Part shown: piece by piece, positions 1 through 64,000 of the stretch
How the letters are laid out: each line of letters begins with the position of its first letter
How positions within the stretch are numbered: the first letter of the stretch is position 1
NCBI RefSeq assembly: GCF_012277275.1
Contig: NZ_CP051155.1
Span: 1,426,001 to 1,490,000 of the forward strand
Source: Gephyromycinifex aptenodytis
GTDB taxonomy: Bacteria > Actinomycetota > Actinomycetes > Actinomycetales > Dermatophilaceae
DNA length: 64,000 nt
Reading direction: 5' to 3'
Translations under genes and position numbers: made by a program
Notes under the pieces: generated by a model
Database searches by the model: none
Told to the model about the DNA's origin: nothing
Seen by the model: only the letters and a program-made list of their open reading frames with translations

Positions 1-2250
1 GCTCCCCTCAACGTCGGATTCTCCGGCGCGCCGATCACAGGGCAGGCGGGCAGCCTGGTGGGGCCCATCAAACTCAAGGGCACCACTGCAGCGACCGTGA
101 ACCTCGTGCCCGCCGAAGGCAAGACCGCTGTCCCCGCTGGTGTGACACTCGTTGACAAGCAGGGAAACCCGATCAGTGGCCAGGTGGCCGTCGACTCTGA
201 CCTGTACGTCCAGGTTCCCGCGGGCACCGCTCCTGGCAGCGTGCTGATCAACGCAGAGGTCCACGGCGTGAGCATTCCGATGGGGACCGTGTGGGATCAC
301 CCCACCATCACCACCCAGGCGCTCATCACCGCCACGACCACAGCGACGACCGCCTCAGCCTTCGCTTCGGTGAACTGGGACAACAAAACAGTCAACCCGG
401 CCATTGGCACCACCGCCAGTGACAAGGCCGACGGCGACAAGATCGTCGACTCCCAGAGCACCGGCGCAGCCATCAACGACGAGGTCGCCTACACCGGCCT
501 CATCGGCGGCAAGGAATACACCCTCAAGGGCGAACTCATGGTCAAGGGTGAGGACGGCAACCCCGTCGCCACCGGAATCACCGCCCAGAGCACCTTCACC
601 GCCGACGCCACCGGCAACGGCACCGCCACAGTCACCTTCGAACTGACCAAGGAACAACTGGCCGAGTACGCCGGCAGAGACCTCGTCGCCTTCGAACAGG
701 TCTACCTCGGCAGCAACACCACCCCGGTCGCCGTCCACCAAGACATCAACGACAAGGGCCAGACCGTCACCCTGACGCGGATCAACCCGGTCATCGGCAC
801 CACCGCCAGTGACAAGGCCGACGGCGACAAGATCGTCGACTCCCAGAGCACCGGCGCAGCCATCAACGACGAGGTCGCCTACACCGGCCTCATCGGCGGC
901 AAGGAATACACCCTCAAGGGCGAACTCATGGTCAAGGGTGAGGACGGCAACCCCGTCGCCACCGGAATCACCGCCCAGAGCACCTTCACCGCCGACGCCA
1001 CCGGCAACGGCACCGCCACAGTCACCTTCGAACTGACCAAGGAACAACTGGCCGAGTACGCCGGCAGAGACCTCGTCGCCTTCGAACAGGTCTACCTCGG
1101 CAGCAACACCACCCCGGTCGCCGTCCACCAAGACATCAACGACAAGGGCCAGACCGTCACCCTGACGCGGATCAACCCGGTCATCGGCACCACCGCCAGT
1201 GACAAGGCCGACGGCGACAAGATCGTCGACTCCCAGAGCACCGGCGCAGCCATCAACGACGAGGTCGCCTACACCGGCCTCATCGGCGGCAAGGAATACA
1301 CCCTCAAGGGCGAACTCATGGTCAAGGGTGAGGACGGCAACCCCGTCGCCACCGGAATCACCGCCCAGAGCACCTTCACCGCCGACGCCACCGGCAACGG
1401 CACCGCCACAGTCACCTTCGAACTGACCAAGGAACAACTGGCCGAGTACGCCGGCAGAGACCTCGTCGCCTTCGAACAGGTCTACCTCGGCAGCAACACC
1501 ACCCCGGTCGCCGTCCACCAAGACATCAACGACAAGGGCCAGACCGTGAATCTGACCCCTGCGCCGATCACGCCGAACCCGACGCCGACCACGCCGAGCA
1601 CGCCGAACCCGACGCCGACCACCCCGAGCACGCCGAACCCGACGCCAACCACCCCGACCACCCCGAGCACGCCGGAGCCCACCAAGCCCAGCACGCCGGA
1701 ACCCACCAAGCCTGCGCCTTCCAAGCCCAGCACGCCGGAGCCCACCAAGCCCAGCACGCCGGAACCCACCAAGCCTGCGCCTTCCAAGCCCAGCACGCCG
1801 GCGCCCACACCGGCCAAGCCGACGGCTCCCAAGCCGCAGAAGCCGGAAACCCCGACCCAGACCAAGCCAGCCGGGCGGATGGTGACGCGCACCTTCCAGG
1901 TTGACCGCTACATGCCGAAGAACGCTGCTCAGGCCCGCGTTGTCGCTTCGCTAGACAACGACTCTCGCCTCGGGTACCGCGAGGACCGCCCGCTCTGGGG
2001 CGCCAGCCGCTGGCAGTTCGTGACGGTCAGCGTCCCGGCCAACGCCACCAAGGCTCAGGTCATCAAGGCCATCAACGCTAAGACGACCCGCGCAGTGGGC
2101 GATGTCCGCACTACGGCCAAGCTCAGCACGGCCAAGGCAGGCGGCAGCTACGTGGTGGCCTGGGAACTCGGACGGGGCGCGAAAGCCTCGCCCAAGCTCG
2201 CCTGGGGCGCTCGCAAAAACGTGAGCCAGATCTTCATCGCTCGTTCCTGA
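1..2250 (+). CDS. VaFE/T-Q ester repeat surface adhesin, 5' end outside window
   Basis: The reading frame is open from base 1, so the start and any signal peptide lie upstream of the window. What is visible, in order: a beta-rich stretch ending in the residues GVSIPMGTVWD, which resembles the end of a thioester-type adhesin head; three identical 130-residue repeats, each with a GTTASDK start, an LVAFEQ (VaFE) motif and a VHQDINDKGQTV end, the pattern of T-Q ester domains (PF18202) in which a Thr-Gln ester bond stiffens the stalk; about 105 residues of Pro/Thr-rich linker; then a basic domain of about 125 residues ending in IFIARS. Proteins of this family are usually anchored by a C-terminal LPXTG signal, a hydrophobic segment and a basic tail. 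None of these is present, and no downstream frame supplies them. A strong hairpin terminator follows the stop. Surface or secreted adhesive function is inferred from the family; the role of the last domain is unknown. Confidence 0.88.
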   Translation, partial: APLNVGFSGAPITGQAGSLVGPIKLKGTTAATVNLVPAEGKTAVPAGVTLVDKQGNPISGQVAVDSDLYVQVPAGTAPGSVLINAEVHGVSIPMGTVWDHPTITTQALITATTTATTASAFASVNWDNKTVNPAIGTTASDKADGDKIVDSQSTGAAINDEVAYTGLIGGKEYTLKGELMVKGEDGNPVATGITAQSTFTADATGNGTATVTFELTKEQLAEYAGRDLVAFEQVYLGSNTTPVAVHQDINDKGQTVTLTRINPVIGTTASDKADGDKIVDSQSTGAAINDEVAYTGLIGGKEYTLKGELMVKGEDGNPVATGITAQSTFTADATGNGTATVTFELTKEQLAEYAGRDLVAFEQVYLGSNTTPVAVHQDINDKGQTVTLTRINPVIGTTASDKADGDKIVDSQSTGAAINDEVAYTGLIGGKEYTLKGELMVKGEDGNPVATGITAQSTFTADATGNGTATVTFELTKEQLAEYAGRDLVAFEQVYLGSNTTPVAVHQDINDKGQTVNLTPAPITPNPTPTTPSTPNPTPTTPSTPNPTPTTPTTPSTPEPTKPSTPEPTKPAPSKPSTPEPTKPSTPEPTKPAPSKPSTPAPTPAKPTAPKPQKPETPTQTKPAGRMVTRTFQVDRYMPKNAAQARVVASLDNDSRLGYREDRPLWGASRWQFVTVSVPANATKAQVIKAINAKTTRAVGDVRTTAKLSTAKAGGSYVVAWELGRGAKASPKLAWGARKNVSQIFIARS
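394..1547 (+). repeat. Three tandem 390-bp coding repeats, identical in DNA
   Basis: The units begin at about 394, 784 and 1174 with a period of exactly 390 bases (130 codons). From the GGCACCACCGCC at 406, 796 and 1186 onward I find no base difference between copies until the third copy leaves the pattern after position 1547. The only variation is at the entry to the first copy. Each unit encodes one VaFE/T-Q ester domain. Absence of even synonymous change points to recent duplication or continuing gene conversion. Confidence 0.95.
1555..1870 (+). repeat. Pro/Thr-rich stalk built of short nested repeats
   Basis: Codes for a spacer made of PNPTPTTPST-type units followed by PSTPEPTKP and PAPSKPSTPEPTKP units. 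A block of about 63 bases is repeated in tandem around 1682-1797. Such linkers usually span the cell wall in Gram-positive surface proteins. It is rich in Thr and so is a plausible substrate for the protein O-mannosyltransferase encoded at 9000-10592, which is inference. Confidence 0.85.
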
Positions 2251-2285
2251 CAGACCCCCTGGCCGCCCCAGCGGCGCTGCACACG

Positions 2286-2322
2286 GCAGCGGCCCGTCCA
2301 CCACCGGTGGACGGGCCGCTGC
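2286..2322 (+). terminator. Hairpin terminator after the adhesin gene
   Basis: A perfect 17-bp stem (2286-2302 with 2306-2322) with a 3-base loop, 36 bases after the stop codon, followed by a short T run. It shares the sequence GCAGCGGCCCGTCC with the sdhB terminator on the opposite strand. Confidence 0.85.
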
Positions 2323-3013
2323 TTTGCGTTGGGGTAGGTCGACTTTGGAGGCGCCGCGCGGGTGACCCCCGCCACGACACCGCAGACTTGTTCGGTGCCG
2401 ACCCGGGTCGGCTACCGCTGCGCACACATCCGTGCCCGGCGCCACCATCGCACCCGGCAACGAGTGGGCAAGTCTTCAGGCATCGGTGCCGCATCGATGA
2501 CGCAACTGCCCCGTTGGCCACCCCTGACGTCAGTGGCGGTCCGGAAGGCCCGGCCTCTGGCAGCCTCGTGGCAGACCCCTGCCCTGGCGCTGTAATCCTC
2601 AGTTCCCCGTCGACCCTCGCAGCCCTCGGGCCGCCTTTCGTCATCACCACATCAGCGGTCCGCCCTGGCGGCCACGAGAGGAAGATATAAGTCAGCCGGT
2701 TGCTACGGGAGTGACCCCACAGGTTCCGGCGACCGTCCCGGCCCCTGCTGGGGCTCGACGGATTGGTAGCGCGATGTAGGCGAAAGCGACGGCCAGCTCG
2801 CGCCGGTCGGGTGGAAAGGCAGAGTCGGGGAACAGCCGAACCAACCAGGGCGCTGCGGGGACGGCCGGCGTGGCGATCACACCGGCCACCAGAGCTACCA
2901 ATCACGGCTCCTGGCAGACGGCGACTGCCCGGGCAACCACGGCCGCGCAATGTGTCCCGCCCCAAGACCGCAGCGCGACGCAAGCCCGCCGGCGACCCTG
3001 AGGTGCAGATATA
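2323..3013. other. Non-coding block of about 690 bases
   Basis: This gap between two convergent terminators has several open frames, but none with a recognisable product, ribosome binding site or consistent codon use except the short MurJ-like stretch at 2692-2901. I see no tRNA, no transposase and no clear promoter. Confidence 0.6.
2692..2901 (-). pseudogene. Possible remnant of murJ (lipid II flippase)
   Basis: The minus-strand frame reads a hydrophobic stretch including ATPAVPAAPWLVRLFPDSAF and then ELAVAFAYIALPI. This resembles the MurJ/MviN segment where an aliphatic helix with APWLVR-type residues is followed by an AVAF....LPQ helix start. Upstream in the same frame, after a stop at 2902-2904, the residues AAVVARAVAV continue the hydrophobic pattern. 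Downstream the similarity is lost. Only about 50 of some 550 residues are recognisable, so it would be a decayed fragment. This is pattern recognition without an alignment, and it could be chance. Confidence 0.35.
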
Positions 3014-3049
3014 CAGCGGCCCGCCCCGATGACTCGGGACGGGCCGCTG
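3014..3049 (-). terminator. Terminator of the sdhCAB operon
   Basis: An inverted repeat (3014-3029 with 3034-3049, one unpaired position) lies 25 bases downstream of the sdhB stop on the minus strand. Its loop is four bases. Confidence 0.8.
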
Positions 3050-3073
3050 CTTACCTGCAGAAGAACCTACGGA

Positions 3074-3807
3074 TCACTTACGCAAAGAGGTGAACAGGTC
3101 CTTGTTGAGCGTGGAGATCACGTCAAGCGGGATCTCCTTGGGGCAGGCTGCCGAGCAGGCGCCGATGTTGGTGCAACCACCGAAGCCCTCCTCGTCGTGC
3201 TGGTTGACCATGGCCCTGACGCGGTTCCAGCGCTCCGGCTGGCCCTGCGGCAGCTCACCCAGGTGGGTGATCTTGGCGCCCATGAAGAGCATTGCGGCAG
3301 CGTTCGGGCACGCAGCCACACAAGCACCGCAACCGATGCAGGCCGCCGCTTCGAAGGCCCGGTCGGCCTTCTTCTTCGGGACCGGTACCGCGTGCGCTTC
3401 TGGAGCCGCACCCGTGTTGGCCGAGATGAACCCGCCCGCCTGAATGATGCGGTCGAACGCGCCACGGTCGACGACGAGGTCCTTGATCACCGGGAACGCC
3501 GAGGCGCGCCACGGCTCGACCGTGATCGTGTCACCGTCCTTGAACGAGCGCATGTGCAGCTGGCAGGTCGTGGTGACCTCTGGGCCGTGCGGCTGGCCGT
3601 TGATGACCACACCACACTGACCGCAGATGCCTTCACGACAGTCGCTGTCAAAGGCGATGGGTTCTTCACCCTTGTCGTTGAGGTCCTCGTTGAGGACATC
3701 GAGCATTTCCAGGAACGACATGTCCTCGGAAACGTCATCTACCTGGTACGTCGCGACGCGACCGGAGTCTTTCGGACCCGCCTGACGCCAGATCTTGAGT
3801 GTGATTC

Positions 3808-3811
<4 letters not shown>
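3074..3811 (-). CDS. sdhB: Succinate dehydrogenase iron-sulfur subunit
   Basis: The iron-sulfur subunit of membrane succinate:menaquinone oxidoreductase (TCA cycle, complex II). It passes electrons from SdhA FAD to the membrane quinone. It has a plant-type ferredoxin N-terminal domain with [10 protein letters not shown] (2Fe-2S) and two C-terminal clusters, [12 protein letters not shown] and [13 protein letters not shown] place the start at the GTG at 3811, which overlaps the sdhA stop as GTGA and gives 245 residues, normal for the family. The frame is open further upstream, but that part is antisense to nothing conserved. It is the last gene of sdhCAB, followed by a terminator. Confidence 0.95.
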
Positions 3812-5820
<2,009 letters not shown>

Positions 5821-5832
5821 GTGACAGACGCC

Positions 5833-6528
5833 TTACTTGATCAGACCGAACATGATGGCCAACGGCGGGATGAGGAACCCGATGACGATGAACCCGGAGA
5901 GGAACAGCCCGGCCATCTTCGCGAGGTTTCGCGACTTCGCAGTGTTCGTCCAGCCGAGGGTCTCGGAGGCGCTCCACACGCCGTGGTGGATGTGCAGGCC
6001 CAGAGCGATCATCGCGAGAACGTAGATGAGAGTCAGCCAGGGCACCTGGAAGGCGTTGACCACCATCGCCGCCGGGGATTCCACAGCCGGCCCGACGGTG
6101 AACCAGCGAAGCGTGAACTGGGCGAGGTGGAAGAGGATGAACAGCAGCAACGTGATGCCGCCCCAGCGCATCGTGCGAGAGGAGAAGGGCGTCCCCATCG
6201 AGTTCTTCACGAGGTATCGCGACTTACGAGCCCGACCGGCGCGCGCCCACAGTTTCATTGCCGAGTAGACGTGGGCAGCAAGCGCGATCAGCAGGGTCAC
6301 GCGGAAGACCCAGAGGAAGCCGGTGTACGGCAGCATCGGGGCACCGAATTCGCGCAGGTGATGCGCGTAGGTGTCGAACGCCTCGTGACCTGCCAGGATC
6401 TTGAGGTTGCCGTACATGTGCATAAGGACGAAGAGGACGAAGTAAAGCCCTGAGACGGCCATCATGATCTTGAGACCGATGGTCGAACGAGCCGAACTCC
6501 GTTGCGTTGTCAGAGTCGTAGTAGCCAC
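5833..6528 (-). CDS. sdhC: Succinate dehydrogenase cytochrome b subunit (B-type)
   Basis: Membrane anchor of complex II, 231 residues, GTG start. It has five hydrophobic helices, with histidines placed as haem ligands in VLMHMYGNL, ALAAHVYS, ILFHLAQF and GLHIHHGVW. This four-histidine arrangement is that of diheme type B quinone reductases, which work with menaquinone. It is the first gene of sdhCAB. The 275-base space upstream (6529-6803) should hold the operon promoter, but I could not pick a convincing -35/-10 pair. Confidence 0.93.
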   Translation of the reverse strand: MATTTLTTQRSSARSTIGLKIMMAVSGLYFVLFVLMHMYGNLKILAGHEAFDTYAHHLREFGAPMLPYTGFLWVFRVTLLIALAAHVYSAMKLWARAGRARKSRYLVKNSMGTPFSSRTMRWGGITLLLFILFHLAQFTLRWFTVGPAVESPAAMVVNAFQVPWLTLIYVLAMIALGLHIHHGVWSASETLGWTNTAKSRNLAKMAGLFLSGFIVIGFLIPPLAIMFGLIK

Positions 6529-6763
6529 GAGCGAAGTCTGCCCTGTTCTGCGAGTCGATTCGGGTTGGGAACGCTCACAGTGACGATTTCGACATCGTCA
6601 TGACGAGCCTGGTGGGCAGGTGAGCGGCTGCCCGTCAGGAATTAGCCGACCCCTCATCTTAGTCTGCGACATCTGGAATGGACGCCGGCCCTGGATTATG
6701 GACTTAGGTCCTCGCCTTTGCGCTCCGGGGTGCCCGAAGCCCCAGGCAGGTTGCGGACGCGTC

Positions 6764-6791
6764 CGCGCCCCCGGTATGACCCGGGGGCGCG
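6764..6791 (-). terminator. Terminator after ald
   Basis: An 11-bp perfect stem (6764-6774 with 6781-6791) with loop TATGAC, 13 bases downstream of the ald stop. It lacks a U tract, as is common in high-GC genomes. Confidence 0.75.
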
Positions 6792-6803
6792 AAGCCAATC
6801 AGA

Positions 6804-7919
6804 TCAGGCCAGGACCTCGTCCAGGTGGGTGTACTCGAGGTCGAATGCGTCGGCCACAGCCTGGTACGTGATGTGCCCGTCGTGGGTGTTCAGGCCCAGA
6901 GCCAGCGCCGGGTCCTGCTGCAGCGCAGCCTTCCACCCCATGTTCGCCAGCCGGACGGCGTACGGCATGGTCGCGTTCGTGAGCGCATAGGTGGAGGTGT
7001 GCGGCACCGCGCCAGGCATGTTGGCCACGCAGTAGTAGAGCGAGTCGTGGACTTCGAAGACAGGGTCGTCGTGCGTGGTGGGACGCGAGCCCTCGAAGCA
7101 GCCGCCCTGGTCGATGGCGATGTCGACAAGCACGGAGCCCCTCTTCATCGTGGCGACCATGTCATCGGTGACCAGCTTGGGCGCCTTGGCTCCGGGGACG
7201 AGTACCGATCCGATGACCAGGTCGGCCTCGGCCACCTGCTCAGCGACGGTCAGCTGGTTGGAAGCCAACTGGTGGATGCGGCCCTGCCAGCGCCAGAAGA
7301 CCTGACGCAGCTTCTCCAGGTTGGTGTCCAGGATCGTCACGTCGGCGCCCATGCCGACCGCGATGTTGGCGGCGTTCTGGCCGGCGACGCCGCCGCCGAG
7401 CACGACGACCTTGGCGCTGGCCACACCGCCGATGCCACCCATGAGGACACCGCGGCCGCCGTAGGCCCGCATGAGGGCGTGCGCGCCGACCTGAGGAGCC
7501 AGACAACCGGCAACCTCAGACATGGGGTAGAGCAGCGGCAGTGCGCCGTTGGGCAACTGGACCGTCTCGTAGGCGATGGCAGTGGTGCCGGCCTTCATCA
7601 ACGCTTCGGTTCCAGGACGGTCAGCGGCCAGGTGAAGGTAGGTGAACAACACCAGGTCTTTGCGGAGCCGGTGGTACTCGCACTCGATGGGCTCTTTGAC
7701 CTTGAGCACCATGTCGGCCTGACCCCAGACGTCGTCGGCCTCTTTCAGCATGGTGGCGCCGCGGGCTACGAACTCCTCGTCGGCGATTGAGGACCCTAGT
7801 CCGGCACCCTCCTGCACAAAGACCTCGTGACCGTTCTGGACAAGTTCGTGCACCCCGGAGGGGGTGATCGCGACCCGGTACTCGCGGTTCTTCACCTCGG
7901 TTGGAACACCGATTTTCAT
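6804..7919 (-). CDS. ald: Alanine dehydrogenase
   Basis: Reversible NAD-dependent oxidative deamination of L-alanine to pyruvate and ammonia. The N-terminus MKIGVPTEVKNREYRVA and the internal GVASAKVVVLGGGVAGQNAA Rossmann motif are diagnostic, and 371 residues is the usual length. I chose the ATG at 7919, with GAGGAGAG in front of it, over an in-frame start 39 bases further up that adds non-conserved residues. It is monocistronic: a terminator follows, and rsmI upstream ends 160 bases away. Confidence 0.95.
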   Translation of the reverse strand: MKIGVPTEVKNREYRVAITPSGVHELVQNGHEVFVQEGAGLGSSIADEEFVARGATMLKEADDVWGQADMVLKVKEPIECEYHRLRKDLVLFTYLHLAADRPGTEALMKAGTTAIAYETVQLPNGALPLLYPMSEVAGCLAPQVGAHALMRAYGGRGVLMGGIGGVASAKVVVLGGGVAGQNAANIAVGMGADVTILDTNLEKLRQVFWRWQGRIHQLASNQLTVAEQVAEADLVIGSVLVPGAKAPKLVTDDMVATMKRGSVLVDIAIDQGGCFEGSRPTTHDDPVFEVHDSLYYCVANMPGAVPHTSTYALTNATMPYAVRLANMGWKAALQQDPALALGLNTHDGHITYQAVADAFDLEYTHLDEVLA

Positions 7920-8080
7920 GACTCTCCTCGCCCTGGATCCTTCGCGGCGGTGCGGCACCCCGCGAGTCGAGCGCCACGGGTAGAGAAGCCCGTTGTTGAC
8001 TGCGCCGTCGACAGAATCAAGGCTAGTGGGCGAGATTCACCCCCGCCATGACTTTGGCAAACCCCCTTCGAGAGAGCTGA

Positions 8081-8932
8081 TCACATCCGGCTGGCGCGCT
8101 GCCTGGCCACGGCCAAGTCATACAACTCCTTGGTGGAACACCCCCAGGAGGCGGAAGCCGCTTTGCAGGCGTCCTTGAGCCGTACCCCCTCCGCCACCTG
8201 TTCCAGGACTTCCTCGACGACCTCGCTCGGCGCTGCTCGACGCGCGGGGGCACCTTCGACCACGAGGGTGACCTCCCCGCGCACCTCGTTCTGCGCCCAT
8301 TGCGCCAACTCTGCGAGCGAACCGCGGCGTACCTCTTCATAGGTCTTGGTCAGTTCTCGGCACAGCGCCGCACGGCGTTCCGCCCCGAACACTGCCGCCA
8401 TCGCGGCCAGAGTCACCTGCGTACGGTGGGGCGCTTCGAAGAAGACCATCGTGCGCTGCTCAGCTGCCAGGTTCGCCAGCGCCCGCGCCCGCTCCCCTGG
8501 TTTGCGCGGCAGGAACCCTTCGAAACAAAACCGGTCCACCGGCAGCCCGGAGACGGCCAGCGCCACCGGCACCGCGCTCGGCCCCGGGATGCAGGTGACG
8601 CGCACATCGGCCGCAGCGGCTGCCTCCACGAGCCGGAAACCGGGGTCGGACACGCTGGGCATCCCCGCATCGGTCACCAGAAGCACTCGGGCTCCGGTAC
8701 GCATCCGCTCCACCAACTCAGCGGTTCGGCCGGCTTCGTTGTGTTCGTGGTAGGCCAGTACCGAGCCCACCGGTTTCACCTCCAGGTCGGAGCAGAGCCG
8801 GTGCAGGCGGCGAGTGTCTTCGGCGGCAACAACATCCGCACGCTGCAACTCCAGCGCCAACCGGGCCGAGGCATCCCGCGGGTCCCCGATGGGTGTGGCG
8901 GCAAGAATCAGTAGTCCGTCGGAGATGCTCAT
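8081..8932 (-). CDS. rsmI: 16S rRNA 2'-O-ribose methyltransferase RsmI
   Basis: Methylates the 2'-OH of C1402 in 16S rRNA, using SAM, in the cytoplasm. The tetrapyrrole-methylase-like fold is evident from LILAATPIGDPRDASARL at the N-terminus, AEDTRRLHRL, LVTDAGMPSVSDPG and CIPGPSAVPVALAVSGL. At 283 residues it is full length. It is transcribed divergently from the mannosyltransferase gene at 9000, a pairing common in actinobacteria. Confidence 0.95.
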   Translation of the reverse strand: MSISDGLLILAATPIGDPRDASARLALELQRADVVAAEDTRRLHRLCSDLEVKPVGSVLAYHEHNEAGRTAELVERMRTGARVLLVTDAGMPSVSDPGFRLVEAAAAADVRVTCIPGPSAVPVALAVSGLPVDRFCFEGFLPRKPGERARALANLAAEQRTMVFFEAPHRTQVTLAAMAAVFGAERRAALCRELTKTYEEVRRGSLAELAQWAQNEVRGEVTLVVEGAPARRAAPSEVVEEVLEQVAEGVRLKDACKAASASWGCSTKELYDLAVARQRASRM

Positions 8933-8999
8933 CCCCTGATCGTGACAGCATGCCGCCTGGTTGATCAGGGCAGGTGCCGGTTCGCCCTACCATTGGGCT

Positions 9000-10592
9000 A
9001 TGAGTCAGACCGAGCGGCTGAGGCTGCGGCTGCTCGGGGTTCGCCCGACGGACACCTTTGCCGGGCTGTTGAGCGCCGTGCTGGTGGCTGTTTACGGCGG
9101 CATCCTGCGCTTCTGGCATTTGGGCCAACCGGGCACCCTCGTCTTCGACGAGACGTACTACGTCAAGCAGGCGTGGTCCCTCATTCGCTATGGCCACGAA
9201 CGCAAGGTGCTGGACACCCTCGCCGCCAAGGACGCCACCCCGGGAGTGGATCAGGTGTGGGCCTCCGGGACACCGGATGTCTTCGGCGCCAATCCCGATT
9301 TCGTGGTGCATCCACCGATCGGCAAGTGGGTCATCGCCGCCGGTGAATATATCTTCGGCGCCTCCAACCCCTTCAGTTGGCGTTTCGGCGTCGCCGTCTT
9401 GGGCACGTTGTCGATCTTCATGCTGGCCCGCGCCGCGCGACGGATGTTCGGCTCGACCGTGCTCGGGCTGACGGCGGGCCTGCTGTTGGCCGTGGACGGC
9501 CAGCACTTCGTGCATTCGCGCACCGGACTGCTTGACATGTCGGTCATGTTCTTCGCCTTGGCAGGCTTCTGCGCTCTGCTCATCGACCGCGACGCCAGCC
9601 GGGAGATCTTGGCCCGCAAGGTCGGCGCCTTGCTCGAGCAGGGCGTCCAGCCCGATGATCCCGCGTTGCGGTACGGACCGTGGCTGGGGCTGCGTCCCTG
9701 GCGCTGGGCGGCCGGAGTCAGCCTCGGGTTGGCGATCGGCGTCAAATGGTCGGGGTTGTACTTCCTGGCCATCTTCGGGTTGATGACGGTTTTCTGGGAG
9801 ATGGGCGCACGCCGATCCGTGGGGATCCGGCGTTGGTGGGTCGCCTCAATGCGTGGTGATGCCCCGGCCGCGTTCTTGACCATCGTCGGATCGGCGCTGC
9901 TGACCTACCTGCTTTCGTGGTGGGGTTGGTTCGCCACCGCAGGCGGGTGGAAACGCGACTGGGCGCAGTCACATCCGGCGCACGGCATCGGCTCGCTGGT
10001 TCCTGACGCGATGCGCTCGCTGTGGGCTTACCACGCCGAGATGATGCGGTTTCACGTCGGACTCAGCTCCCCCCACGACTATCAGAGCAACCCGTGGTCG
10101 TGGATGCTGCAGATCCGCCCCACGTCTTTCTTCTACGAAGGCCCCAAGCTGGGCGAGCAGGGCTGCCGGGTGGAGTCCTGCAGCCGGGCCATCCTCAACT
10201 TGGGCAACCCACTCATCTGGTGGACCGCGTCGGCGGCGCTGCTGGTCCTGCTGTTCATGTGGGCGCTGAAGCGGGACTGGCGCGCCGGCGCTGTGCTCGC
10301 CGGGTTCGCAGGTGGTTACCTACCGTGGTTCCAATACCAGGAGCGCACCATCTACACCTTCTACTCGGTGGCGTTCGTGCCGTGGGTGGTGTTGGCGGTG
10401 ACCTACCTACTCTCGTTGGCACTGGGACGGGCCGAGGACTCCCCCACTCGGCGCCGGGTCGGGGTCGGGATCTGGGCCACGTACTGCGTCGGGGCAGTGA
10501 CGATGTTCGCCTTCTTCTGGCCGATCTATGTCGCCCAGGTGATCCCGTTTGCGCAGTGGCAGCTCAGGATCTGGTTCCCGTCCTGGATCTGA
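9000..10592 (+). CDS. pmt: Dolichyl-phosphate-mannose protein mannosyltransferase family
   Basis: A polytopic membrane glycosyltransferase (GT39) that transfers mannose from polyprenyl phosphate to Ser/Thr of proteins leaving through Sec. The catalytic loop after the first helix reads LVFDETYYVKQAWS with the acidic pair used by PMT enzymes. HPPIGKWVIAAGEYIFG and the WS.R..Y-type region around NPWSWMLQIRPTSFFYEG follow. I start at the ATG at 9000, giving 530 residues. The 3' end overlaps the convergent gene by 29 bases. Likely substrates are Thr/Pro-rich secreted proteins such as the adhesin at the window start (inference). Confidence 0.93.
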   Translation: MSQTERLRLRLLGVRPTDTFAGLLSAVLVAVYGGILRFWHLGQPGTLVFDETYYVKQAWSLIRYGHERKVLDTLAAKDATPGVDQVWASGTPDVFGANPDFVVHPPIGKWVIAAGEYIFGASNPFSWRFGVAVLGTLSIFMLARAARRMFGSTVLGLTAGLLLAVDGQHFVHSRTGLLDMSVMFFALAGFCALLIDRDASREILARKVGALLEQGVQPDDPALRYGPWLGLRPWRWAAGVSLGLAIGVKWSGLYFLAIFGLMTVFWEMGARRSVGIRRWWVASMRGDAPAAFLTIVGSALLTYLLSWWGWFATAGGWKRDWAQSHPAHGIGSLVPDAMRSLWAYHAEMMRFHVGLSSPHDYQSNPWSWMLQIRPTSFFYEGPKLGEQGCRVESCSRAILNLGNPLIWWTASAALLVLLFMWALKRDWRAGAVLAGFAGGYLPWFQYQERTIYTFYSVAFVPWVVLAVTYLLSLALGRAEDSPTRRRVGVGIWATYCVGAVTMFAFFWPIYVAQVIPFAQWQLRIWFPSWI

Positions 10593-12192
10593 GCCGGTCC
10601 AGATAGGGCTCCACCAGTCCAGGAGTGGCGGCCTGCATGATCTGCACCGCGCGGGCCTGCGGAACATCGAGAATGACGATCTCGGCTGCCGAGGCCGCCA
10701 CGGTGGCTTTCAACGTCACCAGGCCTCTGCGTCGTTGGAAGAACGAGGACTGCATCGTCCAGCCGATGATGGCGCTGCGGCGCAGCACTGAACGCTCGTG
10801 GGGGAACAACCCACTGGCCGCGACGAGGTGGCCGCTGGTCAGGGCATGCCCGAGCATCGCGTACCGGCCCTTGGCGATCGGCGCTGCCAGCAGCAGTGGA
10901 GTCGCCGCCAGTACCGCTGACCACCAAGGCATCTCCGCAATCCACAGCGCCACCCAGGACGGGATGACGACCAGCGCCGCGGCGGTGAAGGCGCGGGTGT
11001 ACCGGCGCCGCGCGGCTGCAGTTCCGTGTTGCTGCAACGCGCAGGTGATGGGCTCTGGATCACCAAGCACCGCACCTGCCACACGCACGGCCTCGGCCAG
11101 CGGCGCCGGCGGTACCAGCAGGTCCGAGGAACTCGATGTCGCTTCCGCCCCGCCCGATAGTCCCGTCACCATCACGTCGGCCTTGGCAGCACCCACCCAG
11201 CGCAGCAGCAGGGGGCGAACCAGGGTGACCCCGCGCAGGCGTGTCTCTTCGACCGTCGTGTGTCGCGTGGTGAGCAGCCCCCGGCGCACCCCGAGCGTGC
11301 CCCCGGGGTGACGGGTCAGGGAGTAGTTCCAGTACATGAGGACGTAGGTGGTCATCGAAGCCGTCAGCAACACCACCAGCGCCGCCGCCACCCCCTCGAT
11401 CAGGCTCAGCCACCACGGGGTGTGCTGTACGTAATCCACCACGGATGCGCCCAGCGCGCTCTCCAGCGCCTTCTCACCGATCTCGTCGATGTACTGCCCC
11501 AGGAAACCCATCGCGGCCAGCACCGCAACGGCGCCGGAGAGGGTGAAGGGCGCGTAGCGCAGCCACGCGGGTGATAGGCGGGACAGCTCGACATCGCTGA
11601 ACTCTGCCCCGGGCGGTAGCGCATCGCCGGTGGCCGCTGTTGTGCCCTGACTGGGCGCGGCGGCTCTGCTCACGTGCAGCAGCGCGGAGCGCAGCGCCTG
11701 TGATTCTGAGGCGGACAGCCCGTCGAGTTTGAACGGTTCGTCAGAGCCGGTACCGATCTTCACCGTCGCCACTCCCAGCAGCCGGTGCAGCGGCGAAGCC
11801 GTCACGTCGACGGTACGGATCCGGTCCAGGGGCGCGGTGAGGGTATTGCGTTGCAGGAGCCCGCGCCGCAGTTGCAGCTGGGAAGAGGTGATGCGGTATT
11901 CGGTCTTCCACCAGGTGAGCACACCGACCACCAGGGCGAGCCCGATCAACGGGAGGGCGAACCACCAGAATTTCGCGTCGGTCGCGGCGGTGCCCACGAT
12001 GACGACGGGCAGGAAGGAGGGCAGGGCCCCCACGAGGGACTGCACCGGGTCGATGAGCAGCATCCGTGAGTCCAGTCGGCGCCACCCGGTCCTCAATCGG
12101 GGGTCCAGTTCACCACCGGCACTCGGGGACTGCATCGATGCTGGTGGCATGTCGTGCGCCGAGGCCTGCCTGAGGTCCTCCAGGCTGCTCAC
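10564..12192 (-). CDS. PH-domain membrane protein (YdbT-like)
   Basis: 542 residues, GTG start overlapping the upstream stop as GTGA. It resembles the Bacillus YdbT family, with three bacterial PH-like (bPH2) domains separated by pairs of hydrophobic helices. A typical repeat core reads TEYRITSSQLQLRRGLLQRNTLTAPLDRIRTVDV at about residues 95-130 (only part of it is diagnostic: RRGLL and PLDRIRTVDV). A second copy carries RGLLTTRHTTVEETRLRGVTL. In B. subtilis ydbST gives resistance to certain bacteriocins; here the function is unknown. It is in a two-gene operon with the smaller PH protein. Confidence 0.85.
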   Translation of the reverse strand: MSSLEDLRQASAHDMPPASMQSPSAGGELDPRLRTGWRRLDSRMLLIDPVQSLVGALPSFLPVVIVGTAATDAKFWWFALPLIGLALVVGVLTWWKTEYRITSSQLQLRRGLLQRNTLTAPLDRIRTVDVTASPLHRLLGVATVKIGTGSDEPFKLDGLSASESQALRSALLHVSRAAAPSQGTTAATGDALPPGAEFSDVELSRLSPAWLRYAPFTLSGAVAVLAAMGFLGQYIDEIGEKALESALGASVVDYVQHTPWWLSLIEGVAAALVVLLTASMTTYVLMYWNYSLTRHPGGTLGVRRGLLTTRHTTVEETRLRGVTLVRPLLLRWVGAAKADVMVTGLSGGAEATSSSSDLLVPPAPLAEAVRVAGAVLGDPEPITCALQQHGTAAARRRYTRAFTAAALVVIPSWVALWIAEMPWWSAVLAATPLLLAAPIAKGRYAMLGHALTSGHLVAASGLFPHERSVLRRSAIIGWTMQSSFFQRRRGLVTLKATVAASAAEIVILDVPQARAVQIMQAATPGLVEPYLDRLRSRTGTRS

Positions 12193-12866
12193 GTCGCGTC
12201 GCCACGCACGGCTGAGGTCACCCGTGTCAGGTCCTCGACGAGCCGGTTCACGGTGGCCTTCTCCAGACCGGCTACCCGCAACGCGCCGGCAGCCGAGGCT
12301 GTGGTCACCGTCAGAGTGCCCAGTCCGAAGAGCCGTTCGATGGGGCCGAACTCGCTGTCAACGGTCTGGATGCGCGAGATGGGGGCGATGCGGCGTTCTT
12401 GGCTGACCCATCCGGACTGGGTGTACACCGCCTCTGCGGTGACCTCCCAGCGGTGGACCCGGTAGCGGTAGATGGGCATCAACCCGATATGGAGCGCCGC
12501 CAGCAGCAGGAACGCACCCAGAACCCACCACGCGATGGTGCGCTGTTCGGGCAGGAAGACAATCGCGGCCACGACGGCGGCTACCGGGATGAGCCAGCCG
12601 AGGCCGGCGCTGAGGCGCCACACCTGTTTGGCCTTGGGGCTCACGTGGTGCTGCGGACGCCGCCACTCGGCCTCCAGCGGTTGGTTCAGCGCGACCGCTC
12701 CCGGCCAGGACCCGCCGGGACCGTCGCTACCGGCGGTGGGACTGCCGGGCCAGGCGGGAACAGGCGGCGCGACGGAACGTTGTCCGCCGGCCCCTGGCCA
12801 CGACTCCGGAGGGGGCGGCGTTTCCCGCCCCGGCCCTGCTCCACCTTGCTGGTCGACCGCACTCAT
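12189..12866 (-). CDS. PH-domain membrane protein (YdbS-like)
   Basis: 225 residues. It has a Pro/Gly-rich cytoplasmic N-terminus of about 80 residues, two adjacent hydrophobic helices, then one bPH2 domain with VYTQSGWVSQERRIAPISRI and TLTVTTASAAG. I start at the ATG at 12866; the frame extends further upstream but runs antisense into the divergent acetyltransferase gene. It is the first gene of the ydbS-ydbT-like pair, 70 bases from the divergent start at 12937. Confidence 0.85.
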   Translation of the reverse strand: MSAVDQQGGAGPGRETPPPPESWPGAGGQRSVAPPVPAWPGSPTAGSDGPGGSWPGAVALNQPLEAEWRRPQHHVSPKAKQVWRLSAGLGWLIPVAAVVAAIVFLPEQRTIAWWVLGAFLLLAALHIGLMPIYRYRVHRWEVTAEAVYTQSGWVSQERRIAPISRIQTVDSEFGPIERLFGLGTLTVTTASAAGALRVAGLEKATVNRLVEDLTRVTSAVRGDAT

Positions 12867-12936
12867 ATCTCTAGCGTCCCATGTCAGCTGGGGTGGCCAC
12901 ACGGCTGTCATCGCGGTGGTGGCAGATGATGGGTGC

Positions 12937-13431
12937 GTGACGATTCGCCCCGCCAATTCCAGGGACGTTGCCCGGATGCACCAGATCCTGCACGTTGCTG
13001 CTCGCGCCACAGCCAAGGACCACGTTTTCGTCGACGACGAAGAGTTCTTCGCAGCCCACGTCGCTGAGCGAGGGTTCACTCTGGTCGGTGAGGAAGACGG
13101 GCAGCTGATCGCCTTTCAGATCGTGCGCTTCCCGGGCCCGGACGAGGACAACCTCGGCCCTGACCTGCAGGTCGACCCGGCTCGCGTCGCGCACATGGAA
13201 ATTTGCGCAGTGGACCCGGCCTTTCAGCGCCGCGGCTGGCAGAGCCGGCTGGTGGGCGCGGCCGTCCAGGCGGTGCCGTCCGGCTACGACGTGATCGCCA
13301 GCACCGTGCATCCCGACAACGCCGCTAGCCTGGCGGCTTTGCACCGCAGTGGGTTCCGCGAGGTCGCCCGGGTTCGCAAATACGGGGGCCTGCCGCGCAT
13401 CATCCTTCGCCTCGATCTGAACCACGACTGA
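12937..13431 (+). CDS. GNAT-family N-acetyltransferase
   Basis: 164 residues from the GTG at 12937. VTIRPANSRDVARMHQI is a standard GNAT opening, and the acetyl-CoA binding motif A is seen in EICAVDPAFQRRGWQSRLV, where R-R-G-W replaces the common R-x-x-G-x-G/A. STVHPDNAASLAALHRSGF is the C-terminal motif B. The substrate is unknown. It is a single gene. A slightly earlier in-frame GTG at 12919 cannot be excluded as the start. Confidence 0.82.
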   Translation: MTIRPANSRDVARMHQILHVAARATAKDHVFVDDEEFFAAHVAERGFTLVGEEDGQLIAFQIVRFPGPDEDNLGPDLQVDPARVAHMEICAVDPAFQRRGWQSRLVGAAVQAVPSGYDVIASTVHPDNAASLAALHRSGFREVARVRKYGGLPRIILRLDLNHD

Positions 13432-13480
13432 CTGCAGCCCGTCGGCAGGGCCGGCCTAGGGCACCGGGCTCAGACCGCGC

Positions 13481-14755
13481 TCACGGGCGAGCTTTCCGCA
13501 GGACGGTAGCCCCGGCCTCTGGTTGGGTGAGCGTCTCGTCGCTGGCCGTTCGTAGGTTGCGGCGCAGGGCGAAGATCGTTGCTGCGACCGTCGCGAGCAG
13601 AGCGAGCCCAGCAAGGACCGCTGCGGCCGCGAGCAGACTCACCGATCCGATCCATCCGGCGATCGGGTAGGCGAAGAGGAAGCACGCGTGCGAGAGCGCG
13701 AACTGCGCCGTATAGACCAGGTTCCGGTTCTTGGCTGTGGAGGCATCGGCCAGGAGCCGGGAGGAGGGCGTGCTCACCAGCGAGGTGCCCAGGCCGAGAA
13801 GGGTCCAGGTGGCCAGCAACCAGCCCCATCCTGCGCCCCTAGGAGCGGCCGCAGTCACGATCACGGCCGACAACAGCGCCGCGGTGACGATGGCTGCTCC
13901 GACGAGCATCGTGTGCACCACGGTGAAGCGTTCCAAGATCCAGGGGATATTGGGGGCGGCCAGTAGGGAGCCCACCCCGAAGCAGGCCAGGGTGATGGCC
14001 AGCGCAGTATCCCCCAGGTGGTAGACCCCCCGCGCATAGACCACGGAGTTCACCAGCACCAGTGAGGTCCCCACCGCTGCGACGACGTTGGCGAGCATCA
14101 GGAACCGGAGCGTGTCCGTGCGGGCGAAGACCTGCACTCCCAAGGGGACCCGTTGCCAGAACGTGTGCTCCGCCTGCTCGTTGGGGATGTGCGGCAAACG
14201 CGAGGCCAGGACCAGGCTGGTAGAGATGGCGAACCCGGCCGCGGTGCCGACGAAGAGGAAGTTGTAGGCAACGAAACTGAGCAGGGCCGCCGCGATCATC
14301 GGGCTGAGCAGTGACTCCAGGTCGTAGGCGAGTCGGGACAGCGACAGCGCCCGGGTGTATTGGCGCGCCTCCGGCAGCACCGCGGGGATGAGAGATTGGA
14401 AGGCGGGAGTGAAGGTCGCCGATGCCGATTGCAGCACGAACACCAGCGCGTACACCTGCCACGGCTGCGTGACCAGCGGCAAGGTCAAGGCGATCGCCAG
14501 CCGTACCAGGTCGGCGCTGACCAGGACTGCCTTCTTCGGCAGCCGGTCCACCAGGGCTGCGATCAGAGGGGCCACCCCCACGTAGGCGATCATCTTGATG
14601 GTCAGTGCCGTCCCGAGCACCGATCCGGCGGCGTCGGTGGCGATATCGAACGCGAGCAGGCCGAGCGCAACGGTAAGTAGGCCGGTGCCCAGCAGCGCAA
14701 TCACCTGTGCGCAGAACAGCTTCGCGTAGGTGGGGTTACGCAGAACCGACCACAT
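13481..14755 (-). CDS. MFS transporter (DHA3/EntS-like)
   Basis: A twelve-helix major facilitator exporter of 424 residues. The A-motif-like loop is ALVDRLPKKAVLVSADLVR, and the second half repeats the fold. I prefer the ATG at 14755, preceded by AGGGGG at good spacing, over the GTG nine bases upstream. The DHA3 group includes macrolide exporters and the enterobactin exporter EntS. A candidate DtxR/IdeR box about 104-122 bases upstream suggests iron control and thus possibly siderophore export, which is inference. Confidence 0.85.
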   Translation of the reverse strand: MWSVLRNPTYAKLFCAQVIALLGTGLLTVALGLLAFDIATDAAGSVLGTALTIKMIAYVGVAPLIAALVDRLPKKAVLVSADLVRLAIALTLPLVTQPWQVYALVFVLQSASATFTPAFQSLIPAVLPEARQYTRALSLSRLAYDLESLLSPMIAAALLSFVAYNFLFVGTAAGFAISTSLVLASRLPHIPNEQAEHTFWQRVPLGVQVFARTDTLRFLMLANVVAAVGTSLVLVNSVVYARGVYHLGDTALAITLACFGVGSLLAAPNIPWILERFTVVHTMLVGAAIVTAALLSAVIVTAAAPRGAGWGWLLATWTLLGLGTSLVSTPSSRLLADASTAKNRNLVYTAQFALSHACFLFAYPIAGWIGSVSLLAAAAVLAGLALLATVAATIFALRRNLRTASDETLTQPEAGATVLRKARP

Positions 14756-14858
14756 CAGCCGCACCCCCTACCTGAACGGGCCGCAAAAGCGCCACCGGGC
14801 CACGGCACCGACGCAGGCCGAACCGGGCGATGGGCGAGAGCTGCGGAGGCGGATGGAC

Positions 14859-14877
14859 GTAGGAAAGCCTCGCCTTA
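14859..14877 (-). promoter_or_regulatory. Candidate DtxR/IdeR iron box
   Basis: The minus strand reads TAAGGCGAGGCTTTCCTAC. By eye this matches 13 of 19 positions of the canonical palindrome TTAGGTTAGGCTAACCTAA, including the AGG...AGGCT...CCTA core. It lies in the leader of the MFS gene. A DtxR-family repressor is encoded at 37597-38280. Confidence 0.45.
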
Positions 14878-14883
14878 TTCATG

Positions 14884-14903
14884 ACCTGCATAGCTACGCA
14901 GGT
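14884..14903. promoter_or_regulatory. 20-bp near-perfect palindrome upstream of the MFS gene
   Basis: ACCTGCATAGCTACGCAGGT has arms matching in 9 of 10 pairs around a TAGCTA centre. It sits just upstream of the candidate iron box. Its shape suits a dimeric repressor operator, but no regulator gene adjoins it. Confidence 0.4.
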
Positions 14904-14995
14904 TATTACATTCGGCGCTCCAGCGCTGCCCCCTAAGGGCGCGGAATGGGGGCGTGCGTCCTAGACCTGGGCCGGCCTCTGCGGCTTTTGGCTGG

Positions 14996-15364
14996 TCAGT
15001 CCGAGGCAGCCAGAGCCGAGCTGATGGCGGCTGCGAGTCTCACCGGATCGCCGTTACAGCGCTCGAGGGCCGCGGCATCCAGCAGAATGCGGTCGTTGCG
15101 GCCATCCAGGTAAAGCACGGCCGGTGCGTTACGGGGGCCGACCAGCGCCGCCGCAGCGGCATCCATCTCATCCAGGTGCACGACGCTCATGGCCAACGGC
15201 AGTCGAGGTGAGAGGGCACGCCACTGCTTCTTGCCCCGCGGGTTGAGTCCGTGAGTGATGTCGCACAGCGCGCAATGGCTACCGCCGGTGACTTTGCCGA
15301 GCAGATAACGCAACTCGCCCGCGAGCCCACCCCGAGCGTTATATACCCCGACCAGACGCGCCAT
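14996..15364 (-). CDS. Small conserved-looking protein with a CxxC motif
   Basis: 122 residues, function not recognised. It starts MARLVGVYNARGGLAGEL, has GGSHCALCDITHGL (a C-x-x-C flanked by His) and GRNDRILLDAAALERCNGD near the end, and no membrane segment or signal. The CxxC with neighbouring histidines could bind a metal or be redox active. It lies alone between the MFS leader and the tRNA-Ala terminator. Codon use looks like that of its neighbours, which supports a real gene. Confidence 0.65.
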   Translation of the reverse strand: MARLVGVYNARGGLAGELRYLLGKVTGGSHCALCDITHGLNPRGKKQWRALSPRLPLAMSVVHLDEMDAAAAALVGPRNAPAVLYLDGRNDRILLDAAALERCNGDPVRLAAAISSALAASD

Positions 15365-15547
15365 CTCGGCCTACCTCTCGCTGCGCTCCCCTCATGCTCC
15401 CATCGCCGACGGCCCAGCGCGCGGCGTCTGCTGTGGGGGACCTCCGCCCGATAACGGCTACCCGAGACTCTGGCGCAAGCAGCTCCCGGGGCAGGGCACC
15501 CGGGACGGACACGGCGGGTGAGGATGCGGGCCCTGGATCTACGCATG

Positions 15548-15593
15548 AAAAACCCCGCCGACCCGGGAATCGATGTCCTGGTCTGACGGGGTG
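15548..15593 (-). terminator. Terminator after tRNA-Ala
   Basis: On the minus strand, ACCCCG pairs with CGGGGT across an interrupted stem that also pairs ACC with GGT, followed by TTTTTC. It starts a few bases past the 3' CCA of the tRNA. Confidence 0.7.
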
Positions 15594-15598
15594 ACAAC

Positions 15599-15674
<76 letters not shown>

Positions 15675-15750
15675 AGATGCGAGTCCTTACCCTAGCACCC
15701 GAAACCCAGCCGATCGAAATCGACTGTCGGGCAGGTGCGGACCAGGTGTT

Positions 15751-16632
15751 TCAGTCACCCACGGCCCGCGACCAGGGCTCGTCCCAGGCCACATCGTCCC
15801 AGTCGTCCTGCAGCGCCACCGGGGTGTTGTCCGGAACTGCGAGCGGGGGCGGCACGGGGTGATCGGCGCGAGCCTTGAGGGTGTAGGTGGGCGGCGGGAC
15901 CGGGATCGGCTCCCACCCGGGAGTGCCCTGCAACGGGTCGTTCTTGTCCGGCTCGGCAACAACCTCGGGCTCGTCCCACTGGCGCACATCGAACGGTTCG
16001 TCCGCCGCGACCCGCTTGGGGGTGGCCACCAGCGGCGGCAACTCGATGAGTTCTTCCTGCACAGGTTCTTGCGCCGCGCGCAGTTGGCGCTCGGCAGCGC
16101 GCCGCACAGCGGCCTCGACGCGACGGACCCGCGCCCGGTCCGCGACAGCCTGGCTGCGCAACCACGCCACCACACAGACCGAAACCACCGCAGCCGCCAC
16201 CGGAACCGCCACATGTACCAGACCGAAACCCGCCAGCACACCACAGACCAGCGCAGTCAACGCAGCGACCAAAGCGGCCACAGCGGCAACCCGACGTTGA
16301 CGACGGACGCTACGCGGCATCACCACCGGAGCCGGCTTAGCCAGCCGGGTGGACCCGGTAGAGGGGTTAACTACGGAACCGCGGGCACCCGCCGGAGCAG
16401 GCGTACGGTAGAGCAGCGCCGATGCCGAACGACGCACCGGAGCCGAACTGGCCTCGAAGGTCTGGGCGCTTTCGCGGCGCACAGCGCGACGCTGCAGGAC
16501 GCGCATCTGCGCGGAAAACCGGTCCACAGACCGGGCCGTTGCCAAGTGCTCCCGACGCCGCGTCGTATCGACCACGATGTAGGTAGCCCAGATGGCGACG
16601 ACGGCGACGAAGATCAGGCTGCTGGGCGACAC
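15751..16632 (-). CDS. sepX: Divisome membrane protein SepX/GlpR
   Basis: 293 residues, GTG start. One N-terminal transmembrane helix (SSLIFVAVVAIWATYIVV) is followed by a basic cytoplasmic segment, two closely spaced helices at about residues 115-160, and a Pro-rich acidic C-terminal tail containing PPPTYTLKARAD and WDDVAWDEPW. This architecture and the neighbours match SepX of Streptomyces and GlpR of Corynebacterium. GlpR is the membrane receptor that recruits the gephyrin-like protein Glp to the FtsZ divisome. A MoeA/Glp homologue is four genes upstream, with rimJ between, as in Corynebacterium. The assignment rests on architecture plus synteny. Confidence 0.82.
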   Translation of the reverse strand: MSPSSLIFVAVVAIWATYIVVDTTRRREHLATARSVDRFSAQMRVLQRRAVRRESAQTFEASSAPVRRSASALLYRTPAPAGARGSVVNPSTGSTRLAKPAPVVMPRSVRRQRRVAAVAALVAALTALVCGVLAGFGLVHVAVPVAAAVVSVCVVAWLRSQAVADRARVRRVEAAVRRAAERQLRAAQEPVQEELIELPPLVATPKRVAADEPFDVRQWDEPEVVAEPDKNDPLQGTPGWEPIPVPPPTYTLKARADHPVPPPLAVPDNTPVALQDDWDDVAWDEPWSRAVGD

Positions 16633-16808
16633 AACCTCAGGTTAGGCGCGCAACGCCCGACTGTCGGGAGTTATGGCGCGTGTCTGAGGAGAAAATCACA
16701 ACCGTGTAACTCCACACGCCGAACGCGGCCGAATGTGGCGGTTCCGAAGCCGTCGTTGCTGCTAGCGCCCCGGAAAGCTGCCCAGCTGGCCGCGGTCGCT
16801 TACCAGCT

Positions 16809-17468
16809 TCAGGATGGGCTCTCCCCCGGAGGAACCGGGCGTGCCGAGGCGTGCAGATCTAAGCCGTTACGAGCGTGCCACTGCGCCACCAGTGAGCCCC
16901 CGGATAGGTCCTCGGTTGTGATGGCGAACGTGCGGTGGTCGCGCCAGGCTCCGCCGATGTGCAGATACCGCTGGCGCACTCCCTCATCACGGAAGCCCAA
17001 CTTCTGCACCACCCGAAGGCTTGCCACGTTCTCGGGGCGAACATTGACCTCCACCCGGTGCAGCCCCAAACCGTAGACGGCGTGGTCGACCAGGGCCGCC
17101 AGACAGAGCGGGGCGATGCCCTGCCCGGCCATGGAACGAGCCACCCAATACCCGGCGCTGCCGCTGCACAGGGACCCCCAGGTGATCCCGAACAGGTGCA
17201 TCTGACCCACCAGGCGCCCGCCGACCTCGATCACGAAGGGTTGCAGGCGACCGGCTTGCGCTTCACGTTCGTAGTGGCGAACCAGGGCGCGGAAACGCAT
17301 CGGCCCGGCCGGGTTCGGGCTCGTTGCCTCCCATGGTTCAAGCCATTCCCGGTTGGTGAGCCGCAACCGCTCCCACTCGTTGCGATCCCGGGGGCGCAGC
17401 GCCCGCATGACGCGGTCGGGCTGGCCACGCTCGCGGACGGTCAGCACCGTCGGCCACAACCCGGCCAT
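16809..17468 (-). CDS. RimJ/RimL-type N-acetyltransferase
   Basis: 219 residues. RALRPRDRNEWERLRLTNREWLEPWEAT is the usual opening of RimJ-like proteins. VARSMAGQGIAPLCLAALVDHAV carries the acetyl-CoA loop, followed by LHRVEVNVRPENVASLRV and KLGFRDEGVRQRYLHIGGAWRDH. It probably acetylates a protein N-terminus. The start overlaps the upstream gene end, so it is translationally coupled to mog. The position between sepX/glpR and the MoeA/Glp gene is conserved in actinobacteria. Confidence 0.9.
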   Translation of the reverse strand: MAGLWPTVLTVRERGQPDRVMRALRPRDRNEWERLRLTNREWLEPWEATSPNPAGPMRFRALVRHYEREAQAGRLQPFVIEVGGRLVGQMHLFGITWGSLCSGSAGYWVARSMAGQGIAPLCLAALVDHAVYGLGLHRVEVNVRPENVASLRVVQKLGFRDEGVRQRYLHIGGAWRDHRTFAITTEDLSGGSLVAQWHARNGLDLHASARPVPPGESPS

Positions 17469-17944
17469 CAGTGATCACCACCGAGAATCTGCTCCAAGGC
17501 ATGCGCCAGGACAGGTTCCAACACCTCCAGCGCGTCCTTCACCCCGCCGGTCGAACCGGCCAGGTTGACCACCAGGGCGTCACCGGCAACCCCGGCCACG
17601 CCCCGCGAAAGCATCGCGGTCGGCACGCCCTTGGCGACGCCAGCGGCACGAATCGCCTCCGGGATGCCCAGCACCTGCCGATCCAGCAACGGCAACGTCA
17701 CTTCGGGCGTCAGATCGTTGGGGGCCAGACCGGTTCCACCGGTGGTGATGATGAGTCGGGCTGGGCCCTGGATCGCCTCCCGCAAGGCCTGCCCCACCGC
17801 TTCACCATCGGCGACCACGACAGCCTCATCGACCTGGAAACCCCAGTCGCGCAGCCGCGCCACGACCAGCGGCCCAGACCGATCGGCGTAGACGCCACCC
17901 GCGGCCCGCGTCGAGGCGGTGATGACCGCAGCGCGAGTACTCAC
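17468..17944 (-). CDS. MogA/MoaB-family molybdopterin adenylyltransferase
   Basis: 158 residues, GTG start overlapping the moaC stop. The family adenylates molybdopterin before Mo insertion by MoeA. Motifs visible: VITASTRAAGGVYADRSGP at the N-terminus, LIITTGGTGLAPNDLTPE (the substrate-binding GGTG loop with the downstream Asp-Thr-Pro) and VVNLAGSTGGVKDAL. It is second to last in the moeA-moaC-mog-rimJ run. Confidence 0.92.
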   Translation of the reverse strand: MSTRAAVITASTRAAGGVYADRSGPLVVARLRDWGFQVDEAVVVADGEAVGQALREAIQGPARLIITTGGTGLAPNDLTPEVTLPLLDRQVLGIPEAIRAAGVAKGVPTAMLSRGVAGVAGDALVVNLAGSTGGVKDALEVLEPVLAHALEQILGGDH

Positions 17945-18429
17945 GGCGCGTCTCGCTCATCCTCGACCCAGTCCCCGGAACGCCCTCCGGACTTCGCCGT
18001 GACCCGAATGTCGGTGATGCGGGCATGCTTGTCGACGGCTTTGACCATGTCGACCAGAGCCAGAGCCCCGACGCTTACGCACGTCAGCGCCTCCATCTCG
18101 ATCCCCGTCCGATCCGCGGTGCGTACCGTGGCGGAGATGTCGACGCCGTCATCGGCCACGTGCAGGTCGACCGTTACCGCGTGCACCGCGACCGGGTGGG
18201 CCAACGGCACGAGTTCCGGGGTGCGTTTGGCCGCCTGGATCCCGGCCAGCCGGGCCACCGCGAGCGCATCCCCCTTGGGCACATCCCCGCCGCGCAGGGC
18301 CGCCACCGCACGTGGTGAGAGCAGCACCCGCCCGGCAGCGCTGGCGCTTCGGGCGGTGACGGGTTTGGCAGAGACATCGACCATGTGGGCGCTGCCATCA
18401 GCGCGGACATGGGTCAGGGATTCATTCAT
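17941..18429 (-). CDS. moaC: Cyclic pyranopterin monophosphate synthase MoaC
   Basis: 162 residues from the ATG at 18429, which overlaps the moeA stop (ATGA) and has GGAGGTG upstream. Converts the MoaA product to cPMP in molybdenum cofactor synthesis. HMVDVSAKPVTARSASA, KGDALAVARLAGIQAAKRT, PLAHPV and TGIEMEALTCVSVGALALVDMVKA are all typical, and the catalytic lysine region KSGGRSG is near the end. No moaA, moaD or moaE is in the window. Confidence 0.95.
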   Translation of the reverse strand: MNESLTHVRADGSAHMVDVSAKPVTARSASAAGRVLLSPRAVAALRGGDVPKGDALAVARLAGIQAAKRTPELVPLAHPVAVHAVTVDLHVADDGVDISATVRTADRTGIEMEALTCVSVGALALVDMVKAVDKHARITDIRVTAKSGGRSGDWVEDERDAP

Positions 18430-19712
18430 TCGGACACCTCCGTGCCGCACCAGGCGCGCCCGTACCAATCCGCCCCGCCGCGACGGGAGGTTGCGGCGCT
18501 GCCCAGCGGCATGACGAGTAGACGGTCGCCGATCTCGACGCGGGTGATGTGCGGTGGGACCAGAGCGAACCCGTCGGCCTCGGCCAGGCTGCCCAGAACG
18601 TGGGAGCCCTGACCACCGGCGGAGCGCGCTTTGAGGCCATCGCTGTCGTGCTCTAGGGCTACCCGCGCAAACTGCAGCTTTCCCGAAGGCGAGGGCCAGG
18701 CTTGCGCGGCCTGCGCCTCCAGCGGCGCCGATTCGAACGCAGGCCGTCCCGCCATCAGCCGAAGCGCCGGGGCGACGAAGGCGTGGAAGGAGACGAGTGC
18801 GCTGACGGGGTTGCCGGGCAGGGTGAACACCGGGGTGTTGTGTTCACCGATGGTGCCGAATCCTTGCGGCTTGCCCGGTTGCATGGCGACCCGGTCGAAC
18901 TGGACCGTGCCCAGCCGGGTGAGGACGGCTTTGACCGCGTCGTAGGCGCCCATGCTCACCCCACCGGTGGTGATGATGGCGTCGGCGCGTCCCAGTTGGG
19001 CACGCAAGGTGCGCAGCACGGTCTCTTCGTCGTCGGCAACCCCGCCGACTCGGGAGGCGACCACGTCCAGTTCCCGGGCTACCGCGGCGATCATCGGCCC
19101 GTTGCTGTCGACTACCTGACCGAATCCCGGCACCTGCCCGGGGGTGATGAGCTCATCACCGGTCGAGATCACGACGACCCGTGGGGTGGGAATCACGGAT
19201 AGTTCCCCGTGCCCGACCGCCGCCGCCAAGGCGATGTGGCGCGCGCTCAGGCGGGTGCCGCGCCGAAGCACGATCGTGCCCTCCCCCACGTCTTCACCTT
19301 GGGGGCGTACATGGCGGCCGTGCGGCACGCCCTCGTAGATGGACACCGATTTCACCCCGGCGTCGGTCTGTTCCACCGGAACGATCGCATCCGCCCCGAT
19401 CGGTACCGGGGCGCCGGTCATGATGCGGAAGGTGCGTCCAGCGCGCAGCCGGTGGTGTGTGGTGTCTCCGGCGGCGATATCGCCTTCGACCGGCAACTGC
19501 ACCGGAGCTTGGCTGGATGCGTCGGCGACGTCGGAGCTGTAGACGGCGTACCCGTCCATCGCTGAGTTGTCGAAGCCGGGTAGAGACACCCGGCTGCGTA
19601 TGTCTGTGGCCAGCACACAGCCCAAGGCGTGGTCGAGCGCGGTGCGGGTCGGTGTCAGCTCGTGCACCGTGTTCAGGATTCGAGCCAGGTGTTCCTCGAC
19701 GGGAATCAACAA
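18426..19712 (-). CDS. MoeA/gephyrin-like protein (candidate Glp)
   Basis: 428 residues, TTG start with GGGAG in front. The fold is that of molybdopterin molybdotransferase: PGFDNSAMDGYAV, RIMTGAPVPIGADAIVPVE, STGDELITPGQ, TTGGVSMGAYDAVK, PGKPQGFG and LPGNPVSALVSF. In Corynebacterium the gene at this place (between 5-formyltetrahydrofolate cyclo-ligase and rimJ/glpR) is Glp, a cell-division protein of MoeA descent. Here moaC and mog sit directly downstream, which argues for a cofactor role as well. Sequence alone cannot separate the two functions. It is the first gene of the operon and is divergent from the cyclo-ligase, with 99 bases between. Confidence 0.9.
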   Translation of the reverse strand: MLIPVEEHLARILNTVHELTPTRTALDHALGCVLATDIRSRVSLPGFDNSAMDGYAVYSSDVADASSQAPVQLPVEGDIAAGDTTHHRLRAGRTFRIMTGAPVPIGADAIVPVEQTDAGVKSVSIYEGVPHGRHVRPQGEDVGEGTIVLRRGTRLSARHIALAAAVGHGELSVIPTPRVVVISTGDELITPGQVPGFGQVVDSNGPMIAAVARELDVVASRVGGVADDEETVLRTLRAQLGRADAIITTGGVSMGAYDAVKAVLTRLGTVQFDRVAMQPGKPQGFGTIGEHNTPVFTLPGNPVSALVSFHAFVAPALRLMAGRPAFESAPLEAQAAQAWPSPSGKLQFARVALEHDSDGLKARSAGGQGSHVLGSLAEADGFALVPPHITRVEIGDRLLVMPLGSAATSRRGGADWYGRAWCGTEVSE

Positions 19713-19811
19713 GGTGCTCCCATCACATCCGAGGCGGGTTCGTCATCCCGTCACCCTATCGGCGTCAGAGCCGACCTGCGGGATGGCGAGCGGGCACGGC
19801 AGAATCACGCT

Positions 19812-20564
19812 ATGGAGAGCAAGGATGCAAAGAAGGCTTTGCGCAGCCAGATCCGTCGCGCGCGTCGGGAGCGCGCGAACGCCCCGGACGCGGCGAGCGC
19901 GCGGGAACGGGCGGCGCAGGCGCTGGCTGAGGCGGTCCTGCGCCATCTCGACGAGACCATGCCGCTGGCCCAGCCGGCACCGGGATCGACCGGTGAGGCC
20001 GCGCAACCGTTGCCCCGGTGGGGTCAGCCCGGCGCGACCGTGGCGCTGTTTCGCTCCACCCCTACCGAACCGCCCACGCATGCCTTGAGCACGGCACTGC
20101 TGGAACGGGGCGTGCGGGTCCTGGTGCCGCGGACGTTGCCTGACCTCGACCTTGACTGGCATGAGCTGCTTCCCGGCACTCTCCACGAGCCGCCGATGGC
20201 GAACCTCGACGGCCGGCGCGGTTCCGCCGCCGCCAAGAGCGATGCCGCGGACCTGCCCGGTGGGGAGGACCGGGACGATGAAGGGCCCGCCCTGGGTGTG
20301 GAGGCCATCGGCCGGGCGAGCGTCGTGCTCACCCCGGGGTTGGCCGTGGACGCCTCCGGGCACCGACTCGGCCAAGGTGGCGGTTGCTACGACAGAGCGC
20401 TGCAGCGTCGAGCCGACGGTGCCCCCGTGGCGACGATCCTTTTCGATGATGAACTGGTCGCCGCGCTACCGCACGAACCACATGATTCCCCCGTCGATGC
20501 GGTGGTCACGCCCTCGCGCGGATGGACGGTTTTACCGATAGGGCCCGACCACCTGGGAAACTAG
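19812..20564 (+). CDS. 5-formyltetrahydrofolate cyclo-ligase
   Basis: 250 residues, somewhat longer than usual because of a loop at about residues 118-158 rich in Gly/Ala/Asp. It converts 5-formyl-THF to 5,10-methenyl-THF with ATP. The N-terminus MESKDAKKALRSQIRRARRE is typical, and the ATP/folate loop near the end reads GHRLGQGGGCYDRAL, with Cys where most members have Tyr. The start is the ATG at 19812; an in-frame extension upstream runs across the divergent promoter region. Confidence 0.92.
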   Translation: MESKDAKKALRSQIRRARRERANAPDAASARERAAQALAEAVLRHLDETMPLAQPAPGSTGEAAQPLPRWGQPGATVALFRSTPTEPPTHALSTALLERGVRVLVPRTLPDLDLDWHELLPGTLHEPPMANLDGRRGSAAAKSDAADLPGGEDRDDEGPALGVEAIGRASVVLTPGLAVDASGHRLGQGGGCYDRALQRRADGAPVATILFDDELVAALPHEPHDSPVDAVVTPSRGWTVLPIGPDHLGN

Positions 20565-20622
20565 GCACATCTGCGGAGGCGCGAGCGCGCATTCGCGCAC
20601 CTGTTTGACGGAAGGGGACTGG

Positions 20623-22182
20623 GTGAGCGACGGCGGCGGCTTCACGGTTGAGGACCTCGGGGTCGCCCTCGCGGTCTCGTCCGCTGTCCTGCTGGTTGCG
20701 GTAGCTGCGGTGCGTCTGGCGGTTCGCTCGGGGTTGCCGACCCTGCTGCTGTATCTCGGCATCGGCCTCATCCTGGGCCAGACGGGCCTGCACGAGGTGT
20801 TCACCTCGCTCGGCCTGGCCCGGGTGTTGGGTTACGCGGCGCTCATTCTCATCCTCGCCGAAGGCGGTTTGACGACCTCCTGGCCCGACATAAAACCCTC
20901 GGTCGCACCGGCAGCGCTGCTGTCCACGCTGGGCGTGGCCGTCTCAGTGGGTGTCATCGGTTTCGCCACCCACGTTTTCTTGCACGCCGACGTAGCCACG
21001 TCCCTGCTCATCGGAGCGATCCTGTCCTCCACCGACGCCGCCGCCGTGTTCTCGGTGCTGCGTGAGGTGCGGGTGCCCTCCAGACTTACCGGTGTCCTGG
21101 AGGCCGAGTCCGGGTTCAACGATGCCCCCGTGGTTCTGCTGGTCGTGGCGTTGTCGGAACACATCGTCGGTAGCGGTCACCTGAGTAACCCCTTCGACCT
21201 GCTGCTGCTCATCGCTCTGGAACTCGCCGGCGGCGCGTTCATCGGCATCGCCGTTGGCTACCTGGGTGGTCGCGTGATGCGGCATCTGTCCTCTGCGGCC
21301 GCCGGACTGGTACCCATCGGGGTGTTGTCATGGACGCTGCTCGCCTACGGTTTGGCCTCGGTGGCCCACACCAGCGGGTTCATCGCGGTGTACCTGTCGG
21401 CGCTGGTGCTGGGCAACATGCGGCTGCCGCACCGGGTGGCCTCGCGTGGTTTCGCCCAAGCGCTGGGATGGCTGGCGCAGATCGGGCTGTTCGTCATGCT
21501 GGGGATGCTCGCCGACGCCGAAGGTCTGCTGGAGGCTGTGCCGCTCGCGCTCATCCTGGGGCTTGTGCTGCTGCTGGTGGCTCGGCCGCTGTCGGTGTTC
21601 GCCTCCACGGTGTGGTTCCGCACCAGCTGGCGTGACCAGATCTTCCTGTCGTGGGCGGGCCTACGTGGCGCGGTGCCCATCGTGCTGGCCATCGTGCCGT
21701 TGCTGGTGGGGGTGCCAGGCATCTCGTGGCTGTTCAACGTGGTCGTCGTGCTCGTGGTGATCTTCACGGTGGTGCAGGGCCCGAGCATGCCGTGGGTGGC
21801 CAAGCAGCTCGGGGTCGACGAACCGGAGCGGCCGATGAGTCTGGATGTGGAATCGACGCCGCTGGACAAGGTCGGGGCCGAACTACTGGAGGTCGAGGTC
21901 GGTGAACGGTCGCTGCTGCACGGCTTGGAGATCTTCGAGCTGCGACTGCCGACAGGCAGCGCCGTTTCCTTGGTGGTGCGTGGCGGGGAAACCTTCGTCC
22001 CGACCCTGTCGACCCGGCTGCATCACGGCGATCAAATGCTCATCGTGGCGCCCTTCCGACTTCTCGGTGCTGTCGAGGAACGCCTACGCGCGGTCGATAA
22101 CAGTGGCCGGTTGGCCGGTTGGTCTGCGGCGAAAAAACGCAGTGTCACCTCCCGGCGTCCCCCGCCCCGTCCCCGCAGCTGA
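20623..22182 (+). CDS. Cation/proton antiporter with RCK-C domain (NhaP2/CvrA type)
   Basis: 519 residues. About twelve transmembrane helices of the CPA1 family (residues 10-390), including LILAEGGLTTSW, SSTDAAAVFSVLRE, ESGFNDAPVVLLV and LRGAVPIVLAIVPLL. They are followed by a soluble TrkA-C/RCK-C-type domain (residues about 400-490: ELLEVEVGERSLLHGLEI and HHGDQMLIVAPF). Such proteins exchange K+ or Na+ for protons, and the C-terminal domain gates by ligand. In actinobacteria and firmicutes some RCK-C domains bind c-di-AMP; a link to the riboswitch at 37224 is speculative. The GTG at 20623, after GAAGGGG, is preferred over a TTG 18 bases upstream. Confidence 0.92.
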   Translation: MSDGGGFTVEDLGVALAVSSAVLLVAVAAVRLAVRSGLPTLLLYLGIGLILGQTGLHEVFTSLGLARVLGYAALILILAEGGLTTSWPDIKPSVAPAALLSTLGVAVSVGVIGFATHVFLHADVATSLLIGAILSSTDAAAVFSVLREVRVPSRLTGVLEAESGFNDAPVVLLVVALSEHIVGSGHLSNPFDLLLLIALELAGGAFIGIAVGYLGGRVMRHLSSAAAGLVPIGVLSWTLLAYGLASVAHTSGFIAVYLSALVLGNMRLPHRVASRGFAQALGWLAQIGLFVMLGMLADAEGLLEAVPLALILGLVLLLVARPLSVFASTVWFRTSWRDQIFLSWAGLRGAVPIVLAIVPLLVGVPGISWLFNVVVVLVVIFTVVQGPSMPWVAKQLGVDEPERPMSLDVESTPLDKVGAELLEVEVGERSLLHGLEIFELRLPTGSAVSLVVRGGETFVPTLSTRLHHGDQMLIVAPFRLLGAVEERLRAVDNSGRLAGWSAAKKRSVTSRRPPPRPRS

Positions 22183-22270
22183 AGCGGGCCGAGGTCGACC
22201 AGCGCGGCGGGGGCACCGCAGGCGGGGGACTACACTTGCCCCGATTCCCTGTCGCTGTTGGAGATGACAC

Positions 22271-22609
22271 ATGCCCACGTACGCTTACGCCTGCACGCAG
22301 TGCGAGCACCACTTCGAGATCGTTCAGTCGTTCACCGATGACACGCTGACGGTCTGCCCCGAGTGCGAAGGGCGATTGCGCAAGCTGTTCAACACTGTCG
22401 GCATCGTCTTCAAGGGATCTGGTTTCTACCGCACAGATTCCCGCGGCGCTGAGCCTTCCGGGAGCAAGTCCTCGGCGTCCAGCACGGCCTCCGGCGACGC
22501 CGGTGCGACGAAATCCAGCACGGCGAATGCGACGACGACAAGCTCGAACAGTTCGAGTTCCAGCGCCTCCAGTTCGACGTCGTCCACATCCTCCAGCTCT
22601 ACCTCCTGA
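22271..22609 (+). CDS. FmdB-family zinc ribbon protein with Ser/Thr-rich tail
   Basis: 112 residues. The first 55 are a regulatory zinc ribbon of the FmdB type: MPTYAYACTQCEHHFE and TVCPECEG supply two CxxC pairs, followed by LRKLFNTVGIVFKGSGFYRTD. The rest is low complexity, mostly Ser, Thr, Ala and Asn. The role of the family is poorly defined. It is 88 bases after the antiporter and 61 before the SAF protein, all on the same strand. Confidence 0.92.
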   Translation: MPTYAYACTQCEHHFEIVQSFTDDTLTVCPECEGRLRKLFNTVGIVFKGSGFYRTDSRGAEPSGSKSSASSTASGDAGATKSSTANATTTSSNSSSSSASSSTSSTSSSSTS

Positions 22610-22670
22610 GCCGCCAACAGCGGGCGAACACTGCGGTGGGTTTCGGGGTCGGTTCTCTAGCCTGAGCGGC

Positions 22671-23318
22671 ATGCCGCACCCCTGCTCACGGTCCGCCCGC
22701 CCGTTGTCGTCGCGCGCCCGCCTGGCCCGCCACCGACGTTTGCGGCGGATGGGATCGGCCATCCTGCTCGGGCTGGCGGTCTTCCTCACCTTGCGCGGCT
22801 TAGCCGCTGAAGAGACCCCGGTCCTAGTGGCTGCCCGCGACGTCCCGGCAGGTCACGTCCTCACCGCGGCCGACCTACGCACCATCTCAGCGCCTGCGCG
22901 GGTGCTCCCGGCCGAGGCCGTATCGGACACCTCCAGCGCCCTTGGACGGCGACTGGTGCTGCCGTTGAACGAGGGTGAGATGCTCACCACGGCACGCACC
23001 GATGCTGCGCGGGCATTGGGACCGTTGCGCGCCAGCGAACGAGCCGTGCATGTGCGGGCCGCCGATCCGGGATCGCTGTCGCTGGTGCGCGCCGGCGACC
23101 GGGTGGACCTGCTCGCGGTTCCGGATGGGCGCACCGTGGCCAGCGATGTGCGGGTACTCGCGATTGACGCCCGCGAAACCGCTGATCCACTGGGCAGCAC
23201 CACGCCCACGTCAGGCTTGACGATTGCGGCGCCTACCTCCTCTGTCCCGGCCATCGTTGCCGCCGCCGAAGGGGTTCACCCCGCACTTCGACTAGCGCCG
23301 GGTGAGCCCGCTCACTAA
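22671..23318 (+). CDS. SAF-domain protein (CpaB/RcpC-like)
   Basis: 215 residues. An Arg-rich N-terminus and one transmembrane helix (GSAILLGLAVFLTLRGLA) are followed by a SAF domain with PVLVAARDVPAGHVLTAADLR, then a second region VRAGDRVDLLAVPDG. This is the layout of CpaB, which in Flp/Tad pilus systems helps assemble the outer part of the export channel. No other pilus gene is here, so in this organism it may serve another envelope role. Confidence 0.85.
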   Translation: MPHPCSRSARPLSSRARLARHRRLRRMGSAILLGLAVFLTLRGLAAEETPVLVAARDVPAGHVLTAADLRTISAPARVLPAEAVSDTSSALGRRLVLPLNEGEMLTTARTDAARALGPLRASERAVHVRAADPGSLSLVRAGDRVDLLAVPDGRTVASDVRVLAIDARETADPLGSTTPTSGLTIAAPTSSVPAIVAAAEGVHPALRLAPGEPAH

Positions 23319-23454
23319 GCACGCCCTAACCCCGGCACCTTCCCGAGAACGGTCATCGGTCGTTAACGAACCGTGTTAGCCCCTAGACTCAGTCGGGCCC
23401 GCCGCCTACAGCGCAGTTGACGCGGCACATCCACCACCGAGAACAGGGACCTCC

Positions 23455-23850
23455 ATGCTCAAAGGCTTCAAAGACTTCATCCTGCGCGGCAACGTCGTCG
23501 AACTCGCCGTCGCCGTCGTGATCGGCTCGGCCTTCCAGAAGGTTGTCGACACCCTCATCACTGCCCTGGTTACGCCTATCATCAACGCGGCCGGCAGCCC
23601 GGAATCCAACGGATTCGGGTTCTCGCTGCGCTCTGACATGGCTGAGGCCACCTTCATCGACTTCTCGACGATCCTCAACGCGCTGATCGTCTTCTTGATG
23701 ACGGCACTCGTCGTCTATCTGCTCATCATCCTCCCCATGAACAAGCTCGCCGAGCGTCGCGCCCGCGGCCTCGAGCCCGTGGCGGAGACGCCTGCCGAGG
23801 ACATCCTGCTGCTGCAGGAAATCCGCGACGAGCTGCGCTCGCGCCGCTGA
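23455..23850 (+). CDS. mscL: Large-conductance mechanosensitive channel MscL
   Basis: 131 residues, full length. It opens under membrane tension to release solutes on hypo-osmotic shock. An amphipathic N-terminal helix MLKGFKDFILRGNVVELAVA leads into TM1. TM2 is ILNALIVFLMTALVVYLLII, and the C-terminal helix is EDILLLQEIRDELRSRR. A clear terminator follows ten bases after the stop. Confidence 0.96.
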   Translation: MLKGFKDFILRGNVVELAVAVVIGSAFQKVVDTLITALVTPIINAAGSPESNGFGFSLRSDMAEATFIDFSTILNALIVFLMTALVVYLLIILPMNKLAERRARGLEPVAETPAEDILLLQEIRDELRSRR

Positions 23851-23860
23851 CCCGCAGATA

Positions 23861-23895
23861 ACAGGGGCGCCACCGATCCTCGGTGGCGCCCCTGT
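23861..23895. terminator. Bidirectional terminator between mscL and the convergent small gene
   Basis: A 15-bp perfect stem, 23861-23875 with 23881-23895, and a 5-base loop. It serves the + strand mscL and the minus-strand gene ending at 23903. Confidence 0.9.
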
Positions 23896-23902
23896 TGCTG
23901 TC

Positions 23903-24082
23903 TCACTCCCAGTGCGGAGGGCGCTGCTCCTGCAGCCAGCGCTCGTGCTCGCTCTCCTCGCGCCACTCACCCCAGCCTGCGTCGGTATCGTCCCGGGTCT
24001 GCTCGGGCCCGGAACGAACGCCGCGCCGGGTGCGCGGCTGCGGATCGGGTGCGTCCTTGCCGCCGGGCGGTCTTTGGCTCAT
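23903..24082 (-). CDS. Small acidic protein coupled to the helicase gene
   Basis: 59 residues beginning MSQRPPGGKDAPDPQPR and ending RWLQEQRPPHWE. The ATG at 24082 overlaps the helicase stop as ATGA, which implies translational coupling. It is hydrophilic and has no signal or helix. The TDAGWGEW and PPHW elements resemble short proteins of actinobacteria annotated only as hypothetical. The frame is open upstream inside the helicase gene, but only this part begins with a proper start in the coupling position. Function unknown. Confidence 0.7.
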   Translation of the reverse strand: MSQRPPGGKDAPDPQPRTRRGVRSGPEQTRDDTDAGWGEWREESEHERWLQEQRPPHWE

Positions 24083-27000
24083 CGGTGCCCACCTGAACGA
24101 CGCACGAGGATGCCGCGGGCCTCCACAGCGCGTAGCGCCTCGTGGATGCGGGGCAGTTCGCGGCGCGGTTGTTCCAGTAGGTCGCTGCCGAATACCCGCA
24201 CAACCTCCCACCCCAGTCGGCGGAGTTGCTCGGCCCGAACCCGTTCCCGGTTGCGCAGGTCCAGGATCCGGGCGTGGGCGAGTCCGTCGCTGTGCACGGC
24301 GACCACCGGACGTGACGGTGAATCGGGCGCGGCCACGGCCACATCGACCCGCAACCGGCCCAGTCCGGCGTTGGGCCGACACACCATGCCGTCTCGGGAA
24401 ATGGGGGCGATCAGCCGACGAAGCAGCGGGTCCGTTTCGGTGCTGCCACTTTGAGTGCCTGCTTCGGCAGGGACCTGGGCCGGGTCGGTGGTGCCGCTGG
24501 CGGTCGCCACGGCGGGAGTCCCCGAGCCCTGTCCGTGCAGATCGAAGTAGCGCAGCAGGTCTCTCAGTAGAAGCGCTCCTGAGGTGGCGGGGCGGCGTTC
24601 AGTGAAGGCCTCTGGCGTGATCGAGGAGACGACACTCATTCGACGTCTGGGGATGCCCAGCGCCGCGCATAGCACCCGATCGCCGTATTCGGAATCCAGC
24701 CGCCCGAAGCGGCGCGGGAGGCCTCCGTCCGGCTGCGGGGTGTAGCCCAGGGACAGGATCGCCGCGTCGCGGCGCTCGCCCACCATTCGATCGATGACCG
24801 AGACGACCCCGGCACCCTCGCGGGCCCAGAACGAAGCCAGCGCCGGGTCGGACCCGAGCGCCCCATGGATAGCGCTGTGCAGCAACTCGGCTCGAGCCGT
24901 GCTCAACGTCACCACAGCCAAGGATTCTTCGGGCCGGGTGCGCGTGTGGTGACGCACCAAGTCCAGCACTGTCTGGGTTTCTGGGTCCAAATCCGCCGGA
25001 GCGTCCAGCATGACGTCGGTTCCTGGCTCGCACCGCGGTTCGTTGTTAACGACGACCAGTTCCACAGCCGGCTCCGGGGAGGTGCCCGGGAAGGTCACCA
25101 TCTGCCCGTCGTAGACGCGCTGGTTGGCGAAGGCGACCAGCGACTCGTCCTGGGCACCGTACTGCCAGGTCAGGCGGCGCACCGGCAGGGTTTCCAGGGC
25201 GACATCGAGCAGGGTCGGGCCGGCGCGGCTGGGCACCACGTCGTCGGGGTCGGCTTGTTCGGCCGGGGCCGGCGCAGCTGTGCTGTACCCCGTCGGCGGT
25301 GGTTGGGCTTCGTCGCCGACGACGATCACTTGTGCAGCGCGGCTCATCCCGGACACCGCATGCGCGACGAGCAGCTGTGCGGCTTCCTCGACGATCACCA
25401 CGTCGAACCAGCGGCCCGGCGGCAGCAATGCCGCTACCGCGAGCGGACTCATCGCCCAGCAGGGGCGCACATCGGTGAGGAACTCGTGGGCTTGGACGAA
25501 CAGGGCCCTGGCCGGCACTCCTGCGCCGGTGCCAGAGGCCGCGTAGCGCGTGGCCGTTTCGGCGTCGGGGTGGGAATGGGCCGCCTCGTGTAGCCGCTGC
25601 GCCAGTTTGAGGCGCAGTTCGTCGCGGCTCGCGCGCACGTGGTCGTGGTCTAGGCGGGCGTATTCGTCGACGAGTACGCGCAGGTGGTCGCCGTCGTGGC
25701 TACCGATGCGGGGGTCCTCGGCGCTGATATGGGTGAGAACGGAACGCCACCAGATGCGTTCGACTTCGGTAGGGATCTGCTCGGCCGGCACCTCGCGGCC
25801 GGCCAGGTCGACGATGACCTCGTCCAGGCCGGCTGCCAGCGCCCGGTCCAGCGCTGGTGCGACCTTGGGCAGGACGGGGACCCGGTCCAGGTGGGCGGCG
25901 AGGTGGGCGATGCGCTCGCGCAGTTCCTCCACCGTGATGCTGAAGAGGTTCCCGCCGTGGGCTGTCGTTTCGAGGCGTTCGGAGAGCCAGCGCAGGTCGG
26001 AGCCGAGCTGTTCCCAGACGTGGCGAGCCTCGTCCAGGCTTGCCGGCACCCGGGGCAGGTCCGAGGTGCCGCTCCAGGCCGTCCACTCCACCCGTTGCTG
26101 GTGAGCTGCCGAGAGCGCGTCGTGCAGTTGATCGAGGCTGACGTCGGGGTTCAGCAGCGATTCGGCTCGGCGCCGCAGGTCACGGCGGCTGCGCCAACCG
26201 AGGAACATGCCTCGTTCCTGCCGGTACTGGCGGTCGGCAGTGGCTCCGAGCAAGTAGTCCAGCGGCTGGAGAAAGACGTCTTCGGGCAGCAAGGTGAGAG
26301 TCTTGCGCACCCCTGCCATGAGATCGAGGGCACCGTCCCAGTGGTCGGGGGTTTCCGCCGGAGGCAGGCCCGCCTCGACCAGGGTCGCGTCCAGGACACT
26401 CCGGGCCTCCTCCAGCCGGCCTTCATGCAGTTCGCGGACGAGGGTGACGGCCCGGTCGGCTTCTTCGTTGGTGGTGACCCAGGCGCGGTACCAGGGGTCT
26501 TCGTGCCAGTTCTTAGACCATCCGCCTTGTTCGGCGACGGAGGCGAGCAGTTTTCCTGCCGCGGCGGCCTCATCCATGTCGAGTCCGGCCAGCACCTCCC
26601 GGGAGAGCACCACGGTGGAGGACGGGGCGTCGGCCCGCTCTTCGTGGGCGGCCAGCGCTTGCTGGGCGGCCAGGACACTCACGCCCCACGGTTCACGCAC
26701 CTCATGCACCGCTGCGACGTGGGATTCGAGTTGGGAACCGACTTCGCGCAGTTGTTCGCGCAGGCCGGAGACGTCCGGTTCGCGGGCGGGACGGCGCCGG
26801 TCCAGGGTGGCGACGATGTCGCGGGCGATGGACTGGGCGTCGGGCAGGTCGCCGTGGGCGTCCAGGACCAGCGAACCCAGACCGGCCTCGTCCAGGTGGG
26901 TCGTGACGGCTTCCAACGCGGATCGGGCCTGGGTCAGCAGCAGGATCCGTTTGCCGTCGGCGGCCAGCGCAGCCACGAGGTTGGCGATGGTCCGGCTTTT

Positions 27001-28014
27001 ACCAGTGCCGGGCCCGCCGGTGACGGCAAGGTGGCCTCCGGCGCGTGCGTCGAGCACCACCCGGGACTGGGTTGCGTCGGCGTCCAGCGCAAGGAGCTCA
27101 GCGCCGGGGTCGATGGGTTCGTCTGCGGGGGCTTCCCCGGCGGGACGCAGCGGGCGCGCCCCTGGGATTCGGGCCAGGGCGGCGAGCACCTCATGCTCGC
27201 CCAAGTCCATGCCCTGTTCGGTGAGGTCGGCCACCATCGGCAGCTTGGTATAGGAGAACGTGGTGACGACGCGCCGGTCGGTCACGGAGAAGCCGGGGAT
27301 GAACGCGCAGGTGCGGGCAAGCTCGCGGAAGACCCGCATCGGGTCGAAGCGTGTCGAGACGGCGGCCAACTCGGCCAGCGCCTTGGGGTCCAGGTTGATG
27401 CCCTGTTCGTGGCGTAGATAGTTCACGAGGACCGGGTTGACCTCCACCTCGGTGCCGAGGTCGAGATCGAAGTCGCTGCAGCTGGCATCTATCGGGTGGA
27501 TCGTGCACGGGCGCAGCAGCACCGGCGCGTGTGGCTGCTGCGGTCCCGGCACCTCCCAGGTGGCCATCCCCAGCGCCATGAAGCAGGAGACCAGTCCGCG
27601 TTCGTCGCGTAGTTCGATGCTTTTCTCGCGGATCACCTGCGCCCGGCGGCGGGCTTCGGCGAAGGCGGTGCGTTCGCGGACCAGGTGGGACAGGCGGGTT
27701 GAGCCGCCCGCCATCAGCATCGACACCCCGCCGGGGTGCACCGTCGTCAGGTCCAGGGTGCCCTCGGGTAGGTCCCGGTACCACAGCAGCGTGTTTGCCC
27801 CGCCCACGTCGGCCAGGTCGCGGCGCCAGCCGCGCACGACATCGGCGACGATCTCGTCACGGAACTCACGCGGCCCGCCAGCAGGGCGTGGTTCGGGTGC
27901 CGGCTGCGATGATGCGGGCACCTCGACCGATTCCTCATCGGCAGAACTGGGCGAGGGCGTGCGCTGCGGCCCAGTTGGGGTCGGCTCAGGCACAGACGGG
28001 CTACGGGTCACCAT
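24079..28014 (-). CDS. DUF4011-type superfamily 1 helicase with C-terminal nuclease-like domain
   Basis: 1311 residues. Residues 1-45 are Pro/Ser-rich. An N-terminal DUF4011-like region follows (WRRDLADVGGANTLLWYRDL, then FMALGMATWEVPG ... PHAPVLLRPCTIHP). The helicase core has Walker A GGPGTGKSRT near residue 333, Walker B VVIVEEAAQL and GDEAQPPP near 850-880, and QYGAQDESLVAFAN (motif IV region). Its end carries an MTES_1575/Vsr-like fold: VAVHSDGLAHARILDLRNRERVRAEQLRRLGWEVVRVF at about residues 1240-1275 (described in parts: HSDG, RNRERVRAEQL, GWEVVRVF). The usual E-x-D start of that nuclease motif is here VHSD, so catalysis is uncertain. Relatives occur widely in actinobacteria, with unknown substrate; repair or defence is inference. 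Confidence 0.85.
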   Translation of the reverse strand: MVTRSPSVPEPTPTGPQRTPSPSSADEESVEVPASSQPAPEPRPAGGPREFRDEIVADVVRGWRRDLADVGGANTLLWYRDLPEGTLDLTTVHPGGVSMLMAGGSTRLSHLVRERTAFAEARRRAQVIREKSIELRDERGLVSCFMALGMATWEVPGPQQPHAPVLLRPCTIHPIDASCSDFDLDLGTEVEVNPVLVNYLRHEQGINLDPKALAELAAVSTRFDPMRVFRELARTCAFIPGFSVTDRRVVTTFSYTKLPMVADLTEQGMDLGEHEVLAALARIPGARPLRPAGEAPADEPIDPGAELLALDADATQSRVVLDARAGGHLAVTGGPGTGKSRTIANLVAALAADGKRILLLTQARSALEAVTTHLDEAGLGSLVLDAHGDLPDAQSIARDIVATLDRRRPAREPDVSGLREQLREVGSQLESHVAAVHEVREPWGVSVLAAQQALAAHEERADAPSSTVVLSREVLAGLDMDEAAAAGKLLASVAEQGGWSKNWHEDPWYRAWVTTNEEADRAVTLVRELHEGRLEEARSVLDATLVEAGLPPAETPDHWDGALDLMAGVRKTLTLLPEDVFLQPLDYLLGATADRQYRQERGMFLGWRSRRDLRRRAESLLNPDVSLDQLHDALSAAHQQRVEWTAWSGTSDLPRVPASLDEARHVWEQLGSDLRWLSERLETTAHGGNLFSITVEELRERIAHLAAHLDRVPVLPKVAPALDRALAAGLDEVIVDLAGREVPAEQIPTEVERIWWRSVLTHISAEDPRIGSHDGDHLRVLVDEYARLDHDHVRASRDELRLKLAQRLHEAAHSHPDAETATRYAASGTGAGVPARALFVQAHEFLTDVRPCWAMSPLAVAALLPPGRWFDVVIVEEAAQLLVAHAVSGMSRAAQVIVVGDEAQPPPTGYSTAAPAPAEQADPDDVVPSRAGPTLLDVALETLPVRRLTWQYGAQDESLVAFANQRVYDGQMVTFPGTSPEPAVELVVVNNEPRCEPGTDVMLDAPADLDPETQTVLDLVRHHTRTRPEESLAVVTLSTARAELLHSAIHGALGSDPALASFWAREGAGVVSVIDRMVGERRDAAILSLGYTPQPDGGLPRRFGRLDSEYGDRVLCAALGIPRRRMSVVSSITPEAFTERRPATSGALLLRDLLRYFDLHGQGSGTPAVATASGTTDPAQVPAEAGTQSGSTETDPLLRRLIAPISRDGMVCRPNAGLGRLRVDVAVAAPDSPSRPVVAVHSDGLAHARILDLRNRERVRAEQLRRLGWEVVRVFGSDLLEQPRRELPRIHEALRAVEARGILVRRSGGHR

Positions 28015-28177
28015 TTGATTTTATCCGTTCGTTGCCCCCGGGCTGTGCAGACACGAGCAGGGCGCACTGCGAGAAGCCCTGTGCGGCCTTGGGGTTGACC
28101 TCTGTATCGAGACTGAGCACCTACGTAGACAGAGACTGCATGAGGCAAGCAGCTGCGGCGCGCCCGCCCCGTAGGCA

Positions 28178-29506
28178 TCAGGGCATGAAGACGACGGCGT
28201 CGCCGACGGCGCGTTCTCGCCCTTCCGAGAGTCGGTTCAGGACCTTGCCGCGCACCGCCATCGCGGTAGAGCCGCCGCCGTCGAGGTTGACCGCATTGGT
28301 CATGCCGAGAGAGCGCGCTACCGAGGCGGCCTCGACGAGGGTCGCGCCGACGCTGAGTGTCGAGCGACCGTCGATGGTCACCATCATCACGGTGCCGTCG
28401 GCGGTTGAGCCCATGATCGAGCGAGGGTGGCGGCGCAGAAACGCGCTGGAACCTGACGGGGCCACGTTTTTGCCGTCAGCGAGGAGGCGGTAGCGGCCGG
28501 TGACGCCGAACGTGGTCGGCGTGAGTTTCACGGCCTTGCCGCTACCGTCGCGCAGAGTTTCGCTGAACGCGGGGCAACCGGATCCGGCAAGCTCCAGGAG
28601 TCGCGCGGCGGAGGTACCGGTGGCTTGGATGGAGGTCTGGGCCGGGGTGAGGGCGGTTCCGCGACGCGGCGTTGCCCGGACGACGCAGCCGTCTTTACCG
28701 AGGACGACCTCGGAACCGACTCCGGCCGGCGTGGTTTTGGCCCAGTGCGGGGTGAACCGAATGACCGAACCGCGGGAGGTGCACCCGGCCGAACCAGGCA
28801 AGGTGCAGTCAGCGGGCACGACCGGCGGGCTGTTGACGGCCCCGACGGCGAGCACCTCGCGGGTGTTCCCCGGGGTGGAGCCGGTGAGCGTGGCGGTCCA
28901 CGTGTAGCTGCCCATGCGCAGCTTCTTGCTGGTGGAGTCCATCAGGAGGCCCACGTGGCCTGCGACCCGCATAGGTTCGCTGACGATGGTGCCGCCGTTG
29001 ACGGCCAGCCCGAGCGGGTCACCGGGGTAGGCCTTGGAGCGAGTGAAGGCGAAGAAGCTGCCGTTCATCGCCACGAGTGAGCGGCTCCACGTGCCGAGGG
29101 TCGAGACGGTTTCGGAGTGGGCGAGGTCGTAGCCGATCGCGGTGCGCAGTTGGCCCTTGGCGCGCCCCGGCTCGATGGTGGCGACGCGGATCCGCCACGG
29201 CCCGTAAGGGGTGGTGTTGATGGCGCCGGCGCGGGCGGGCGCCCCGCCGCGCACGATCGTCGTCACGCTCACCCCGGGAGCCAGCTTGGTTACAGAACGC
29301 TTCTCGGGCAGGCCTGGTTTACCGATGTCCACCGCGGGGCTCTTAGTAGTGCTCTTGGCTGCAGGTGCGGCGCTGCCTGCAGCGGCAGCGGAGGCGGCCC
29401 CGAGCGGGATCAGTGCCACGGCGAGCGTGGTTGCGAGCGCCCGGGTGGAGCGGGCGCGTCGGTTGCCGGCTGTTGCGAGCGCGTTCAGGTGGCGTGGGTC
29501 GGTCAT
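28178..29506 (-). CDS. Secreted phosphodiester glycosidase (NAGPA) family protein
   Basis: 442 residues. A twin-Arg-like basic start and hydrophobic segment (LATTLAVALIPLGAASAAAA) form a signal peptide. The catalytic NAGPA/DUF2233 domain lies in the C-terminal half, with VAMNGSFFAF early and the signature MTNAVNLDGGGSTAMAV late. The family cleaves N-acetylglucosamine-phosphodiester-type linkages; in bacteria it may act on wall polymers. It is 163 bases upstream of the helicase gene, with nothing recognisable between. Confidence 0.88.
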   Translation of the reverse strand: MTDPRHLNALATAGNRRARSTRALATTLAVALIPLGAASAAAAGSAAPAAKSTTKSPAVDIGKPGLPEKRSVTKLAPGVSVTTIVRGGAPARAGAINTTPYGPWRIRVATIEPGRAKGQLRTAIGYDLAHSETVSTLGTWSRSLVAMNGSFFAFTRSKAYPGDPLGLAVNGGTIVSEPMRVAGHVGLLMDSTSKKLRMGSYTWTATLTGSTPGNTREVLAVGAVNSPPVVPADCTLPGSAGCTSRGSVIRFTPHWAKTTPAGVGSEVVLGKDGCVVRATPRRGTALTPAQTSIQATGTSAARLLELAGSGCPAFSETLRDGSGKAVKLTPTTFGVTGRYRLLADGKNVAPSGSSAFLRRHPRSIMGSTADGTVMMVTIDGRSTLSVGATLVEAASVARSLGMTNAVNLDGGGSTAMAVRGKVLNRLSEGRERAVGDAVVFMP

Positions 29507-29610
29507 GGCGTCGTCTCCCCTTGTTGTCGGCGCGTTGCGCCTGGCAGGTCACCACAACGGCGCCGCCGCACAGGTATCCCCCGGTTCTGTTCCACCGTAC
29601 CGGCGGCCGC

Positions 29611-30549
29611 CTAGCGGCCGATACCCTCGACGAGTTCTTTTCGATGTGGCGGGTTGGCCCCGGCGCGGGCGACGGTGATGGCCGCGCAGCCGACGGCCCG
29701 CTGCAGCGCTGGTTGCAACTGGGCCAGGGTGGCGGTGCGCAGCGACTGGCGCTGCGCGGGGCCGCCGAGGAAGCCGAGGTCGAGCAGACCGCTGAGGAGG
29801 CCGGCCATGAAGGAGTCTCCGGCGCCGACCGTGTCGATGACGTTCGCGGGGGCCGACGGCACGCTCTCGCGTGATCTGTCGCTCCCGAGGAGTACGTGCG
29901 TGTCGTCTTTGCCGCGGGTGATGACGACGAGCGCCGCGCCGAGGTCGGCCCACCGACTCATCACCGGCTCGATGTCTTGGCCGTCGTAGAGCCAGGCGAT
30001 GTCTTCGTCGCTGGCTTTGACGACGTCACAGACGGCGATGAGTTCTTCGACTTGCGCCCGGGTGGTGACAGGGTCGCCCATGAGGCTGGGCCGGGCGTTG
30101 GGATCGTAGGAGACGGTGCCGCTCGCGTGAGCGGCTCGGGCCGCGGCGAGGACGGCTTGCGCGCCAGGCGCGAGGGTGGCGCCGATGGAGCCGACGTGCA
30201 GGTGCCCGACAGGCTGACTGTCGAGGGCGTCAGCGATGTCCCAGGTGATGTCGAAGTCGTAGCTGGCGGCGCCGTTCTCGTCGAGGGTGGCGACGGCGGT
30301 GGAGGTGGCCGACGCGGTGTCGGAGCCGGGGGTGAGACGCAGGTTCCCCTCGCGGGCGAGGTGCTCGCGGATGATCTCGCCGTGGGGGTCGTGCCCGAAG
30401 CGGGTGGCGTAGTGGACCGGGTGCCCGAGCCGGGCCAGCCCGACGGCCACATTGAGCGGGCTGCCGCCCGGATGGGTCTCGATCTGCCCGTTGCTGCGGT
30501 GGACGATGTCGACCAGCGCCTCCCCGACGACGAGGATCCGTTCGCTCAT
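29611..30549 (-). CDS. PfkB-family carbohydrate kinase (fructokinase-like)
   Basis: 312 residues. MSERILVVGEALVDIVHR and GGSPLNVAVGLARLG are the substrate-side motifs. The catalytic Asp lies in DTVGAGDSFMAGLLSGL near the end. The short motif set and the GGSPLNVA variant point to fructokinase or a related hexokinase, but the sugar cannot be fixed from sequence. It stands alone, 104 bases upstream of the glycosidase gene. Confidence 0.88.
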   Translation of the reverse strand: MSERILVVGEALVDIVHRSNGQIETHPGGSPLNVAVGLARLGHPVHYATRFGHDPHGEIIREHLAREGNLRLTPGSDTASATSTAVATLDENGAASYDFDITWDIADALDSQPVGHLHVGSIGATLAPGAQAVLAAARAAHASGTVSYDPNARPSLMGDPVTTRAQVEELIAVCDVVKASDEDIAWLYDGQDIEPVMSRWADLGAALVVITRGKDDTHVLLGSDRSRESVPSAPANVIDTVGAGDSFMAGLLSGLLDLGFLGGPAQRQSLRTATLAQLQPALQRAVGCAAITVARAGANPPHRKELVEGIGR

Positions 30550-30688
30550 ACGTGCTCCCTTGCATGGGGCGGCTGGGCCGCTTCAGGCTGAGCCTAATGC
30601 GGCCCAGCACCCACCCTGAGACGTGCCGGGTGCGTGCGGGTGGGTCCGCCGTGCGATTATGGGCCGACGCGGGGCCCACACCCCACGC

Positions 30689-30761
30689 GCCCTCGTAGCT
30701 CAGGGGATAGAGCACCGCTCTCCTAAAGCGGGTGTCGCAGGTTCGAATCCTGCCGGGGGCA
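30689..30761 (+). tRNA. tRNA-Arg (anticodon CCT)
   Basis: Cloverleaf: acceptor GCCCTCG/CGGGGGC with one G-U pair, D-arm TAGCTCAGGGGATAGAGCA, anticodon stem CCGCT/AGCGG with loop CTCCTAA (anticodon CCU, reading AGG), T-arm GCAGGTTCGAATCCTGC, discriminator A. CCA is not encoded: the DNA continues CTAG. Confidence 0.95.
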
Positions 30762-30912
30762 CTAGCCGTCATCGAGACCCAGGATGCCCCCTGCGATCAG
30801 GTCGGATGTGTGTGTGACCGTCCTGGCACGCCCGGCGGCGGGTCTGCAGGCGGTGGCGGTACGCACGAGACCGCTGGGCCTGAGAGACCGCGCCTCAACC
30901 AGTTGTTCGTCC

Positions 30913-31395
30913 CTATCGAACGTGCCGCACACCGGCAGGGGCCACCGCGAGCCCCGCGAGAATCACCCACACCGGCAGGCCGGTCCAGACGCCCCACATG
31001 ATCACACCGACGATGCCCTCGACGGCGACCGCCGCGACCTGACCGGCGACGATGGAAGCCAGCGTGGTCACCACCCCGGCCACCAGGCCACAGAACAGAA
31101 GCGTCAGCGCTAGCAGGCCAGCAAACGCCCAACGACTTTCGCGCCACCACGCCCCCGAGCTTGGCGCTGACCAAGCCAACACGCCGATTACCGGCCACGA
31201 GACCACCGGCGATGCCCACCAACTTGCCACCAGCACACTCCACAGGTGCGCAGCATGGGTGGCATCACCCAGCGGGAACCCCACATACGCGACGGCCACA
31301 GACAACGCCCACGCCAGCGCCAGACCAGCGAGCGCGCGCCAACTACGGGTGCTGTCGCCCGAATGTGTCCCGCTGCGCACTGAGGCCCACTGCAT
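30913..31395 (-). CDS. Hypothetical four-helix membrane protein
   Basis: 160 residues from the ATG at 31395. After a hydrophilic 20-residue start there are four hydrophobic helices (around ALAGLALAWALSVAVAYVGF, ASWWASPVVSWPVIGVLAW, FAGLLALTLLFCGLVAGVV and VEGIVGVIMWGVWTGLPVWV) and a short basic tail. I do not recognise a family. It is flanked by tRNA-Arg and the truncated CCA-enzyme fragment, with no operon partner. Confidence 0.6.
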   Translation of the reverse strand: MQWASVRSGTHSGDSTRSWRALAGLALAWALSVAVAYVGFPLGDATHAAHLWSVLVASWWASPVVSWPVIGVLAWSAPSSGAWWRESRWAFAGLLALTLLFCGLVAGVVTTLASIVAGQVAAVAVEGIVGVIMWGVWTGLPVWVILAGLAVAPAGVRHVR

Positions 31396-31544
31396 CCCTA
31401 TCGCTCCCCTGCACACAATCGATCCTGCTGTGGGCGCCTCATGCTTCTCGTGCCATTAGTGAGTCGCCTTCCCATGGATAGTGGCACCACTTGCGACGTG
31501 TCCGCACGAGTTGCTGCGAGGCTCGAACTGGTGGAGCCCTGACG

Positions 31545-31737
31545 ATGAGCGGTACGCCTACAGGCACCTGGTGCCCCGAACCCCTCCTTGCTGAGGCTGG
31601 CGCCCAGCTCGCCCCGTCCCTGCCGTTGTTGCTCGAGCTCGGCGCCAGATTCACCGACGCAGGCCACGAGGTAGCGCTGGTCGGTGGGCCGGTGCGGGAT
31701 GCCTTCCTCAGCCGGGCCAGCACCCCGCGCGCTTCAC
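31545..31737 (+). pseudogene. Truncated 5' end of a CCA-adding tRNA nucleotidyltransferase gene
   Basis: From the ATG at 31545 the frame reads about 60 residues, including LLLELGARFTDAGHEVALVGGPVRDAFLSRAS. That is the start of the head domain of the CCA-adding enzyme (VGGxVRDxLLGR motif). The expected continuation, with the catalytic DLDF-type Asp pair, is missing. The frame instead runs into a terminator hairpin and then antisense to the metallothionein gene. The break is at about 31725. No remainder is visible up to 32526. An intact copy must exist elsewhere, since tRNA-Arg at 30689 lacks an encoded CCA. Confidence 0.7.
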
Positions 31738-31766
31738 AGCCAGGTAATGGCACCCCCCCACCACAA

Positions 31767-31803
31767 ACGGCCCGGCCCCCGATCAACTCGGGGGCCGGGC
31801 CGT
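31767..31803 (-). terminator. Terminator of the arsR-metallothionein operon
   Basis: A 16-bp perfect stem (31767-31782 with 31788-31803) with a 5-base loop, followed on the minus strand by TTTGTGG. It is 26 bases past the metallothionein stop. Confidence 0.9.
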
Positions 31804-31829
31804 CCGCGGCAAGCGCAGGGCTAACGCAC

Positions 31830-32066
31830 TCAGGCAGTGTGCGAGCAGTTGGCGCAGGTGCAGTCCTCACACGTGCAGTTCGAGCACGTGCACTCGGTGC
31901 CGCACTTCGTGCAGGCGCAGACGTCGCACTCGTCGTAATGGCCGTCGTGCTCGCGGTGGGCGTGGCCGTCGTGGAGGTAGTCCACGTGGTCACCGTGCTG
32001 AATAGTGTCGTGGCCGCAATCGGCGCCGTGCTGGTGGGTGTGCTCTTCGTGCTGGGTGTGCGTCAT
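31830..32066 (-). CDS. Fused His-rich/Cys-rich metallothionein-like protein
   Basis: 78 residues with 14 His and 12 Cys. The first half is His-rich with acidic spacing (HTHQHGADCGHD, HGDHVDYLHDGHAHREHDGHYD). The last 28 residues hold 11 Cys as CDVCACTKCGTECTCSNC and CEDCTCANC, a metallothionein-type cluster pattern. The ATG at 32066 overlaps the ArsR stop (ATGA), so the two are co-translated. A cytoplasmic metal buffer, most likely for zinc, is inferred from composition and from the regulator. The first part resembles short His-rich proteins often named zinc transporter permease although they have no membrane helix; the Cys tail is unusual. Confidence 0.85.
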   Translation of the reverse strand: MTHTQHEEHTHQHGADCGHDTIQHGDHVDYLHDGHAHREHDGHYDECDVCACTKCGTECTCSNCTCEDCTCANCSHTA

Positions 32067-32407
32067 GACGCATCCTTTCCTGGGGCATGGGTCTGTGCTG
32101 GGGTGGCCGGATCGTGCTCGCGGGCGTGCGCGACAGCGTCCGCCACCATGTGGGTCACGTGGTCATCCATGAGGCGATACGACATCTCACGGCCGTGACG
32201 ATCCGCCTGCACGAGACAGCTCTGCCGAAGCACCTTCAAGTGCTGCGAGACGAGTGGCTGCGACGCCCCGAAGACATCCGCCAACTCGCCGACCGTGTGC
32301 GGGCGCTCATCGAGCCGCAGAAGAATCCCGACCCGCAACGGCGAGGACAGCACCTTGAACAGGTTGGCCGCCGCCATGCAGCTAGGTTGAGATTTCCACG
32401 TACTCAT
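32063..32407 (-). CDS. ArsR/SmtB-family metal-sensing repressor
   Basis: 114 residues. The winged helix reads ANLFKVLSSPLRVGILLRL, ADVFGASQPLVSQHLKVLRQ (recognition helix) and DRHGREMSYRL. The last helix holds Asp81, His83, His94 and Glu97 with the spacing D-x-H-x10-H-x2-E, the alpha-5 zinc site of SmtB (Asp104, His106, His117, Glu120). There is no CxC alpha-3 motif, so zinc (or cobalt/nickel) is the likely signal rather than arsenic, lead or cadmium. The start ATG at 32407 lies within a direct repeat that is a probable operator, so it should repress itself and the metallothionein. Confidence 0.92.
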   Translation of the reverse strand: MSTWKSQPSCMAAANLFKVLSSPLRVGILLRLDERPHTVGELADVFGASQPLVSQHLKVLRQSCLVQADRHGREMSYRLMDDHVTHMVADAVAHAREHDPATPAQTHAPGKDAS

Positions 32408-32446
32408 GCGTCCAACCTAATATAAGCCCCCACGCATGCGTCAACC
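32405..32446 (-). promoter_or_regulatory. Promoter/operator of the arsR-metallothionein operon
   Basis: On the minus strand GGTTGACGCATG (32446-32435) recurs as GGTTGGACGCATG (32417-32405), the second copy reaching into the start codon. Between them is the AT-rich TATATT (32424-32419), a -10 candidate. TTGACG (32444-32439) in the first copy could be the -35, though the 14-base spacing is short. The -10 is 11 bases before ATG, so the transcript would have almost no leader. Confidence 0.55.
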
Positions 32447-32526
32447 CTGCGTTCACGGAAGAGGACGCTGTCACCCAGAACAGGACCGACCGCCAGCCGC
32501 TAGCCCGCAGCCGAGACCCACCGCCC

Positions 32527-35163
32527 TCAGAGCCGGATAACGTGCGCGTCCGGGATGGCGGCGTAGCGCCCAGGGGTACAGGTCAGCAGCAAGACCTGAG
32601 CGTCATCGCCCACCAGCGAGAAGGCCGAACACACCCGACGCAACTTGTCGGGGTCGGAATAGCCCAGGGCATCGTCGATGATGACCGGCGCGCCCTGCTC
32701 AGAGTCGACGAGCGAGGCACACGCCAACCGGGTGAGGATCGCCAACTGCTCCTTGGCCCCCGTCGACAGGGCCGCATAGTCGATCCGCTGCCCATCAAGC
32801 ACCCGCGCCTGGATGCACAGGCTCCGGTCGACCTCTACATCGAAGTCTTCGCCGTAGACCACCCGACCCAGCCGGGTGACGGCTTGACCGAACGGCTCGA
32901 CATAGGCCCGTGTGGCCTCGCTGCGATGCCGCGTCATCGTCTCGTGCAGCAAGGCCGCCGCCCGAGCCCGGCGATCGATCGAATCGAATTCGCGTTGCGC
33001 GTGCACCAACTCTGAGCGCGCCCGATCCAGCTGCTCGGCCCGCCCCTGACCACCCGCGAAGGAAAGCCGCGCCTGCACGGCGAGCAACTCCCCGCGGGAC
33101 CTCTCCTGGCGTTCGCCTATCGCCTGCACCGCTGCCTGCGCGCCCGCGACGTGCACCCGCAACAGCTCCGGGTCGCGCCCACCTACCAGCGCCTCCACCT
33201 CACGCCATGCGCGCTCAGCCTGCTCCGCGGCCTCCGTCGCGCTCTGCAGCGCCGTCTCCAGCGCCTCATCGGCGGCCTTCTCTCGGGCCTGACGCAGCTC
33301 GGCCTCGGCGTTCTCGGCGTCCACCCGCGTTGAGTCACGCCGCGTCTCAGCACGTGCCAGCCGGATGAGGCCCGTCTGCACCGCGTCGCGCACCGCCCGC
33401 ACCTGGGCCTCCAGCACTTCCAGCCGCGCCCGACTTGCTTCTTCCTGCGTCCGCGCCTGCGAAAGAGCGCCCTTCTGCTGTTCGACGTCCGTGCGCAAAC
33501 CCTCATCCTGGCGCTCGGCAAGCCGCTCCTCGATGTGGGCCTGCAGCGCCTCGCGCCGCTCTCGACGCTCCTCAATGCCGCTACCTGCGCCGATCGCAGC
33601 GACGTCGTTCTCGGCCGCGCGCAACGCAGCAGCGGCCTCCCGGTGTTTGTGATGCAGCCGCTGGGCCTCCTGCACATCCGCAGCCCCGGCCGAAGCCAGA
33701 GCAGCATCCAGTTCCGCTCGGGCGGCAGCGACGGCGTCGGCTCGGGCACCGGCACCTGCCTCTGGTTCGATCCGCACCGACAGCAGGTCTGCCAGCACGA
33801 GATCGATCGGCTCCTCCAGGCTGCGTTCCAGCGATTCCCCCTGCACCAACGTCGCCGCTTCACCGGAGACGGTGACCTGCTGCCCGTCGGCAAGCGCGGT
33901 GATGTGCATGCGGGCACTGGCGGCACGCTGCTCGGCCAGAGCAAGCTGCCAGGCCTGGTGGGTGCGGGTCACCGCTTCCAGCGTGGCCTCATCGACGCGA
34001 TATTTCTCGAACTGGCGGCGGGCCTGGGCCCGCCCTTCGAGCGCGCTCTCCAACCGCTCGATGTCGGCCACCAGCTCCGCCAGGTCGGCGATGTCACCCA
34101 CCAACGCCATATCGGCCTCGGCCTGAGCCGCCTGATGCCGCAACGATGCCACCGCCGCGGCCTCGGCGTCGCGGCGTTCGGTGAGCTCGCCAAGGTGCTC
34201 CTGGTGCGGACCCAGCTCGGCAGCGAGACCGGCAGCCTCTGTCTGCGCAGCAGCAGCCGCAGACGCCCGCGCAGCAACCTTCTCCACCAGAGCTTGACGG
34301 GCCTCCAAACGTTCCCGATGCAGATTGGCTTCGGAGGTGGCGGCGCTACGGGCCCGGCTGGCCTGCTCCCGCTGATCCAGCAGTTCCGAGAGTTGACCCC
34401 ACTCCTGCTCGAGCCGGACCAGATCTTCGCGAGCACGCTCCAGTTCCACAGTCGTGTTGTGCGATTCCTCGCACAGGAGGGCGTGCCGCTGAACGTCGGC
34501 CTCGACCTCATCGACCGCGCTCTGGGCCTCGCAGACACCCTGTTCGGCGCGCTCAACCCGCTCGCTCAGCGCGCGGTATTCGCCGGTGGGTTTACCCGTG
34601 GCGGTGAAGTACCGGCGGTATTCGGCCTCGACCGAGGCCAACAGGGTGTCTGCCTCGGCTCCGGCTGTCGGTTGCGCCAGCCCGGCGGCTTCGTCCAGAG
34701 CCGCGGCCAACGCCGAACTCGACGCGAGGTCGCATTGATTCAGCGGCGTCGCCTGCATGAGACGCAACGCGCGCCACAGGTCCAAATCCGTCGTCGTTGC
34801 GAGGATCTCCTGTACCCGCTCATGCGCGGCCACCCCGGTGAGGTGTTCGCGGCGCGGCGCCGTGATCGTCAGCGTCGTCGCTGGCTGCTTGAACCACTGC
34901 TTGCGGTAGACGAAGCGGTACGGTCCACTGCTCATCTCAGCCTCGACGCAACTGGCGACGTCCTGACCGACCGGCCGGGCGGCCAGCACGTGGCGCTTAC
35001 GACTGGAGTCCTTCTCGTCGATAAGCAGATCGAGCGCCTCCAGCATCGAGGTCTTGCCGACCTCGTTGCGACCTTCGAGGACGACCACACCCCGCTCTGG
35101 CAGCTCGATGCAGCGATCCGTAACGCCCTTGACGTTATGGAGTTGGAGCCGGTGCAGCTTCAT
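32527..35163 (-). CDS. Rad50/SbcC-like (YhaN-type) SMC ATPase
   Basis: 878 residues. N-terminal ATPase half with Walker A GRNEVGKTS at residues 31-39. Two long Ala/Glu/Arg-rich coiled coils flank a beta-rich middle at about residues 420-475 (ITALADGQQVTVSGEAATLV) with no CxxC zinc hook. The C-terminal half has signature LSTGAKEQLAI, Walker B APVIIDDALG and D-loop region YSDPDKL. It pairs with the phosphoesterase directly upstream (ATGA overlap), as Rad50 pairs with Mre11 or YhaN with YhaO, so a DNA-end processing complex is expected. The hook-free middle resembles YhaN more than SbcC. Confidence 0.9.
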   Translation of the reverse strand: MKLHRLQLHNVKGVTDRCIELPERGVVVLEGRNEVGKTSMLEALDLLIDEKDSSRKRHVLAARPVGQDVASCVEAEMSSGPYRFVYRKQWFKQPATTLTITAPRREHLTGVAAHERVQEILATTTDLDLWRALRLMQATPLNQCDLASSSALAAALDEAAGLAQPTAGAEADTLLASVEAEYRRYFTATGKPTGEYRALSERVERAEQGVCEAQSAVDEVEADVQRHALLCEESHNTTVELERAREDLVRLEQEWGQLSELLDQREQASRARSAATSEANLHRERLEARQALVEKVAARASAAAAAQTEAAGLAAELGPHQEHLGELTERRDAEAAAVASLRHQAAQAEADMALVGDIADLAELVADIERLESALEGRAQARRQFEKYRVDEATLEAVTRTHQAWQLALAEQRAASARMHITALADGQQVTVSGEAATLVQGESLERSLEEPIDLVLADLLSVRIEPEAGAGARADAVAAARAELDAALASAGAADVQEAQRLHHKHREAAAALRAAENDVAAIGAGSGIEERRERREALQAHIEERLAERQDEGLRTDVEQQKGALSQARTQEEASRARLEVLEAQVRAVRDAVQTGLIRLARAETRRDSTRVDAENAEAELRQAREKAADEALETALQSATEAAEQAERAWREVEALVGGRDPELLRVHVAGAQAAVQAIGERQERSRGELLAVQARLSFAGGQGRAEQLDRARSELVHAQREFDSIDRRARAAALLHETMTRHRSEATRAYVEPFGQAVTRLGRVVYGEDFDVEVDRSLCIQARVLDGQRIDYAALSTGAKEQLAILTRLACASLVDSEQGAPVIIDDALGYSDPDKLRRVCSAFSLVGDDAQVLLLTCTPGRYAAIPDAHVIRL

Positions 35164-36302
35164 CGCACTCCACCCCCCGCGAGCCGGTAGAGCAACGACA
35201 GCGCATCCCGCGCGCAGACTGCCTGCTCGCCACTGCCCGCCGCCAGCTCAGCCAACTCCTGTGCGGCCTGGGAAGCGAAACCACCGACACCAAGGTCGCC
35301 GAGCTCGGCCTCGTCGATGATGACCGCGAGGTCCTCGTGCCGGTCCCAGGTGAACCGGCCGGCGAACAGGTCGTCGGCCTCGGCCAGGATCTGCTCCAGG
35401 CGCGCCTTGTCGGCCAACCGCAAGGTGCCGGTCAGCGCGGTGCGCACCACGGTGCGATCGGCCGGGCGCAACCCCGCCAGCTCGTGCTGCAGCGCTTCGA
35501 GGTCGGCGGAGGTGTCCACATGCCGTCGCAGGTCGACGAAGGACCAGGTGCCCACCTGCTCGCTCTGCACCGTGTGCCCACCGGCCGAATCCATCTCGAC
35601 TATGAGCACCTCCCCCGGAGCGTCCTCGACGAAACTCGTCACCTCCGGAGAGCCCGAATACCAGACCCGGCCGCTGACACCCACAGACAGCCGCGAGTGC
35701 CGGTCGCCGAGGGCAACGTGGTGGATGATGCGCTTGCCCAGGGCCTGCTCCATCGCCTCCAGGTGCAACATCGAGACATCGTTGGGATCGGGACTGAGCA
35801 CATCGACGATGCCGTGGGCCAGCAGCAACCGCACAGTGCCGTCGGCCTCACAGCCTGACAGGGCACGGGCCGCCAGGTCACCCAGCACATTCTTGGTCGC
35901 CCACGGGGCAGCGAGGATCTCCACGCCCGCGCTGACCACATACGGCCCGGGCTGACGCAGCACGACCACGTTTTCAGGGCAGCACGCCGTGAAGGTATCC
36001 GTGTCGTACACGCTGGCAGCATCCAGCGGATCGTGGTTTCCGGGCAGCAGATAGACCGGGCAGGGCATCTCGGCCAACGCCTGCATGGCGCGGCGAATGG
36101 TTTGGGAGGCGATCAGGTTGCTCTCGAAGACGTCGCCGGCAACCACCACGAAATCGCAGGCATGTTTCCCGGCGAGGCCAGCCATGGCATGGATCGCATC
36201 GATCCGCGCCGCCGTGTAGCGAGCCTGTGCCTCCGGGCGGAGGAAATGCCGCGTCATGCCCAACTGCCAGTCGCTGGTCTGCAGGAACCGAACAGACGCC
36301 AT
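35160..36302 (-). CDS. Mre11/SbcD-like (YhaO-type) DNA metallophosphoesterase
   Basis: 380 residues from the ATG at 36302, preceded by AGGAGGTGG. Metal-site motifs in order: FLQTSDWQLG (Asp, with Gln where SbcD has the D-x-H histidine), VVAGDVFESN, LLPGNHDPLD, LLAHGIVD and ALGDRHSRL (where the usual end is GHxH). The middle and C-terminal part form the capping domain. It acts with the Rad50-like ATPase encoded 3' of it, with overlapping start and stop. The Gln and GDRH changes may be family features of this actinobacterial branch; nuclease activity is expected but not certain. Confidence 0.9.
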   Translation of the reverse strand: MASVRFLQTSDWQLGMTRHFLRPEAQARYTAARIDAIHAMAGLAGKHACDFVVVAGDVFESNLIASQTIRRAMQALAEMPCPVYLLPGNHDPLDAASVYDTDTFTACCPENVVVLRQPGPYVVSAGVEILAAPWATKNVLGDLAARALSGCEADGTVRLLLAHGIVDVLSPDPNDVSMLHLEAMEQALGKRIIHHVALGDRHSRLSVGVSGRVWYSGSPEVTSFVEDAPGEVLIVEMDSAGGHTVQSEQVGTWSFVDLRRHVDTSADLEALQHELAGLRPADRTVVRTALTGTLRLADKARLEQILAEADDLFAGRFTWDRHEDLAVIIDEAELGDLGVGGFASQAAQELAELAAGSGEQAVCARDALSLLYRLAGGGVR

Positions 36303-36372
36303 CTCCACCTCCTGGGCCGGGTTGTTTCGTTGTGGTGACCGTATCCGGCGCCACCGACAACCCGGTTCACGC

Positions 36373-36411
36373 AGCATGGCCCGGCGCGCCAATGACGCAC
36401 CGGGCCATGCT
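36373..36411 (-). terminator. Hairpin after the NlpC/P60 gene
   Basis: A 12-bp perfect stem, 36373-36384 with 36400-36411, loop of 15 bases, 37 bases past the NlpC/P60 stop. No U tract. Confidence 0.7.
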
Positions 36412-36447
36412 GGAGTCAGCTACGAGACGCCCATCTGCAGATGCCGC

Positions 36448-37212
36448 TCAGCGGACTCGTCCGTAGCTGACCTTGGAGGACCAGATCTTGTGCAAGCCGG
36501 TGGAGCGCCCACGGCGGGGAGCGTCGTACATCTTGCCGTTACCGGCGTAGATGCCCACGTGATGCGCAGGGCGACCGAAGAAGACGAGGTCTCCCGGACG
36601 CGGCTTGGAGACACGTTTGGTGGCGCGCTGCTGCTGGGCCGCCGTGCGCGGTAACGACACACCCGCCTTGCGGTAGACGTAGCGTGTGTAGCCACTGCAG
36701 TCGAACCCGCGGGGAGTGGTGCCGCCCCAGCGGTAGGAGATACCGCTCAAGCTTGAGGCGATGGACACGACCCCGACGCCGGCGCCCATTTCACCGTTGG
36801 CATTCCCCTGGGCCGGGGTAGCGGCTTTGGCGGTGACCTTTTTACGCGCCGGTGCTGAAGCGGCCGGGGCAGGCTTCTTCTGCGCGGGCACCTGAGTGGG
36901 GGCGGGCGAAGGGCTTACCTGCGGCGCTGGCTCAGCCTGAGTAGGCGCCTCCTGCGGGGCGGCCTCCAACTGCGCCTCCGGGCGAGGCGAGGTGTAGTCG
37001 CCTTGCTCCGAGGGGTCTTCGTAGGCTGGTTGCGCGGCTACGACCCGGTCCGAAGGGTCCGGATCCGCAGCGGCAGGTACCGCGAGCGAAGCGATCAGCG
37101 CGCTCGAGGCGAGCATGATGCTCGCGACTGAAGCCGGGCCGACCCCACGGGAGAACTGGCGACGTGAGCCGGTCTGAGCAGCTCGGTGGCGCCCGGCATA
37201 GCGTGTTGACAT
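36448..37212 (-). CDS. Secreted NlpC/P60 peptidoglycan endopeptidase
   Basis: 254 residues. A basic N-terminus and hydrophobic segment (VASIMLASSALIASLAVPAAA) form a signal peptide. A Pro/Ala/Gln-rich linker spans about residues 50-145, and a C-terminal NlpC/P60 domain follows with catalytic Cys in GFDCSGYTRYVY and His in PAHHVGIYAGNG. It cuts stem-peptide bonds in the wall. The mRNA leader carries a c-di-AMP riboswitch, the usual arrangement for actinobacterial wall hydrolases. The start is the ATG at 37212. Confidence 0.93.
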   Translation of the reverse strand: MSTRYAGRHRAAQTGSRRQFSRGVGPASVASIMLASSALIASLAVPAAADPDPSDRVVAAQPAYEDPSEQGDYTSPRPEAQLEAAPQEAPTQAEPAPQVSPSPAPTQVPAQKKPAPAASAPARKKVTAKAATPAQGNANGEMGAGVGVVSIASSLSGISYRWGGTTPRGFDCSGYTRYVYRKAGVSLPRTAAQQQRATKRVSKPRPGDLVFFGRPAHHVGIYAGNGKMYDAPRRGRSTGLHKIWSSKVSYGRVR

Positions 37213-37223
37213 AGAAGGATGGC

Positions 37224-37418
37224 CTCTCCTACCGCCTGCGAGGTGAGCTGTCGGGTTCGGGTGGGAGTGCATCACCCGGCCATGTCACGCGGATCGCGTG
37301 GATGGCTTCACCCCGAGGCCACCGAGGTGGCCACATACGTGGGTCCCCCGCTCCTGCCGACCTGGTTACTCGGTCACATCTCCGGACGGCGGCAGGACTC
37401 GGCGTTCCGATAGGAGAG
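37224..37418 (-). promoter_or_regulatory. c-di-AMP (ydaO-yuaA) riboswitch
   Basis: The minus-strand leader has the consensus blocks in order: GAGCGGGGGACCCAC, CGGGGTGAAGCC, CCGAACCCGACAGCTCACCTCGCAGGCG. The outer stem pairs CTCTCCTATC (37418-37409) with GGTAGGAGAG (37233-37224), nine of ten pairs plus a G-U. The 3' arm contains AGGAGAGG, the only good ribosome-binding sequence ahead of the ATG at 37212, so ligand binding could block translation. The class normally turns its gene off when c-di-AMP is high. Confidence 0.88.
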
Positions 37419-37596
37419 ACACCCAGGGGTGGGTGCCGAGCTGAAAGTACCGGAAAGGACACAGAAGAGTCACGCAAAGATCACAGATCAGTACCCAAAA
37501 CCGGCCATTTGGGCAATTTGTCCCCGGGCGTCTGAGCGCCCTACAGCTGAAAATCGGCCCTAATCAATCAATCTCGACCGACCTGTGATGTGCGTC

Positions 37597-38280
37597 TCAA
37601 TCACCTTGAGTGACGGGGCGAACGAACACGTGAACCGCCTGATCGCGAGTCAACCGCACCTGCCCTGCATCGTTGCTGAGCACCACATCGGTGTCGTCCG
37701 TGGCGAGACTTATCTCTACCCCCGGGCACATCCCGGCAGTCCGCAAGGCGTCCAGCAATTCCCCGTCCACCTGTAACGGCTCACCGATCCGCTCCAGCAC
37801 GACGCGACCTGGTGCGTCCACACTCGTGGCAGGCGAGGCGGCCTGGAGTTGGCTCTCTTCCAGCCCCAGCTCGGCCAACCCGGGGATGGGGTTGCCGTAG
37901 GGGCTGCGTTCGTGGTCCGCCAATAGTTTGAGGATCTTGCGTTCCACCCGCTCGCTGATGACATGCTCCCAGCGGCAGGCCTCGTCGTGCACATAGGCGT
38001 ACTCCAAGCCCAGCACATCGCTTAACAGCCGCTCGGCGAGGCGGTGTTTGCGCATCACCCGAGTTGCGCGTCGTCGGCCCTCAGCGGAGAGGACGACGCT
38101 GCGGTCTGGTTTAACGGTCAGCAACCCGTCACGCTCCATCCGGCCGACGGTCTGGGAGACAGTCGGCCCGGAGTGGCCGAGACGTTCCACGATTCGGGCG
38201 CGCAGCACGGGCACGCCTTCTTCTTCTAGCTCGAAGACGATGCGGAGGTACATCTCCGTGGTGTCGATGAGATCGGTCAC
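37597..38280 (-). CDS. ideR: DtxR/IdeR-type iron-dependent repressor
   Basis: 227 residues. The opening MTDLIDTTEMYLRIVFELEE and the helix-turn-helix HSGPTVSQTVGRMERDGLL are as in DtxR and IdeR. All metal ligands are at the DtxR numbers: Met10, His79, Glu83, His98, Cys102, Glu105, His106. Cys102 marks the iron branch rather than the manganese branch (MntR). The C-terminal FeoA/SH3-like domain is complete. With Fe2+ bound it represses uptake genes; a candidate target site is at 14859. The next gene upstream in its orientation is far away, so it is monocistronic. Confidence 0.93.
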   Translation of the reverse strand: MTDLIDTTEMYLRIVFELEEEGVPVLRARIVERLGHSGPTVSQTVGRMERDGLLTVKPDRSVVLSAEGRRRATRVMRKHRLAERLLSDVLGLEYAYVHDEACRWEHVISERVERKILKLLADHERSPYGNPIPGLAELGLEESQLQAASPATSVDAPGRVVLERIGEPLQVDGELLDALRTAGMCPGVEISLATDDTDVVLSNDAGQVRLTRDQAVHVFVRPVTQGD

Positions 38281-38704
38281 CTGTCTACCTTCTCACTCCC
38301 TGCGCATATTGCATTACCTAGGCGGCTCGGCCCGTCCACGGTCCACGACTTGCGCGACGCCCGCATGAGACATCTTCGCTGGTCCAGACGACACCAGGGT
38401 TCAGCGAAACCGCCACCTCAATCATTTGAGGTTACGCCCTCAGGGTCCTAACCTTTTTCTGTACAGCCCCTGCAGTAGACACGGATTCCCCGACTGTGTC
38501 GAAGGCGCTCGGGCTGTGTGTAGAGCCGGCTTCCCCTGGCCGGTGCCGTGACGACTTCCCCCGGGTTGTCACGGTCGGCGAGGTCGTTCCCCAACGGCCT
38601 CGCCGAACTCTTGTCGCCCCCCTCCACCTCGAGCGGCCCGTCTGGTCGCCGTCGGGCGCGCACCGGATTCGTGACCTGGGCAACACCCGTTGCATCATGG
38701 GGCC
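38281..38704. other. Divergent intergenic region of about 420 bases with two inverted repeats
   Basis: No gene is evident. It must contain the promoters of the DtxR-family gene and of citrate synthase. ACCTCAA-TCAT-TTGAGGT (38415-38432) is an 18-bp inverted repeat. It overlaps a second one, AGGTTA...TAACCT (38429-38434 with 38449-38454), which is followed by TTTTCTG and looks like a weak + strand terminator although no + strand gene precedes it. Confidence 0.5.
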
Positions 38705-39790
38705 ATGCCCCGTCACCAAGAGGGCGAGACCGCTGCGCAGGCCACGCTCGAGACCCGCATCGCGCAGGCAGACCCGATCAGTTCGGTGCTGCGTTATCGA
38801 GGTGTGGACATCAACGAGTTGGTCGGCCACGTCTCGTTCGACCGGGTGTGGGGACTGCTGGTCTGCGACGATCTCCAAACTAATCTGCCGCCGGCCGAGC
38901 CCCACCCGCTACCGGCCCGCACCGGCAGCCTGCGCGCCGACGTCCAGAGTGCGCTGGCGACCTTGGCCCCGGTCTGGGGTTTCCGGCCACTACACGACAT
39001 CGACGCAGAACAGGCTTTGGAGAATCTGGCTCGGGCTTCGGTGCTGACCCTGTCCTTCGTTGCCCAGTCCGCGCGGGGGCCGGAACTGCCGGTTGTTCCG
39101 CAACGGGTGATCGATCGGGCAGAGTCCGTCGCGCAACGCTTCCTGGTGCGCTGGCGCGGGGAACCCGACCCCGCGCACGTGAAGGCACTCGATGCCTACT
39201 TCGTCGCCGCCGCCGAACACGGACTCAGCCCCTCGACGCTGACCGCTCGCGTCGTAGCCTCTACCGGGGCCGACGTGGCCGCCTGCATGTCTGCTGCAGT
39301 CGGGGCGCTCAGCGGGCCGCTGCATGGCGGGGCCCCCTCACGGGTGCTGCCTGTCCTGGAGGCTGCAGAACGCAGCCAGGATCCGAGTATGTACATCACC
39401 CAACTGCTGGCCTCGGGGCAACGCCTCATGGGCTTCGAACACCGCTTCTATCGCACTGAGGACCCGCGGGCTGGGGCGATCCGGCGTATCTGCCAGCAAC
39501 TGGGGGTGCCACGCTACGAGCTAGCGTGCGCGGTGGAAACCGCCGCCTTGGAGGTACTGCGCGCCCACCACGGACCCGAGGTCTCCACCACCCTCGACTA
39601 CTGGGCTGCGGTCATTCTCGATTTCGCTCAGGTGCCCCCGGAAGCGTTCAGCTCCCTGTTCGCCTGCGCGCGCACCGCAGGCTGGTCGGCACACATCCTG
39701 GAGCAGAAACAGACCGGGGGCTCGGTGCACCCGCCTGCCCGCTATGGCGGACTGCCACCGCGCGCCCTGCACGAGCTGCCTGGCGTCTGA
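38705..39790 (+). CDS. Citrate synthase (actinobacterial type 2)
   Basis: 361 residues from the ATG at 38705. Condenses acetyl-CoA and oxaloacetate. It is shorter than GltA and of the CitA-like branch: SSVLRYRGVDINELVGHVSFDRVWGLLV at the start, AAVGALSGPLHGGAPSRV with the first active-site His, MGFEHRFYRTEDPRA with the second, and TLDYWAAVILDF near the catalytic Asp. The usual GFGHR is GFEHR here. It is followed 153 bases on by serC on the same strand. Confidence 0.9.
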   Translation: MPRHQEGETAAQATLETRIAQADPISSVLRYRGVDINELVGHVSFDRVWGLLVCDDLQTNLPPAEPHPLPARTGSLRADVQSALATLAPVWGFRPLHDIDAEQALENLARASVLTLSFVAQSARGPELPVVPQRVIDRAESVAQRFLVRWRGEPDPAHVKALDAYFVAAAEHGLSPSTLTARVVASTGADVAACMSAAVGALSGPLHGGAPSRVLPVLEAAERSQDPSMYITQLLASGQRLMGFEHRFYRTEDPRAGAIRRICQQLGVPRYELACAVETAALEVLRAHHGPEVSTTLDYWAAVILDFAQVPPEAFSSLFACARTAGWSAHILEQKQTGGSVHPPARYGGLPPRALHELPGV

Positions 39791-39817
39791 CCAGACCACA
39801 CCCGCCTTGGCTCCTGA

Positions 39818-41065
<1,248 letters not shown>

Positions 41066-41082
41066 GCCGGGCCGTCGCCCCC

Positions 41083-41166
41083 TCAGAACAGCGGCGCGAT
41101 GACCACGGCGAGCAACATGCCGACCAGCGCGACGAGCACGACGATGCGGCGAAAGCCTGGAGTCAC
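41083..41166 (-). CDS. 27-residue membrane micropeptide coupled to the MFS gene
   Basis: A GTG at 41166 overlaps the MFS stop as GTGA, and GGAGGTGA lies at ideal distance inside the MFS 3' end. The peptide starts VTPGFRRIVVLVALVGML and ends VVIAPLF: a short basic start and a single hydrophobic helix. It ends 17 bases before the convergent serC stop. The coupling and Shine-Dalgarno sequence support translation. Function unknown; it might be a transporter accessory helix. A chance frame is possible at this length. Confidence 0.55.
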   Translation of the reverse strand: MTPGFRRIVVLVALVGMLLAVVIAPLF

Positions 41167-42449
41167 GGGGTCACCTCCGGATGCGGTGTCGCGCCGACAC
41201 GGGTGACGGCGAACCGTGGCGTGACGCCCCGACGGTAGCGCACCCGCACCCCGCCGAACCCGACGAGGTGCACCAGCGCGATGACAAGTGCCAGCACCGC
41301 TGCCAGCGAACCGGCGAGCAACGTCCAGCGGGCCCCGTATCGCTCCCCGACCCAGCCCAACAGGGGCGCCCCCACCGGGGTGCCACCCATGAAGATGGCC
41401 ATGTAGAGCGACATGACCCGGCCGCGCATCTCCGGCTCAACCGCAAGCTGCACGATTGAGTTGGCCGTCGGCAACACGGTCAAGGCGGCAAGCCCGACCG
41501 GCACCAGCAGCACCGCGAACAGTTCATAGCTCGGCGCGAGCGCCGCCGCCGTGTTGGCGAGCGCGAAAGCTGCCAGCGCGAGCAGGATCGTGCGCAGCCG
41601 CGGACGTGAACGCCGAGCCGCCAGCAACGCTGCAGCCAGCGAGCCGACCGCCATCACCGAACCGAGGATGCCGTAATCTTTCGGGCCCCGCTCGTAGACT
41701 GTCGTGGCCATCAACGCCGTGGTCATCTGGAAGTTCATTCCGAAGGTGCCCAGCAGGAAGACGATGGCGAAGATGAGCAAGATGTCCGGCCGGTGCGCCA
41801 CATAGGTCAGCCCCTCCCGGAGCCGGCCCCGTCCGCGCACCTTGGGCGCCGCGTCGATCAGAGCCGGGTTCATTGCCCACAGCGAGGTGATGATGGCCGC
41901 GAACGTCACCGCACTGAGCAGGAAGACCCCGCCGGTTCCGATCACCGCGATCAGCAACCCGGCGAGCCCCGGGCCGACCAAGCGGGCAGCGTTGAAATTT
42001 GCGCTGTTGAGGCCGATGGCGTTACTCAGCAGATCCGGCCCGACAACCTCTGAGACGAACGCCTGCCGGGCCGGGGCGTCGATCGCCGAAGCCGCCCCCA
42101 GCAGGAACGTCAACAGGTACACCAGAGCGAGCGTGGCGGTTCCGGTGATGATGAGCAGTCCCGTGACCAACTGGATGAGAGCCATCGAGCCCTGAGTCAG
42201 GGTCAGAATGCGCCGTTTGGCAAACCTGTCAGCGATCAGTCCAGCCCACGGCGCCAACAACACCATCGGCAAGAACTGCAGCGCCGTCACCAAACCCAGC
42301 GCGGGCGCCGAATGCTCAGTGAGTTCGACCAGCACCAGCCAGGCCTGAGCGGTGCGCCCCATCCAGGTGCCGACGTTGGAGACCAATGCCCCGAGGAAGA
42401 ACAACCGGAAGTTGCGTCCCGTGAACGACCTGAATGTTGCGCTCGCCAT
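41163..42449 (-). CDS. MFS transporter
   Basis: 428 residues, about twelve helices. FTGRNFRLFFLGALVSNVGTW is the usual opening of the MFS_3/enterobactin-exporter-like group. LIADRFAKRRILTLTQ is the A-motif loop, and AIDAPARQAFVSEVV the next conserved segment. The C-terminal tail (RYRRGVTPRFAVTRVGATPH) is cytoplasmic. The exported compound is unknown. A 27-residue hydrophobic peptide is coupled to its stop codon. Confidence 0.9.
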   Translation of the reverse strand: MASATFRSFTGRNFRLFFLGALVSNVGTWMGRTAQAWLVLVELTEHSAPALGLVTALQFLPMVLLAPWAGLIADRFAKRRILTLTQGSMALIQLVTGLLIITGTATLALVYLLTFLLGAASAIDAPARQAFVSEVVGPDLLSNAIGLNSANFNAARLVGPGLAGLLIAVIGTGGVFLLSAVTFAAIITSLWAMNPALIDAAPKVRGRGRLREGLTYVAHRPDILLIFAIVFLLGTFGMNFQMTTALMATTVYERGPKDYGILGSVMAVGSLAAALLAARRSRPRLRTILLALAAFALANTAAALAPSYELFAVLLVPVGLAALTVLPTANSIVQLAVEPEMRGRVMSLYMAIFMGGTPVGAPLLGWVGERYGARWTLLAGSLAAVLALVIALVHLVGFGGVRVRYRRGVTPRFAVTRVGATPHPEVTP

Positions 42450-42492
42450 CCTTACCCCCCTTTAAGCCAAACCACCATCATCCACCATCGCC

Positions 42493-42533
42493 AACGGGCC
42501 GACACACGTGGGATTGACGCATGCCGGCCCGTT
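42493..42533 (-). terminator. Hairpin after the purine permease gene
   Basis: AACGGGCCG (42493-42501) pairs with CGGCCCGTT (42525-42533), 9 bp with a long loop, 26 bases beyond the permease stop. Confidence 0.5.
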
Positions 42534-42558
42534 GCTCAACGGGGTCTGTTCACGGGGG

Positions 42559-44052
42559 TCAGGAGACGCCGAGGATGTCCTTGATGGGGTCGATTGCGAA
42601 GTAGACGACGAACAGCAACGAGACCAGCCACATCAGTGGGTGCAGGCGCCCCGCCTGGCCGCGGGCCACCTTGATGACGACGTAGGTGACGAACCCGGCG
42701 CCGATCCCCGCCGTGATCGAGTAGGTGAACGGCATGAGCACGATCGTCAAGAAGGCTGGGATGGCGATGTCGAGGTCCTGCCAGTCGATGCCGGTGACCT
42801 GCTGCATCATCAGGAAGCCCACGACGACCAGGGCCGGGGTGGCCGCCTCGTAAGGCACCACGGCCACCAACGGCGACAGGGTCGTCGCTATCAGGAAAAG
42901 CACGCCGGTCACGACCGAAGCCAAACCGGTGCGGGCCCCCTCGCCCACGCCGGAAGCGGACTCGATGTAGGCGGTGTTGCTGCTCACGCTTCCCATGCCG
43001 CCGGCGATAGCGCCGATGGAGTCCACGACGAGGATTCGCTGGCTGTTCGGGGGGTTGCCTTCCTCGTCCAGCAGACCGGCCTCGGCGCCGATGGCGACCA
43101 TGGTGCCCATCGTGTCGAAGAAGTCCGCCAACATCAGGGTGAAGATCAACAGCCCCGCCGCGACGAAGCCGATCTTGCCGAACGAACCGAACAGGTTGAA
43201 GTGGCCCAGCAGGGCGAAATCAGGCTGGTCGAAGAGGTGATCCGGCAGCCGCGGCACGTTCAAGCCCCACCCGGTCGGGTTGATGATCTTGCCGGTGGCG
43301 TCGGCCTGTGAACCCACTTTGGTCAACGCCTCGACGGTGATGGCCATGAGGGTGCCGCCGATGATGCCGTACAGGATTGCGCCGGAAACGTTGCGCACCA
43401 TCATGATGATGATCGCCATCAGCACGACGACGAACACCAGGGTCGGCCACCCGGCGAGGAAGCCACCGACGCCGAGCTCGACCGGGGTCGCGGGCGCCTT
43501 GCGGACGATGCCTGCGTCGAAGAGCCCGACCAGGGCGATGAACAAGCCGATGCCGACACTGATCGCGGTCTTGAGCTGGGCAGGGATGGCGTGGAAGACC
43601 GCGCGCCGGAAACCGGTCAGGACCAGCACCAGGATGAGGATTCCCTCAAGGACGATGAGTCCCATCGCATCGGCCCAGGTCATCCCGGGCAGCGAGGCGA
43701 CCCCGAAAGCGACGAATGCGTTGAGTCCAAGACCAGCCGCCAACGCCAGCGGGTAGTTCGCGACGAGTCCCATGAGAATCGACATGAGTCCGGCGATGAG
43801 GGCCGTACCCGAGGCGACAAGAGCCAGGTTCGGCTCGCTACCACCACCGAGGTAAGCGCCTGTGCTGTCTTGGACGGTGCCGATGATCAGCGGGTTGAGG
43901 ACGACGATGTAGGCCATCGTGAAGAAGGTGGCGAACCCGCCACGGACCTCACGTCCGAGCGTGCTGCCACGCTCAGAGATGCGGAAGTATCGGTCAAGGG
44001 CGCTGCCTGAACTGGCTGCAGGCGCTCGCGTGGCAGGGGTTGAGCTGGGCAT
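42559..44052 (-). CDS. NCS2-family purine permease (AzgA-like)
   Basis: 497 residues, 12-14 helices. GGFATFFTMAYIVVLNPLII at the N-terminus, GLGLNAFVAFGV, DFFDTMGTMVAIGAEAGLLD and SNTAYIESASGVGEGARTGLASV are diagnostic for the AzgA/GhxP group, which takes up adenine, guanine or hypoxanthine with protons. It is divergent from the DUF2530 gene, with 68 bases between. Confidence 0.93.
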   Translation of the reverse strand: MPSSTPATRAPAASSGSALDRYFRISERGSTLGREVRGGFATFFTMAYIVVLNPLIIGTVQDSTGAYLGGGSEPNLALVASGTALIAGLMSILMGLVANYPLALAAGLGLNAFVAFGVASLPGMTWADAMGLIVLEGILILVLVLTGFRRAVFHAIPAQLKTAISVGIGLFIALVGLFDAGIVRKAPATPVELGVGGFLAGWPTLVFVVVLMAIIIMMVRNVSGAILYGIIGGTLMAITVEALTKVGSQADATGKIINPTGWGLNVPRLPDHLFDQPDFALLGHFNLFGSFGKIGFVAAGLLIFTLMLADFFDTMGTMVAIGAEAGLLDEEGNPPNSQRILVVDSIGAIAGGMGSVSSNTAYIESASGVGEGARTGLASVVTGVLFLIATTLSPLVAVVPYEAATPALVVVGFLMMQQVTGIDWQDLDIAIPAFLTIVLMPFTYSITAGIGAGFVTYVVIKVARGQAGRLHPLMWLVSLLFVVYFAIDPIKDILGVS

Positions 44053-44120
44053 GGGGTCATGCTAGAGGCTCGGACAGTTGCGCCTGCCATCCGCCCATAG
44101 CGACCGCTAAGCTCAATCCC

Positions 44121-44357
44121 GTGAATGAGGCCCCGAGCCCGAACCGGCGCGTCTGGCGACCCGACCCCGAACCGATCCCGGTTCCGGTCGCCTTCATCGT
44201 CGCGGTCGGCTGCGGCGGGTGGCTGTTGGCCCTCAGCGCGACATTGGCAGTCCCGCAATGGCACAGCGGCGAACGCGCCTGGTGGTTCTCCTCAGCCCTG
44301 ATCGGCCTGGTGTTGGGGGCGATCGGCTACGTCTGGGCGCGGTGGCGGCTCAGGTAA
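44121..44357 (+). CDS. DUF2530 membrane protein
   Basis: 78 residues from the GTG at 44121. After a Pro-rich cytoplasmic start (RRVWRPDPEPIPVPV) come two hydrophobic helices with a short WHSGERAWW loop, ending in RWRLR. This is the pattern of DUF2530, a small actinobacterial membrane family of unknown function found beside DUF3027 genes as here. Its 3' end overlaps the convergent DUF3027 gene by 8 bases. Confidence 0.8.
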   Translation: MNEAPSPNRRVWRPDPEPIPVPVAFIVAVGCGGWLLALSATLAVPQWHSGERAWWFSSALIGLVLGAIGYVWARWRLR

Positions 44358-45096
44358 GGACGTCGAATGCCAGATCGTCGACGATCGGTGCCGGGATTTC
44401 GTGGACGCCCTGACGGCTCACGTCAGTCTCACTGTGCGCCCCGCATCCGTGGTCCAAACTGACGACCTGCCCGTCCGAGGGTGACCAGGCATGTGCGCAT
44501 ACCCCGAACACCGAGCGCAACGCGCCGGCCAGCGGAACGTAATAGCCACAGCTGCTGCAGGGGGCGCTCGCGTGCTGGGCGGCATCCGAGTGCGGGCCGT
44601 GCGTACCGTCATACCAGCGCTGAGCAGCCGCCTCCCGGCCTTCTGCCGACAGCACCCGCGCCCTGCCCAACCCCAACTCCCACAAGGCCATCGCGTCGAC
44701 GTCTTCCTCGCCGGTGGCTTCGAACCCGGCCTCCAGGTGAGGATCTTCGTCGATGTAGGGCAGCACATCGGAGTCGCCGAGGTCGCCCGGGGCGAGCCGC
44801 TCGGCATACGGCACCCACGCAGGAGCCAGAACAGAGTCCGGCCCCGGCAGCAGGTGCGTCTCACAGACGGTGACCTTGCGACTGCGCGGCGCCCGCGCCA
44901 CCACAACCGCCCAGCGCCAACCGCGATAGGCCGCGGCGGTGCACACGAAAGAATGCGTCGCCAGACGTTCGGCGTCCATCACCATGCCGAGGTATTCGCC
45001 CACGGTTCCCGGCTCGGCGATGCTTTGCGCGGCCTCCTTGGCGATGTCGACCGCAGCAGCCAGGGTGAGGTCTTTCTTGACCGGCGCCACAGTCAC
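44350..45096 (-). CDS. DUF3027 protein with zinc-ribbon-like cysteines
   Basis: 248 residues, GTG start overlapping the cold-shock gene stop. Actinobacteria-specific family, function unknown. VGEYLGMVMDAERLATHSFVC and YRGWRWAVVVARAPRSRKVTVCE are conserved features, and the C-terminal third has CSSCGYYVPLAG, FGVCAHAWSPSDGQVV and DHGCGAHSE, a probable Zn site. A GTG six bases further in is an alternative start. Coupling to a cold-shock protein hints at RNA or translation, which is inference. Confidence 0.88.
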   Translation of the reverse strand: MTVAPVKKDLTLAAAVDIAKEAAQSIAEPGTVGEYLGMVMDAERLATHSFVCTAAAYRGWRWAVVVARAPRSRKVTVCETHLLPGPDSVLAPAWVPYAERLAPGDLGDSDVLPYIDEDPHLEAGFEATGEEDVDAMALWELGLGRARVLSAEGREAAAQRWYDGTHGPHSDAAQHASAPCSSCGYYVPLAGALRSVFGVCAHAWSPSDGQVVSLDHGCGAHSETDVSRQGVHEIPAPIVDDLAFDVLT

Positions 45097-45491
45097 TCCC
45101 CGTCGAGGTTGGTGGCTACCGCACGCAGCACGGCCGCGACCTTGGCGGACTCCCGTTTGTCGGGGTAGCGGTCGCGTCGGAAGTCGTTCGAGGTGCGATC
45201 GAGCAGTTTGATGAGGTCTTCGATGATGACCACCATCTGATCGGCGGGCAGGCGGTGCTTGGCATGTTGGGCCTCAGCCACCGAAGGCGCCCGCTCCAGG
45301 ACCACCACATGCATTGCCTGGGCACCCTTGCGCCCCTGCGCGACGCTGTACTCCAGTCGGGTGCCGGCCTTGAGCGTGGTGATGCCCGAAGGCAGCGCAC
45401 TCGAGGGCAGGAACACGTCCTCGCCGTCGTCGCCATGCACGAAGCCGAAACCCTTCTCGGCGTCGTAGAACTTGACTTTGCCAGTCGGCAC
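45093..45491 (-). CDS. Cold-shock-domain protein with C-terminal extension
   Basis: 132 residues. The first 66 are an OB-fold cold-shock domain: MPTGKVKFYDAEKGFGFVHG holds RNP1 (KGFGFV), and DVFLPSSAL is RNP2, with Leu-Pro where His is usual. The remaining half, with VVIIEDLIKLLDRTSNDFRRDRYPD, is predicted helical and is seen in longer actinobacterial cold-shock proteins. It binds single-stranded RNA or DNA. It is the first gene of a two-gene unit with DUF3027. Confidence 0.92.
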   Translation of the reverse strand: MPTGKVKFYDAEKGFGFVHGDDGEDVFLPSSALPSGITTLKAGTRLEYSVAQGRKGAQAMHVVVLERAPSVAEAQHAKHRLPADQMVVIIEDLIKLLDRTSNDFRRDRYPDKRESAKVAAVLRAVATNLDGE

Positions 45492-45601
45492 CGTTCACCT
45501 CTTGCTCATCAGTAGGTCAGCGCAGGCGAAGTACGCCCACCATGCCCAGGCTAACGCCCCGGCCTGCTAAGCGGCAGCCGACGGTAAGGGGCGGGACGGG
45601 C

Positions 45602-47257
45602 TCAGGCGTGTCTAGTCGCGGAAGCCTGCTGCAAACCGAGGAGTTCGATCGCCCGTTCCCGCATGTCGACCTTGCGGATCTTGCCGGTGACAGTCATCGG
45701 GAAGGTCTCGACGCAGTGCACATACCGAGGCACTTTGTAGTGCGCCAGGCGCCCGGTGCAGAACTCTTTGATGTCCTGCACCGTCACTTCGCCCACACCC
45801 GGTTTGGTGATGACCCATGCCATGAGTTCCTCGCCGTACTTCTCATCAGGCACCCCGATCACCTGGACGTCGGCAATGCTGGGGTGGCCGTAGAGGAACT
45901 CCTCGATCTCGCGCGGGTAGATGTTCTCCCCGCCGCGGATCACCATGTCTTTGATGCGGCCCACGATGGAGCAGTAGCCATCCTGATCCATCACGGCGAG
46001 GTCGCCGGTGTGCATCCAGCCCTCGGAGTCGATGGCCTCGGAGGTCTTGTCCGGCTGGGCCCAGTAGCCCTTCATCACCGAGTAGCCTCGGGTGCAGAAC
46101 TCCCCGGTCTGACCCCGCTCCACGGTGTCCCAGGTGGCCGGGTCGATGATCTTGACCTCCAGGTGCGGCATCACCCGGCCCACCGTCTCGGTGCGCCGCT
46201 GCAGGTTGTCCTCGGGGCGGGTGGAGGTGGAAACCGGTGAGGTCTCCGTCATCCCGTAGTTGATCGCCACCTGCCCCATGTGCATCCGGTCGATGACGTT
46301 CTTCATCACCTCCACCGGGCACGGCGAACCGGCCATGATGCCGGTACGCAGGCTGGACAGGTCGTAGTCCGGGAAGTTCTCCAGTCCCAACTCGGCAATG
46401 AACATCGTGGGCACCCCGTACAGCGAGGTGCATTTCTCCTGCGCGACCGCCGTCAGCGTGGCGGTGGGGTCGAAAGACTGCGCCGGGATGACCATCGCGG
46501 CGCCGTGCGAAGTGGCAGCGAGGTTACCCATCACCATGCCGAAGCAGTGGTAGAAGGGCACTGGGATGCACACCCGGTCGGCCTCGGTATAACGCACCAT
46601 CTCGCCGACGAAGAAACCGTTGTTGAGGATATTGCGGTGCGACAAGGTCGCGCCCTTGGGGAAGCCTGTCGTGCCCGAGGTGTACTGAATGTTGATGGCC
46701 TGCGTGGGCGAAAGGGACTCCATCCGCTCGCGCAGTTGCTCATCCGGAACCTCGGCGCCGCTACGGGCCAGCTCGCTCCAGCTGTCTTCGCCCAGGTAGA
46801 CCACCCATTCCAGCCCTGCGCTCTTGCCCCGAATCTGCTCGACCATCTTCTGGTACTGGGAAGTCTTGAAGGAGACCGCGCTGACCAGCATGCGCATGCC
46901 CGACTGGTTGACCACGTAGTCCAGTTCGTGACTGCGGTAGGCCGGGTTGACGTTGACCAGGATTGCGCCGACCTTGGCGGTGGCGTACTGCAAGATGGTC
47001 CACTCCGGACAGTTGGGGGACCAGATGCCCACCCGCTCACCGGCCTCGATCCCGCCGGCCAGCAGCCCCTTCGCCACCTGGTTGACGTCGGCATCGAATT
47101 GCGCATACGTCCAACGGCGCCCGCTGGGCACATCGACGAGAGCCTCCCTCTCACCGAAGCGCGCCACCGTCCTCTCCAGGTTCGCCCCGATCGTCTCCTC
47201 CAAGAGCGGGACCTCGCTCTCGCCGACTGCGTAGGAAGGTGCAGGGGCTTGCGTCAT
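45602..47257 (-). CDS. AMP-binding acyl-CoA synthetase (FadD-like)
   Basis: 551 residues from the ATG at 47257, preceded by GGAGGT. Activates a fatty or other carboxylic acid to acyl-CoA through acyl-AMP. P-loop [18 protein letters not shown], adenine motif [34 protein letters not shown] and the catalytic lysine near [15 protein letters not shown] are all present. The substrate range is unknown; length and motifs fit medium- to long-chain ligases. It is divergent from the helicase-associated gene at 47485. Confidence 0.92.
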
Positions 47258-47484
47258 CGAGAACCTCCGGGGCGGCACGACAGTGTGCATGAGCTGGTGA
47301 GAAGCAGAATGGATCGTTGCCATCCTGGCCCCCGGGAGGCTCCGGCTCAAGGTTTCGGCACTCCATACGCCGGTCAACGGGCGCCCTGGCACGATCAGCG
47401 GTAACTGCGCCGGTTTTGTCGGTAATCAGGGCCCCGGCTGACACAAGGCCACCCCCGGCCCCGGCCACGAGTAGCGTGGGTGGA

Positions 47485-49815
47485 ATGCCACCGTCATCCT
47501 CACCGGCCTCCGCAACGCCACGCCGCCGAACCGGGCGCGCGCGCAGCCTTGCCAAGGAGTTGCGTGAGCGAACCGACGCCGAACTCGCGGCGCTGCTCGC
47601 CGGCCGGCCCGACCTCGCTCGCCCAGCCCCGGCAGATTTGACCACGCTGGCGGCGCGCGCCGGCACCCCGGCCAGCGCCCGACGTGCTCTGGACGATCTG
47701 GACACGGCCCACCTGCGAGCGCTACAAGCCGCGGCGCTGTGCCCCGAACCGATCGAAGAAGCCCGCGGGGCACGTCTGTTGGGGTGCCCGCGCCGCCGAT
47801 TCACCGGCCTGTGCCGCGATCTGCATGAGCTGGCGCTGCTGTGGAACGGCGTCGGGGGCCTGTACGTGCACCGCCCCGTCATCGACGCGCTCGGCCCGCA
47901 CATCGCCGGGTTGGCCCCCGCTGCCCCCAACGACGAGGCCGCAGCCGCGCTCGTCGCAGATCTGGCCGCAGCTGCGCCGGAAGCCGTCGTGGCTGCTGTG
48001 GCGACCCGCACCCGCCCGGCCCCTCAAGGGGCAGCCGAGATCCTGCGCCGCCTCACCTGGGGACCTCCGAACGGGACGCTGGACCCCACCGGCCCTCTCG
48101 GCGCTGCCTCTCGCTGGTTGATCGAGGTGGGCTTGCTTCGTGAGGGCGGTGAAGGCGTCGGATCGGTGATCCTGCCCCGCCCGATCGCGCTCGCGCTGCG
48201 CGGGGGCCGGTTGAGCCGCCACGAAGATCTCGACCCGCCGCCGGTGAACCTGCGCCCGGGTGAACCCGCTGAGATCGACGCCGCGGGCGGGATCCGGGCT
48301 GGGGAATTCCTCGCTCTGGTCGAGGATCTGCTGGAACGTTGGGGAGCTGAACCGCCGCGCGTGCTTCGCTCCGGCGGGCTGGCAGTACGCGACTTCACGC
48401 GGCTGAGCACCCGGCTGGACCTGCGCCCCCACGAGGCTGCGCTACTGGTCGAGGTCGTTCGCGCCGCCGGACTCGTGCGTGAGGACGGCGCTTACGAACC
48501 CGCTTGGGCGCCCACACCCGCTGCCGAGGAATGGCTGGCGATGGACGACGCTCGTCGTTGGGGTCAACTCGTGCGCGCCTGGCTCGGCATGCCGGCCGCC
48601 CCGCACCTTGCCGGGACCCGCACCAGCGAGCGCCCCACCGCTATCAACGCGCTGTCCGCGGACGCCTCCTGGGCCGCCGTGCGCGGGGTCCGTCGTGACG
48701 TCGTGCAGGTGCTGGCGTCAGTGGAACCCGGGGCTGGGCTGGACGCCACCGACGTGGCGGCGCGGGTCCGCTGGCTGCGCCCGCTACGAGCGGCCGGCTC
48801 CATGGATCAGGCCGTGACGGCCGTGTATGCCGAGCTGGAATTGCTCGGCGTCACTGCCGGCGGCGCGCTCACCAACGCCGGACGTCTGCTGCCTGAGGCC
48901 GAGGACGATGACGGCGCCCGGCTTGAAGCCGCCGCCGCGATCCCCCCGCCGGTCGAGGAAGTGCTGCTGCAAGCCGACCTGACGGCGGTCGCGCCGGGAC
49001 GGATGACGCCTCGGCTGGCCTCGTTCCTGCGCCTGGCGGCCGATGTGGAGTCCCGCGGCGGCGCCACCGTGTACCGGTTCACCCCGGCGAGCCTGCGCCG
49101 GCTGCTGGACGAGGGTTGGAGCGTCGACGATGTGCTGCGCACCCTGTCGGGGGCCAGCCGCACCCCGATTCCGCAGCCGCTGACCTACCTGGTGGAAGAC
49201 CTCGGCCGCCGCCACGGCCAGGCCCGCGTCGGAGGCGCCCGCTCCTATGTGCGCAGCGATGACGTGGCACTGCTGGAGGACATCCTGGCGCGCGCCGAGC
49301 TGGCCCCGGCCGGGCTGCGGCGCCTGGCACCCACGGTGCTGGTGACCTCGGTACCGGGCGCCACCCTGCTGTCGCTGCTGCGGGATTGCGGGCTGGCGCC
49401 CGTCGCGGAAGGCCCGGACGGCCATCTGGTGGCAGCGTCCCCGGCGCCGCACCGCGCGCCTCAGCCACCGCTGTCCTCACCGCCTCAGGTGCGGCCTGAC
49501 CCGCAAGAGATCGAATCCATCGTGGCCGCGATGCGCGCCGGTGAACAGCTGCGGGTCCAAGAAGAGGCTGCCCCGGAACGGGTCGGCCCGGCGCTGCCGG
49601 TCTGCGACCCGGCGGTCGCGCTGGGGCTGCTGCGCCGAGCGATGGCCGAAGGAGAGACGGTCTGGGTGGGGATCGCCGAATCCGACGGCACCAAGGCCCG
49701 GCTGCGTTTCCGCCCAACCCGGATAGCCGCCGGGATGGTCCAAGGCGTCGTCGAGGGCGCCGGGGTTCGCACACTGTCTGTGCACCGGGTCACCGGGGTG
49801 GCTGGCGACCTCTGA
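47485..49815 (+). CDS. Helicase-associated protein, XPB/Ssl2 N-terminal-like
   Basis: 776 residues from the ATG at 47485. The start is basic, then SLAKELRERTDAELAALLAGRPDLARP, a winged-helix-like middle, and a C-terminal Helicase_C_3 type domain (PF13625) around LRRLAPTVLVTSVPGATLLSLLRDCGLAP. There is no Walker motif, so it is not a helicase itself. In many actinobacteria it lies beside the XPB helicase gene, which here is 4.5 kb downstream. It is probably a partner in DNA repair; the exact role is not known. Confidence 0.85.
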   Translation: MPPSSSPASATPRRRTGRARSLAKELRERTDAELAALLAGRPDLARPAPADLTTLAARAGTPASARRALDDLDTAHLRALQAAALCPEPIEEARGARLLGCPRRRFTGLCRDLHELALLWNGVGGLYVHRPVIDALGPHIAGLAPAAPNDEAAAALVADLAAAAPEAVVAAVATRTRPAPQGAAEILRRLTWGPPNGTLDPTGPLGAASRWLIEVGLLREGGEGVGSVILPRPIALALRGGRLSRHEDLDPPPVNLRPGEPAEIDAAGGIRAGEFLALVEDLLERWGAEPPRVLRSGGLAVRDFTRLSTRLDLRPHEAALLVEVVRAAGLVREDGAYEPAWAPTPAAEEWLAMDDARRWGQLVRAWLGMPAAPHLAGTRTSERPTAINALSADASWAAVRGVRRDVVQVLASVEPGAGLDATDVAARVRWLRPLRAAGSMDQAVTAVYAELELLGVTAGGALTNAGRLLPEAEDDDGARLEAAAAIPPPVEEVLLQADLTAVAPGRMTPRLASFLRLAADVESRGGATVYRFTPASLRRLLDEGWSVDDVLRTLSGASRTPIPQPLTYLVEDLGRRHGQARVGGARSYVRSDDVALLEDILARAELAPAGLRRLAPTVLVTSVPGATLLSLLRDCGLAPVAEGPDGHLVAASPAPHRAPQPPLSSPPQVRPDPQEIESIVAAMRAGEQLRVQEEAAPERVGPALPVCDPAVALGLLRRAMAEGETVWVGIAESDGTKARLRFRPTRIAAGMVQGVVEGAGVRTLSVHRVTGVAGDL

Positions 49816-49857
49816 AGCCGGAGCGGGGAAACGTAGTCCCCCATAGCCCCACACCTG

Positions 49858-49892
49858 CCGTGGTGGCGCTCACGACCTGAGCGCCACCACGG
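49858..49892. terminator. Bidirectional terminator
   Basis: A 15-bp perfect stem, 49858-49872 with 49878-49892, loop CGACC, between the convergent helicase-associated and M13 peptidase genes. An outer ACACC/GGTGT can extend it. Confidence 0.9.
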
Positions 49893-49895
49893 GTG

Positions 49896-51869
49896 TCACC
49901 AGATCCGGACGCGTTCTTCTTCGTCCAGCCACAGTCCGTCGCCGGGGGCCACCTCAAAGGCCCGGTGGAATTCGGTGAGGTTACGCACGATGTTGGCGCG
50001 GAACTCCCCGGGGGAATGCGGGTCGATGTTCAACAGACGCTTGGTCTCCTCCGTGCGCGCCTTCATCCGCCACACCTGAGCCCAACCGGCGAAGAAGCGC
50101 TGCTCGCCGGTCATCCCGTCGATCACGGGGGCGCTGTCCAGGCCACCGGAGCCGAGCGAGATCCGATACGCCAGGTGAGCGATCGTCACCCCGCCGAGGT
50201 CGCCGATGTTCTCCCCCACCGTCAATGAGCCATTGACGTGTTCCTCCGGGAGTTCACGGGGAGAGAACGCGTCATATTGCGCGATGAGTTTCGCCGCCAG
50301 CGCGTCGAAAGCGTCCCGGTCGTTCTGGGTCCACCACTCCACGAGGTTGCCCGCGCCGTCGTAGCGCGATCCCTGATCGTCGAAGCCGTGCCCGATCTCG
50401 TGGCCGATGACCGCCCCGATGGCGCCGTAGTTGACGGCGTCATCCGCCTCGACGTCGAAGAACGGCGGCTGCAGGATCGCAGCGGGGAAGACGATCTCGT
50501 TCATGCCGGGGTTGTAGTAGGCGTTGACCGTCTGCGGAGTCATCAACCATTCGCCCCGTTGGATGGGTCCGCCGAGTTTGGCCCAGTCCCGGTCGGCTTC
50601 GAACGCCGAACCGCGCCGGACGTTGCCCACCAGGTCGACAGGGTCGACGTGCAGCCCCGAATAGTCGCGCCAGGTATCGGGGTAGGCGATCTTGGGGGTG
50701 AATGCCGACAGCTTCTCCAACGCCTTGGCCTTCGTCTCTTCACTCATCCACGCCAGCGTCGTGATGTCACGCCGATAGGCCTCCACCACGTTGTCGACCA
50801 GGGTGAGCATCCGCTCCTTGGCCTGAGGCGGGAAATGACGCTCCACATACAGCTGTCCGGCCGCCTCCCCCATCAACGAATCAACCAGGTCGGTGGCGCG
50901 CTTCCACCGCTCCCGGTTCTTCGGGGTGCCGCTGAGGGCGCGACCGTAGAAGTCGAAGGATTCGGCGGTGAAAGCCTCGTTCAGATAGGGGGCGAAGGCC
51001 CCCAGGATGCGGCGGCGCAGCCACGCCTGCCAGGCCCGCAACGGCTCCTGCTGCAGCGCTTCGGAAAGGCCGGTCAGGAAACTCGGCTGCCGGACGACCA
51101 GTTCCTGCACATGTTCTCGGGGCGCACCCAGCGCCTCGAACCACACCTGCCAGGGCACGTTCGGCGCCAGCTCGGTGAGTTCGGTGAACGTCATCTTGGT
51201 GTAGGTGGCGATGGCGTCGCGGGTGGCCACCCGATCCCAATGCGACGCGGCGAGCCTGGTCTCCAGGGCCATCACCAGCTCGGCGTCTCCGGCCGGGTCC
51301 GCGGCCCCGCTCAGCTCACCCATCCGGCGCAGGTGGGCCACATATTCCTCCCGCAAGCCGGCGTGCTGGTCCTCGCGGTAGTACGCCTCATCCGGCAGTC
51401 CCAGACCGTCCTGCTCCAGGTAGACGGTGTAGCGCTCGGAATCACGGTTGTCCGTGGAGACGAACGGCGCCACAGCGCCGCTGACCCCTTCGCGCTGCAA
51501 CCGGCCCAGCAGGCGCCACAGCTCCTCCACTGTCGAGCAGTCCTGCGCCGCGTCGAGGTCGGCCGCAATGGGTGAGAGCCCAAGCGTCTCGACCCGCTCC
51601 TGGTCCATGAACGAGGCGAAGAGCGCCCCCACCTTGCCCCGGAGGCCATCGGGCTGTTCCTGCCCGGTGGCCACCGCCTCGCCGGCCTCGTCGAGCAGCG
51701 TGCGCACGTGTGCCTGCGCAGCCTCCCGCAACTCATCGAAGGAGCCGAAACGTCCCCTGTCCTCGGGGATCTGGGTCCGCTGGATCCAGCCGCCGTTGAC
51801 GAACCCGAACAGGTCGTCTTGGGGTCGCACTGATCGGTCCATAGCCTGCTGGTCGATTCCGGAACGCAC
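49896..51869 (-). CDS. M13-family zinc metallopeptidase (PepO/neprilysin-like)
   Basis: 657 residues from the GTG at 51869, with GAGAGGTG in front. Zinc motif HEIGHGFDDQGSRYD and the third ligand in GENIGDLGGVTIAH mark the M13 family, with NAYYNPGMNEIVFPAAILQPPFF before them. There is no signal peptide or membrane anchor at the chosen start, so it acts in the cytoplasm or leaves by another route. The family degrades small peptides. Confidence 0.94.
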   Translation of the reverse strand: MRSGIDQQAMDRSVRPQDDLFGFVNGGWIQRTQIPEDRGRFGSFDELREAAQAHVRTLLDEAGEAVATGQEQPDGLRGKVGALFASFMDQERVETLGLSPIAADLDAAQDCSTVEELWRLLGRLQREGVSGAVAPFVSTDNRDSERYTVYLEQDGLGLPDEAYYREDQHAGLREEYVAHLRRMGELSGAADPAGDAELVMALETRLAASHWDRVATRDAIATYTKMTFTELTELAPNVPWQVWFEALGAPREHVQELVVRQPSFLTGLSEALQQEPLRAWQAWLRRRILGAFAPYLNEAFTAESFDFYGRALSGTPKNRERWKRATDLVDSLMGEAAGQLYVERHFPPQAKERMLTLVDNVVEAYRRDITTLAWMSEETKAKALEKLSAFTPKIAYPDTWRDYSGLHVDPVDLVGNVRRGSAFEADRDWAKLGGPIQRGEWLMTPQTVNAYYNPGMNEIVFPAAILQPPFFDVEADDAVNYGAIGAVIGHEIGHGFDDQGSRYDGAGNLVEWWTQNDRDAFDALAAKLIAQYDAFSPRELPEEHVNGSLTVGENIGDLGGVTIAHLAYRISLGSGGLDSAPVIDGMTGEQRFFAGWAQVWRMKARTEETKRLLNIDPHSPGEFRANIVRNLTEFHRAFEVAPGDGLWLDEEERVRIW

Positions 51870-51976
51870 GTGGCACCTCTCGTTGCAGCTCTGGGTTGCC
51901 CGGCTGCCCGCTCTTGGGGAGGTGGCGCCGGTCACCCCGTCGTTGTCTCACCGTACGTGCCCGAGCACGTCGCGGC

Positions 51977-52483
51977 TCAGCGTCTCCGCAGCTCGAGTTT
52001 CATGCCCAGGTGGCTGCCGACGAAGCCGAACCGTTCGTAGAACCGATGCGCGTTGAGGCGGGTGGAATCGGAGGTGAGTTGCACGATTCCCGCACCGCGA
52101 CGATGCGCCTCTGCAAGAGCCCACTCCAGCAGCACTTCTCCGATGCCGCGCCCACGCATCGTGGACAGCGTGCGCACCCCCTCGATCTGGGCGCGGGTCG
52201 TCCCCCGCCGGGTCAGGCTGGGGATGAACGACAGCTGCAAGGTGCCAACAACTTGCCCGCCCAAGTCGGCGACTACCTGGATCTGGTTCGCATCGGCGGT
52301 GATCCGCGCAAAAGCCGCCGCGTAGGGGGCCAGATCACCGCCCTCGCGGGTTGCCCCGAGCGGGTCATCGGCCAAGAGGTCGACAATCTCGTGCAGGTCT
52401 TCGATGCGCGCCGGGCGAACCGTGGGCAGCTGCGCTTGTTCGCCAGGGGAAGGCACCGACGGTGCCGGCGTGTCCTGGCTCAT
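51977..52483 (-). CDS. GNAT-family N-acetyltransferase
   Basis: 168 residues. The ATG at 52483 overlaps the HMG-CoA lyase stop as ATGA. TVRPARIEDLHEIVDLLADD opens the fold, RTLSTMRGRGIGEVLLEWAL is the acetyl-CoA loop, and NAHRFYERFGFVGSHLGMKLEL the end. The C-terminal half is typical of small-molecule or protein acetyltransferases. It is co-transcribed with the lyase, so an acyl-CoA linked substrate is possible but unproven. Confidence 0.9.
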   Translation of the reverse strand: MSQDTPAPSVPSPGEQAQLPTVRPARIEDLHEIVDLLADDPLGATREGGDLAPYAAAFARITADANQIQVVADLGGQVVGTLQLSFIPSLTRRGTTRAQIEGVRTLSTMRGRGIGEVLLEWALAEAHRRGAGIVQLTSDSTRLNAHRFYERFGFVGSHLGMKLELRRR

Positions 52484-53412
52484 GCGGCACCCAGTGCCCG
52501 AACGACGTTCGAGGCCGACGGGCGACCCAGCTGGGTGGCCATCCACAAGCTCGCCTGCACGAGCTTGGGCAGATCGACGCCGGTGTGCACGCCCATCCCG
52601 TCCAGGGCCCACACGAGGTCCTCGGTCGCCAGGTTGCCGGTAGCACTCTTGGCGTAGGGGCACCCCCCGAGCCCACCGGCAGAGGAGTCGATGATTCGCA
52701 CCCCGGCACGCACCGCCGCCAGCGTGTTCGCCAGCGCCTGCCCGTAGGTGTCGTGGAAGTGCACGGCGATGCGATCCAGCGGGATCTGCGCCTCCTGCAG
52801 CGCACCCAACAGCCGCTCGACGTGACCGGTCGTCGCGACCCCGATCGTGTCGCCGAGAGAAAGCTCATCGCAACCCAGTTCCATCATGCGCCGGGCGACC
52901 TCGACGACCTGTCCGATCGGGACATCGCCCTCCCACGGGTCGCCGAAACACATCGAGACGTAGCCGCGCACCCACATGTCTGCGGCCTTGGCTTTGCTCA
53001 CCACGGTCTCGAAACGAGCGAAAGATTCCGACACCGAGCAGTTCAGGTTCTTCTGCGAGAACGATTCGGTGGCGCTACCGAAGACGGCGATGGCGCTGAC
53101 ACCCAGGGCTTCGGCTCGCTGGAACCCCTTGAGGTTCGGGACGAGAACCGGACGGTGGCGCCCCAGACCCTCCTGGCCGAGACTTTGCAGCAGCTCTTCG
53201 GCGTCGGCGAGTTGTGGCACCCATTTCGGGGAGACGAACGAGGTGATCTCGATGTGCTCCAGCCCGGCTGCCAGCAGCCGTCGTACGAACTCGGCCTTGA
53301 CCTGGACCGGGACAGTGGTCTTCTCGTTCTGCAGCCCGTCGCGCGCTCCCACCTCGTAGATGGTGACGCTCTCGGGCATGCCCGCTGCAGGCTCCTGCTG
53401 GGGTCGGCGCAT
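52480..53412 (-). CDS. Hydroxymethylglutaryl-CoA lyase
   Basis: 310 residues from the ATG at 53412, preceded by AAGGAGA. Splits HMG-CoA to acetyl-CoA and acetoacetate, the last step of leucine breakdown. YEVGARDGLQNEKTTVP, SFVSPKWVPQLADAEELL, LSLGDTIGVATTG, VHFHDTYGQALANTLA and GLGGCPYAKSATGNLATED (active-site Cys) are all in place. No other leucine-degradation gene lies in the window. Confidence 0.94.
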   Translation of the reverse strand: MRRPQQEPAAGMPESVTIYEVGARDGLQNEKTTVPVQVKAEFVRRLLAAGLEHIEITSFVSPKWVPQLADAEELLQSLGQEGLGRHRPVLVPNLKGFQRAEALGVSAIAVFGSATESFSQKNLNCSVSESFARFETVVSKAKAADMWVRGYVSMCFGDPWEGDVPIGQVVEVARRMMELGCDELSLGDTIGVATTGHVERLLGALQEAQIPLDRIAVHFHDTYGQALANTLAAVRAGVRIIDSSAGGLGGCPYAKSATGNLATEDLVWALDGMGVHTGVDLPKLVQASLWMATQLGRPSASNVVRALGAA

Positions 53413-53514
53413 CGTGGTCTCCTTGTTCGCAGCACGCGCAATCGAGTCCCATCCTCCCTGACGGCTCAACCGCGCGGCGACGAACAGCCCGGGGTGTGCA
53501 AGCTGGCAGCCAGA

Positions 53515-54366
53515 ATGGCCCGTGTGCACACCCGACCCCCACAGTCCATCGCTGATGTCCGTGCCCTGCTGAGCGGCGATGGGCTGCCCACGCCGGAAGC
53601 CATCGAAGTTCTCGACATCGGCGCCAACCCGATCGACGGCGACCCGCCCTACCTGCCGTTGCTGCAGGCGGGCCTGGCCCGAGTGACCGGCTTCGAACCG
53701 CAACCGGAAGCGCTGCAACGACTTACCGAACAGGCCGGCCCACATGAGCGTTACCTGCCCTACGCCCTGGGCGACGGCCGCAAACATGTTCTGTCGATCT
53801 GTGCCTCTTCGGGTTTCTCCTCCATTCTCGAACCGGACCCCGCTCAGTTGGCGGTGCTCGTGGACTTCCCGCGCCTGGCGAAGGTGGTCCAGCGCACCCC
53901 GGTGCGTACGCACCGCCTGGATGATCTGCCCGACATCGAACGAGTCGACTACCTCAAGATCGATGTCCAGGGCGCGGAGGGCCTCATCATCGAGCATGGC
54001 CGACGCGCGCTGTCCGAGGTTCTCGCCGTCCAGATCGAGGTCAACTACCACCGGCTCTACCTCGGCCAACCCAGCGCCGGCGAAATCGACGTGCTGCTGC
54101 GCCAGATCGGGCTGGTGCCGCACCAGGTGGTGGCCACGAAAACCTGGCCGCTGGCGCCGACACCCTGGGCGGACCCGGACCAAGAAGAAGCCCACCACCT
54201 TGTGGAGGCCGACCTGCTGTACGTGCGCAATCCCGCTCACCTGGACCAGTTGCGCGATACCCAGTTGCTGGCTCTGGCCCGCTGCGCCGGCCTTGCCTAC
54301 GGCTCGCTGGGCCTGGCGCGCTCCTGCCTGAGCGAACTCCTGTCGCGCGGGTCCGGCATGCTGTAG
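53515..54366 (+). CDS. FkbM-family methyltransferase
   Basis: 283 residues from the ATG at 53515. SAM motif I is EAIEVLDIGANPIDGD, followed by VTGFEPQPEALQRLTEQAG, and the FkbM signature is VDYLKIDVQGAEGLIIEHG. Such enzymes O-methylate sugars or secondary metabolites. It is two bases ahead of the XPB helicase start and on the same strand, so the two are probably co-transcribed, although no functional link is known. It is divergent from the HMG-CoA lyase gene. Confidence 0.88.
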   Translation: MARVHTRPPQSIADVRALLSGDGLPTPEAIEVLDIGANPIDGDPPYLPLLQAGLARVTGFEPQPEALQRLTEQAGPHERYLPYALGDGRKHVLSICASSGFSSILEPDPAQLAVLVDFPRLAKVVQRTPVRTHRLDDLPDIERVDYLKIDVQGAEGLIIEHGRRALSEVLAVQIEVNYHRLYLGQPSAGEIDVLLRQIGLVPHQVVATKTWPLAPTPWADPDQEEAHHLVEADLLYVRNPAHLDQLRDTQLLALARCAGLAYGSLGLARSCLSELLSRGSGML

Positions 54367-54368
54367 GG

Positions 54369-56036
54369 ATGAGCGATGGCCCACTTATTGTCCAGAGCGA
54401 CAAGACGCTGCTCCTGGAGGTAGATCACCCGCAGTCCGCGCAAGCACGGCGGGCTATCGCTCCCTTTGCCGAGCTGGAGCGCGCGCCCGAACATATGCAC
54501 ACCTACCGCGTGACCTCCCTGGGGTTGTGGAACGCGCGGGCCGCCGGGCATGACGCCGAGCAGGTGGTCGACGCCCTGGTCACCTACAGCCGCTACCCCG
54601 TCCCGCATTCGCTACTCGTCGACATCGCCGACACGATGGATCGGTACGGACGGCTGGTGTTGGAGAAGGAGGACGGTTCCGAGGCGGGCCGGTTCGCCGG
54701 CGCCGGGGATGGCGCGCTCGTACTGCGCACGACCGATGTGCCAGTCCTTGAAGAGGTTCTGCGCCATCGCAAGATTGCGCCGCTGCTGGGCGCTCGTCTC
54801 GATGAGCGCACCGTGCTCGTGCACCCCTCCGAACGCGGGCATCTCAAGCAGGAGCTGCTCAAGGTCGGCTGGCCGGCTGAGGACCGGGCCGGCTATGTCG
54901 ACGGCGAGGCACACCCCATCAGCCTCAACCAGGACGGGTGGAGTCTGCGGCCATATCAAGAGCAAGCGGTGGAGGGTTTCTGGCACGGCGGCTCCGGGGT
55001 GATCGTGCTGCCGTGTGGCGCCGGTAAGACCCTGGTCGGCGCGGGAGCGATGGCCCGCGCCAGCGCGACCACCCTCATCCTGGTGACCAACACGGTCGCG
55101 GCCCGGCAGTGGCGAGATGAGCTGCTGGCCCGGACCAGCCTGACCGAGGACGAGATCGGGGAGTATTCGGGCGCCCGCAAGGAGATCCGCCCGGTGACCA
55201 TCGCGACCTATCAAGTGTTGACCACGCGGCGAAAGGGCGCCTACACCCACCTGGACCTACTCGATGCTCGGGACTGGGGTCTTGTCGTCTACGACGAGGT
55301 GCATCTGCTGCCAGCCCCGATCTTTCGGATGACCGCCGACCTGCAGGCACGTCGCCGGTTGGGGCTGACCGCCACCCTGGTGCGCGAGGACGGCCGCGAG
55401 AACGACGTCTTCTCCCTCATCGGCCCCAAACGCTTCGACGCGCCATGGAAAGACATCGAGTCCCAGGGGTACATCGCTCCCGCAGACTGCGTAGAGGTGC
55501 GGGTAGCCCTCGGCGAGGCCGAACGGATGGCCTACGCCACCGCCGAAGCCGAAGACCGCTACCGCCTTGCCTCGTGCTCCTCCGTCAAGGACGCACTGGT
55601 GGAACGGCTCGTGGCGCGCCATGCCGGGGAACCCACCCTGGTCATCGGGCAGTACCTCGATCAACTGGAGACCCTCGCCGGGCGGTTGGATGCCGAACTC
55701 ATCACCGGGGCCAGTTCGGTGACCCAACGCCGCAAACTCTTCGAGGCTTTTCGCACCGGCGAGATCACGACCTTGGTCGTGAGCAAGGTGGCGAACTTCT
55801 CCATCGACCTGCCGGAGGCTTCGGTGGCGATCCAGGTCAGCGGCACGTTCGGCTCCCGCCAGGAGGAAGCGCAGCGTCTTGGGCGCGTGTTGCGTCCGAA
55901 GAGCGATGGCCGAACGGCGCACTTCTACAGCGTCGTCACCCGCGACACCGTGGACGCCGATTTCGCGGCTCATCGGCAACGTTTCCTGGCCGAGCAGGGG
56001 TACGCCTACCGCATCGTCGACGCCGACGACATCTGA
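54369..56036 (+). CDS. DNA repair helicase XPB
   Basis: 555 residues. Superfamily 2 helicase of the bacterial XPB type, a 3'-5' ATP-dependent unwinding enzyme. The N-terminal damage-recognition part (residues about 1-180) precedes Walker A VIVLPCGAGKTLVGAGA, motif II VYDEVHLLPA, motif III GLTATLVREDGRE (with the XPB RED residues), and motif VI QRLGRVLRPK. The opening DGPLIVQSDKTLLLEV is common to the family. Its usual neighbour, the helicase-associated gene, is at 47485. Confidence 0.95.
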   Translation: MSDGPLIVQSDKTLLLEVDHPQSAQARRAIAPFAELERAPEHMHTYRVTSLGLWNARAAGHDAEQVVDALVTYSRYPVPHSLLVDIADTMDRYGRLVLEKEDGSEAGRFAGAGDGALVLRTTDVPVLEEVLRHRKIAPLLGARLDERTVLVHPSERGHLKQELLKVGWPAEDRAGYVDGEAHPISLNQDGWSLRPYQEQAVEGFWHGGSGVIVLPCGAGKTLVGAGAMARASATTLILVTNTVAARQWRDELLARTSLTEDEIGEYSGARKEIRPVTIATYQVLTTRRKGAYTHLDLLDARDWGLVVYDEVHLLPAPIFRMTADLQARRRLGLTATLVREDGRENDVFSLIGPKRFDAPWKDIESQGYIAPADCVEVRVALGEAERMAYATAEAEDRYRLASCSSVKDALVERLVARHAGEPTLVIGQYLDQLETLAGRLDAELITGASSVTQRRKLFEAFRTGEITTLVVSKVANFSIDLPEASVAIQVSGTFGSRQEEAQRLGRVLRPKSDGRTAHFYSVVTRDTVDADFAAHRQRFLAEQGYAYRIVDADDI

Positions 56037-56101
56037 GGTTGGGCGGCCCCGCCGCGCGCAAGGGTCACCACTGCGGCGACATCGCACCCGCCCGGCGTTC
56101 G

Positions 56102-56123
56102 GCAAACGTCCAGCAAACGTCCA
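56102..56123 (+). promoter_or_regulatory. Tandem 11-bp direct repeat before the response regulator
   Basis: GCAAACGTCCA occurs twice head to tail (56102-56112 and 56113-56123), ending 24 bases before the GTG start. OmpR/PhoB-type regulators bind direct repeats with about 11-bp period, so this may be an autoregulatory site. Confidence 0.55.
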
Positions 56124-56147
56124 GAGACCGGGGGCATCCTGGCGAAT

Positions 56148-56858
56148 GTGAGCACTCCATCCACGCCCGAGGCACGGCTGCTCGTCGTCGAGGACGAGCC
56201 GAACATCCGCGAGCTCCTCGCGACCTCCTTGCGCTTTGCCGGCTTTGAGGTCATGACCGCCGGCGACGGCGCCTCGGCGGTGACCTGCGCCGAGCGGGAC
56301 CAGCCCGACCTGGTCGTGCTCGACGTGATGCTGCCGGACATGGACGGGTTCGCCGTTACGCGGCGGCTACGGGAGAGCGGTCGCCACATCCCCGTCGTCT
56401 TCGTGACGGCGCGCGACTCCGTCGACGACAAGGTCAAAGGCTTGACCGTCGGCGGGGACGACTACGTGACCAAACCGTTCAGCCTCGAAGAGGTCATCGC
56501 CCGCATCCGCGCGGTGCTGCGCCGTACCCGCGGCGAGGAACCGGACGATGCGGTGCTGCGCTTCCACGACCTTTCCCTGAATGAGGACTCGCACGAGGTC
56601 CGTCGGGGCACCCGAGTCATCGACGTCTCTCCCACCGAGTTCAAACTCCTGCGCTACCTGCTGCTCAACCCGAACCGGGTGCTGTCCAAGGCGCAGATCC
56701 TGGATCACGTGTGGGATTACGACTTCCGCGGTGAGGCCGGGATCGTCGAGTCCTACATCTCCTATCTGCGGCGCAAGATCGACGTCGCCGGGCAGCCGGC
56801 CCTCATCCACACCCGGCGCGGAGTCGGCTACGTGCTGCGACTGCCGCCCGAGCAGTGA
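56148..56858 (+). CDS. OmpR/PhoB-family response regulator
   Basis: 236 residues, GTG start. Receiver domain with the acidic pair in LLVVEDEPNI, phosphorylated Asp59 in LVVLDVMLP and Lys in DYVTKPF. The C-terminal winged helix contains VSPTEFKLLRYLLLNPNRVL and VESYISYLRRKID. It is first in an overlapping operon with the kinase and an HtrA-like protease, which suggests an envelope-stress system like MprAB-PepD of mycobacteria (inference). The actual signal is unknown. Confidence 0.95.
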   Translation: MSTPSTPEARLLVVEDEPNIRELLATSLRFAGFEVMTAGDGASAVTCAERDQPDLVVLDVMLPDMDGFAVTRRLRESGRHIPVVFVTARDSVDDKVKGLTVGGDDYVTKPFSLEEVIARIRAVLRRTRGEEPDDAVLRFHDLSLNEDSHEVRRGTRVIDVSPTEFKLLRYLLLNPNRVLSKAQILDHVWDYDFRGEAGIVESYISYLRRKIDVAGQPALIHTRRGVGYVLRLPPEQ

Positions 56859-58384
56859 TGAGTTCGGCGAGGCTGCGCTCCAACGTCGACCGAGCGCATT
56901 CGCGGCTGACCCGGCCGTTTCAGAGTTGGTCTCTGACCTGGCGCCTCATCGCCGTGCTTGTCGTCCTGCTCATCTCGGCGCTGTCGCTGTCGAGCACGGC
57001 CACCGCCATGCTGATGCGCGGCTACCTGCTGGATCGCACCAACGCCGAGCTACAGGCCGCCTCGGTCTCCGTGCAGCAGACCGTGCTTGAGCAGTACCGC
57101 GACAGGTACGGCTACATCACGTTGCCGAGCACCTACGCCATCGTCTTCATGCGCGCTGACGGCACCCCCGAACGGTTTGCACCGGCCGGGGCCAAGGACC
57201 GCCCCGACATCCCGCGGCTGTCCCTGCAGGACCCGAGAGTGGGTTCCGGCGAATCGTTCATGGTCCGCTCGGTATCGGGGTCGGGGTCCTGGCAGGTCAT
57301 CGCGGGGCCGCTGCGTAACGGCACCGGAACCTTCGCGTTGGCCACTTCCCTGCGCGGCATCGAGCAGACCGTGACCCGGCTGCTGCTGGTCAGCCTGGCG
57401 ATCGGGGTCGTCGTCATCACGGCCTGCGTCGTCATCGGCTGGCTTGGCTTCCAGCGGGCGTTCCGTCCGCTGCGCGCAATCGAGGACACCGCCGCGGCGA
57501 TCGCCGCCGGTGATCTGTCATCCCGTGTCCCTGAACACCGGGCACGCGATGAGGTCGGCAGCCTGTCCCGGTCACTGAACGCGATGCTCACCCAGATCGA
57601 GTCTTCCTTCGCGGCGCGCGAGGCCTCCGAAGAACGCATGCGCCGCTTCGTCACCGACGCCAGCCACGAGCTGCGGACCCCGCTGGCCACGGTGCGCGGC
57701 TACGCCGAGCTCTACCGGCAAGGGGCTGCGAATTCTCCGGAGGCGGTTGCCAACTCGATGCAGCGCATCGAGGGGGAAGCGACTCGGATGAGCGGCCTGG
57801 TCGAGGATCTGCTGCTGCTGGCCAGGATGGACAACCGACGCCCGATGGCGATGGGAGATGTCGACCTGACGGTGCTGGCCGGTGACGCGGTCCAGGACGC
57901 GCAGGCCCGCGGCGGCGCTCACCCCGTGCGCCTGGCAGGAGTCGCCGGGCATCCGCTAGGCCCCGTGTTGGTGCACGGGGACGACGCCCGTCTACGCCAG
58001 GTGGTCACCAATCTGCTCACCAACGCCGTCCATCACACCCCGGACGGGACGCCGATCACGGTTCGAGTGGGCTGCTTGGACGGACGCGCACGGGTAGAGG
58101 TCGCCGACTCCGGCCCCGGCATCCCGGCAGCGCAAATGCCTCACGTGTTCGAACGTTTCTTCCGCAGCGACCCCGCCCGGGGTCGTCGTCCCAGCGGTGG
58201 TCACGGCCTCGGCCTGGCCATCGTCGCCGCGATCGTCGAGGCCCACGGCGGTCGCACCGGCGTCACCACCACCCCCGGCGGCGGCGCCACCTTCATCGTC
58301 GACCTCCCCCTCCTGAACGGCAGTTTTCCTGGTGCCGTCCCGAATGCATCCCCATCACTTGTTCCCTCCGAGGAGTCCTCATGA
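56855..58384 (+). CDS. Sensor histidine kinase
   Basis: 509 residues, start overlapping the regulator stop (GTGATGAG allows GTG or ATG). TM1 lies at about 30-50 and TM2 at about 175-198 around an extracytoplasmic sensor of about 120 residues, then HAMP (QRAFRPLRAIEDTAAAIAAG), HisKA with His271 in DASHELRTPLATV, and an ATPase domain with NLLTNAVHH, DSGPGIP, FERFFRSD and GGHGLGLAIV. Cognate of the preceding regulator. Confidence 0.95.
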   Translation: MMSSARLRSNVDRAHSRLTRPFQSWSLTWRLIAVLVVLLISALSLSSTATAMLMRGYLLDRTNAELQAASVSVQQTVLEQYRDRYGYITLPSTYAIVFMRADGTPERFAPAGAKDRPDIPRLSLQDPRVGSGESFMVRSVSGSGSWQVIAGPLRNGTGTFALATSLRGIEQTVTRLLLVSLAIGVVVITACVVIGWLGFQRAFRPLRAIEDTAAAIAAGDLSSRVPEHRARDEVGSLSRSLNAMLTQIESSFAAREASEERMRRFVTDASHELRTPLATVRGYAELYRQGAANSPEAVANSMQRIEGEATRMSGLVEDLLLLARMDNRRPMAMGDVDLTVLAGDAVQDAQARGGAHPVRLAGVAGHPLGPVLVHGDDARLRQVVTNLLTNAVHHTPDGTPITVRVGCLDGRARVEVADSGPGIPAAQMPHVFERFFRSDPARGRRPSGGHGLGLAIVAAIVEAHGGRTGVTTTPGGGATFIVDLPLLNGSFPGAVPNASPSLVPSEESS

Positions 58385-59610
58385 CTTTGCCTCCCCCTGA
58401 AGCGCCCCGTAGCGACGACACGACCTGGCACGGGTCATCACCGGCGAACGCGCCCTACCCGGTGATGAGCTCGCCGCCGCGGCGTCGCCGCCGGTGGCTG
58501 GGTCCGGTGCTGGCTGCCCTCCTGGCCCTGTTCCTCCTGCTTGGGGTGGCTGTGGTGGCGACCCAGCGGATGAGCGGCACCGAATCGAAAGCACCGATGG
58601 AGGGTCCTCGGAACACCGCGCCGGTCGGCCCGGTGATACAGGCAGACGGGTCCGCACCGGACTGGTCGGCCACAGCTGCCGCTGCGGCGCCCAGCGTGGT
58701 GGCGATCAGCGTGCAGACCGGTAACTCCGGTGGAGAAGGTTCCGGGGTTATCTTCGACAGCGCAGGACATATCGTCACCAACCACCACGTGGTCGCCAGC
58801 GGCGCGTCCCAGCAGGCTCAGATCCTTGTCACGTTGCAGGATCAGCGCGTCTTCACGGCGAAGATCGTCGGTACCGACCCGGCAACCGACCTGGCCGTCC
58901 TCAAGCTCGACAACGCTCCGGATGATCTGCGCCCGATCACCCCCGGCAACGACCAGGATTTGAAGGTCGGACAGCCGGTGATGGCGATCGGTAACCCGCT
59001 CGGTCTGGCCGGGACAGTCACCACTGGGATCGTGAGCGCGCTCAACCGCCCCGTCAGCACCACCCAAGACCCGGCGGAGACGCCGTTCGGCACGACGACC
59101 CGCAGCGAGGAAGTCGTCACGAACGCCATTCAGACCAGCGCCGCGATCAACCCCGGAAACTCCGGCGGCGCCCTGGTCGATGCCTCTGGCAAGCTCGTCG
59201 GCATCAACTCCTCTATCGCCTCACTGTCTGAATCCAGCGGCAACATCGGCATCGGGTTCGCGATCCCGGTCACCGAGGTTCAGTCGGTGGCCCGCCAGCT
59301 CATTGCCACCGGCGAGGTCAAGCACCCCTACCTGGGGGTGCGCCTGAACGACGCGGTGGCTGCCGAGGGTTCGGCGCGGCGCCGGGCAGCGGGAATCGTC
59401 CGGGTGGAGCAGGGAACCCCGGCTGCCAAGGCCGGGTTCGAGGCCGGGGACGCAGTCATCGCGGTGGACGGCGAACCGGTCGACGGCGCGCGATCGCTGA
59501 CAGCTCAGGTCCGTGAGCGTGAGGTCGGCCAGGAGGCCACCTTCACGATCGTGCGCGACGGAAAGCGTCAGGACATCAAGACGACGCTGGCTCAGCGTTC
59601 GAACAACTGA
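58381..59610 (+). CDS. HtrA/DegP-type trypsin-like protease with PDZ domain
   Basis: 409 residues. A cytoplasmic Pro/Arg-rich start and one transmembrane helix (WLGPVLAALLALFLLLGVAV) anchor it with the catalytic part outside. Triad: His136 (TNHHVV), Asp170 (ATDLAVLK), Ser261 (NPGNSGGAL). One PDZ domain follows, with HPYLGVRLN and GIVRVEQGTPAAKAGFEAGD. The ATG at 58381 overlaps the kinase stop. It degrades or refolds damaged envelope proteins; control by the two-component system upstream is likely from the operon. Confidence 0.95.
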   Translation: MTLPPPEAPRSDDTTWHGSSPANAPYPVMSSPPRRRRRWLGPVLAALLALFLLLGVAVVATQRMSGTESKAPMEGPRNTAPVGPVIQADGSAPDWSATAAAAAPSVVAISVQTGNSGGEGSGVIFDSAGHIVTNHHVVASGASQQAQILVTLQDQRVFTAKIVGTDPATDLAVLKLDNAPDDLRPITPGNDQDLKVGQPVMAIGNPLGLAGTVTTGIVSALNRPVSTTQDPAETPFGTTTRSEEVVTNAIQTSAAINPGNSGGALVDASGKLVGINSSIASLSESSGNIGIGFAIPVTEVQSVARQLIATGEVKHPYLGVRLNDAVAAEGSARRRAAGIVRVEQGTPAAKAGFEAGDAVIAVDGEPVDGARSLTAQVREREVGQEATFTIVRDGKRQDIKTTLAQRSNN

Positions 59611-59626
59611 CCCCGGGGTGGGATGG

Positions 59627-59663
59627 GTCGAGGGCGGTGGCTGCGAGAGCCACCGCCCTCGAC
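59627..59663 (+). terminator. Terminator of the RR-HK-HtrA operon
   Basis: A 16-bp perfect stem, 59627-59642 with 59648-59663, and a 5-base loop, 16 bases past the protease stop. Confidence 0.9.
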
Positions 59664-59770
59664 GCGTGCGCCTGGGGATGGGCGCGGCGCGGCGGCCAGC
59701 CAGTTCGGTACCGCCTGATCAGCGCCCGGCTCGTATCCTGCAGGGACGGCTCACCACCTCAGGAGGACAG

Positions 59771-60472
59771 ATGGCACGCCCGACGCTCGTCGCCCACGCC
59801 CTCGATGTCCTCATGAAGCGGATCATCGACGGCGTTTATACGACCGAACAGCCATTGCCGGCCCAGACCGAGCTTGCTCAAGACCTCGGGGTGAGCCGGC
59901 TGACCGTACGCGAGGCGTTGGAAACGCTGCGGGCTCGCCGCATGGTGCATGTCGTACACGGACGCGGCACCTTCGTCGCCCCTGTGGAGCAGTGGACTGA
60001 CGTCAACGCCATCAGCCAGGCAGCCGGGGGCGACGAACCCGGTGGCGACGTCGCCCGTCACGTGCTCGAGGTGCGCCGGATGATCGAGATCGGAGCCGCA
60101 CAGCTGTGCGCGCTGCGACGAGACGAGAGCGACTGCGCCGAACTCGCGCGGCTCATCGCGCTGATGCAACAGGCGCACGAGAACGACGACGTGGAGAGCT
60201 TCGTTGAGGCCGATGTGGCCTTCCACGATGCTTTGCTCAAGGGATGCAGAAATCCGTTTCTCGGCATCGTGTATGAGCCACTCATGCAGATTCTGCGCCG
60301 AACCCGCGCGCAAACCTCTGCGGTCGCTGCGATCCGGGAGCATGCGATCGGGTGGCACCAAGCGATTCTTGATGCTGTGCAGGCGGGCGACCCCGAAACC
60401 GCGCGCGCCGCGATGAGCGATCACATGCAGCAGACGGACGACGACCTGCATCACTACGTGTTGAGCGGCTGA
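59771..60472 (+). CDS. GntR-family (FCD subfamily) transcriptional regulator
   Basis: 233 residues from the ATG at 59771, preceded by AGGAGGACAG. N-terminal winged helix with LPAQTELAQDLGVSRLTVREALETLRARRMVHVVHGRGTF (in parts: SRLTVREALE, VVHGRGTF). The C-terminal FCD all-helical domain has ADVAFHDALLKGCRN and REHAIGWHQAIL, whose Asp and His residues normally bind a metal with an organic acid. It precedes the four-carbon sugar-acid operon by 76 bases and probably regulates it in response to threonate or a related acid. Confidence 0.93.
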   Translation: MARPTLVAHALDVLMKRIIDGVYTTEQPLPAQTELAQDLGVSRLTVREALETLRARRMVHVVHGRGTFVAPVEQWTDVNAISQAAGGDEPGGDVARHVLEVRRMIEIGAAQLCALRRDESDCAELARLIALMQQAHENDDVESFVEADVAFHDALLKGCRNPFLGIVYEPLMQILRRTRAQTSAVAAIREHAIGWHQAILDAVQAGDPETARAAMSDHMQQTDDDLHHYVLSG

Positions 60473-60548
60473 ATTCACCCCTTCCTTAAGGCAGCACACT
60501 CAGCTACGGTGCAGTCATCTGACCTCTGATCTCAAAGGAGAGACACGG

Positions 60549-62027
60549 ATGGCTACCGCCCTGCATGAGCTACTCGCGAATCGACCCTGCAGTCCCCCGA
60601 CCCCGCCCGAGTCCCTAGCCACCCGCGTCAGCCGCACCGGCCGGGTATTCGTCGTCCTCGACGACGACCCCACCGGGACCCAGTCCGTGGCCGACCTTCC
60701 GGTGCTGACCGCCTGGGATGTGGACTCCCTGACCTGGGCCTTCGAACAGGGCCGTCCGGCCGTCTATGTGATGACAAACTCCCGCAGCCTAGATCCCGAA
60801 GACGCCGCGCGAGTCAACCGCGAAGTCGCACGCAACGCCGCTCAGGCGGCAGAACGTACCGGCACGGCAATCACCTTCGTCTCCCGTTCCGACTCGACCC
60901 TGCGCGGGCACTTCCCGCTGGAGACAGACGTACTGGCGCAAGAAACCCAGGCCCACACCGGAGCCGAGATCGACGGCGTGATCATCGTCCCGGCCTTCCC
61001 CGACGCGGGTCGCATCACCGTGGGAGGTATCCATTACGCAGGCTCTACCGAGGCCGGGTTCACTCCCGTCGGCCAGACGGAGTTCGCGGCCGACGCGACC
61101 TTCGGTTACGCCTCAAGCGACCTACGTGACTGGGTCGAAGAAAAGACCGGGGGCCGAGTGAGCGCAGGACAGGTCGCCCATATCGATCTGACAGCACTGC
61201 GAAGCGACAAGGAAGCTGTCGTCGCCACCCTGCGCGGACTGCACCACAGCCAGCCGTGCGTCGTCGACGCTGTGGAGGAGAACGACCTGCGGCTTCTGGC
61301 CAGCGCGCTCATCGAAGCCGAAGACGCCGGCAGCCGCTTCCTTTACCGCGTCGGACCACCCTTCCCGCGCGCGCGAATCGGGCAGACCCCGCGCGCACCG
61401 TTGAGCGCACAAGACGTGGAGCAGATTCGGCGAGGGGGCCTGGCGCAGGACGCGATCGGCGGGCTCATCGTCATCGGGTCCCACGTCGCGTTGACGACCG
61501 CGCAACTCGATGCACTCCGTGCCCGTCGCAGCCCCTGCGAGCTCGAGATCGACGTCGAGGCCGTCTTGGACGAGGCTCGGCGCCCGGCTCACCTGAGCGA
61601 TGTCGTCGAGCGCGCGGCAGCAGCATTGGGCACCGGCAACGTTGTCGTCCGCACTTCCCGCACCCTCGTGCGCGGACGGGACGCGGCCGACTCGTTGCGC
61701 ATCGCCCGCACAGTCTCAGCAGCCCTGGTCGAGGTCGTCTCCGGGGTGCTGCGAGTGTGCCCACCGCGGTTCGTCGTGGCCAAGGGAGGTATCACCTCCT
61801 CTGACGTGGCTTCGGCCGGGTTGGGTATCGCCCGGGCGATCGTGCGAGGCCCCATGCTGCCCGGCATCGTCTCGCTGTGGGAGCCCATCGGCGGGCCGGC
61901 CAGCGGCATCCCCTACATCGTTTTCGCAGGCAACGTCGGTGGACCGCAGTCGCTGGCTGACGTCGTCGACATCCTGTCCACCCCCGCGCTGCGGTGCGCC
62001 CCAACCCAGGAAGGTTCCTCCTCATGA
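60549..62027 (+). CDS. otnK: Four-carbon acid sugar kinase (3-oxo-tetronate kinase type)
   Basis: 492 residues, ATG with AAAGGAGA upstream. The N-terminal substrate domain (PF07005) begins VFVVLDDDPTGTQSVADLPV and has TNSRSL and FVSRSDSTLRGHFPLE. The C-terminal nucleotide domain (PF17042) has VVAKGGITSSDVASAGL and MLPGIVSLWEPIGGPASGIP. The known family reaction is ATP-dependent phosphorylation of 3-oxo-tetronate to its 4-phosphate. It overlaps the dehydrogenase gene by four bases. Confidence 0.92.
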   Translation: MATALHELLANRPCSPPTPPESLATRVSRTGRVFVVLDDDPTGTQSVADLPVLTAWDVDSLTWAFEQGRPAVYVMTNSRSLDPEDAARVNREVARNAAQAAERTGTAITFVSRSDSTLRGHFPLETDVLAQETQAHTGAEIDGVIIVPAFPDAGRITVGGIHYAGSTEAGFTPVGQTEFAADATFGYASSDLRDWVEEKTGGRVSAGQVAHIDLTALRSDKEAVVATLRGLHHSQPCVVDAVEENDLRLLASALIEAEDAGSRFLYRVGPPFPRARIGQTPRAPLSAQDVEQIRRGGLAQDAIGGLIVIGSHVALTTAQLDALRARRSPCELEIDVEAVLDEARRPAHLSDVVERAAAALGTGNVVVRTSRTLVRGRDAADSLRIARTVSAALVEVVSGVLRVCPPRFVVAKGGITSSDVASAGLGIARAIVRGPMLPGIVSLWEPIGGPASGIPYIVFAGNVGGPQSLADVVDILSTPALRCAPTQEGSSS

Positions 62028-62917
62028 ACACCACCATCGCCGTCCTCGGACTCGGCGCTATGGGCTTGCCCATGGCCGAGCACCTCTCGAACACCTTCGA
62101 TGTTCGCGGCTACGACCCCAGCCCGGAACGTCGCGCTCTCTTCTCCCCATGCGCCGCGAACCCCCGTGAGGCAGCCACCGGTGCCGACATCGTCCTGTTC
62201 GCCGTCCGCAACGCCGCTCAACTCGAAGATGCGCTGTGGGGCCCGCAGGGTGTCGCCGAGGTGCTGACCGCCGGCTCGGCGGTCCTGCTCACCTCCACCG
62301 TGGGTATTGCCGCCGTCACCGACGTGGCAGCGCGACTGACCTCTGCCGGAATCGGCCTCATCGACGCCCCCGTCTCCGGCGGTCCCGCGCGCGCCGGAAG
62401 TGGGGATCTTCTCGTCACCGTCGGCGCCCACGACGATGTCTACGAGCGGGCGCTGCCCGTCTTGGAAGCCATGTCGGCCACCCTTGTACGGGTGGGTGGC
62501 GAACCCGGCGCCGGGCAGGCAATGAAGACCGTCAATCAACTGCTGTGCGGCGTGCACATCGCGGCAGCGGCTGAGGCACTGGCCTTGGCGCGCGCGCTGG
62601 GACTTGACACCGAGCAGGCCCTGCGTGCACTCGGTGCCGGAGCAGCGCAGTCGTTCATGCTGGATGACCGCGGCCCGCGCGTACTGCAGGCATATGACGA
62701 GCCGGGCGCGCCGGTCAAGAGCCGGCTCGACATCTTCGTCAAGGACATGGGCATCGTCGACGACGCCGCCCGCACGGCAGGCCTGGCCACCCCGGTGGCT
62801 GCTGCCGCACACCAGCTTTACCTGTTGGGCCAGGCCGCAGGGTTGGGTGCCTGCGACGACTCCTCCGTCATCCGCGTTCTTGCCCCTCACCCCACGAGCA
62901 CGGAGATGACCCCATGA
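62024..62917 (+). CDS. ltnD: NAD-dependent 3-hydroxyacid dehydrogenase (LtnD-like)
   Basis: 297 residues from the ATG at 62024. Beta-hydroxyacid dehydrogenase family: TIAVLGLGAMGLPMAEHL (NAD loop), GIGLIDAPVSGGPARAGSG (substrate) and GQAMKTVNQLL with the catalytic Lys. With otnK and a GntP permease it most likely oxidises L-threonate or D-erythronate at C2 or C3. The chemistry after the kinase (isomerase or decarboxylase) is not in the window, so the exact sugar acid is open. It overlaps its neighbours at both ends (ATGA). Confidence 0.9.
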   Translation: MNTTIAVLGLGAMGLPMAEHLSNTFDVRGYDPSPERRALFSPCAANPREAATGADIVLFAVRNAAQLEDALWGPQGVAEVLTAGSAVLLTSTVGIAAVTDVAARLTSAGIGLIDAPVSGGPARAGSGDLLVTVGAHDDVYERALPVLEAMSATLVRVGGEPGAGQAMKTVNQLLCGVHIAAAAEALALARALGLDTEQALRALGAGAAQSFMLDDRGPRVLQAYDEPGAPVKSRLDIFVKDMGIVDDAARTAGLATPVAAAAHQLYLLGQAAGLGACDDSSVIRVLAPHPTSTEMTP

Positions 62918-64000
62918 GCACCGCCTACCTCCTCGGGCTTGCGATCGTCGCAATCGCCCTGTTGCTCGTGCTCGTCATCAAGATCCGGATGCCTGCCTTC
63001 GTAGCCATCCTGCTCGTGGCCGGAGGCACCGCGCTCGCGGGCGGTATCCCCGTCGGGGAGGTCATCCCCACCCTGACTGCCGGCATGGGTAAGACCCTGG
63101 GGTCGGTGGCGATCATCGTCGGCCTGGGGGCGATGCTCGGCCGGATGATCGAGGTCTCCGGCGGCGCGCAACGCCTGGCTCAGACCTTCACCGACAAACT
63201 CGGACAGAAGCGGGTCGTCGCGGCCGTCACTGCGGCCGCGTTCATCCTCGGTATCCCTGTCTTCTTCGACGTCGGGTTCATCATCCTGGCCCCGATCGTG
63301 TTCGGTTTCGCGGCTGTCGCCGGGATCTCCCCGCTGCGAATCGGTCTGCCCGTTGCTGCCGTCCTGCTCGCCGTGCACGTAGTTGTTCCGCCACACCCCG
63401 GGCCGGTCGCTGCCGCCGCCACGCTGGGCACGGACCCCGGTCTGTTGACGATCATCGGGCTGTTGGCGTGTATCCCGATGAGTGTCGTCGCGTTCTTCGT
63501 CAGCAAGCGCATGAATCTGGACCGATACGAGTTGGGCGACTCCCCCGCCACGGCAGCCCTCCAGGCGGCTGACTCGACCTCCTCCGACCGCGCACCCGGC
63601 GCCGGCATGGTCCTGGCGCTCATCCTCATCCCGCTCGGACTCATCATGTTCGGTACCACCGGGGCGATGCTGCTGGAGGAAGGCAACCCGACCCGAGACT
63701 TGCTCGGCTTCCTGGGGGCACCCGCTTTCGCACTGATGGTGGGCGCACTGCTGGCCTACCTCATCGTCAGCCGTCAACAGGGATGGGACCTGGCCAGACG
63801 CGCAGAGGTGATGGACTCGGCCCTACCGACGGTCGCCATCATCATCTTCGTCACCGGCGCGGGCGGGGTCTTCGCCAACGTCCTCATCGAGACCGGGGTC
63901 GGCAAGGCGTTGGCTGGAACGCTCGCGGAGTTGGGGATGCCATTGCTGCTCAGCGCCTACCTCATCGCAGTCGCACTCCGGGTGGCCCAAGGCTCGGCGA
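62914..64000 (+). CDS. GntP-family sugar-acid permease, 3' end outside window
   Basis: Starts at the ATG at 62914, inside the ltnD stop, and is still open after 362 codons. Hydrophobic throughout. LGLAIVAIALLLVLVIKIR opens it, then GMGKTLGSVAIIVGLGAMLGRMIEVSGGAQRLAQ, GIPVFFDVGFIILAPIVF and VVPPHPGPVAAAATLG are GntP landmarks (shown in part). The family takes up gluconate and related acids with protons; here the operon suggests threonate or erythronate. The usual length is 440-460 residues, so the last fifth is missing from the window. Confidence 0.93.
   Translation, partial: MSTAYLLGLAIVAIALLLVLVIKIRMPAFVAILLVAGGTALAGGIPVGEVIPTLTAGMGKTLGSVAIIVGLGAMLGRMIEVSGGAQRLAQTFTDKLGQKRVVAAVTAAAFILGIPVFFDVGFIILAPIVFGFAAVAGISPLRIGLPVAAVLLAVHVVVPPHPGPVAAAATLGTDPGLLTIIGLLACIPMSVVAFFVSKRMNLDRYELGDSPATAALQAADSTSSDRAPGAGMVLALILIPLGLIMFGTTGAMLLEEGNPTRDLLGFLGAPAFALMVGALLAYLIVSRQQGWDLARRAEVMDSALPTVAIIIFVTGAGGVFANVLIETGVGKALAGTLAELGMPLLLSAYLIAVALRVAQGSA

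Follow-up and report, generated by a model that had tools for sequence, protein, structure and literature searches.

In Synechococcus, smtB and smtA are separate, divergent genes, an alpha-5 SmtB-type repressor controls a small Cys-rich protein, and the latter, SmtA, contains nine Cys and two His residues and holds four zinc ions. Among Actinobacteria, mycobacterial SmtB shares an operon with zur and counts the exporter zitA among its targets, according to a study in which the binding site of the Mycobacterium smegmatis protein is left to future work (PMC7174638). The known actinobacterial metallothionein MymT of M. tuberculosis is presented as a small Cys-rich copper protein with a motif of its own (PMC10612145). 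Only a handful of bacteria are listed as sources of metallothioneins in a recent review (PMC12193353).

Here we describe a two-gene unit on the minus strand of the genome of Gephyromycinifex aptenodytis, in which the gene of an ArsR/SmtB repressor is followed by the gene of a small His/Cys protein (Table 1; the window is the whole 64-kb stretch of DNA that was analysed). In its gene content the whole unit looks like a counterpart of smtB/smtA that works in the same way, with an SmtB-type repressor and a metallothionein-like protein, and the predicted fold of the repressor is similar. However, several features set it apart from the cyanobacterial system: the genes form a single overlapping operon, the small protein carries a His module as a fusion, the operator is different, and no Pfam metallothionein model matches. 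To the mycobacterial SmtB, the closest solved relative of the repressor, it is related by the same four ligands, whereas the partner of the repressor is here the fusion protein rather than zur. The resemblance to MymT, which we could compare by its description only, is limited to that of small Cys-rich actinobacterial proteins. As read from the sequence, the stop codon of the repressor gene and the start codon of the fusion gene share the bases ATGA; both open reading frames lie where the preliminary description had placed them, and the overlap it had reported is real. A chance composition of the pair was considered and ruled out, because the two genes recur together in other genera with conserved ligands and Cys spacing.

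Table 1. Features of the operon and its flanks, in positions of the window.
Feature	Position	Strand	Remarks
Putative -35 element TTGACG	32439..32444	-	by eye, in comparison with other upstream regions
Probable operator CATGCGT-N20-ACGCATG (CATG-N26-CATG)	32405..32438	-	conserved site; right arm holds the ATG of the repressor gene
Putative -10 element TATTAG	32417..32422	-	by eye, in comparison with L020; spacer of 16 nt; 9 nt before the ATG
ArsR/SmtB-type repressor	32063..32407	-	114 aa; alpha-5 ligands D81, H83, H94, E97
His/Cys fusion protein (metallothionein-like)	31830..32066	-	78 aa; gene shares 4 bases with that of the repressor
His module, residues 1-46	31929..32066	-	13 His, 1 Cys; counted on the sequence
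Cys module, residues 47-78	31833..31928	-	11 Cys, 1 His; counted on the sequence
Perfect 16-bp hairpin, 5-nt loop	31767..31803	-	possible terminator without a T-tract

The repressor belongs, on the strength of its profile scores, to the ArsR/SmtB family, with 46.7 bits against a cut-off of 22 for Pfam HTH_5 and 82.1 against a cut-off of 55 for NCBIfam HTH_metalloreg. The genome contains five other ArsR-like places, but these are only 30-38% identical to it, and therefore it has no close duplicate. Its closest solved relative by sequence is SmtB of M. smegmatis (8qkf), on which the predicted model (pLDDT 92.3) superposes with 1.1 A over 92 columns at 46% identity (TM 0.77/0.89); the fold of the model is thus of the SmtB/CzrA type, and by structure SmtB and CzrA rank first, with cyanobacterial SmtB also close. 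The complete alpha-5 zinc site proposed in the preliminary description stands: residues 81, 83, 94 and 97 are Asp, His, His and Glu, they form the zinc-type pattern D-x-H ... H-x2-E, they align with identical residues in 8qkf, and they are invariant in all 28 ArsR proteins encoded directly upstream of His-module genes (21 upstream of His+Cys fusions and seven upstream of His-His tandems). The ligands of this site are all oxygen or nitrogen, and in the alignment a thiolate site is absent from the alpha-3 positions where it would usually lie. Among solved relatives, NmtR (2lkp) ranks second by sequence, and His-rich tails would suit nickel, so that an NmtR-type unit for nickel or cobalt could be envisaged. 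We regard it as extremely improbable, given that all 28 homologues have Glu at position 97, as opposed to His in NmtR, and given the structural ranking.

The small protein contains 14 His and 12 Cys residues. These counts are exactly those of the preliminary description, whereas the division into separate halves that accompanied them is nearly exact only, with Cys17 among residues 1-46 and His76 among residues 47-78 as the exceptions. The Cys residues follow CxC/CxxC spacing, and their columns are invariant or nearly so in an alignment of 27 rows (the window protein and 26 of the 43 fusions described below). In being small, Cys-rich and spaced in this manner, the fusion agrees with the broad definition of a metallothionein-like protein. 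Searches of Pfam returned no family for it or for any of the 27 aligned fusions at E<=10 (with the HMMER filters applied), including the SmtA/BmtA-type metallothionein model, which did not match the fusion; NCBIfam likewise gave no match for the window protein and six relatives (four fusions and two tandems). We therefore classify the protein, on its sequence, as metallothionein-like and outside any modelled metallothionein family. When its structure was predicted alone, confidence was low (a mean pLDDT of 56) and the His half formed four short strands; a search of the PDB with the fusion profile yielded three weak matches (best E 0.3), which were disregarded. The Cys half, with 11 Cys and His76, is sized like the cluster domain of SmtA, and because of this match in size three to four zinc ions would be a fair guess for its capacity. 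For SmtA itself, the review cited above gives eight Cys, two His and three zinc ions (PMC12193353).

Eleven Cys residues in CxC/CxxC spacing could also be expected of a protein for the detoxification of soft toxic metals such as cadmium, copper or mercury, in which the Cys half would be under selection and zinc would be incidental, and the description of MymT as a copper protein (PMC10612145) points the same way. On the other hand, the alpha-5 site of the sensor is of the zinc type, built of oxygen and nitrogen ligands, the usual alpha-3 positions carry no thiolate site, and the His half is common to ABC-3 permeases. We therefore consider detoxification of this kind unlikely.

The His half is a mobile module, found also as the tail of ABC-3 permeases and in His-His tandems. 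In the same genome, an ABC-3 permease ends in this module (58% identity over residues 2-46, E 1.5e-9), and its gene adjoins a Fur-family gene and an open reading frame that reads like an ABC ATPase. Long open reading frames that end in one His module form one group among the relatives of the fusion, and all ten of the 18 that were given to Pfam are ABC-3 permeases; a Citricoccus protein annotated as "zinc transporter permease" is 72.7% identical to residues 14-46 of the fusion. The small proteins with this annotation and the ABC-3 tails share the His half and differ from the fusion in lacking the Cys module. In 15 long-frame loci (14 of the family and one of the order), eight to ten hydrophobic stretches precede the His module in every case. 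Among 58 genomes searched, 36 are of the same family (own genome counted), and 31 of these 36 contain a match to the small protein; in 30 the match lies in an open frame of at least 335 codons, as expected for a permease tail, and three (G000, G002 and G019) carry the fusion.

The same data bear on the idea that the fusion is a store or chaperone for times of scarcity, which keeps zinc and passes it on, with the importer tail and the store exchanging the metal through their common module. The His module on the permease of the same genome and the long-frame matches in 30 of the 36 family genomes speak for it. However, repressors of the ArsR type let go of DNA at high zinc, as established for SmtB (PMC7174638), and therefore the fusion gene should be on in zinc excess; moreover, with only three fusions against 30 tail-type matches in the family, the tail does not need the fusion. 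A scarcity store thus seems decidedly unlikely.

A scan of GTDB genomes for relatives of the fusion returned at least 590 stretches, of which the best 80 were retained, so that the shares given here describe the nearest relatives and not all of them. By a simple rule, these 80 comprise 43 His+Cys fusions, 18 His-His tandems, the 18 long open reading frames mentioned above, and one other. The search for further fusions of the two halves that the preliminary description had suggested is thereby answered, and the possibility that the fusion is peculiar to one genome is ruled out. In 41 of the 43 fusions there are 19-21 Cys residues, corresponding to two Cys modules, and one-module forms are the window protein, L004 (11 Cys), L019 (12 Cys) and, in a further set of loci, L104; by this comparison, the window fusion is the short variant in a family in which most members carry two Cys modules. 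Of 396 genomes drawn evenly across the phylum, 44 match at E<=1e-5, and in three of the 396 (G000, G267 and G095) the match extends well beyond the His half. At E<=1e-18, a threshold meant to pick fusions, 11 of 396 genomes score in the order and 14 of 394 in the class. The fusion is thus, as far as such matches tell, scattered across genomes and not universal. A search of the open-access literature by titles and the openings of abstracts found no description of this His/Cys fusion, nor did strings of its motif match there; for a search of open-access papers alone, this absence is weak. Wide prior description of the same fusion, which the preliminary description had counted against its own reading, was accordingly not encountered in the open-access literature.

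An ArsR gene lies directly upstream on the same strand in 21 of the 43 fusion loci, and in 11 of these 21 the genes overlap by exactly four bases starting from an ATG. The 22 loci without such a gene comprise eight in which an ArsR gene of the same strand begins 1.1-1.6 kb downstream, four with a convergent ArsR that ends within about 0.7 kb, and ten with no ArsR in the DNA examined (L016, among them, is without upstream DNA). In one of the eight downstream cases (L023), the ArsR gene is about 1.2 kb from the fusion and is directly followed by an open reading frame that reads like Fur/Zur, by which reading the pair has the same layout as mycobacterial smtB-zur. In a group of loci without ArsR directly upstream (L029, L032, L033, L034, L040, L044, L045 and L047), inspection by eye reveals a shared GACAT-N-TG(C/T)GCATAT or close variants of it upstream of the fusion, which suggests control by an ArsR encoded elsewhere.

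Several individual loci deserve mention. On the Pantoea ananatis plasmid NZ_CP099537.1 (L137), an ArsR/SmtB gene is followed by a "hypothetical protein" 46% identical to residues 14-78 of the fusion, i.e. a similar pair is found on a conjugative plasmid of a gammaproteobacterium. In a metagenome-assembled genome of Leptospiraceae (L077), the ArsR gene overlaps a His-His tandem gene by four bases and is preceded by a perfect palindrome of 28 bp, identified by eye. The fusion and the upstream sequence of a locus recorded as Rhodococcus rhodnii (L027) are nearly identical to those of the Kibdelosporangium loci L023 and L037, and this record may be mislabelled or contaminated.

What is newly recognised here is the control region, with a probable operator CATG-N26-CATG whose right arm would supply the start codon of the repressor gene. 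By eye, a common plan can be followed upstream of the ArsR genes: TTGAC, CATGC, a TATATAA-like -10 element, and then GCATG. A consensus promoter scan of 31300-32900 listed nothing. With only 9 nt between the end of the putative -10 element and the ATG, a leaderless mRNA is probable. CATG-N26-CATG around the -10 element occurs in ten of 29 upstream regions (the window and 28 ArsR loci; the ten include the sister species L006 and L010), where 200 shuffles gave 0.11 on average and never more than 2, and is missing from the other 19; no other spacing of the strict form between 10 and 40 exceeds two of 29 regions. The looser CATR..YATG is present at spacing 26 in 13 of 29 regions, and also at spacings 12 (5/29) and 14 (4/29), in both cases more often than in shuffles (about 0.3). 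For the relaxed site, the ATG of the right arm is in the ArsR frame in all 15 loci other than the window. The arms covary, reading CATGCGGA/TCCGCATG in L007, CATGCACA/TGTGCATG in L003 and CATGCGT/ACGCATG in the window. A scan for inverted repeats with a free gap was not significant: p<=0.05 was reached by three fusion regions out of 22 (Fisher 0.108) and by none of seven tandem regions. In L019, which has no ArsR before the fusion, the N26 site stands ahead of the fusion gene itself. Within the window, at 32402-32448, the operator arms are contained in a direct repeat of 17 nt, the copies of which are 82% identical and 30 bases apart, about three helical turns.

The N26 spacing was noticed in the same data in which it was counted, which lends weight to the comparison across all spacings and to the loci added later. 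A second set comprised 26 loci, of which two were dropped (the fusion was missed by the pattern, though it is present in L084) and seven have no ArsR directly upstream by the rule applied. In the remaining 17 regions, the relaxed site was found in eight (shuffle mean 0.29, maximum 3), seven of them with the ATG in the ArsR frame, and the strict site in four (shuffle mean 0.065, maximum 2). Three loci of this set (L083, L085 and L103) were already known when the relaxed form was fixed; if they are left out, the 14 fresh regions (L143-L163) contain five relaxed sites, four in frame, and three strict ones, and nine of the 14 lack the relaxed site. The independence of the second set is partial, because it includes the same or sister species (L153 like L005, L158 like L013, and L152 like L017). 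We conclude that the operator-like site, a sequence pattern so far, repeats in fresh loci, more weakly than in the first set, and that sites of another layout exist among the ArsR upstream regions. The exact operator of the window occurs once in the 3.45-Mb genome, in agreement with the self-contained unit of the preliminary description. A wider regulon was sought with a looser pattern, and the six sites found in the genome, compared with eight for the reversed control, give no sign of one.

The operon is followed by a perfect hairpin. It is one of five perfect stems of at least 12 bp in the window, and the stretch of 88 nt that contains it folds better than its shuffles (z -7.2). However, it has no T-tract, and a consensus terminator scan of 31300-32900 listed nothing, and therefore termination at this place is plausible at most; from the dedicated terminator of the preliminary description, the hairpin is retained and the assignment is weakened. 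Beside the hairpin, on the plus strand (31545-31715), lies a 5'-terminal fragment of a gene, which we take to be that of a CCA tRNA nucleotidyltransferase. It is 91% identical over residues 12-57 to a place (G000:C1:2239838-2239975) within a frame of 556 codons and looks like a truncated duplicate. Together with the gene of tRNA-Arg (CCT), which lies some 1 kb away from the operon (30689-30762, plus strand), it may mark a rearranged stretch. Upstream of the operon, on the minus strand (32527-36392), two long open reading frames read like an ATPase and nuclease pair of the SbcC/SbcD type.

We propose that the operon is a self-regulating zinc buffer, in which zinc releases the repressor and the fusion binds the excess, and we hold this reading to be probable. 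Dimers of the apo-repressor would keep the operon silent by sitting on an operator that covers both promoter and start codon, until zinc, or its mimics cadmium and cobalt, fills the alpha-5 site and the repressor leaves the DNA. The mRNA made after release would probably be leaderless, and the ATGA overlap would couple the two proteins in translation, so that repressor made alongside the fusion could reset the switch as zinc falls. The Cys half would take up the excess as a thiolate cluster of several zinc ions, with the His half adding weaker nitrogen/oxygen sites. The two affinities and the passing of metal between the halves that the preliminary description had raised were not supported by the sequence; such passing, or passing between the permease tail and the fusion, may be possible. 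Repression, the identity of the metal, release, and the binding of metal and its order are what we infer from the features seen in the sequence, namely the layout of the genes, the ligand residues, the predicted fold, the conserved operator-like site and the wide recurrence. It is tempting to go further and to envisage a modular family of zinc metallothioneins: one or two thiolate modules would have been attached to the tail with which an ABC-3 importer receives zinc, the importer tail and the buffer could then exchange the metal via the His module, and the operator of the repressor would include its own start codon on a leaderless mRNA, one site covering both the promoter and the first codon; this extended scenario is tentative, and we consider it rather doubtful in its entirety.

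If the proposal of a zinc buffer is true, Actinobacteria would possess a scattered, recurrent and zinc-regulated metallothionein that has no Pfam entry, and this metallothionein would be tied to importer-type permeases by a common module. The control region described here would, in addition, provide a concrete candidate operator for an SmtB close to the mycobacterial one.
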